DNA of 28,479 nt. Source: a virus. The position numbers and the translations under genes are program-made. The DNA lies in IMG/VR virus record IMGVR_UViG_3300042516_003651, positions 1 to 28,479 of that record. One strand, given 5' to 3'. Shown piece by piece: positions 1-28,479 of the stretch. Every line of letters begins with the position of its first letter. The first letter of the stretch is position 1. The notes beneath the pieces were generated by a model, which saw only the letters and a list, made by a program, of their open reading frames with translations, was not told the DNA's origin and did no database searches.

Positions 1-127
1 CCTATGGGCTGGAAGATTAAAACGGTGTATGTAGAAACGACAGGACAGAAAGCAGCGAACGCAACTGAACTAAACAGCATCAGTGAGATTAGGGGTTTAA
101 TTAACTTCGACCAAGAGTATTACTTCG
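1..127. repeat. Left copy of 127-bp terminal overlap (circular contig)
   Basis: Identical, as read by eye, to 28353-28479. The repeat lies wholly inside the dNMP kinase reading frame and does not follow a gene boundary. Its length of exactly 127 matches a common maximum assembly k-mer. It is best read as an overlap left by assembling a circular or circularly permuted molecule, not as a biological direct terminal repeat. Confidence 0.9.
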
Positions 128-192
128 CTGAAAATTGCAGAAACAAGATTCTCGCTGAGGGCAGAATGCTCGCTAAGCAGTGGATGCTGTAA
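1..192 (+). CDS. Deoxynucleoside monophosphate kinase, 3' part (gene split by the window ends)
   Basis: This is the C-terminal part of the gene that begins at 27939. The first 127 bases equal the last 127 bases, so joining position 28352 to position 1 gives one 606-nt frame encoding 201 residues. The stop is TAA at 190-192. The ATG at position 4 is an internal methionine of the joined protein, not a start. This part holds the C-terminal region after the nucleotide-binding core and has no separate motif I can name. The next gene starts 4 nt after the stop, so the two are probably co-transcribed and translationally linked. Confidence 0.85.
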   Translation, partial: PMGWKIKTVYVETTGQKAANATELNSISEIRGLINFDQEYYFAENCRNKILAEGRMLAKQWML

Positions 193-196
193 AAAA

Positions 197-550
197 ATGG
201 ACTCAATTAACTTCAGCGTAGTCATTCCTTTTCCGAACGGAACTGAACTCAACCAGGAACAAATCCAATGGGCTGAATCTATCGGAATTAGTGCAGAGCG
301 CGCGAAGTGGCTGGCTTCCTGTCCAGCGGGCACGAGATGCGGTGATAAGGACAAGCCAATGAGAGTATTAAAATATAACCCTGTGGCATTTATTCATAAA
401 GCACCAAGTTACAGAAATTACTATTTCAGAATTCATCGACGAGGCGTTAAGATAGTCAAAAAACTCTCTCCTGACCTCGAAGAATCAATGAATATGCGAG
501 ACGCTATCTGTCGTCAAATGGGCATCTATCTTGTGCCTAAGCCTGAGTAA
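197..550 (+). CDS. Hypothetical protein (117 aa)
   Basis: The ATG start lies 4 nt after the dNMP kinase stop. I do not recognise a family. The middle is basic (RNYYFRIHRRGVKIVKK, about residues 72-88), which might contact nucleic acid, and the N-terminal half has a short helical stretch rich in Glu and Ala. There is no signal peptide or membrane segment. It sits between nucleotide-metabolism and phosphoesterase genes in the early region, so a role in takeover or DNA metabolism is possible but is only inference from position. Confidence 0.75.
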   Translation: MDSINFSVVIPFPNGTELNQEQIQWAESIGISAERAKWLASCPAGTRCGDKDKPMRVLKYNPVAFIHKAPSYRNYYFRIHRRGVKIVKKLSPDLEESMNMRDAICRQMGIYLVPKPE

Positions 551-567
551 CCAATTCCAATTTCCCT

Positions 568-1377
568 ATGAAAACAAAACAAACGAAACCACAAAAACAG
601 TCAAATAACCTAAAAACAAAAAAGCCAATTCGCTTTGTCGCTGCAGGTGACAATCACGGCGATATGGCAGACCCTGAGGCACTTGGAGCTCTCTTTGCTT
701 TCTGCAAGGACTATAAGCCTGATGTCAGAATTGCCCTCGGTGATTGCTTTGACTTCCGAAGCCTAAGACGCGGGGTAGGCAACGATGCTGAATCCGCTGA
801 GAGCCTTAAGGCAGACATCGACGCTGGTCTGGACTTCCTGAATAAATACCGACCTGACGTTTATCTATTCGGTAATCACGAGGCACGACTCGATTCGCTC
901 ATTTCGACATCAGGCAGTGCTATTGTGCGAGACTATTGTCAGGATGTTAAAGACGGCATCATTCGCGGTGCTCGTAAGGCTGGTGCTAAAACTATCCTTC
1001 CGTATCACGCCGAGAAAGGTGTTTATCGTCTCGGTCCGGTTGCGTTCATTCACGGATACGCCTACGGCAACAACGCCACCACAGAGCAAGGCAGGCACTA
1101 CGCAGACAGAGGCGGTGCATTGATTCACGGACACACGCACAACCTCGCTCAGATTAACCTCACGAAGCACGAGGGCGGGGTTGCGTTTTCAGCTGGGTGC
1201 TTATGCCAGAAGGAAAACATGGACTACGCATCGCACAGACTCGCAACCTCTCGATGGGGTAGCGGATTCGCGGCTGGATGGATTGACGGCGATGATTGGA
1301 AGGTGTTCCTGGTGCACAAGGTCGGCGGTCGATGGATCTGGCAGTCGGACTTGACAATCTGGACTCCGCCAAAGTAA
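568..1377 (+). CDS. Calcineurin-like metallophosphoesterase
   Basis: A 269-aa protein with the full metal-ligand set of the calcineurin-like phosphoesterase superfamily: GDNHG (D28, H30), GDCFD (D59), GNHE (N103, H104), a histidine near H162 (FIHG) and GHTH (H189, H191). Such enzymes use two metal ions to hydrolyse phosphomono- or phosphodiesters. Phage members can act on nucleic acid ends, nucleotides or signalling nucleotides; the substrate here cannot be told from sequence. The first ~20 residues are Lys/Gln-rich and probably disordered. The leader before ATG is G-free (TTTCCCTATG). It lies among early genes, 17 nt after its upstream neighbour. Confidence 0.88.
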   Translation: MKTKQTKPQKQSNNLKTKKPIRFVAAGDNHGDMADPEALGALFAFCKDYKPDVRIALGDCFDFRSLRRGVGNDAESAESLKADIDAGLDFLNKYRPDVYLFGNHEARLDSLISTSGSAIVRDYCQDVKDGIIRGARKAGAKTILPYHAEKGVYRLGPVAFIHGYAYGNNATTEQGRHYADRGGALIHGHTHNLAQINLTKHEGGVAFSAGCLCQKENMDYASHRLATSRWGSGFAAGWIDGDDWKVFLVHKVGGRWIWQSDLTIWTPPK

Positions 1378-1398
1378 CTCACAGAACCGAAAACTACG

Positions 1399-1776
1399 AA
1401 TCAAAAAATTCACAAAACCACAAAACCATAAAAATGAACCAAACTTATGTCATTTTAATGAAGGAAAAGTTCGAATCATCATTTTTGGCTGATGGCGATC
1501 GAGCCATGCATTTTCGTAAATCAGAAGTAGAGCAGATTATTAAAAGCGGAGACTCCGTTGTATTTGATTTTACTGGTGTAGATAATATGACGGACTCGTT
1601 TTCAAACGCTTGTTTTGCTGAGCTATTTTCAGTCCATAAAGCTTTAGTAGGAAATCGAATCGTTTTTAAATCATGTTCACCTTTGATTAAATATTTCGTT
1701 TTGAGTGCCATGGCTATGGCCGATCGAAAGAAATCCACAAAATCACAAATCAAAAAATCCACAAATCCTTAAAACC
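1399..1776. repeat. Duplicated A/C-rich leader (1399-1427 and 1748-1776)
   Basis: Two 29-nt segments match at about 25 of 29 positions. Both begin AATCAAAAAAT and end AAAACC. The first is just before the ATG at 1434. The second overlaps the stop of that gene and precedes the ATG at 1798. Both are almost free of G and are likely unstructured in RNA, fitting leaders for SD-independent translation. Confidence 0.6.
1434..1772 (+). CDS. STAS-like protein, DUF4325 family
   Basis: The frame is open from 1296, but that would overlap the phosphoesterase. The ATG at 1434 follows an A/C-rich leader typical of this genome and gives 112 aa. The segment VVFDFTGVDNMTDSFSNACF (about residues 42-61) matches the STAS-like DUF4325 pattern: a beta strand ending D-F-x-x-V followed by a serine-containing helix start. 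In that family the domain often partners with ATPases or regulators; no partner is visible here. The C-terminal 15 residues are a Lys/Ser/Thr-rich tail encoded by low-complexity A-rich DNA. Function unknown. Confidence 0.7.
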   Translation: MNQTYVILMKEKFESSFLADGDRAMHFRKSEVEQIIKSGDSVVFDFTGVDNMTDSFSNACFAELFSVHKALVGNRIVFKSCSPLIKYFVLSAMAMADRKKSTKSQIKKSTNP

Positions 1777-1797
1777 TAAAACAAAAAACAAAACCCA

Positions 1798-2106
1798 ATG
1801 AAAAAACAGCAAATCAACGACCCTGCTTATTTAGCGATAATGCTCGCTGAGATTCATAAGAAAGCAGAGCAAGTGCCTGAGGGATATTACACTTCTAAAC
1901 AATGGTCTGAACGATGGAACGGAAGAGGAAAGCCAGATAAGATTCTAAAGATAGGAATCCTCGCTGGCATCATTGAACGCAGAGATTTCAGAATCATCGT
2001 TGGCGACGGCAGAGTGCTCCCGATTGCTCACTATAAATTTCTCGGCGAGGAAAAGCAGAAGCAGAATTTTAAGAAATTTAATTCTAAGAAATCTAATTCC
2101 AAATAA
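1798..2106 (+). CDS. Small putative winged-helix protein
   Basis: A 102-aa protein of no firm family. Residues about 28-66 (YYTSKQWSERWNG, then KPDKILKIGILAGIIERRDF) look like a helix-turn-helix followed by a wing: a recognition-like helix, then a Gly and a strand with RRDFRI, as seen in winged-helix proteins. The C-terminus is a Lys/Asn/Ser-rich basic tail. It lies 8 nt upstream of the helicase and is very probably in the same operon. A DNA-binding accessory or helicase-loader role is plausible from position; the fold is inferred from pattern only. Confidence 0.7.
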   Translation: MKKQQINDPAYLAIMLAEIHKKAEQVPEGYYTSKQWSERWNGRGKPDKILKIGILAGIIERRDFRIIVGDGRVLPIAHYKFLGEEKQKQNFKKFNSKKSNSK

Positions 2107-2113
2107 TTAGACA

Positions 2114-3418
2114 ATGAATTCTATTCCTTGCTCAATCGAATCTGAGCAATACCTGCTCGGCGTTGTCATTCGGGACAATCTCGACCTCAACGAAATCGGA
2201 CTAAAGGCTCAGGACTTCTTTGAACCACGGCATCAGGACATCGCTCAAGCTGCGATTCTGTGTAAGCAAGACCTCATCGAAATTAACGAAATCAGCATCG
2301 GCTCAGTGCTTTTGTCGAAGGGGCTGAACTACACAACTTACATCAACGAGTGCACGACGAACGTCGGCTTTACTGCTCTGAACAAATTCTGGGCTCAGGA
2401 AATCAAACGCACAGCGAAACTCCGCCAGATTCAACTGCACGCTAAGAAGCTCCTCGACTACACAACCCAACCAGAATCCAACCCAGATGCTCTCCTCGAT
2501 TACGCCGAGGGAACTTTTAAGTCATTCAGTAGGGAAACGAAAACAGGACTTCAGGAGATGCAACTTAGTGCTCTGGCTGAATTCGACCGCAGCAACGATC
2601 CAGACCTCGTTATCGGAAAATACCGCTGGCTTTGCAAGGGTGGCTCGATGCTCCTCGTCTCACAATCCGGTGTCGGTAAGTCGTCGTTCACGATGCAATT
2701 CGTCATTAGTTTGTGCATTAAGCATCCTAAGGGGTTTTTCGGCATAGAAGCACCCAGACCGCTCCGAGTGGTAATCTTGCAGGCCGAGAACGACATCGGG
2801 GATGTGAGTGAATCCTTTCAGGACATCACCAAGGGAATGAATCTCGGCTACCCGGAAATGGAACTGCTTAAGGAGAATCTGCGAATCTTCCGCGACACTG
2901 CTTCCGTTGGTCCAGAATTCCTAAAGCGAATGCAGGAGCTCATCGTCCTGCACCGGGCTGATGTGTTCGTTGTAGACCCACTTTTATCCTTCGCTGGCAT
3001 CGAAGTTTCCGACCAAAAACAAATGACAGAATTTCTACGGCATGGCGTTGCTCGGGTGCTCGAGGAGACAGGGGCGGTTCTTTTAGCGGTGCATCACACC
3101 ACCAAGCCTCGGTCATCAAAAGACCGTGAGGGGCAAACAGACGCAGATTTAGCCTACTCTGGTGCTGGAGCATCGGAGCTCGTGAACTACGTCCGAGAGG
3201 TCGGAGTCCTGCAGCGAGCACAGGGATCAGAACCGATATTTAAATTCTCTTTAACTAAACGCCGTAACCGAGCAGGGATGAAGAACTTAGAAGGCGACTT
3301 CAGCCATGAAATCTACGTTCGCCATGCTCGGGACAGAAATTCTATCCGATGGGAATACAGCACAGCACCTGAACAGCCTCAGGAGCAAGAAAAACCATCA
3401 AAACGCCCGAAATTCTAA
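2114..3418 (+). CDS. Replicative DNA helicase, DnaB N-terminal plus RepA-like RecA core
   Basis: A 434-aa protein. Residues 1-~110 resemble the DnaB N-terminal domain (SIESEQYLLGVVIRD, a typical opening of DnaB-like proteins). Residues ~165-415 form a RecA/RepA-like ATPase core with Walker A QSGVGKSS (184-191), Walker B VFVVDP (284-289) and an AVHHTTKP motif (325-332), as in RepA-type hexameric helicases. The last ~20 residues are charged and probably disordered. It is the only clear replication-fork protein here. No primase or polymerase gene is recognisable, so host enzymes are presumably recruited. The 200-nt gap downstream carries repeats that may be the origin. Confidence 0.88.
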   Translation: MNSIPCSIESEQYLLGVVIRDNLDLNEIGLKAQDFFEPRHQDIAQAAILCKQDLIEINEISIGSVLLSKGLNYTTYINECTTNVGFTALNKFWAQEIKRTAKLRQIQLHAKKLLDYTTQPESNPDALLDYAEGTFKSFSRETKTGLQEMQLSALAEFDRSNDPDLVIGKYRWLCKGGSMLLVSQSGVGKSSFTMQFVISLCIKHPKGFFGIEAPRPLRVVILQAENDIGDVSESFQDITKGMNLGYPEMELLKENLRIFRDTASVGPEFLKRMQELIVLHRADVFVVDPLLSFAGIEVSDQKQMTEFLRHGVARVLEETGAVLLAVHHTTKPRSSKDREGQTDADLAYSGAGASELVNYVREVGVLQRAQGSEPIFKFSLTKRRNRAGMKNLEGDFSHEIYVRHARDRNSIRWEYSTAPEQPQEQEKPSKRPKF

Positions 3419-3464
3419 TTCCTTAATGCAACTTACTTGCAATCTCAAAACTGTCTCACCCGTG

Positions 3465-3500
3465 GAGAATGCTTCGGAGAATGCTTCGGAGAATGCTTCT
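3465..3500. repeat. Three 12-bp tandem repeats
   Basis: The unit GAGAATGCTTCG occurs three times in tandem at 3465, 3477 and 3489; the last copy ends in T in place of G. The array lies just downstream of the helicase gene and outside any supported coding region. Confidence 0.9.
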
Positions 3501-3520
3501 TATCTCTTATAAAGAGATAA
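3500..3520. other. Perfect inverted repeat (9-bp stem, 3-nt loop)
   Basis: TTATCTCTT (3500-3508), loop ATA, then AAGAGATAA (3512-3520). The stem is AT-rich and no T tract follows, so a standard intrinsic terminator is unlikely. A protein-binding palindrome or a cruciform near an origin fits better. Confidence 0.75.
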
Positions 3521-3577
3521 AGAGAATCTCACTTCGCTTCGCTTCCGCCTTCGGCTCGCTCTCTTGTTCGATTCTTA

Positions 3578-3612
3578 GATACAAGATACAAGATACAAGA
3601 TACAAAATACAA
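3578..3612. repeat. 7-bp iterons GATACAA (four perfect, one degenerate)
   Basis: GATACAA starts at 3578, 3585, 3592 and 3599. A fifth degenerate copy, AATACAA, starts at 3606 and runs almost into the ATG at 3619. The direct, gapless 7-nt spacing differs from the 12-nt array upstream. The array may bind an initiator or the wHTH protein, or may simply be an expanded A/C-rich leader. Confidence 0.85.
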
Positions 3613-3618
3613 AACAAA

Positions 3619-3990
3619 ATGAATAAACAAAACACAAAAGCACACAAGTCTCACAGATTGGCTAATCTTAGAAGAAAACTTTGGAAGAATGAATATCAGA
3701 GAATGAAATCGATTGCTCAGTCAGGGAATAAGCGATCCACCGAGAATCATCGCAGGAAGTCATTGGTGATGCGAGAATGGGTGCAAAACATCATACCAAA
3801 AACAATAACCTCTGATGCACTCAAGGAACTAATTGAATCATTGGATTACAAATTCAGCGATGGAAGGAATAAAAAGACTGATAGCTTTATCCGGCGATTA
3901 AAGGACAGAAACCTAATTCGGTTCGATTGGCAGTCAGGATGCTATGTGAATATTATCATTGAGGAAGGAAAAGGTAAGGTCGCAGAGTAA
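3619..3990 (+). CDS. Hypothetical basic protein (123 aa)
   Basis: The frame is open from 3469, but that stretch is the repeat region. The ATG at 3619 with leader ATACAAAACAAA is the natural start. The first ~50 residues are strongly basic and Asn-rich (RLANLRRKLWKNEYQRMK). The C-terminal part, around residues 70-115, looks like a short winged-helix fold: a helix ending ELIESLDYKF, then SFIRRLKDRNLIRFDWQSG with a hydrophobic strand after it. It is probably a DNA-binding protein. Its position beside the iterons makes a role in replication initiation or autoregulation possible, by inference. Confidence 0.7.
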   Translation: MNKQNTKAHKSHRLANLRRKLWKNEYQRMKSIAQSGNKRSTENHRRKSLVMREWVQNIIPKTITSDALKELIESLDYKFSDGRNKKTDSFIRRLKDRNLIRFDWQSGCYVNIIIEEGKGKVAE

Positions 3991-3993
3991 GGA

Positions 3994-4054
3994 TTAGGGA
4001 ACAAGATAGGGTATCCGATAGGCACCCATCTGTTCTCCTATTCTTGCTCCCTTA
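3994..4054. other. Imperfect inverted repeat with ~26-nt loop
   Basis: The arm TAGGGAACAAGATAGG (3995-4010) pairs with CCTATTCTTGCTCCCTT (4037-4053) apart from one bulge and about two mismatches. It lies directly downstream of the 3619-3990 gene. The 3' arm is not followed by a T run, so terminator function is uncertain. Confidence 0.5.
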
Positions 4055-4130
4055 GGGATGGAATTAACTAATTACCTATGGGGTTTATTTATTTCCTCCC
4101 TTCGGCTTCTTGCGAGTCGTTTCGATTGGA

Positions 4131-4188
4131 ACTAAGACTCACTAAGACTCACTTGGCTACACTTGGACTCACTAAGACTCACTTGGCT
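4131..4188. repeat. Direct repeats, ACTAAGACTC units and a 23-bp duplication
   Basis: A 23-bp sequence that opens GACTCACTAAGACTC and closes ACTTGGCT occurs at 4136-4158 and 4166-4188 (period 30, 7-nt spacer ACACTTG). Inside it the 10-mer ACTAAGACTC appears at 4131, 4141 and 4171. The array ends about 45 nt before the GTG of the HTH gene, a suitable place for an operator. Confidence 0.85.
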
Positions 4189-4233
4189 CATCAGTCACTT
4201 GCTTTTCCTTGCTTTGAATGTTAATAACAATAC

Positions 4234-4764
4234 GTGCAGAGGAAATCGTGCTATGACGTGCAAGCCCCTAAAGCGGACGCTCGGCGGTTTGATAAGTGGT
4301 TTTTCTCGTTGAGCAGGAAGGAGCAAGAGAAGTTACGCGATCACGGCGTTTTACCTTACAGGGAGATGTGGCAGCCTAAGCACGTATTTGAAGTGAAGGA
4401 GAACCATAAAGCTTGGGGAACTACTGACACTACCGAAAGAATTGAAACAGAAGAATTCATCAGCAGGGAGCACGTGCTGAATTCACTCAAGGCATTCATG
4501 CAGGCCTTAACGCAGACTGATTCATTTGTCATTCGTCGTCACATTGAATTCATTAAGTGGGCTCTGGAGATGCCAAGCCGGTTACCTTCTCGTCAGATTG
4601 CGTCGATGTATGGTATGAGTCATGAAGGTATTATGAAGCGAGCAAGATTCGTTCGCAGTCAGTTAAACGTGGCTGAATTGGTGACGCTGGATGAAGTGAA
4701 GGAATTCAGGACGAAGGATAATCGGTCAAAGAAGTCAGAAAAAAAGAAAGCAAAACGTAAATGA
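4234..4764 (+). CDS. HTH protein, possible late-gene regulator
   Basis: A 176-aa protein from GTG 4234. The frame has a stop at 4225-4227, so GTG is the first possible start. Residues ~116-146 (LPSRQIASMYGMSHEGIMKR and following) resemble a helix-turn-helix like sigma-70 region 4 or LuxR-type recognition helices. The C-terminus is a Lys/Ser/Arg-rich tail. It is the last gene before terS and the late block, where phages often place a late transcription activator. That role is inferred from position; a packaging accessory or second TerS-like protein is an alternative. Confidence 0.7.
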   Translation: MQRKSCYDVQAPKADARRFDKWFFSLSRKEQEKLRDHGVLPYREMWQPKHVFEVKENHKAWGTTDTTERIETEEFISREHVLNSLKAFMQALTQTDSFVIRRHIEFIKWALEMPSRLPSRQIASMYGMSHEGIMKRARFVRSQLNVAELVTLDEVKEFRTKDNRSKKSEKKKAKRK

Positions 4765-5022
4765 CCGCATATAGCCCCCCAAAGAAATCTATTTACCCCC
4801 ACCCCTGTTCTGGCGTGGCTGAGCACCGCCTGACTTTTTTACTCGTCTGACTCACAAAACCATGGGGTTTACCCATCTGGCTGGCGATTTAAGACACTTT
4901 GACGCACCGACCCTTACCTACCCCTACATTTCCAATCAAAACGCCTCAGAAGCCAAAATTGAAAGAATTAGACGCTTGCCTGAAAATCGACAACTAAAAA
5001 ACAGCCAACCCAAAACCCCTAT
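4765..5022. other. C-rich intergenic region upstream of terS: candidate cos/late control region
   Basis: A 258-nt gap before the terminase genes. It has C runs near 4777-4805, a terminator-like hairpin at 4812-4840, and a short inverted repeat ATGGG-GTTTA-CCCAT at 4862-4876. Lambda-type terminases cut at cos just upstream of the small subunit gene, so this is the most likely place for the packaging site. No direct sequence hallmark proves it. A possible 57-codon ORF (4862-5035) overlaps it. Confidence 0.45.
4812..4840 (+). terminator. Candidate intrinsic terminator before the late block
   Basis: The stem GGCGTG / CACCGCC (one bulged C, loop GCTGAG) spans 4812-4830. After TGAC it is followed by T6 at 4835-4840. 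The 4-nt spacer before the T tract is less ideal than in the terminators at 11982 and 14331. It would end transcription of the early/replication operon before terS. Confidence 0.5.
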
Positions 5023-5035
5023 ATGCCTAAACTAA
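4862..5035 (+). CDS. Possible small ORF (57 aa) overlapping terS start
   Basis: An ATG at 4862 opens a 57-codon frame ending TAA at 5033-5035, overlapping terS by 13 nt. The translation begins MGFTHLAGDLRHFDAP and has a charged helix-like stretch AKIERIRRLPENRQLK. No family is recognised. Much of its DNA is C-rich and may have another role, so it could be a chance ORF. Confidence 0.25.
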   Translation: MGFTHLAGDLRHFDAPTLTYPYISNQNASEAKIERIRRLPENRQLKNSQPKTPICLN

Positions 5036-5571
5036 CCAACGGACAAATCGCTTCTGCCCTCGGGGTGTCGGTTGCTCGGGTGTCGGCATTGAGAAAGGAA
5101 GGAATGCCAGACGATTCGATTGAGTCGGTATTGGCTTGGAGGCAGGCACGCGAGGACGAACGCAGGCGGATTGCTCCGGAAGTCGTAGAGACGCTGGACG
5201 ACGGAAGCATCGCTGAAAGAATTAACTCGCATCGCATTAAGGTGAATTTGGCTGGTCAGGTTTGGGAGCAATCAATTCGAGACAGAGACCCGAATCAGGG
5301 AAAGTTTCAGACGGCTTACAATCAGTCACTGAAGACTCTATTGGATCTCGAAGAGGAGCAGGAGCGACGTGCGGTGCAGGCGAAGCAATTCATCAAGGCT
5401 TCTGAATCACGAGAAGCGATGACGCAGTTGATGTCAGAAATTTTGACTCGGCTCGATAAACTCGGTCTCGATTGTGCTGAACAGTGCAACCCAGAGAATC
5501 CTGCTCGTGCGGTTAAGGTGCTCGAGGGCTGGGTGCGAAAGGTGCGAGCGGAATTGTCGCAGACGGAATAA
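5023..5571 (+). CDS. terS: Terminase small subunit (putative)
   Basis: A 182-aa protein directly upstream of the large terminase gene, in the lambda Nu1 position. Residues 4-30 (LTNGQIASALGVSVARVSAL) form a helix-turn-helix like the Nu1 N-terminal DNA-binding domain. A long charged helical region follows (about residues 75-135), suitable for oligomerisation, with a shorter C-terminal region that may contact TerL. It would recognise the packaging site and load TerL. The length matches Nu1 (181 aa). The identification rests on HTH plus position; direct sequence similarity to Nu1 is weak by eye. Confidence 0.75.
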   Translation: MPKLTNGQIASALGVSVARVSALRKEGMPDDSIESVLAWRQAREDERRRIAPEVVETLDDGSIAERINSHRIKVNLAGQVWEQSIRDRDPNQGKFQTAYNQSLKTLLDLEEEQERRAVQAKQFIKASESREAMTQLMSEILTRLDKLGLDCAEQCNPENPARAVKVLEGWVRKVRAELSQTE

Positions 5572-5592
5572 CAAATGAATGAATAAAACGAA

Positions 5593-7377
5593 GTGAATAA
5601 AAATGAGCTCATAAAAATCGGTCGTGAGATTCTGCGTCCACCAGATTCAGGAGACATCGTCGATTGGCTCGAGGACAACGTGCACAGCGTTCCTGATAGC
5701 CCGATGCCCGGACCGTTTCGTAGCGACCGCACGCCTTGGATTGCTGAGGCTTTGAGAATCGCAGCCGACCCTGAGACTAAACTACTGACTGTATTAGCGT
5801 CGATTCAATCAGGTAAAAGTTTATTCGCTCGGCTCTTCAGTTGTTACGTGGTTGTGAACCAGCCCGGTCCGATGATGATTTTGCAGGCTAATGACCCAGA
5901 GGCGAAGGACTTCATGTTGCGGTATTTGCGACCGCTCTGGAAAAACAGCCCAGCGGTGCAATCAAGGATTTCTGAAGCAGACCAAGACCGCAGTGTCGTG
6001 GCGGACTTTGACCGAATGTCGATTTATTGCCGAGGGATTTGGAACGAGAGCAATTTGCAACGATTGAGTCTGCGATATGTGCTCGCTGATGAGTGCTGGC
6101 TTGCTCCACAGGGTCACTTGGCGGAAGCATCGGCTCGGGTGACGGCGTTCGGATGGATGGGTAAGCGAATCTTTATGTCGCAGGGAGGAAGGAGCGGTCA
6201 GGAATTCCATCAGTTGCACGAGCAAACCGACCAACGCGATTGGAACTTCTGTTGCCCGAAATGCAATAAACTCCAACCTTGGCTGTGGGAACAAATCAGA
6301 TTCCCTGACGATGCTAAGGCTTCTGGAACGTGGGACTTGATTAAGGTTTCAGAGGGCACGACTTACGAGTGCCAAGGATGCAACGAACGACTGCCTGATA
6401 CAAACGCTACTCGACTCGAGTGCAACAAGAACGGAACGTTCGTGCCGACTGCGATGTCATCGAATAAAGGTCACATCGGTTTGCACTGGAACAGCCTCGC
6501 AACGATGTCGTGGGGGGAACTTGCGACAATGATGATTAAGGCTTCTGAGGCGAACGATGTTTTCGGTGACGAAGAGCCAAGACGCATATTTAAGCAAAAG
6601 CGACTCGCGTTGCCGTGGTCTGAAGAGGGCGGTCAGATCGTTACGGACGCAGTGGCGAGCGAATACAATTTATTGGACGATTGGGCTGGTGAGGCTGTTT
6701 TAACGCCTCGAGGGAAATTGCACGAGCGAGAGGGTGCTCCTGCTGGAAGCATTAACTTCAGGACGGCTGGGGTGGACGTGCAGCGAGGGCATTTCTGGGT
6801 GGCTGTGCGGAGCTGGGGGATAAAAGGTCACAGCAGATTGCGAGCCTTTAGCAAGGTAGAGACTTGGCAGGGCGTTGAGGAATTTCTGAAGAATCAAGGT
6901 GTGCATCCTGCTTTGGTTTTCGTGGACTCCGGCGACAATACGCAAGAAGTGTATCGTGAGACTGCGAAACGTAAGTGGAAATGTGCTCGGGGTAGCGGAC
7001 AGGAGGATTTTGCATCGACGGATAAAGACGGAAAGACGACTCGGCGGTTTTATTCCGAGAAGCAACGCATCCTTGTTCCGGGTCTAACGACTCGGGCTGA
7101 ACTTGTGGTGTGGTCGAATTTGGCTGGTAAGGACTTACTGCACGGACTCCGCAGTCGGAAACTTTTGACCTACGGACGAGACGCCAGCCAAGAATACGTG
7201 GAGCAGTTAAATTCTGAAGTCCGAGTGAAGGACAGGCGAACAGGGAAACCTATGTGGATTCTTCCGCAGGGCAAAAAGGACAATCACGCTCTGGACTGTG
7301 AATTGCTTTGTTTGCTGAGTGCCGTGCGTTGGGGTATCGTCGGAAGAGAAGCTGACGCTAACGAGAGCATCGAATAA
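5593..7377 (+). CDS. terL: Terminase large subunit, GpA family
   Basis: A 594-aa protein from GTG 5593; the only upstream ATG in frame hits a stop at once. The ATPase domain has Walker A SIQSGKSL (70-77) and Walker B YVLADE (162-167). A zinc-finger-like insertion has C221-x2-C224 and C260-x2-C263. The nuclease domain shows acidic residues in GVDVQ (D395), VDSGD (D445) and HALD (D568). This order is that of the lambda gpA terminase family, which cuts concatemers and drives DNA into proheads. GpA types usually cut at cos, which matters for reading the circular assembly. It is slightly shorter than lambda gpA (641 aa). Confidence 0.93.
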   Translation: MNKNELIKIGREILRPPDSGDIVDWLEDNVHSVPDSPMPGPFRSDRTPWIAEALRIAADPETKLLTVLASIQSGKSLFARLFSCYVVVNQPGPMMILQANDPEAKDFMLRYLRPLWKNSPAVQSRISEADQDRSVVADFDRMSIYCRGIWNESNLQRLSLRYVLADECWLAPQGHLAEASARVTAFGWMGKRIFMSQGGRSGQEFHQLHEQTDQRDWNFCCPKCNKLQPWLWEQIRFPDDAKASGTWDLIKVSEGTTYECQGCNERLPDTNATRLECNKNGTFVPTAMSSNKGHIGLHWNSLATMSWGELATMMIKASEANDVFGDEEPRRIFKQKRLALPWSEEGGQIVTDAVASEYNLLDDWAGEAVLTPRGKLHEREGAPAGSINFRTAGVDVQRGHFWVAVRSWGIKGHSRLRAFSKVETWQGVEEFLKNQGVHPALVFVDSGDNTQEVYRETAKRKWKCARGSGQEDFASTDKDGKTTRRFYSEKQRILVPGLTTRAELVVWSNLAGKDLLHGLRSRKLLTYGRDASQEYVEQLNSEVRVKDRRTGKPMWILPQGKKDNHALDCELLCLLSAVRWGIVGREADANESIE

Positions 7378-7548
7378 TTGAATAAACAGAAAACAAATTT
7401 GCTTTTCATGCAGTTGCCATTTGAATCAATTCTGTCAGCAGGGCATCAGTTTTTTGTCGTTGTGGGACTTCGTTTTGTCTGGTGCTCTGCTGATTCAATT
7501 TCTGATTCCCTTAATCCTTTTCGATTTATTGCCAGAATTAGCAGTATT
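7378..7548. other. Unassigned 171-nt stretch between terL and the W-like gene
   Basis: The frame of the W-like gene stays open here back to a TTG at 7378, and an ATG occurs at 7408, but the translation is unlike the connector family and composition is T-rich. The +1 frame encodes a hydrophobic run (about 7445-7545). I treat it as non-coding or as an unproven small membrane ORF. Confidence 0.4.
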
Positions 7549-7809
7549 ATGGCATCCGGCTTATTCATTGGACTCACAGAGGACGAACTATTGCTCATCA
7601 AATGCAAGGCGGTCAGCCTTATCACTGAAGGAAAGACGACGATGTCTTACTCCGACAGCGGTTCATCCGTCTCAAAGAATTTTGTGATGCACCCTAAGGA
7701 TATGCTCGATGAGGCGATGCATGCGTTATCAATTTTAGACCCCAATACCTACGGAAAACAAAATCGTGTTCTGCGTCCATCGTGGCGTAATGGTCGGGAT
7801 GTCTTTTAA
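7549..7809 (+). CDS. gpW-like head-tail connector
   Basis: An 86-aa protein from ATG 7549 (MASGLFIGLTEDELLLIKCK). It fits the small W/gp6-type connector proteins between terL and portal: an N-terminal helix (LTEDELLLIK), a segment KTTMSYSDSGSSVSKNFVM forming a beta hairpin, then a second helix (PKDMLDEAMHALSIL) and DPNTYG. Lambda gpW (68 aa) sits at the same place and plugs the filled head so that FII and the tail can attach. Longer starts at 7378 or 7408 exist but add residues unlike the family. It ends 11 nt before the portal gene. Confidence 0.72.
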   Translation: MASGLFIGLTEDELLLIKCKAVSLITEGKTTMSYSDSGSSVSKNFVMHPKDMLDEAMHALSILDPNTYGKQNRVLRPSWRNGRDVF

Positions 7810-7820
7810 TTATAACACCA

Positions 7821-9356
7821 ATGCCGAAATCACCTGCTAAAAAAACCAAGCAGTCGCTTAAGACTTCTAAGGACAATAAATCATTCAAGAAGCAATCTGC
7901 TCAGGGTGGGTGGAACTCTGTGAATTACAGCAAGAACAGAACGGCGTTGTATGCTCCGCCTGTCCAAGACCAGCGGAAAGATTTAAGTCCTCGTGATCGC
8001 ATCGAAATGATGCGTCGATTGCGTTGGGGTGACCGCAACAGCGGAATGGTGCGTCAGATTCTCGGCGACCTCGTGCAGTATTCAATCGGTGACGGCATTA
8101 GGCATCAAAGCCACGCTAAGAACGCTAAACTCTATGAGGATTATTTCACTGAGTGGTGCAAGAAGTGCGACATAACGAATCGTTTTAATTTCTGGCAGGT
8201 GCAGTCTATTCTTCTGCGAAGTGCAGCAAGAGACGGAGACTCCTTTGCTATCAAAACTCGGAACGCTGGCGATAAACCTAAACTGCAATTAGTCGAGGCA
8301 CATCGAGTCGGGAATCCTTTGCCTCCTGAAAAAGAGCCAGACGGAATGTTCGATGGGATTCGATTCGGTGCTTACGGCGAATTAGTTGGCTATAATATTT
8401 ATAAGAGCGACGGAACGAGTCGTGAGATTATTGCTCCTGCTGTGATGCACATCATAGACCACGAATACGCAAGTGGTGCTCGCGGTGTTCCTGTCCTTCA
8501 GCACAGCTGGAACGACATTCAGGACGAAATGGAGATTCTTGCTCTCGAAAAGACAGGTGTAAAAACCTCTGCCCAAATTTCCCTGGTCATCAACAAAACA
8601 GGCGGAACAATCGACGACAATATGGCATCGGAACTCGGTGCTACCGCTCCAACGAATTACGGCGATGTCGCTGCGTCGATGGGTGGAAATATTTTGGCTC
8701 TGGACGTAGGCGAATCGGTGCAATCGGTGCAATCGAATCGACCAAGCCCGACATTCACAGGTTTCCTTGAGGCGATTCAGAGGGACATAAGTCGAGGCGT
8801 ATTGCCGTATGAATTCATCGGCGACCCTTCCAAGACTAACGGCGGTGCTTTGCGAATGGTAGTGGCGAAGGCTGACCGAGTGTTCCAGAAGTGGCAGAAT
8901 ATCATCATCGAGCAGTTATGCGTTCCTACTTGGGGTTATGTTATCGGTGACGCTATCGCTAACGGCGAACTACCAGACGACCCAGATTGGAATAAAGTAT
9001 CGTGGACGACTCCGAAGCGAGTGACGGTTGATGCTGGTCGAGAAGCAGCGAATGACCGAGCAGATGTTGAACTCGGATTGATGAGTATGTCTGAACTCTA
9101 TGCTCAACGCGGATTGGATTTCCGAAGCGAAATGGCTAAGAGAGCGAGCGATATGCAATACATTGTAAATCTTGCATCTGAGACAGGCGTTCCTCTTTGG
9201 ACTCTTTATAAGCCAGCGTTTAATTGGCTACAAAAGGGAGAGGGAAAACCGACTCAAGCTGAAGCGGCTATGCAACAAACCTCTCCGGGATTTGACCCTT
9301 CATTGATTCCACAAGACAATCAAATCGTTGAAGACAACGAAGACAACCAAGACTAA
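7821..9356 (+). CDS. Portal protein, lambda gpB family
   Basis: A 511-aa protein between W-like and protease genes, the lambda B position, and close to lambda B in length (533 aa). After a Lys/Ser-rich N-terminus comes the portal core: the typical DRIEMMRRLRWGDRNSGMVR region (residues ~60-79), IGDGIRHQS, an SILLRSAARDGDSF segment and PKLQLVEAHRVGNP, all features of lambda-type (Phage_portal_2) proteins. The C-terminus is Gln/Asp/Asn-rich. Twelve copies would form the ring through which DNA enters the head and to which the connector proteins bind. Confidence 0.9.
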   Translation: MPKSPAKKTKQSLKTSKDNKSFKKQSAQGGWNSVNYSKNRTALYAPPVQDQRKDLSPRDRIEMMRRLRWGDRNSGMVRQILGDLVQYSIGDGIRHQSHAKNAKLYEDYFTEWCKKCDITNRFNFWQVQSILLRSAARDGDSFAIKTRNAGDKPKLQLVEAHRVGNPLPPEKEPDGMFDGIRFGAYGELVGYNIYKSDGTSREIIAPAVMHIIDHEYASGARGVPVLQHSWNDIQDEMEILALEKTGVKTSAQISLVINKTGGTIDDNMASELGATAPTNYGDVAASMGGNILALDVGESVQSVQSNRPSPTFTGFLEAIQRDISRGVLPYEFIGDPSKTNGGALRMVVAKADRVFQKWQNIIIEQLCVPTWGYVIGDAIANGELPDDPDWNKVSWTTPKRVTVDAGREAANDRADVELGLMSMSELYAQRGLDFRSEMAKRASDMQYIVNLASETGVPLWTLYKPAFNWLQKGEGKPTQAEAAMQQTSPGFDPSLIPQDNQIVEDNEDNQD

Positions 9357-9383
9357 AAAAGACTAATTAACTAATACAATTTT

Positions 9384-10169
9384 ATGAAATTCTTATCTAA
9401 AGCACTAAGCGGTCGCTCTCCTCTTTTAATCGACCCAATTGAGGCAAAGACGCACGCTGAGCGAGTGAGCACTTACGGAATCTCTGACTTACTCAGTCAA
9501 ATCTTTGGCGAAACCCCGAAACCTTATAAGGTCGGAAAATACGGCATCATCCCTGTCGTCGGTGTTATCGGTAAGGGACTCTCTCCGCTTGAGAAAATGA
9601 CAGGGGCTGTTGATTTAAACGAAGTCAGTCAGCAAATTGACGCTTTTCTATCCGACCAAGAAGTGCAAGAAATAGTGCTTCATATCGACTCACCAGGCGG
9701 AACTGTAACAGGTGTCGAGGAGGTCGCTCGTAAGATTCAAAATTCTACTAAGCCAACTACGGCTTATACCGACGGAATGATGGCATCAGCTGCTTATTGG
9801 CTCGGAGCGTCTGCTGATCGTGTCGTCGGCTCGCCTTCATCTGATGTCGGTAGCGTCGGCGTTTATATGGCTGTGCCTGATATGTCAGGACTTTACGCGA
9901 TGTCAGGCGTGCAAATGCTCGTGATTAAATCTTCGGCTACTCCTCTAAAGGCGGCTGGTCTCGAGGGCACGTCATTAAGTCAGGAGCAAATTGATTACTT
10001 CCAACAACAAGTGGACGAGATTTATACGGACTTCGTAGCGTCGATTAAACAGAAACGTAAATTCGTTGCTGAGGATGCTCTTAAAGGTCAAGCGATGTCA
10101 GGTAAGGTCGCCTCGAAAAAGGGACTTCTGACCGGATTGGCTGATTCACTTGGTGCGTTGTTAAAATGA
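9384..10169 (+). CDS. Head maturation protease, S49 (SppA/lambda gpC-like)
   Basis: A 261-aa peptidase S49 protein. IVLHIDSPGGTVTG (97-110) is the signature strand and oxyanion region. MMASAAYWLG holds the likely nucleophile S135. The general-base lysine is likely K182 or K189 in VIKSSATPLKAAG. In lambda, gpC cleaves scaffold and portal during head maturation. There is no signal peptide, so it works in the cytoplasm within the prohead. Lambda gpC carries the scaffold Nu3 at its own 3' end; here the protease ends at residue 261 and the scaffold region is encoded in the following gene, 18 nt downstream. Confidence 0.9.
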   Translation: MKFLSKALSGRSPLLIDPIEAKTHAERVSTYGISDLLSQIFGETPKPYKVGKYGIIPVVGVIGKGLSPLEKMTGAVDLNEVSQQIDAFLSDQEVQEIVLHIDSPGGTVTGVEEVARKIQNSTKPTTAYTDGMMASAAYWLGASADRVVGSPSSDVGSVGVYMAVPDMSGLYAMSGVQMLVIKSSATPLKAAGLEGTSLSQEQIDYFQQQVDEIYTDFVASIKQKRKFVAEDALKGQAMSGKVASKKGLLTGLADSLGALLK

Positions 10170-10187
10170 AAGAAATCTCAAATTACT

Positions 10188-11033
10188 ATGCCAGAAATTC
10201 TTGTTTCAGATATCGACGGAACGGTGCTCGATAACAATCAGCCAATTCAGGAAGTCATCGATTACATCAAGGAAGAAGGATACCCTGTTTATTTCTTAAC
10301 GAATCGACCAGAGTCTGACCGCCAGAAAACTATCGAGGACTTAAAGGCAACAGGACTCACTTATCGCAGACTCATTATGAACTCAGGGAATGACAGTGCT
10401 CCTGTTTATAAGAAATCAGAAATGCAGAAACTGCTCGATGAGGGTTTTGATCCACAGGAATTCATCGACGACTCAAAGGAAAATCGGGACGCTGTTGGCT
10501 CGCTTGGCGTTGAGACTATCGACCCAGCGGACATTATCGCTGAGTCACAAATGCAAGATTCTGGTGAGGATTCTGGTGAGGATTCTGGTGAAAATTCTGC
10601 TGAAGTTGCCAATAATAACAAATTTATGACCATCGAAGAACAACTCGTTAAGGCATCCGCTGAAATCTCTGCTGTCGTTACTGAACGCGACGAGATTCGT
10701 GTTGCTATGGAAGCACTTGTTGCAAAAGAGCAAACTGAATTAAAAGACCTCTCTGAAAAGGTCGGCGAACTCTCTGGTGCTTTGGAAAAGGTAACCGCTG
10801 AGAACGCTGAATTGCTGAACAAGATTTCTGAACTCCAAAAGAATCAAATCAGTGCTTCTGCTGAAGCGGCTAAGATTGCTTCTTCGGTTGGCGTAGATCC
10901 TGTTGAAATCAGCCCTGCTGATGCTCCTAAAAAAGCAGTGAGCCACTTAGAGGCATTTCTCTCAATGCCTGCTGGTGCTGAACGCAGTGCTTACTACGCA
11001 AAATATAAGAACGAAATCGTTCGTGGTTTATAA
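10188..11033 (+). CDS. HAD-like phosphatase domain fused to scaffold-like coiled coil
   Basis: A 281-aa two-part protein. Residues 1-~115 form a small HAD-superfamily domain: motif I DIDGT (D8, D10), motif II FLTNR (T38), a likely motif III lysine near K75/K76 and motif IV DD (94-95). A Ser/Asp/Gly/Glu repeat linker follows (about 124-139). Residues 147-281 are a charged coiled coil (KDLSEKVGELSGALEKVTAE) ending in a short basic region AYYAKYKNEIVRGL, which looks like a scaffold. It lies between protease and capsid genes, the scaffold position. The HAD domain may be an active phosphatase; its substrate is unknown. See the separate entry for the internal start. Confidence 0.8.
   Translation: MPEILVSDIDGTVLDNNQPIQEVIDYIKEEGYPVYFLTNRPESDRQKTIEDLKATGLTYRRLIMNSGNDSAPVYKKSEMQKLLDEGFDPQEFIDDSKENRDAVGSLGVETIDPADIIAESQMQDSGEDSGEDSGENSAEVANNNKFMTIEEQLVKASAEISAVVTERDEIRVAMEALVAKEQTELKDLSEKVGELSGALEKVTAENAELLNKISELQKNQISASAEAAKIASSVGVDPVEISPADAPKKAVSHLEAFLSMPAGAERSAYYAKYKNEIVRGL
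10557..10604 (+). repeat. 12-bp tandem repeat encoding the DSGE linker
   Basis: GATTCTGGTGAG occurs at 10557 and 10569, GATTCTGGTGAA at 10581, and a degenerate AATTCTGCTGAA at 10593. They encode DSGE-DSGE-DSGE-NSAE, an acidic flexible linker between the HAD and coiled-coil domains. The DNA-level identity suggests recent repeat expansion. Confidence 0.9.
10626..11033 (+). CDS. Possible nested scaffold protein from internal start
   Basis: The in-frame ATG at 10626 (residue 147 of the longer product) would give a 135-aa protein made only of the coiled coil and basic C-terminus. The sequence before it, AATAATAACAAATTT, matches this phage's usual G-free start leaders (compare the one before 13864) and lies right after the linker. 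In lambda, the scaffold Nu3 is made from an in-frame internal start inside gene C. The nested product here is an inference by analogy; it would allow many scaffold copies per HAD-bearing protein. Confidence 0.5.
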   Translation: MTIEEQLVKASAEISAVVTERDEIRVAMEALVAKEQTELKDLSEKVGELSGALEKVTAENAELLNKISELQKNQISASAEAAKIASSVGVDPVEISPADAPKKAVSHLEAFLSMPAGAERSAYYAKYKNEIVRGL

Positions 11034-11089
11034 TCTTTTTAATTTCTTAAATTCTTAATTTCTCTCTAACCCCTAATTACTAACTATCT

Positions 11090-11959
11090 ATGGCTAACTC
11101 CATTGTCGCCGCTCCCAGCGTTCTCGCTGAGTCGGTTATTGCTAACCTCAAGGGCAAACTTCCTGCCCTCAACGCTTTCTCGAGCAACTTCACTGCTGTT
11201 TCGAGCGGAGCTGGTAAAACTATCCAAGTGCCCTTAGTCGGAACTTCTGTTGCCGCTGAATTCGGTGCTTCTGGATATCTCGCTGAATCTAACGCTACTT
11301 TAACTAAGACTGACGTTACTCTCAAGCACTTCATCTCAACGCACCGCTTCCGTCCTATCGACGTGAAGGAATACGGAATGCAATTCCTCGTGAATTCTTT
11401 CGGTCCTTCCGCTGCTGACGCTATCGCTGCTAAGTGCCTTTCTGAAATCGGTGCTTTAATCACCAATGCTAACTTCACCTCGAACGTTAACACCGGTGCT
11501 GATATCACTTACGCTGAATTAGTTACTGCTAAGGGCGTTCTTGACGCTGCTAAAGCTGGTTCTCGTCGTGCTTTCATCTTGAACGCTGACTACACTAACG
11601 ACCTATTGGCTGACAGCCAAATCATCGGTGCTGCTGGTCTCGGTGCACAAGTTATCCAAAGCGGTTCTATCGGTCAAATCGCTGGTGCTTCTGTTTATCA
11701 ATTCACCGACCTCCCAACGAACAGCGAAAACCTCGCTGGCTTCGCTTGTGGTGCTGACGCTCTGGCTGTTGCTTCTGGTCTTCCTATGACCGAAATCGCT
11801 GGTGCTGAAGTTAGCCAAGCAACTGACCCTGAGTCTGGCATCACCATCCAAGTTGTGATGTTCCAGGAACAAGGCGGTTGGACGAATATCACTGCTGAAG
11901 TGCTCTTCGGTGCTGCTGTTGGTCGTTCGACCTCTCTGCATCGCCTCAAGACTGCCTAA
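11090..11959 (+). CDS. Major capsid protein (HK97 fold, putative)
   Basis: A 289-aa protein in the lambda E position. It has a small-residue-rich N-terminus, a beta-rich region IQVPLVGTSVAAEFG, a helical middle (SAADAIAAKCLSEIGALI), the segment KAGSRRAFILNADYTNDLL typical of capsid P-domain strand-helix units, and a C-terminal ITIQVVMFQEQGGWTNITAEVLFGAAVGR with the usual closing phrase of P22/HK97-type coats. Codon use is strongly biased (GCT, GGT, CTC, AAC), as expected for the most abundant virion protein. A strong intrinsic terminator follows at 11982. The 56-nt leader is G-free and AT-rich. Confidence 0.87.
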   Translation: MANSIVAAPSVLAESVIANLKGKLPALNAFSSNFTAVSSGAGKTIQVPLVGTSVAAEFGASGYLAESNATLTKTDVTLKHFISTHRFRPIDVKEYGMQFLVNSFGPSAADAIAAKCLSEIGALITNANFTSNVNTGADITYAELVTAKGVLDAAKAGSRRAFILNADYTNDLLADSQIIGAAGLGAQVIQSGSIGQIAGASVYQFTDLPTNSENLAGFACGADALAVASGLPMTEIAGAEVSQATDPESGITIQVVMFQEQGGWTNITAEVLFGAAVGRSTSLHRLKTA

Positions 11960-11981
11960 TCAGTCTGAGATTGCAAAACGA

Positions 11982-12008
11982 CCTCATCCGAAAGGGTGGG
12001 GTTTTTTT
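11982..12008 (+). terminator. Intrinsic terminator after the major capsid gene
   Basis: The stem CCTCATCC (11982-11989) and GGGTGGGG (11994-12001) is closed by a GAAA tetraloop and followed by T7 (12002-12008). The 8-bp stem includes three G-U pairs. It lies 22 nt after the capsid stop and 48 nt before the next start. It probably lowers transcription of the downstream tail genes relative to capsid. Confidence 0.85.
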
Positions 12009-12056
12009 GTGCCTGTTTATTTAGCCCAAGAAAACGTTTCCAGATTCGGCATTGTT

Positions 12057-12434
12057 ATGGCTCTATACCCGGACTTCCTTGATGACGCGAAAGAAATGCT
12101 TGCTGACTTCGGAGTGGCTGGATCGTCGAACTCTGGAGCGATAACCTTTCTGTGCCTTATCTCGGACCCAATGCAGACGCAGGTGCTCGAGGCAGGTGGG
12201 TATTGTGACCGCACGCAGTTTAGCGTTAAGGTAGCAACCGCAACGACATCTTGGACCGCCTCAGATGGTCGTGTAGGGGCTTCTACGGGGCTTCTGGTGT
12301 CAGGTGCTCCGCATTCGTCGCTTGGATTTGGAAAGAAGATTGTGGCTGGAGGAAAGACTGTTCGCGTTAATTCAGTTACCTATAAGCCGGGTAGTGCTTG
12401 GATAACGCTGGTGGTGATTGACGACAATCAATAA
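12057..12434 (+). CDS. Head-tail joining protein, FII-like (putative)
   Basis: A 125-aa protein from ATG 12057; the frame is open upstream through the terminator, but 12057 is the first ATG after it. It has an N-terminal amphipathic helix (YPDFLDDAKEMLADFG) and a mainly beta remainder ending VRVNSVTYKPGSAWITLVV, the strand-rich plan of lambda gpFII-type joining proteins (117 aa). Between capsid and a Z-like gene it holds the FII position. Assignment rests on order, size and beta content, not on a recognised signature. Its stop overlaps the next start by one base. Confidence 0.6.
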   Translation: MALYPDFLDDAKEMLADFGVAGSSNSGAITFLCLISDPMQTQVLEAGGYCDRTQFSVKVATATTSWTASDGRVGASTGLLVSGAPHSSLGFGKKIVAGGKTVRVNSVTYKPGSAWITLVVIDDNQ

Positions 12435-13393
12435 TGATGGAAGTTAATGCAAAAATAGTGCCTAAGACTCGGGATGAGTTTATGCAGGCGATGAATCAGT
12501 ATGCTATCGATATGAAGAAGGATATGCAGAGTGTGATGATTCAACAGGCAGGATTGGCTTGTGCTGATGCGATGACATTTACTCCGCCGATTGCAAAAGA
12601 AGGCGGTCAGGGAATGAAACCTATTGCTGAAAAGACAGGTAAAGGTGCAGTAAAACGCGACATCGGGACGATTGCTGTGGCTATCGACGACCGAAAGGCA
12701 TCGAAATTTATGTTCTTCCGGGCTGTTTGCAATACGCTATACGCTGGCGACCGAGGACAATTCACGAGCCTAATGAAGAAATATGCAGGAAAAGCAGAAA
12801 TGTCCAATAATGTATTCTATAAAATCGCTGAGGATTCTGACCAAAATCGGGCGTTTAATAAGGCAAAGAATCTATTCGCTAAATACGTCCCTCGGCACAG
12901 CGATTACGGAACTGACCACATCGTGCAGGACATCGACGCTATTCACGAACGCATCTTGAAAACAAAGAACGGACGCATTGTGCGGAACGGTGGACCGGGC
13001 TTTAATTGGCTAAACAAATACCTCGTGCAGTCAAAGGCGAACTTACAGGCTTACATAAAAAAGAAACAAGCTGATGTCGGTAAATTAAAGGCTGGATGGG
13101 TAGGAGCGATGCGAAGCCTGCCTAAGCTTAACGGAAAGAAGTCAGACTTTTACGGCAAAATTAGACCGCCTAAATGGATTACTAAACACAATACTTCTAC
13201 AGGATACGCAGTTGCCTCGATTAACAATTCTGCTTCGATGTCTGTGCTTGTAGGTAATTCAGTTGGAGACAATGACAACGTAGCAACAGATGCAGACGCT
13301 CCTAATATTGTTTACGGGAACAGAGTAAAACAAATGGAAAAAGAAGTAAGAGATTACCTCGAAAAAAATATCAAAAAATTTAACAACAAATAA
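12434..13393 (+). CDS. Minor tail / tail-completion protein, Z-like (putative)
   Basis: A 319-aa protein whose ATG shares one base with the upstream stop (TAATG). The N-terminus (a helix QAMNQYAIDMKKDMQSVMIQ, then ADAMTFTPP) resembles HK97 gp10/lambda Z-type tail-completion proteins, which begin with a long helix and a conserved proline-containing turn. It is larger than lambda Z (192 aa) because of an internal Lys-rich insert (about residues 150-225). The C-terminus is a basic amphipathic helix. Its position between FII-like and U-like genes supports the call. Confidence 0.6.
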   Translation: MMEVNAKIVPKTRDEFMQAMNQYAIDMKKDMQSVMIQQAGLACADAMTFTPPIAKEGGQGMKPIAEKTGKGAVKRDIGTIAVAIDDRKASKFMFFRAVCNTLYAGDRGQFTSLMKKYAGKAEMSNNVFYKIAEDSDQNRAFNKAKNLFAKYVPRHSDYGTDHIVQDIDAIHERILKTKNGRIVRNGGPGFNWLNKYLVQSKANLQAYIKKKQADVGKLKAGWVGAMRSLPKLNGKKSDFYGKIRPPKWITKHNTSTGYAVASINNSASMSVLVGNSVGDNDNVATDADAPNIVYGNRVKQMEKEVRDYLEKNIKKFNNK

Positions 13394-13406
13394 TAAACAA
13401 CAACAA

Positions 13407-13838
13407 ATGGGCACAAAATCTATCCGTCATATCGTCGAATCGGTGGTCAAAACCTACTTACAAGCTGAAACAGGACTTGCTGGTGTGAATGTGTATTCCG
13501 GGGACTCATCGGACGTTATGCTTTTACCGAAGGCAGTTGTGCTGTGCGATTCGGCTAAGACTCCTGCTGACCTCCCAGAGGGGTTAGGTAATTACTCGTG
13601 CTCGGTTCGAGTGACGCTGTTTTCTTCTGTGGACGACACAACCCTGAGCGATCACCGGGCTCGATGTGCTGCATTGACGGCTCGAATGCAGGATTTAGCG
13701 GAACTTAAGACGGCTTTCAGTGCTTCAGCGGATGCCTTCTGCTACGACGTTAGCCTGATGTCCGAGGATGAAGGCGTGGACGAGCGAAATTGGGCGACTG
13801 TATTCGCGTTTGATATTCTGGCTGTGTTGCCTGCTTAA
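13407..13838 (+). CDS. Tail terminator protein, U-like (putative)
   Basis: A 143-aa protein, near lambda U in size (131 aa) and in the same place, between Z-like and tail-tube genes. It has an N-terminal helix (IRHIVESVVKTYLQAE), strands such as YSCSVRVTLFSS, a central helix around DHRARCAALTARMQDL and an acidic C-terminal strand region. This alpha-beta order suits tail terminators, which cap the tube at its final length and join it to the head. The leader AACAACAA is G-free. No catalytic motif. Confidence 0.6.
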   Translation: MGTKSIRHIVESVVKTYLQAETGLAGVNVYSGDSSDVMLLPKAVVLCDSAKTPADLPEGLGNYSCSVRVTLFSSVDDTTLSDHRARCAALTARMQDLAELKTAFSASADAFCYDVSLMSEDEGVDERNWATVFAFDILAVLPA

Positions 13839-13863
13839 GAAGTTGCCATAACTAACAATTTAT

Positions 13864-14244
13864 ATGGCATCGATTCTAAAAGGAACAACCTGTCTTTTCG
13901 GCGTTAGTGGAGCTGTAACGAATCTGTTCGTGCAGTCATACAGCCTGTCATCGAATTTCAACGAAGAAGCGACTGTCGCTGACGAGAACGGATTGACGAA
14001 GACTTGGCGAGCAGATGACCGCAAGTCGGAATTGACCGTTGAGGGAATCGTGAAGGTCGGAACGATGCCTGCGTTGGGTGATGCTATTACCTTCAGCCTT
14101 AATGCAAACACCGCTTATCCTTCTGGCAGTGCTTCTTCTTCATTCGCTGGCTGGATTACTAAAATTGACGAAAAAGGCGGTAACAAGGAATTCGTCAAGG
14201 TGAGCATCACTGCTGTCGATTTCGAAGGCGTATCGAACGCTTAA
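13864..14244 (+). CDS. Major tail tube protein (putative)
   Basis: A 126-aa mostly beta protein in the lambda V position. FVQSYSLSSNFNEEATVADE is a strand-loop pattern found in tail-tube proteins, followed by KSELTVEGIVKVG and a closing FVKVSITAVDFEGV strand. It is shorter than lambda V because it lacks an added Ig-like domain. Codon use is similar to the capsid gene, suggesting high expression. A terminator lies 87 nt after its stop, inside the next gene. Confidence 0.62.
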   Translation: MASILKGTTCLFGVSGAVTNLFVQSYSLSSNFNEEATVADENGLTKTWRADDRKSELTVEGIVKVGTMPALGDAITFSLNANTAYPSGSASSSFAGWITKIDEKGGNKEFVKVSITAVDFEGVSNA

Positions 14245-14254
14245 GGATTAGACT

Positions 14255-14274
14255 TAACTAAGTTGATTTAGTTA
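14255..14274. other. Weak inverted repeat after the tail tube gene
   Basis: TAACTAA (14255-14261) and TTAGTTA (14268-14274) with a 6-nt loop, followed by the T-rich GTTTTGTGTTT. The stem is only AT-rich apart from one C-G pair, so it is a poor terminator on its own. It may add to the strong one at 14331. Confidence 0.4.
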
Positions 14275-14296
14275 GTTTTGTGTTTAAGGTGAGTCG

Positions 14297-14875
14297 GTGG
14301 ATAACCGCTTCCTGAACGCATTCACAGAACCGTCCCGAGTGAAAATTCTGGGACGTTTTTTGTATCCGTTTTGTTTGAAGCACAGAGTGCGACTTGAGGC
14401 TATTGAATCGCCGTTGCTGAAGTCAGGTCAGGAAGTGCAAGCCTTGGACTTGTTAGTGGCGATAAAGATTTGTGCAGAGGAGGACATCAGCGAAATTAGC
14501 CTAATGGATTCCTGGCGATTAGCAAAACTCAGGAGCGACAGGGATTATTTCATCAGGACTCTCAGGGAATTCGAGCGCTATGTGTTCATTAAGAATTGGC
14601 CGAAATTTTGGGAGAAAACGAAAGAGGGTAGGAGCGATGTAGGAGTGCCTTGGATTCTGACTGTCGTGACGAATCTCTTGCAGGCTGGTATATCTGAGGA
14701 ACGAGCTTGGGAGATGCCTGAGTGCCAAGCGATTTGGTTGAGCACAGCGATGATGGTGTCGAAGGGGGCTGATGTGCAGGTGCTATCGACGGAGGAGGAG
14801 GACTTGATGAAGGAATTAAAAGAGGCAGAAGGTAAGCAAGATAAGTCTCAGGACAAAAAAACAGAATCCGCGTAG
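14297..14875 (+). CDS. Tail assembly chaperone, G-like (putative)
   Basis: A 192-aa protein from GTG 14297, the first possible start after an in-frame TAA at 14285-14287. It lies between tail tube and tape measure, the place of tail assembly chaperones. The N-terminus (FTEPSRVKILGRFLYPFCLK) reads as genuine conserved protein, so the terminator at 14331-14361 truly overlaps coding DNA. The rest is helical, and the last ~35 residues are Glu/Lys/Asp-rich. Lambda makes a G-T fusion by -1 frameshift; here an A7 run (14855-14861) lies near the end, but a -1 shift would add only about ten codons. Confidence 0.68.
   Translation: MDNRFLNAFTEPSRVKILGRFLYPFCLKHRVRLEAIESPLLKSGQEVQALDLLVAIKICAEEDISEISLMDSWRLAKLRSDRDYFIRTLREFERYVFIKNWPKFWEKTKEGRSDVGVPWILTVVTNLLQAGISEERAWEMPECQAIWLSTAMMVSKGADVQVLSTEEEDLMKELKEAEGKQDKSQDKKTESA
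14331..14361 (+). terminator. Intrinsic terminator inside the start of the tail chaperone gene
   Basis: CGTCCC (14331-14336) pairs with GGGACG (14350-14355), extended inside by AG/CT after one bulged G, and is followed by T6 (14356-14361). The downstream gene begins at 14297, so its codons 12-22 form the terminator. It would follow the highly expressed tail tube gene just as the 11982 terminator follows capsid. Confidence 0.78.
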
Positions 14876-14894
14876 TTGCCGTTTTTTCATAGAT

Positions 14895-16016
14895 ATGGCA
14901 CGAAAACTTGAATTTGAAATTAGCGGTAAGTCTAACGTTGATCCAGCGGTGAACAAAGCCAAGGCGAGCATTGACTCATTAGGTCAGCGAATCTCGAAGG
15001 CTATGGATTTCAAAGGGGCATTGACCTCTGCTTTTCTCGGTGCGTTCGGTGCTGCGACTCTTTTGAACAAAACTGTTTCGTTAGTGACTGACGGATTGCG
15101 AGATTTAGCGAAGGTCGCCGATGAGCAACAAAAGGCAGGCATCGGTGCAGAGGAATACCAGAAACTCGCTTTCGCAGCTCAAGACGCTGGAGTATCGTTA
15201 GGAACGCTCACAAAGGGCATCCGAGAAATTAAGAAGTTTATGCGAGAAGCAGGCGACGATGCAGAAAAAATGCGAATTCTGACTGATGGTCTCGGATTGA
15301 GTGCTGAAAATGTGCGAGCAGGCAACGTATCCGCGAGCGATGCCTTCAGGGCGTTGTCGGCTGTGCTGAAGAACTACGAATCGGACGTTGATAAAGCGAC
15401 GATTATGAACGCTATCTTTTCTGATAAGATTTCGAGCGAAATGATTCCTGCTCTCGAGGCTCTGAATGACCCGAAATTGACTGACGGATTGGTCACTGCA
15501 ACGAAGGAACAACTTAAACTAATCGACCAAAGCGATAGAGCGTGGTCAAAACTCTGGGCGAATATAAAGACGCAGGGTGCTCTGGCTTTAGCGTCTGTCA
15601 CTGCTGGCTATCAGAAATATCTCGGTGCGTTAGAGTATTATGCACAAACAGGAAGCCTACAAGGATTCGCTCCAATGGAAAGTCAGCGTAAGGATTTCGA
15701 GCAGTGGTATGCTAAGCAAATGAATCCTCCTGTTGCTGAAACAAAGACGCAAACTACTGAACAAGCGAAGGCAAACCTTGATGTCTTTAAGAAGCAAAAC
15801 GACACTTCTTCAGAAAAGAAAAATACATTTAGCCCAGATCAAGGTCCGACCGGTGGTGTTATCGGTGTCGGCAATAACGCTCAAACGGCTCTAATGGCTG
15901 AGCAGGTGGATTTATTGAAACGCATCGCTGAGGCTGTTAGTCGTGGCTCATCGGTTGTTACGACGGACTTCACGAAGCCTGAATTTGTTCCGCATAAACA
16001 GCTTTCTTTTAAGTAA
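14895..16016 (+). CDS. Tape measure protein (putative)
   Basis: A 373-aa largely helical protein following the chaperone, the H position. It has a basic start, a hydrophobic segment at about residues 41-57 (GALTSAFLGAFGAATLL) like the membrane-active stretch of tape measures, then Ala/Lys/Glu-rich helices, and a Thr/Gln/Lys-rich low-complexity region near 275-315. It is short for a tape measure; at about 1.5 angstrom per residue it would set a tail of roughly 55 nm. The frame is open upstream to 14820, so a frameshift fusion with the chaperone is formally possible. Confidence 0.72.
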   Translation: MARKLEFEISGKSNVDPAVNKAKASIDSLGQRISKAMDFKGALTSAFLGAFGAATLLNKTVSLVTDGLRDLAKVADEQQKAGIGAEEYQKLAFAAQDAGVSLGTLTKGIREIKKFMREAGDDAEKMRILTDGLGLSAENVRAGNVSASDAFRALSAVLKNYESDVDKATIMNAIFSDKISSEMIPALEALNDPKLTDGLVTATKEQLKLIDQSDRAWSKLWANIKTQGALALASVTAGYQKYLGALEYYAQTGSLQGFAPMESQRKDFEQWYAKQMNPPVAETKTQTTEQAKANLDVFKKQNDTSSEKKNTFSPDQGPTGGVIGVGNNAQTALMAEQVDLLKRIAEAVSRGSSVVTTDFTKPEFVPHKQLSFK

Positions 16017-16052
16017 AATAATTAAAATAATTAACTAATAACCTATAACTTT

Positions 16053-16931
16053 ATGGCACTCGTCGAAAAAGGAGATTTACTCAACACAGGACTCGGTGTT
16101 CTGCAAAACGGTTGGACTGTCGAGAATGACGGTTACGGATTGCTCACTTGCCGAGCAGAATACATCAAGGACTCAGCTGTAACTTACCCCATTCCAGCGT
16201 CTGCCATTAGGAATGTTGCTTTCTCTGGAGATACCAGACTCAGCGGTCATAAATTCAGCGTCCAAAGAATCTCGCTGCGACGATTGAAAATAACAGTTGA
16301 TTATGTCGGAATTGATTCATCCCAGCCTTATGCGATTGAGGGTTTCACTCGCCCGAATGTCACAGGTAATAACGGATTAAGCACAGAGAAAATTGAGACG
16401 CATCCGAACTTCTTTACTAATTCAGTCGGCATCGCTGGACCCGGTCCTTACACCGAATCTGACAAAGGTCCTATTGTCGTGCGTAAGAAGGACGAATGGG
16501 TAACGGATTCTAACGGAACTATCAATATGAATGGGAAATCGTTCATTGGATACAATGGTGCTTGCTTTGAACGAGCAGACGGCGGTCGATTCATTGGTTT
16601 CGTCGATAAGGCTTATCCTAAATTCTATGGAAAATCTTCTTACCTCGCACCGACTACTGTTTGGTCTGGTGTGGTTTATACCGATTCCTCAAGCGATGTT
16701 AATTTGTTTGCTTCGTTAGTCGGAAAGGCGAGTAACAATAACAGTTTAGGCACAGGTATTAGTTACGATTTCTTGCCGTCGAATTACGGCGGACCTACTT
16801 GGACAAGTGCAAGTGGAGATCCACAGCTCTTGCTTTCAAAAGCAGACGGAGAGGAATTCGGTCCTATTTATAAAATCTCCTACGAGATTCGTTATTCTAA
16901 GGAAGGATTCCCGCTTTCTGTTTATGGTTGA
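16053..16931 (+). CDS. Minor tail protein (unknown family)
   Basis: A 292-aa beta-rich protein right after the tape measure, where distal-tail and tip proteins are encoded. It is rich in Gly, Asn, Ser and aromatic residues (GWTVENDGYGLLTCRAEY near the N-terminus). No signal peptide or enzyme motif is visible. By position it may be a distal tail or tip component, but I do not recognise the family. The 36-nt leader is AT-rich and G-free. Confidence 0.72.
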   Translation: MALVEKGDLLNTGLGVLQNGWTVENDGYGLLTCRAEYIKDSAVTYPIPASAIRNVAFSGDTRLSGHKFSVQRISLRRLKITVDYVGIDSSQPYAIEGFTRPNVTGNNGLSTEKIETHPNFFTNSVGIAGPGPYTESDKGPIVVRKKDEWVTDSNGTINMNGKSFIGYNGACFERADGGRFIGFVDKAYPKFYGKSSYLAPTTVWSGVVYTDSSSDVNLFASLVGKASNNNSLGTGISYDFLPSNYGGPTWTSASGDPQLLLSKADGEEFGPIYKISYEIRYSKEGFPLSVYG

Positions 16932-16943
16932 GATTTATAACCA

Positions 16944-17513
16944 ATGAACACTCAACCAGGAACAGGATACAACTTTACTAATCTCGGTGGTGCATCGAGT
17001 TTAGAAATTACATCGACCTTCCAGAATCTTGCTGGGGCGATAATGGTGAACGCAAAAAAGACAGGTGACAGCGACAGTTACCCATTTAAGATTTCGGTTG
17101 GATATGTTTATTTGCCAGACGGAACAATCGACCCTGTCACTCCGTATCAATTCAGTCTATCACCGGGGCATATTTCTAATCGTGTTCCTGATAATATAAT
17201 GAACAGCATCCCGAAGGCTACAGGTGGTGAATACGGCGTCTGGGTGAATGTTAGCATCGATACCAGCAATAATTATCCTACGCCAGATAACAACGGCTGT
17301 TTGTGGGGTGTTTATCCGAAGACATATTCAAGTTATGTTCCTGAGAACACTAACACAACAGGGTATATTTTAATCGGGACAGTTAATATCACAGGCACTC
17401 CGCCTGCTTCTGTTTTCACAATCAATCAAATGGTTAAGTCGTCGCAAATGACTGAACGCATTAAATTCAGCAACGAGGCTTCTGGGGTGCGGTATTATTT
17501 TAACAGGGTTTAA
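16944..17513 (+). CDS. Minor tail / tip protein (unknown family)
   Basis: A 189-aa beta-rich protein starting at an ATG 12 nt after its neighbour's stop (leader TTTATAACCA). High in Gly, Asn, Thr and Pro, with a long strand region at 30-55 and a C-terminal GTVNITGTPPASVF. No catalytic motif. It is co-oriented and tightly spaced with the tail-tip genes and is probably a virion component. Confidence 0.7.
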   Translation: MNTQPGTGYNFTNLGGASSLEITSTFQNLAGAIMVNAKKTGDSDSYPFKISVGYVYLPDGTIDPVTPYQFSLSPGHISNRVPDNIMNSIPKATGGEYGVWVNVSIDTSNNYPTPDNNGCLWGVYPKTYSSYVPENTNTTGYILIGTVNITGTPPASVFTINQMVKSSQMTERIKFSNEASGVRYYFNRV

Positions 17514-17530
17514 CTAAGGGTTTAATTTCG

Positions 17531-18526
17531 ATGCCTGATTCGATTCCTGAGAGCAGTCAGTTTGAGAGGATGCCGCATTGTTTTGCTTGTTGGGGTAGGG
17601 CTGGGGATTGGTGGATGGTGGATTTGACAGGAGGAGCACCAGAAGATTTCTGGGAAAGATATGTCGTTGAATATCATCCCGGGTATAATAACTTCTATAA
17701 GGTGGATTTAATTAGTCAGCCTGTATATGCACAATATAACACAGAAACTTATGTTCCTACATATCCTCTGCCTGACGTTCCGAGAGATATAAGTGATACA
17801 ACAGACCAAGGTGGAATATTTGGTTTAGCAACAGGTCCAAGCTTTAAGACATATTCGACAGACCCAGATTCGATTAGAACTTACGACGCTCGATTGGCTT
17901 CTGGTAAAATTTACACCGATGCCGATGGTAACTACACAGGCGTTGATTTCAGCTTATGCGAGAATCTGAATAAGGTGAATCTATGCCGAGGACCACAGCA
18001 AGCCACGGCGAAGTTTATTATCCAGAATCCTCAAGGCGAGAATCCTCCGGGAATAGAAGGTTATACTTGGTTTGAATATGAGGATGGTTTTGTTTCAACA
18101 AGTGATACAGAAACAGGACATGGAATACTAAAATATGGTTTTTTGAATGACCAATATGTAGGATTAAATGTCACTAATTATACAGAAGACACATCAGTTT
18201 ATCCATTAGGCTGGTCTGCTCCATTGGGCTCTGCTTCATTTGTTGATTGCCATACAGCTGAATTCCCGAAGTCGCATTTAACTTATACAATAAATGGTTG
18301 TGATTTTAATGCTTCATTTACTTACTCAAAAACAGTTAATCATGGGCACGATTTAGTTAATCTTGTGCATACAGAGTATATTTGCCCAACGGATAACTTT
18401 CCATACTACGCACCTTATCTTTATACTGAACCTACTTTTGCAGGTGGATTCGCTAATTGGTATTGCTACGACCGCATCACGAACTTCGGTTTCGATATAA
18501 CACTTGCTGACCAATTCAAGGTTTAA
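17531..18526 (+). CDS. Tail-associated protein, aromatic and Cys-rich (unknown)
   Basis: A 331-aa protein with an unusual N-terminus rich in Trp and Cys (MPHCFACWGRAGDWWMVDL) and many Tyr and Pro throughout. No enzyme motif is recognised; several DxDG-like turns (TDADGNYTG, about 137-145) could bind calcium. The DNA from about 17650 to 18500 is visibly more AT-rich than the packaging genes, suggesting a host-range module under exchange. Likely a tail-tip or receptor-contact protein by position. Confidence 0.7.
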   Translation: MPDSIPESSQFERMPHCFACWGRAGDWWMVDLTGGAPEDFWERYVVEYHPGYNNFYKVDLISQPVYAQYNTETYVPTYPLPDVPRDISDTTDQGGIFGLATGPSFKTYSTDPDSIRTYDARLASGKIYTDADGNYTGVDFSLCENLNKVNLCRGPQQATAKFIIQNPQGENPPGIEGYTWFEYEDGFVSTSDTETGHGILKYGFLNDQYVGLNVTNYTEDTSVYPLGWSAPLGSASFVDCHTAEFPKSHLTYTINGCDFNASFTYSKTVNHGHDLVNLVHTEYICPTDNFPYYAPYLYTEPTFAGGFANWYCYDRITNFGFDITLADQFKV

Positions 18527-18593
18527 CCTCACCTCCACCCCACTCACGCACCCACCAACACCCACCCTCCCTCTTGCCAATTCCGCCAATTCT
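18527..18593 (+). promoter_or_regulatory. C-rich, G-poor leader (rut-like tract)
   Basis: The 67 nt before the ATG at 18594 are extremely C-rich and nearly free of G, with repeated CACCC/ACCCA words. C-rich, G-poor, unstructured RNA is what Rho binds at rut sites, so this may tune transcription between tail-tip and fibre genes. It could also be only an extreme version of this phage's G-free leaders. Confidence 0.4.
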
Positions 18594-18914
18594 ATGACCT
18601 GCACTCCTACCCAACGCACAGCATCTTTCAAACGCGGTAGCACATTTGCTGGCGGAGCAACTTACACGCCTCCTGCTGGCGGTCCAGCGAATCTCAACAG
18701 TGTCACTATTGAGTCTGATGTCATCGATTCAGCAGGGAATACATACAGTCTCAGCGTCGTTAAAACAGGCAACCTAACCTTCAACCTGTCCTATCAAGAC
18801 ACCACAGGCTGGGCTATCGGTCAGGCTAAGTGGGATATTAAATTTATCAACGCTGGTGTTGTGTTCTATTCTGACACGATGCGACTAAATATCAGTGAGC
18901 AAGTAACCGCCTAA
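18594..18914 (+). CDS. Small tail protein upstream of fibre (BppU N-terminal-like)
   Basis: A 106-aa protein from ATG 18594; an upstream open frame through the C-rich tract is discarded. The opening ASFKRGSTFAGGATYTPP followed by alternating strands (LNSVTIESDVIDSAGNTYSL, FNLSYQDTTGWAIGQAKWDI, MRLNISEQVTA) resembles small beta-sandwich proteins encoded just before fibre genes, which link fibres to the baseplate. No enzyme motif. Assignment by pattern and position. Confidence 0.68.
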   Translation: MTCTPTQRTASFKRGSTFAGGATYTPPAGGPANLNSVTIESDVIDSAGNTYSLSVVKTGNLTFNLSYQDTTGWAIGQAKWDIKFINAGVVFYSDTMRLNISEQVTA

Positions 18915-18941
18915 CAATTAACCGAGTAACAAGACTTATTT

Positions 18942-20903
18942 ATGCCACTCGAAGCTTACAGCCCAGGAACGGTTACTGTTGAACTCGGCTCTGATCCATC
19001 GACGACATTAGTTGTTGAACTCGGAACGCCCGGTCCGCAGGGGATTCAAGGTGAACCCGGTCAAAACGGAACAAACGGAACAAACGGACAAAATGGCGTA
19101 GGTGTGCCTGTCGGTGGCAGTGCTGGACAGGTTCTGGCTAAAATTGACGGAACGAATTACAATACACAATGGGTAACTAAAAACGGCGGAGTGTGGGGAC
19201 AGATTACAGGGACGCTGAGCAACCAGACGGATTTGCAGAATGCGTTGAATGCCAAATACGATGCTTCGAATCCCTCTGGGTATATTACTGTTTCGGCGTT
19301 GGCTCCGTATTTGTTATCGAGCACCGCTGCGAGCACTTATTTGACGCAGAGTAACGCGTCTTCTACTTACCTTACGCAGGCGAATGCGTCTTCTACTTAT
19401 CTTACTCAATCAAACGCGTCATCGACCTACCTAACTCAATCTAACGCGGCATCGACCTACCTAACGCAAGCGAACGCATCCTCGACCTACCTGACAATTT
19501 CCTCCGCCTCGGCGACTTACTTCCCGAAGCCTACAGGAACAACGGCTCAATACGTCGACGGAAGTGGTGCGTTGCAGAATTTCCCGACTGTCACAACGGC
19601 TGGTAAGATGGTAACTTCTGTAAGAAATAACACAGGTGCTACTTTAACCAAGGGAACGGTAGTTTATATCAACGGAGCGGTAGGTAATAAGCCCACGGTA
19701 GCAAAGGCACAGGCAAATACCGAAGTTACCTCCAAGGCAACTTTTGCTTTCGTTGAGGCAGATATCGCTAATAACGCAGACGGAAATGTCGTTCAAATTG
19801 GACTGCTCGAAAATTTAGACACTCAAGGATTCGCTGACGGCACTCTGATTTATCTGTCCCCGACTGTTGCTGGTGGCTGGACTTCTACGCAACCGTTTAG
19901 CCCGAATCATTATGTGGCTCTCGGAACGGTTATTCGAGGAAATCATCCTACGCTTGGAAGCATACAGGTAAGAATCAATAATGGATTCCAGCTCGATGAA
20001 ATGTCGGATGTCGGAGCAGTGAGCCCGACGAATAACAACGTTCTCACTTGGAACGCAGCGACCTCCCAATGGCTTGATAAGTCTATTTCGACGATTCTTG
20101 GATATACGCCTGCTGATGATAGTTTGGTTCTGAAGAAGGCGAGTAATTTGAGCGATCTCCAGAGTGCGTCAGTGGCTCGTGGGAACCTCGGGCTGGATTA
20201 TGCGACGGATGCACAGGTGATTGCTGGAACTTCGACTTCGGTTGTGTTGAATCCATCGAACGCCCAGCAATTAAGACCTATCTTTGACTACGGCCCTATT
20301 GAATTAGGGATGTATAGTTGGTCAACGGCTACAACTGGCGGTTTCTTTGTAAGTGCTGGTGCATCGATGCATAAGTTTATCAATTCACAAACAGCAGTCG
20401 GATATGGTGTTATTTATTTAGGATTAACAGGAAATGGAAGAACAAACACAGCACAAACTACAATCGATTTTTCAAAGAAGATTTTGTTTTCTGCTCGTTG
20501 TGGTGTTACAAATCCTTCCAATAATAATACAACTTGGAGATTTATGGTTGGTAAATCATCATCTTCGACTGTCGCTGGTGATTTGGCTGTTCGTGGATTT
20601 GGATTTAAGAGAGTAGGAACAGGTGCTTTGCAGTTAATTGTGCATAATGGCACTTCTTTGACATCAGTAACCTCAAGTTTCACTCCAACAAGTTCTGCTG
20701 CTTTTGATATTACATTTAATTCTGATGGTGCAGGAAATGTGATAATGTTAGTTAATGGAAACCAAGTCGCATCTTCTTCTGCTGGCCCTACTGCATTGGG
20801 TGTTTCAAATGGTTCTATCTTTTTTGAAAATGAGAATACTGCAACAACAACAGGTTCTGGATTTGTCAATTTCCAGCATCCACGAATTGATTTAGGAGTA
20901 TAA
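18942..20903 (+). CDS. Tail fibre with collagen-like and 10-residue repeats
   Basis: A 653-aa fibre. Residues 1-27 likely attach it to the tail; 28-54 are collagen-like GXY triplets (GTPGPQGIQGEPGQNG); a GGSAGQVL segment follows, common in phage fibres. Residues 131-190 are six 10-residue repeats around STYLTQxNAS, probably a trimeric shaft. Further beta-rich shaft follows, and the C-terminal ~180 residues look like a jelly-roll/LamG-like receptor-binding head (FMVGKSSSSTVAGDLAVRG). The last ~600 nt are visibly more AT-rich than the shaft, suggesting module exchange. It should decide host range together with the 17531 protein. Confidence 0.85.
   Translation: MPLEAYSPGTVTVELGSDPSTTLVVELGTPGPQGIQGEPGQNGTNGTNGQNGVGVPVGGSAGQVLAKIDGTNYNTQWVTKNGGVWGQITGTLSNQTDLQNALNAKYDASNPSGYITVSALAPYLLSSTAASTYLTQSNASSTYLTQANASSTYLTQSNASSTYLTQSNAASTYLTQANASSTYLTISSASATYFPKPTGTTAQYVDGSGALQNFPTVTTAGKMVTSVRNNTGATLTKGTVVYINGAVGNKPTVAKAQANTEVTSKATFAFVEADIANNADGNVVQIGLLENLDTQGFADGTLIYLSPTVAGGWTSTQPFSPNHYVALGTVIRGNHPTLGSIQVRINNGFQLDEMSDVGAVSPTNNNVLTWNAATSQWLDKSISTILGYTPADDSLVLKKASNLSDLQSASVARGNLGLDYATDAQVIAGTSTSVVLNPSNAQQLRPIFDYGPIELGMYSWSTATTGGFFVSAGASMHKFINSQTAVGYGVIYLGLTGNGRTNTAQTTIDFSKKILFSARCGVTNPSNNNTTWRFMVGKSSSSTVAGDLAVRGFGFKRVGTGALQLIVHNGTSLTSVTSSFTPTSSAAFDITFNSDGAGNVIMLVNGNQVASSSAGPTALGVSNGSIFFENENTATTTGSGFVNFQHPRIDLGV
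19332..19511 (+). repeat. Six 30-bp repeats in the fibre gene
   Basis: Units start at 19332, 19362, 19392, 19422, 19452 and 19482, with a degenerate seventh at 19512. Each encodes a variant of STYLTQSNAS. Third positions differ between early (TCTACTTA) and later (TCGACCTA) units, showing the array is not a single recent expansion but has two sub-families. Confidence 0.88.
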
Positions 20904-20910
20904 TAATTTT

Positions 20911-21111
20911 ATGTTCACCTACCGCATTACTTACCTCGCTGGCAGACTCGACACTACATATTGTCCACCAGACATTGTTAAGGTCATATTCCATGCGTTT
21001 AATTCTGAAGCGGTAAATTTAACCGAGCAATACTGCGATGTCACCTTCTCCGAACCGCAAACGCCTGTGGAAATCAGTCCGCTTATCAAGGTGGAATTGT
21101 TGCAGGATTAA
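20911..21111 (+). CDS. Hypothetical protein (66 aa)
   Basis: A small protein 7 nt after the fibre stop, with leader AATAATTTT. It is beta-like in composition, with two Cys (residues 18 and 42) and no signal or membrane segment. Not recognised. Its position directly behind the fibre suggests a fibre chaperone or tail accessory, as in many phages; this is inference only. Confidence 0.65.
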   Translation: MFTYRITYLAGRLDTTYCPPDIVKVIFHAFNSEAVNLTEQYCDVTFSEPQTPVEISPLIKVELLQD

Positions 21112-21132
21112 ATAACTGAAGGGTCAATTAAA

Positions 21133-21324
21133 ATGATTATCTTTCTCATCGCACTCGTCCTCGGTGTCGTCGCTGGTGTTTTAATTTTTCGCAACAATCA
21201 CAAAAAAATCGAAACTAAACTAACCGAGGCAGAGCAAGAAGCCCAACGCCTCCGTAAGGCAGGACGCTATTTGCTCGATGTGCTAAAGGGTAGAGACTCT
21301 GACAGGGATTCGGACAAAAAATAA
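21133..21324 (+). CDS. Small membrane protein with coiled coil (spanin/lysis type?)
   Basis: A 63-aa protein with one N-terminal membrane helix (residues 2-19, IIFLIALVLGVVAGVLIF) and then a charged coiled coil (KKIETKLTEAEQEAQRLRK), the plan of an inner-membrane spanin such as lambda Rz but much shorter. The C-terminus is very hydrophilic. It lies directly before a lipobox-bearing membrane protein, 2 nt away. A spanin or antiholin-like role in lysis is plausible but unproven. Confidence 0.62.
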   Translation: MIIFLIALVLGVVAGVLIFRNNHKKIETKLTEAEQEAQRLRKAGRYLLDVLKGRDSDRDSDKK

Positions 21325-21326
21325 TA

Positions 21327-21773
21327 ATGAAACAACTCTGGGCATATATCTGTTTTTTGTTCAGCGGATGCACAACCGTTTCAAAGCCAGACATCTCTTT
21401 GCCCATTCAGCATAAGGCAACTGAAGTGCTTAGTGCAGTAAGCCCAGCAGTCAGCCCGAGTGTTAGTCACAGCGATCTGTCATCGGGGAATCTTCTCTAC
21501 ACTTACGCTGGCGTCGGTTTATTTATCCTCGGGGCATTAACCTCGGCTTTCTGGGATAAGAAAAGCGGACTCATTCTAATTCTATGCGGAGTGTTCGCTG
21601 GGGCTGTTCCCTTTGTCATTAACTCAACTTACTTCGCTTGGATTTCCGCTGGGACTTTGCTCTCGCTGGCTGTGTGTGGTGTGTGGTGGGTTCGCTGGAA
21701 GGTGAAGCACGAGGCCGACCAAGAGGAACAAGAGGACAACCAAACCAATTCACCCGATGCCCAGAAAAAATAA
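21327..21773 (+). CDS. Lipobox-bearing protein with three membrane helices (lysis-associated?)
   Basis: A 148-aa protein with an N-terminal LFSGC (residues 11-15) like a lipoprotein signal peptidase II site, a Ser/Val-rich exported linker, and three membrane helices at about 55-74, 81-99 and 103-125. The charged tail is rich in Glu, Gln and Lys. It lies just after the coiled-coil membrane protein and before the HExxH gene, overlapping the latter by 17 nt. A holin or a lipid-anchored outer-membrane partner is possible. The mix of lipobox and multiple helices is unusual for either. Confidence 0.62.
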   Translation: MKQLWAYICFLFSGCTTVSKPDISLPIQHKATEVLSAVSPAVSPSVSHSDLSSGNLLYTYAGVGLFILGALTSAFWDKKSGLILILCGVFAGAVPFVINSTYFAWISAGTLLSLAVCGVWWVRWKVKHEADQEEQEDNQTNSPDAQKK

Positions 21774-22050
21774 AAAAGTCGCTCAAGTAGTCGTGCGAAA
21801 ACTCGGCAAGGAAAGAGCGTGGGGACAATGCTGGCACGACGACAAAAAACCGCTCATCGAAATCGACCCGCGTCTCGGTGCTAAGCGAGCCCTTGAAGTG
21901 CTATGCCACGAGCAACTGCATTTGTCTTTGCCTGACCTCAGCGAGAAGCAAATCGACCGCATCGGCAAGGAAGTCAGCGAAATCCTGTGGCGTCAGAATT
22001 ACCGCAAGGTGCTCCTCGATAAGCACAGCGTGCCGACCAAAATTTCTTAA
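21757..22050 (+). CDS. Small HExxH metallopeptidase-like protein
   Basis: A 97-aa protein with the zincin motif HEQLH (about residues 50-54) in ALEVLCHEQLHLSLPDLSE, where an upstream helix leads into the metal site as in SprT/DUF45-like small zincins. The third zinc ligand is not certain; downstream Glu residues (e.g. in KEVSEILW) are candidates. It overlaps the membrane protein gene by 17 nt, indicating translational coupling. It may cleave peptide stems during lysis or a phage or host protein; there is no signal peptide. Confidence 0.72.
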   Translation: MPRKNKKVAQVVVRKLGKERAWGQCWHDDKKPLIEIDPRLGAKRALEVLCHEQLHLSLPDLSEKQIDRIGKEVSEILWRQNYRKVLLDKHSVPTKIS

Positions 22051-22075
22051 TCTTTCTAATCCTTTCTAATTTCAA

Positions 22076-22297
22076 ATGAATCTCTCAATCGAACAACTTT
22101 CGTCGGTAGTCAGCATCCTCGGTGCAGTCGCTGCATGGGCGGTTATCCCTTATCGGGTGAACCAGCTCGAACGACGGCTGGACAGATTGGAATCGAGTGA
22201 AAGGGAATTTGCTACCCGAATGGCGAGCATCGAGACGGAACTTCGGATAACTCGACACACTGTTGAGAAGATTGCGGATAAGTTAGAGGTCAGTTAA
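22076..22297 (+). CDS. Small membrane protein with C-terminal coiled coil
   Basis: A 73-aa protein with one membrane helix (residues ~9-25, SSVVSILGAVAAWAVIP) followed by a long heptad coiled coil (RVNQLERRLDRLESSERE on to IADKLEV). The order is reversed compared with XhlA holin-associated proteins and matches short inner-membrane spanin or tail-needle-type plans. It ends the late transcription unit, next to the lysis-type cluster. Function inferred from layout only. Confidence 0.65.
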   Translation: MNLSIEQLSSVVSILGAVAAWAVIPYRVNQLERRLDRLESSEREFATRMASIETELRITRHTVEKIADKLEVS

Positions 22298-22349
22298 TAG
22301 ACCCTCAGACCCCAATAGGGTTACCAGTCGAGGGGGGTGTATTTGTTAG

Positions 22350-22368
22350 GGGGTATCCTACCTACCCC
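22350..22368. other. Hairpin GGGGTA-TCCTACC-TACCCC
   Basis: GGGGTA at 22350-22355 pairs with TACCCC at 22363-22368, loop TCCTACC; A22348-T69 and T47-A70 extend it with one bulged G. Its 3' arm shares CCC with an alternative 7-bp pairing to AATAGGG at 22314-22320, so the two structures exclude each other. Confidence 0.6.
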
Positions 22369-22467
22369 TATTCAATCAAAACGGCTCTAATGGCTCGCCA
22401 GAGGGGTCTATTGAGATGCCTGATGGCGGTATGATTGGCGATAAAGGAACAGGCAACCCTATGTATA

Positions 22468-22493
22468 CCCCTATCCCACCCCCTTTTTACCCC
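22468..22493 (-). other. G-quadruplex motif on the minus strand
   Basis: The + strand reads CCCC-TAT-CCC-A-CCCCC-TTTTTA-CCCC. On the minus strand this gives four G runs of at least three with loops of 6, 1 and 3 nt, a canonical intrastrand quadruplex pattern, rare in a genome of average GC. Confidence 0.65.
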
Positions 22494-22571
22494 TTTAGTC
22501 AAAAAATCTGACTCAGGTGTTGACAGCAGGCGGTCAAGGACTTTGACTGACGGAGTAATCAAAACCTACCT

Positions 22572-22934
22572 ATGAAAACCACAACCTCATCACTCACCAC
22601 CTCATCCGCCTTCCGCGATCTGTTCAGTCACCACAAGCCTGACCTCCGGAACGCTCATATCGCTGTGCTCCGCCGACTCGACTACGAGATTTACTACATC
22701 AACGACCGCATCCTGCACAGAGACGTGACTCCCGATTACGCTCTTCGAAAAGTCAAAATGCTTCTGCACGAGGCTAAATCAGCACTCGAGGCAGTCGGTT
22801 GTGTTCAAGTTGTGCTCGATGCATTCCAGAATCCTGACTCAACGGTCGGTCGGTCGTATTGCTACGCATTCAAGGATTCAAATCTGACGTTCACCGGAAA
22901 ATCGACCCCGAAATACGTGCAGGGTATTGCGTAA
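22572..22934 (+). CDS. Hypothetical protein (120 aa), first gene of the early region
   Basis: A 120-aa protein with leader AAAACCTACCT. It is Ser/Thr-rich at the N-terminus, then helical with basic and aromatic residues (LRRLDYEIYYINDRILHRD) and a C-terminal region with Tyr and Cys. No membrane segment. As the first gene after the 22298-22571 control region it may be expressed early; no family recognised. Confidence 0.7.
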   Translation: MKTTTSSLTTSSAFRDLFSHHKPDLRNAHIAVLRRLDYEIYYINDRILHRDVTPDYALRKVKMLLHEAKSALEAVGCVQVVLDAFQNPDSTVGRSYCYAFKDSNLTFTGKSTPKYVQGIA

Positions 22935-22958
22935 TAATTGTTAATCATCCTTAATCCA

Positions 22959-23459
22959 ATGAGCTTCACATCAATTATTTGTTCAGTCCTTCTGGCTGGA
23001 TATGTGCACGCCGAGGAGGACGCTCGCATCCTTGAGGCAATCGCATCGCAGGAGACTGCAGGTATTAAGAACGACTACGCGGCGGTCGGCGATAAAGGGA
23101 AAGCCCGAGGACGCTACGGCATTCATCGCAGTGCTTGGGTGCAAGGCTCTATGCAACTACTCAGAGAAGGAAAGCAGGCTTATTCCTACGAGCAATGGAA
23201 ATACCCTATCGCCCAAGACGAAACGGCACTTGCTCTCATCAGGCACATCAGGGAGCGACTCAAGGCAAACGGACAGAAGCCCAGCCCAGCTCTGATTGCA
23301 TTAGTCTGGAACAGAGGCATGCGGAAAGCACTGTTGACGAATTTCCGACTTAACGGCTATGCTCATCGAGTGCAGAATCTCTGCGATTCAGCTGATTCTA
23401 AAGCCGATGCAAATTCCCGAAAACTCTCCACAGCCAAACCACAGGCTGAAACAAAGTGA
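22959..23459 (+). CDS. Exported lysozyme/lytic transglycosylase-like protein
   Basis: A 166-aa protein from ATG 22959; the TTG at 22938 adds seven residues and is less likely. Residues 1-18 (MSFTSIICSVLLAGYVHA) look like a signal peptide with AXA-like cleavage before EE. The mature part has a candidate catalytic Glu32 in IASQETAG and then GDKGKARGRYGIHRSAW, the pattern of SLT/lysozyme-like murein transglycosylases. It probably degrades peptidoglycan after Sec export. It lies in the early-side region, not next to the 21133-22297 cluster, so lysis genes may be split. Its 3' end overlaps the next gene by 53 nt. Confidence 0.72.
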   Translation: MSFTSIICSVLLAGYVHAEEDARILEAIASQETAGIKNDYAAVGDKGKARGRYGIHRSAWVQGSMQLLREGKQAYSYEQWKYPIAQDETALALIRHIRERLKANGQKPSPALIALVWNRGMRKALLTNFRLNGYAHRVQNLCDSADSKADANSRKLSTAKPQAETK

Positions 23460-23808
23460 AATCTCTGCCTGCCGAAAACTCACTGCTCACCTTCAGGGGA
23501 ATAAATGTGCTATCTGTGAAATTGACCTCAACAGCGTTGTCGCCTGTCTTGATCACGACCACCGCAGCGGACGCATCCGAGGAGTGCTTTGCAATAACTG
23601 CAACGGAATCGAGGGTAAAATCTACAATCTCAGTAACCGCGGTAAGCGAACAGGAACAACTGAATCGTATCTCCGCAAGATTCTGTGCTATTGGGCGGTG
23701 CACGCTGAGCAACCAAGAAACCTCTTTCACCCGATGCACAAATTCCCTGACGAAAAGAAAGCCATCAGGAACGCAAAGGCGAGAGAACGCAGGAAAAAGA
23801 AAGAATAA
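23407..23808 (+). CDS. Endonuclease VII-like Holliday junction resolvase
   Basis: A 133-aa protein with a His-Me finger/EndoVII signature: CAIC (C34, C37), DHDH (D49-H52) and CNNCN (C62, C65, N66), giving a four-Cys zinc site and catalytic Asp/His/Asn as in T4 gp49. It resolves branched DNA before packaging and fits the ERF/exonuclease recombination set. The start at 23407 (MQIPENSPQP) overlaps the lysozyme gene by 53 nt; an earlier ATG at 23359 would overlap further. The C-terminal tail is strongly basic. Confidence 0.85.
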   Translation: MQIPENSPQPNHRLKQSEISACRKLTAHLQGNKCAICEIDLNSVVACLDHDHRSGRIRGVLCNNCNGIEGKIYNLSNRGKRTGTTESYLRKILCYWAVHAEQPRNLFHPMHKFPDEKKAIRNAKARERRKKKE

Positions 23809-23867
23809 TAAAACATAACTAACAACTATTAACTTGAACCAAAACCTAACTCATTTACTTTTTACCA

Positions 23868-24068
23868 ATGGACTCTAAAAAAATCACCTACCAAAAAATT
23901 AAAGGCACTAAATACATTCTGCTCGATAACGGAATGATAGCTCGTTTGCTAAAACCAGAAATAAAGCAATACAGAAGCGGTAATAAACATTATTATCATT
24001 TAACAATAAACAACGAAACAAGACTGATTAGTGTCGAAGAAATTCAATCAACTTTAATTGAAAAATAA
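23868..24068 (+). CDS. Small hypothetical protein, NUMOD-like pattern
   Basis: A 66-aa protein with strands KYILLDNGMIARLLKPEIK and HYYHLTINNETRLISVEEI. The order (strand, GxIARL, K-rich turn, YHLTI strand) resembles the small NUMOD4/HNH-associated DNA-binding module, but no HNH motif is present. Its leader is 59 nt of G-poor AT/C-rich DNA. Could be a stripped remnant of a homing endonuclease or a free DNA-binding protein. Confidence 0.6.
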   Translation: MDSKKITYQKIKGTKYILLDNGMIARLLKPEIKQYRSGNKHYYHLTINNETRLISVEEIQSTLIEK

Positions 24069-24078
24069 TCCTTTCCCT

Positions 24079-24639
24079 ATGAAAAAAACAGAAACCACTA
24101 AATCCACCGCCGTCACTGCCATCAAGAACGAATCCAACTCTCCGCACATTGACCTCATCAATGCTCTGGCGGAAATGGAGAATGTCGTTGGTAATAAAAT
24201 CAACCCTGCGTTCAAGTCGCGTTATGTCACGCTGGACGCTTTACTTGATGCGATTAAGCCAACGCTGCACAGGCACAACCTCGCCTTCGTTCAGAACCTT
24301 CTATCCGATGACGGAAGAATTGGCGTTCAGACTGCATTTCTGCACACCAGCGGGCACTTGTTCGATTTCGGTCGGCTCGTGATTAACGCTACAAATCTGA
24401 ATGCCCAGAAGATAGGCGGAGAACTGACTTATATTCGCCGTCAGAGCATTCAAACAGCCTGCGGAATTAGCATCGACCTCGATGATGATGGCAATGGGTC
24501 AAATAATAAAACACAGACTTACTCCACAGGTGTTTTCAAGCCTCAGGGTGCACAAGCGACCAGCCATCAAACCAACCAACCTTCCGCTCAGCAAACCTCA
24601 CAGCCAACAAATAGTCAGCCTAACTTCATCCGGAAATAA
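24079..24639 (+). CDS. erf: ERF family single-strand annealing recombinase
   Basis: A 186-aa protein from ATG 24079. The ERF hallmark is clear: helical N-terminus (IDLINALAEMENVVG), FKSRYVTLDALLDAIKP, and GGELTYIRRQ (113-122) leading to DLDDDGNG (133-140). The C-terminal ~45 residues are Gln/Thr/Ser/Pro-rich and probably disordered. It anneals complementary single strands exposed by the exonuclease at 26640 and works with the SSB-like protein at 27425. Its role would be concatemer formation and repair. Confidence 0.9.
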   Translation: MKKTETTKSTAVTAIKNESNSPHIDLINALAEMENVVGNKINPAFKSRYVTLDALLDAIKPTLHRHNLAFVQNLLSDDGRIGVQTAFLHTSGHLFDFGRLVINATNLNAQKIGGELTYIRRQSIQTACGISIDLDDDGNGSNNKTQTYSTGVFKPQGAQATSHQTNQPSAQQTSQPTNSQPNFIRK

Positions 24640-24642
24640 CCC

Positions 24643-24909
24643 ATGGACTTCATCGAACAATCAATCAACGCAGCTCTCGACAACCTCAAGGTCGCCTCTG
24701 AGGTATCTGCTATCAAAACTGAACTCGCTACGACGCTAACCAGGAATAAAGAACTCAGCGAAAAACTCGAACTGCACCAGAAGCTCACTGATGCCATTAT
24801 CTTCCAAGCATTGAACGGAAGCAGAACCGAGATGCACCTCGCCATTTGCGAATACCGTTTCGCTTTTGATAAAGACCTGCCCGATCCAGACGCCGACATC
24901 AAAGAGTAA
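24643..24909 (+). CDS. Hypothetical coiled-coil protein (88 aa)
   Basis: An 88-aa mostly helical protein, 3 nt after ERF, with an amphipathic/coiled-coil stretch around residues 14-50 (KVASEVSAIKTELATTLTRN) and an acidic C-terminus (DLPDPDADIKE). No known motif. The tight spacing suggests a recombination operon and possibly a partner or modulator of ERF. Confidence 0.68.
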   Translation: MDFIEQSINAALDNLKVASEVSAIKTELATTLTRNKELSEKLELHQKLTDAIIFQALNGSRTEMHLAICEYRFAFDKDLPDPDADIKE

Positions 24910-24925
24910 TCTGTTTTTACAACCT

Positions 24926-25426
24926 ATGAAACCTATCCCTGTATTGGTGCAAAAGAAGATTAACGACTGCGTTGAGTCTTTTCCTTCTGAGAATTGCTTC
25001 CTGATTCTGCTTTTAGACGACAAAGATATTTACCTTGAGGAATCAGCTAAAAACATATTCCACTTTCACGACTGCACAAAAGAATGGTGGAACAAAACCA
25101 AGGAAGAATTGAATCGCAGCAAGATTAGACTCTTTGAGCATCATTGTGATTCGGATGACAGAACTAATAAAAGTAAGTCAAAAACTCTGGAAGTTACCGA
25201 TGGTTATAAGTCAGGTAAGGCTTGGGGTGATAACTTCTTTATAAGGTTTAGCAATCAGATTGATGACAAAGAATTGCATAAGTTTATTGATAAGGCTCAA
25301 AAAAACATAACAAAGAAAATTAAATTAAAGGAAAAGACAGGGAAGGTTAAGCCAGCAAAGACTAATACAAGAACCGCTAAATCTAAAACCTCTAAACCAA
25401 AAACCTCTAAACGAAGAAAGAAATGA
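24926..25426 (+). CDS. Hypothetical protein with H1-like basic tail (166 aa)
   Basis: A 166-aa protein from ATG 24926. The first ~125 residues are mixed alpha/beta with LILLLDDKDIYLEES and an F-H-F-H-D-C stretch. From about residue 130 it is Lys/Thr/Ser/Pro-rich (KPAKTNTRTAKSKTSKPKTS), like a histone H1-type tail, suggesting binding of DNA or RNA. Family not recognised. The stop overlaps the next ATG (ATGA). Confidence 0.7.
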   Translation: MKPIPVLVQKKINDCVESFPSENCFLILLLDDKDIYLEESAKNIFHFHDCTKEWWNKTKEELNRSKIRLFEHHCDSDDRTNKSKSKTLEVTDGYKSGKAWGDNFFIRFSNQIDDKELHKFIDKAQKNITKKIKLKEKTGKVKPAKTNTRTAKSKTSKPKTSKRRKK

Positions 25427-25785
25427 GTAACGAACTTAAAAAACTATTAAATGCTGGAGATAATCTTGAAAAAATTCTAACCAATAAGGTTTCTTCTTAT
25501 GAAGTTGGAAACGCATCAAGAGAATGGAATTTAGCCAAAGAAACAATGAGCAACGAACCGCAATGGCAACCCATCGAGACCGCTCCGAAGGATGGAACTT
25601 TAGTTTTATTATATTGTATTTGGTATAAAAATATAAATGTAGATTATGCATATTTAGGAGATATATTCGTTGGTGGTTATTCAAATGACAAATGCTACGA
25701 TAGATGGTTGGTTTATTGGGATGACCAAGAAACAAAAATAACTCCAACGCATTGGATGCCTTTACCTAAACCACCAAAACAATGA
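25423..25785 (+). CDS. DUF551-like protein with N-terminal extension
   Basis: A 120-aa protein overlapping its upstream neighbour by 4 nt. From residue 42 it matches DUF551: WQPIETAPKDGT (47-58) and a closing THWMPLPKPPK. An in-frame ATG at 25546 starts the usual DUF551 opening (MSNEPQWQPIE). The first 41 residues begin with the near-identical MSNELKK, as if a start was duplicated or a small gene was fused on. The DNA here is more AT-rich than its neighbours. Function unknown; DUF551 is common in phage early regions. Confidence 0.75.
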   Translation: MSNELKKLLNAGDNLEKILTNKVSSYEVGNASREWNLAKETMSNEPQWQPIETAPKDGTLVLLYCIWYKNINVDYAYLGDIFVGGYSNDKCYDRWLVYWDDQETKITPTHWMPLPKPPKQ

Positions 25786-25979
25786 ACAACGAATTAAATA
25801 ATCTTGGTATTCTAATACTTGTTTTATGTTCTATTGCTTCATTTATAATTTTATTAGTTGGTATTGTTCAGTTTTATTATATGATAAAACAACATTTTTT
25901 AAGATATGAAGAAGAAATCCTTCAAAAAGAAATACAAAATCAAAGAGCAAGAGATTATATAAATAGAAACCAAAAATAA
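25782..25979 (+). CDS. Small single-pass membrane protein (65 aa)
   Basis: A 65-aa protein overlapping the DUF551-like gene by 4 nt (ATGA). Residues about 9-34 form one long hydrophobic helix (GILILVLCSIASFIILLVGI), followed by a hydrophilic, charged C-terminus. The DNA is strongly AT-rich, unlike the genes at 25993 and later. It may affect the host envelope or superinfection; function unknown. Confidence 0.65.
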   Translation: MNNELNNLGILILVLCSIASFIILLVGIVQFYYMIKQHFLRYEEEILQKEIQNQRARDYINRNQK

Positions 25980-25992
25980 CCACCCACACACA

Positions 25993-26271
25993 ATGAAAGA
26001 CGAACTCGAATTCACCTTCTCCGGAAAATTCTACATCGTTCGCGTTGATTACGGCACACGTTACGAAGACGCCTCTTACAACGGCGACCGCGGCGGAGGC
26101 TTCTATGTCTTCAAGGACGGCTACCGAGTCGTCGATGAGGAAGACTTGGATATCGAAGCTGTGCTTTACGACGTAGACACCGAAGAGGAAACCGAGATAG
26201 ATCCAGACGATGTCAGGGGACTCCGCGATAGCGTCATCGAATCTTTGAACGAAAAACTCGCTGGTTACTAA
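25993..26271 (+). CDS. Small acidic protein (92 aa)
   Basis: A 92-aa protein, very acidic (DEEDLDIEA, DVDTEEETEIDPDD) with a Gly/Asp-rich turn (YNGDRGGGFYV). Acidic phage early proteins of this size are often inhibitors or DNA mimics; nothing proves that here. The leader CACCCACACACA is G-free. Confidence 0.68.
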   Translation: MKDELEFTFSGKFYIVRVDYGTRYEDASYNGDRGGGFYVFKDGYRVVDEEDLDIEAVLYDVDTEEETEIDPDDVRGLRDSVIESLNEKLAGY

Positions 26272-26284
26272 TTTAAATTTCTCT

Positions 26285-26614
26285 ATGCACGACTACAAAC
26301 TCCAGAAAGTCGAACTCATCCAGAAGCACATCAAAAATGCTTCTTTTATCCTGAACTCAGTCCAACTCAAAAACGACGCCGATGGCATCAACAACGCCGT
26401 CTGTGCAGCGTTAACCGAGGCTAATGACCTCCGACCCGAAACCATCGAGGAGAACTTTGACATCAAGACATCCTACGACCGCAGTCACCTTGTGCTCGTT
26501 TATATTCGCAATCTCCGAAATATCATCGACCGAGCGGAACTCGAGATTGAGGCTTCCCTTAAGGCTCACAGGGATTTATCTTCGTTCGTAGAGGAGCAAG
26601 ATAGCGAACTATAA
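26285..26614 (+). CDS. Hypothetical helical protein (109 aa)
   Basis: A 109-aa helix-rich protein with a long N-terminal helix (KLQKVELIQKHIKNASFILN), a SYDRSHLVLVYIRNLRNIID segment and an acidic C-terminus. No enzyme motif. It lies between the acidic protein and the exonuclease; family not recognised. Confidence 0.65.
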   Translation: MHDYKLQKVELIQKHIKNASFILNSVQLKNDADGINNAVCAALTEANDLRPETIEENFDIKTSYDRSHLVLVYIRNLRNIIDRAELEIEASLKAHRDLSSFVEEQDSEL

Positions 26615-26639
26615 GATATCGAACTTTAATTCACTAATC

Positions 26640-27413
26640 ATGGAACAAAAATCACCACAACGCAAAGCCTACGAGGAAATCGTAGCCCTGAATTACAGCG
26701 GAGCAAAAGAGCTCTTAAAATCTCCACTGCACTATCAGACTTGGCTTAAGAAGCCATCTCAGGACTCAAAGGCACTCCGACTCGGCAGAATGACGCACGA
26801 GGCTATTCTCCAGCCTGAAGTATTCAGTCGCTATGTGCCTCTGCCTGAAGTGGATCGTCGAACCAAGGAGGGCAAGGAAATGTATTGGGAGATTATGAAT
26901 AACTTAAGTCCTGACGAGATTGCTGTTGATAACGCAGAATATGACTTCGTTCTGAATGTGTCCGACGCCGTCAAAATTGCATTAGAGCAAAAAGGAATTG
27001 TATTTGACTGCACTGAGCAAGTCGTGACGAACACTTATAACGGCGTTCCGCTTAAATGCAGCATCGACGCTATTGCAGGCGGTGTAATCTACGACATCAA
27101 AACCACCGATGACGCGAGTCCGGGTGCTTTCCTCAGAACTGTGCAACAATATCGCTATAACCTCCAGAGCCTGATGTATCGCCAGATTGCCTGCCTTGAC
27201 CGCTTTGTGTTCATTGTGGTCGAGAAAGAGCCTCCATTTGCTGTGTGCTTCTATGAGCTCGGGGCTGAATTAAACGCAAGAGCCTTTATGGATTTCGAGC
27301 GCGTAACTAAACTCTATAAGCAATGCACCGAGACGAATAATTGGGAAGGCTACTCGTCAGAAATACAAATGCTCGACATCCCGCAGAAATCATCCATCAT
27401 TCAATTCGCTTAA
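26640..27413 (+). CDS. RecE/lambda-exonuclease-like PD-(D/E)XK exonuclease
   Basis: A 257-aa protein. An N-terminal helical part (YSGAKELLKSPLHY) precedes GRMTHEAILQPE with H53, as in the phage DUF3799/RecE group. The core shows SIDAI (D143), DIKTT (D152, K154) and QQYRYNLQSLMYRQ (Tyr173, Gln176), the PD-(D/E)XK active-site set with its QxxxY-like helix. It digests one strand from duplex ends, producing single strands for ERF. Lambda exo (226 aa) and the RecE core are of similar size. Its leader is the G-free AATTCACTAATC. Confidence 0.85.
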   Translation: MEQKSPQRKAYEEIVALNYSGAKELLKSPLHYQTWLKKPSQDSKALRLGRMTHEAILQPEVFSRYVPLPEVDRRTKEGKEMYWEIMNNLSPDEIAVDNAEYDFVLNVSDAVKIALEQKGIVFDCTEQVVTNTYNGVPLKCSIDAIAGGVIYDIKTTDDASPGAFLRTVQQYRYNLQSLMYRQIACLDRFVFIVVEKEPPFAVCFYELGAELNARAFMDFERVTKLYKQCTETNNWEGYSSEIQMLDIPQKSSIIQFA

Positions 27414-27424
27414 CAATCACTCCT

Positions 27425-27910
27425 ATGAACTCCAATAATCAAAACACCAACACCACCTCAGCCAATCAAGACCGCCCTGCTCTGTGCACGATCACTGAGT
27501 CTGGCACTTATCGTTTGCGTTTGTGCAACCCGAAAATCGAGAAAATCACGCAGACTGAAGAAGATGCTTTCGTGAAGCTCTTTTTCCTCGGAGAGAGCGG
27601 ATTGTGCCTGAGCAAGAAATACCAAACAAAATATCCTATGGCTCTTGCTACGCTTGTTGGAAGATTAACAAAGACTTATAAGCAACCGCTAAAGGAGGGC
27701 AGTGATGCTAAATCTCTTTTTGAATACATCCAGCCAGCAGTGAACAAGTGGGCGGATATCAGTCTTGAAGTCAGCACGAACGAATGGAACGGAAAGATTT
27801 ATTATAAATACAAGTTTCTTAAGATTGAAGCAGTTGAGGTTAATTCAAGCGATAGCACTACAACCAATAGCACTACCGAAACAAACCCACCAGAAGCACT
27901 TCCTTTCTAA
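27425..27910 (+). CDS. Single-stranded DNA-binding-like protein
   Basis: A 161-aa protein from ATG 27425 (leader AACAATCACTCCT). The central region GTYRLRLCNPKIEK, then VKLFFLGESG and DISLEVSTNEWNGKIYYKYK, gives alternating strands suited to an OB fold. The C-terminus ends PEALPF after a Thr/Asn-rich linker, like the SSB tip that ends in Pro-Phe and recruits partners. It lies between the exonuclease and dNMP kinase, where SSB-like genes are usual in recombination modules. The OB fold is not proven by a signature; assignment moderate. Confidence 0.68.
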   Translation: MNSNNQNTNTTSANQDRPALCTITESGTYRLRLCNPKIEKITQTEEDAFVKLFFLGESGLCLSKKYQTKYPMALATLVGRLTKTYKQPLKEGSDAKSLFEYIQPAVNKWADISLEVSTNEWNGKIYYKYKFLKIEAVEVNSSDSTTTNSTTETNPPEALPF

Positions 27911-27938
27911 TTCCTATAATTCTAACTAACTTCCAAAA

Positions 27939-28479
27939 ATGGAAGACGGAATACAGAACTTCTGGCATATCATCCCGCAGCGAACGCTGGTGCTAATCTC
28001 CGGCTACGCTCGGGCTGGTAAGGATACACTCGGGGACGGAATCCTTGAATGGTCAGAGAAGAACTCCTGCAAGATTAACTTTGCAGAATCTCTGAAGGAC
28101 TCCGCGAATGTATGGCTGGATTGCCTCGGGCTGAAAGGCGACTTTCACGATGAGCAATTCAAGACGGCTAACAGGGACATTCTCGTCACTCTCGGTGAAT
28201 TCGCTCGGAGCATCGACGCAGGGGTGTTCGCTCGGGAACTCGCCGATCAAGTCCTGCACAGCTACGACGACGACGGAATTCCGCACGAAACGGTCATTTG
28301 CACAGATTGGCGATACCTGAATGAACTCACAACGTGCCAGCAATTCCTTATCCCTATGGGCTGGAAGATTAAAACGGTGTATGTAGAAACGACAGGACAG
28401 AAAGCAGCGAACGCAACTGAACTAAACAGCATCAGTGAGATTAGGGGTTTAATTAACTTCGACCAAGAGTATTACTTCG
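27939..28479 (+). CDS. Deoxynucleoside monophosphate kinase, 5' part (continues at 1-192)
   Basis: Starts at ATG 27939 (leader AACTTCCAAAA). It has the P-loop SGYARAGKDT (residues 21-30), typical of phage dNMP kinases of the T4 gene 1 type, which phosphorylate dNMPs to dNDPs for replication. The frame runs through the 127-bp overlap and finishes at position 192 in the other copy; the joined protein is 201 aa, somewhat shorter than T4 gp1 (241 aa). Family members also use a lid region with Arg and Asp; ICTDWRYLNEL (about 119-129) fits a core strand with the TDWR motif. Confidence 0.85.
   Translation, partial: MEDGIQNFWHIIPQRTLVLISGYARAGKDTLGDGILEWSEKNSCKINFAESLKDSANVWLDCLGLKGDFHDEQFKTANRDILVTLGEFARSIDAGVFARELADQVLHSYDDDGIPHETVICTDWRYLNELTTCQQFLIPMGWKIKTVYVETTGQKAANATELNSISEIRGLINFDQEYYF
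28353..28479. repeat. Right copy of 127-bp terminal overlap
   Basis: Same sequence as 1-127. Removing one copy gives a circular map of about 28,352 bp. Together with the split kinase frame it indicates a complete genome. Confidence 0.9.

Follow-up and report, generated by a model that had tools for sequence, protein, structure and literature searches.

The open reading frame that lies between the head protease and major capsid genes of the analysed window, the whole 28,479-nucleotide stretch of the IMG/VR virus record IMGVR_UViG_3300042516_003651, is best read as a nested head-assembly gene that would yield both a HAD-linker-scaffold fusion and the scaffold alone, with the fusion carrying the HAD domain into the prohead. 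We put the probability of this reading at roughly 60%. As the initial annotation had proposed, a HAD-type head and a scaffold-like tail indeed share one ORF (Table 1), and the tail occupies the expected position in the gene order. The gene is flanked by the head protease and capsid genes, an arrangement that is kept in relatives, and in the window the small terminase, large terminase and portal genes, assigned with Pfam and PHROG, are all located upstream of the protease, fusion and capsid genes.

Table 1. Features of the fusion ORF and its neighbours in the window.
Feature	Coordinates	Strand	Description and evidence
Fusion ORF	10188-11033	+	281 aa; HAD domain, acidic linker, helical scaffold-like domain
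HAD domain, capless, PNKP-like	10188..10544	+	Residues 1-119; ATG 10188; Pfam/PHROG, AlphaFold, Foldseek; start-context score 7.61
Swapped cassette extent	10173..10581	+	blastn of the window against L006, L008, L009
Acidic tandem-repeat linker (DSGE repeats), predicted disordered	10555..10605	+	TRF; pLDDT <50, residues 126-145
Putative internal-start leader	10601..10625	+	GTTGCCAAT box (TTG[AC]C at -20) and A-rich AATAACAAATTT; box frequency, codon constraint
Scaffold-like domain, candidate in-frame start Met147	10626..11033	+	Start-context score 7.37; starts of headless relatives; AlphaFold
S49/ClpP-type head maturation protease	9384..10169	+	Upstream neighbour; PHROG head maturation protease 8.7e-51, Pfam Peptidase_S49 4e-22
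Major capsid protein	11090..11959	+	Downstream neighbour; PHROG major head protein 4.9e-12

The two ends of the 281-residue protein are joined by the acidic tandem-repeat linker that had been noted behind the HAD domain and that was recovered by TRF as a 12-nt repeat in 4.2 copies with 87% match, encoding DSGEDSGEDSGE. The AlphaFold model has pLDDT values of 94-98 over residues 1-110 and the low values given in Table 1 over the linker, and its tail consists of one helix (residues 149-234) followed by C-terminal helices (253-280). From the gene order and these predicted helices we infer that the tail is probably a phage scaffold; the family libraries yielded no significant match to known scaffold families (best phrog_4866, E 0.36). 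The matches of the tail in the PDB were all to unrelated, generic coiled coils and were dismissed as chance similarity. Note that the similarity of the tail to the C-terminus of the Clp-like protease of Verrucomicrobia phage P8625 is just a 36-residue coiled-coil match (E 0.007), and homology is not claimed. Two other repeat tracts were seen in the window: 30-nt tandem repeats (STYLTQ-type) at 19335-19492 within a large tail-fibre-like ORF (18942-20903) that has a collagen-like start, and three perfect copies of GGAGAATGCTTC at 3464-3499, directly after an ATPase-like gene (2114-3418).

The assignment of the head to the HAD phosphatases was upheld by three Pfam matches that all exceed their curated cut-offs (Acid_phosphat_B 3.9e-12, Hydrolase_6 4.3e-9, Hydrolase_3 6.5e-6), and by a confident AlphaFold model with a Rossmann-like fold for which Foldseek returned the 3'-phosphatase of T4 Pnkp as the best solved match (E 1e-6), along with other HADs. 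The domain also matches a PHROG polynucleotide kinase profile (7e-16) and, in a profile comparison, bacterial Pnkp1 (E 1.1e-6), and 17 of 17 HAD homologues tested matched PHROG polynucleotide kinase phosphatase profiles. The HAD_PNKP profile remained below its curated threshold, with 19.2 bits vs a cut-off of 27.6. As judged by these profiles the domain is PNKP-like, not a filed PNKP member. All four HAD motifs, DxDx[TV] (I), T/S (II), K/R (III) and an acid (IV), are present, and in the window ORF they comprise D8-I-D10-G-T12, T38-N-R40, K75 and D94-D95. In an alignment of 28 full-length homologues D8, D10, T12, T38, R40, K75, D94 and R100 are invariant. The catalytic core named in the initial annotation is thus intact in the homologues, with DxDxT and the first acid of motif IV retained, but the literal DxDGT and DD94-95 are not conserved. 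Both are a minority form, because most homologues carry Asp in place of Gly11 and Asn in place of Asp95, DIDDT and IDN being the commonest readings, and the second motif-IV acid varies between DD, DND and DNRxD. Since the first seven of the invariant residues never change, catalysis is plausible, and likely on the evidence of these residues. At about 119 residues the domain shows no obvious cap, and the usual substrates of capless HADs are macromolecules. Going by the fold, our best guess for the substrate is a phosphomonoester on a macromolecule, for instance a nucleic-acid 3'-phosphate.

To see how widespread this arrangement is, loci were collected with fusion-protein, capsid-protein, HAD and scaffold-alignment queries and a six-frame profile scan, and distinct DNA stretches were counted. 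With '=' denoting parts that share one ORF, we found protease/HAD=scaffold at 58 distinct loci, protease/helical=HAD=scaffold at 12, protease/helical=scaffold at 15, and protease/scaffold with no recognised head at 13, of which L005-L007 and L011 carry a stub; the partial loci include 6 further cases of HAD=scaffold. The search for synteny in other phages thus returned 76 distinct loci (58 + 12 + 6), mostly from IMG/VR, with HAD in frame with the scaffold, counts in which the sequences are related and hence non-independent. Their linkers are 22 to 38 aa long and in frame every time, and dN/dS is ~0.29 in the HAD and ~0.29 in the scaffold. A HAD domain whose ORF lacks the scaffold was not found among the distinct loci, except for contig-end cuts and the frameshifted contig L058. 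In principle the HAD could be an unrelated accessory gene that fused by accident at a permissive spot and has no part in head assembly, as the insertion spot does differ between near-identical phages. Yet an intact arrangement with separate ORFs does not occur among the 76 distinct HAD loci, and the same HAD fold is found in BFVD, at 36-38% identity, in proteins bearing the name 'Prohead protease', such as A0A6J5MQJ8 and A0A6J5NAI8, so that we regard such an accident as very improbable.

The cellular genomes that match the fusion are limited to five contigs, all from Verrucomicrobiota/Opitutae MAGs, and among characterised phages P8625 has the nearest capsid protein, with 25% identity over 97%. 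Because of these two observations the host is probably a Verrucomicrobiota bacterium; the MAG contigs may be binned phage sequence. The GenBank phage set held no characterised phage with a HAD-scaffold fusion, and no paper on a natural fusion of this kind was found in the open-access literature, which was incompletely covered.

Comparison with the closest relatives indicates that several in-frame cassettes, the HAD head among them, can take each other's place, and that headless relatives exist. The window is about 89-96% identical in DNA to L008, which has a headless stub, and to L009, which has a helical head, on both flanks of the head (blastn), and this homology breaks off at 10172 and is picked up again at 10582/10590. 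Near-identical phages have another, helical domain at the head position (L009) or a mere stub (L005-L008), the latter being an L009-type start (MKVPD) joined to a window-type linker, and the first bases of the L009-type start, ATGAAAG, are retained in the window directly upstream of the HAD. The phrog_2859-type helical domain of L009, which also occurs in an annotated prohead protease of Pontimonas phage phiPsal1, takes the same in-frame slot before the same scaffold and is sometimes stacked with the HAD, from which it differs in fold; no solved structure matches it. As this helical domain is part of prohead proteases annotated in other phages and the HAD, by protein name, of those in BFVD, both modules recur in head-assembly proteins. 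In L055 and L056 the scaffold is headless and the protease bears a Cys-rich C-terminal extension, LLCQNCVFYRGPRGCGLVEGDIDPNGICKLWVIP, upstream of 3501, with a weak iron-oxidase (HiPIP-like) match (E 0.003); it may represent a further module at this junction. L009 further contains an HNH-like endonuclease ORF (1791-2270) before the small terminase that is absent from this place in the window.

Being a replaceable cassette, the head would be an accessory enzyme or adaptor outside the core function of the scaffold. Should it be an adaptor, retained like the helical cassette for binding of the protease, portal, capsid or DNA rather than for catalysis, one would understand why it is interchangeable and stacked with a domain that does not look enzymatic, why Gly11 and the second motif-IV acid are free to vary, and why some phages manage without any head. 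The strict invariance of D8, D10, T12, T38, R40, K75 and D94 in all aligned homologues is, however, what catalysis demands, and we consider a purely structural role rather unlikely.

The proposal that the scaffold has a start of its own at ATG 10626 (Met147), preceded by AATAATAACAAATTT, was borne out insofar as this codon is start-like in its context, in its codon conservation and in the starts of headless relatives. In a start-context weight matrix built from 38 starts of the window (AUC 0.94), ATG 10626 and the HAD start obtained the scores listed in Table 1. Real starts had a median of 4.21, and ATG 10626 falls into their top quarter; its score is reached by 0 of 119 other in-frame internal ATGs. 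Six headless relatives (L019, L020, L027, L029, L031 and L032) start at the homologue of Met147, and in L019, L027, L029 and L031 the scaffold begins directly after the protease stop. In L055 and L056 four and seven codons are found ahead of the scaffold Met, and in L131 a single codon separates stop and scaffold Met. Codons at identical residues of the AT-rich window and of 36 GC-rich homologues were compared. Their identity was 0.93 over the leader, taken as the ten codons that precede Met147, 0.73 over codons +1 to +7 and about 0.38 elsewhere, and no codon triplets in the gene score better than VAN and TIE, which are situated on either side of the Met147 start. Note that within the GC-rich set (e.g. 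L066) synonymous conservation at HAD codons 17-23 is as strong as in the scaffold leader; because of this second constrained stretch the 36-gene profile alone is not decisive, and the decisive comparison is that of the GC-rich homologues with the AT-rich lineage of the window.

The nucleotides of the leader are moreover shared whether it is coding, as in L034, or non-coding, as in L031, and its AAGGGTA is read in differing frames among relatives. A TTG[AC]C box is found 18-34 nt upstream of the scaffold start in 61 of 68 distinct leaders, for a chance rate of 4%; in the window it lies at 10601-10607, and it is conserved whether the leader is coding or non-coding. We discarded the box as a -35 promoter element, as by eye no suitably spaced -10 element is seen and transcription would begin inside the ORF. 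RNAalifold predicted no pairs, and hence no conserved RNA hairpin, at the leader in 12 sequences.

A second in-frame start that would yield the scaffold alone is thus well supported by comparative and context evidence, although the codon constraint around ATG 10626 could have another cause. If only the full-length protein were made, the internal ATG would be a relic of an ancestral headless scaffold gene, with leader and start conserved for other reasons. Because each HAD shares its reading frame with the scaffold, the full-length product is surely encoded; the headless forms, too, look ancestral, or else derived via simple cassette loss. A relic should decay, however, whereas synonymous conservation between the AT-rich and GC-rich clades is highest in the leader and start codons, and the context of ATG 10626 has kept its rank among real starts. 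A single product therefore appears unlikely to us.

In the nested arrangement that we prefer, translation from ATG 10188 would produce the HAD-linker-scaffold fusion and translation from ATG 10626 the scaffold alone. The short form would serve as bulk scaffold, with which the long form would co-assemble via the coiled coil and the C-terminal helices. In this way the prohead would take up HAD domains in limited number, as that of lambda takes up the C protease through the Nu3 tail. The scaffold would next be cleared by the S49 protease, which would probably also cleave the disordered acidic linker and so free the HAD inside the head. More tentatively, the scaffold may act as a standing delivery tag onto which Verrucomicrobiota phages splice exchangeable heads (HAD, helical, both or none), so that a capped number of phosphatases is loaded per prohead; these may then stay in the virion and be delivered alongside the DNA. 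This wider scheme is conceivable, but we would not expect all of it to hold.

Nested genes for protease and scaffold are already known, but a non-protease enzyme that is conserved on a phage scaffold and exchanged as a cassette between near-identical phages appears to be undescribed in the literature searched, and it suggests that in these viruses the scaffold serves to carry an enzyme into the head as it grows. With HAD, helical domain, stub or no head on the same phage, nature moreover provides a comparison set in which the role of the head is directly testable.

In fold and catalytic layout the HAD domain resembles the 3'-phosphatase domain of T4 Pnkp and bacterial Pnkp1, but it lacks their kinase domain and is joined to a scaffold-like domain instead; the 'DDR' of motif IV in Pnkp corresponds to DD-S or DN-R here, and the phosphatase function is a prediction. 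The closest parallel in gene architecture is phage lambda, where gene C encodes a protease with the scaffold Nu3 nested in frame. The interactions of C and Nu3 have been described (PMC3224144). Both systems occupy the same genomic slot between the portal and capsid genes, both have an enzyme head in frame with a scaffold that has its own internal start, in our case a candidate one, and in both the enzyme would reach the prohead by way of the fusion. In contrast to lambda, the protease here is a separate ORF, and the scaffold is instead joined to a HAD domain that is exchanged or absent in close relatives; the likeness to lambda is one of logic and not of parts. Phage P8625 has a longer Clp-like protease (NC_029047.1 7350-8342; L012 4987-5979) with a coiled-coil end right before the capsid gene, which resembles a protease-scaffold fusion of the lambda style. 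Finally, the scaffold of phage P22 tolerates N-terminal enzyme fusions, which are packaged (PMC9962691), and these share with the HAD-scaffold protein the N-terminal enzyme and a retained C-terminus of the scaffold, which in the present protein would likewise bind the capsid. The P22 fusions are man-made, whereas the fusion described here is natural and conserved, and it would represent the natural counterpart of engineered enzyme packaging in P22.
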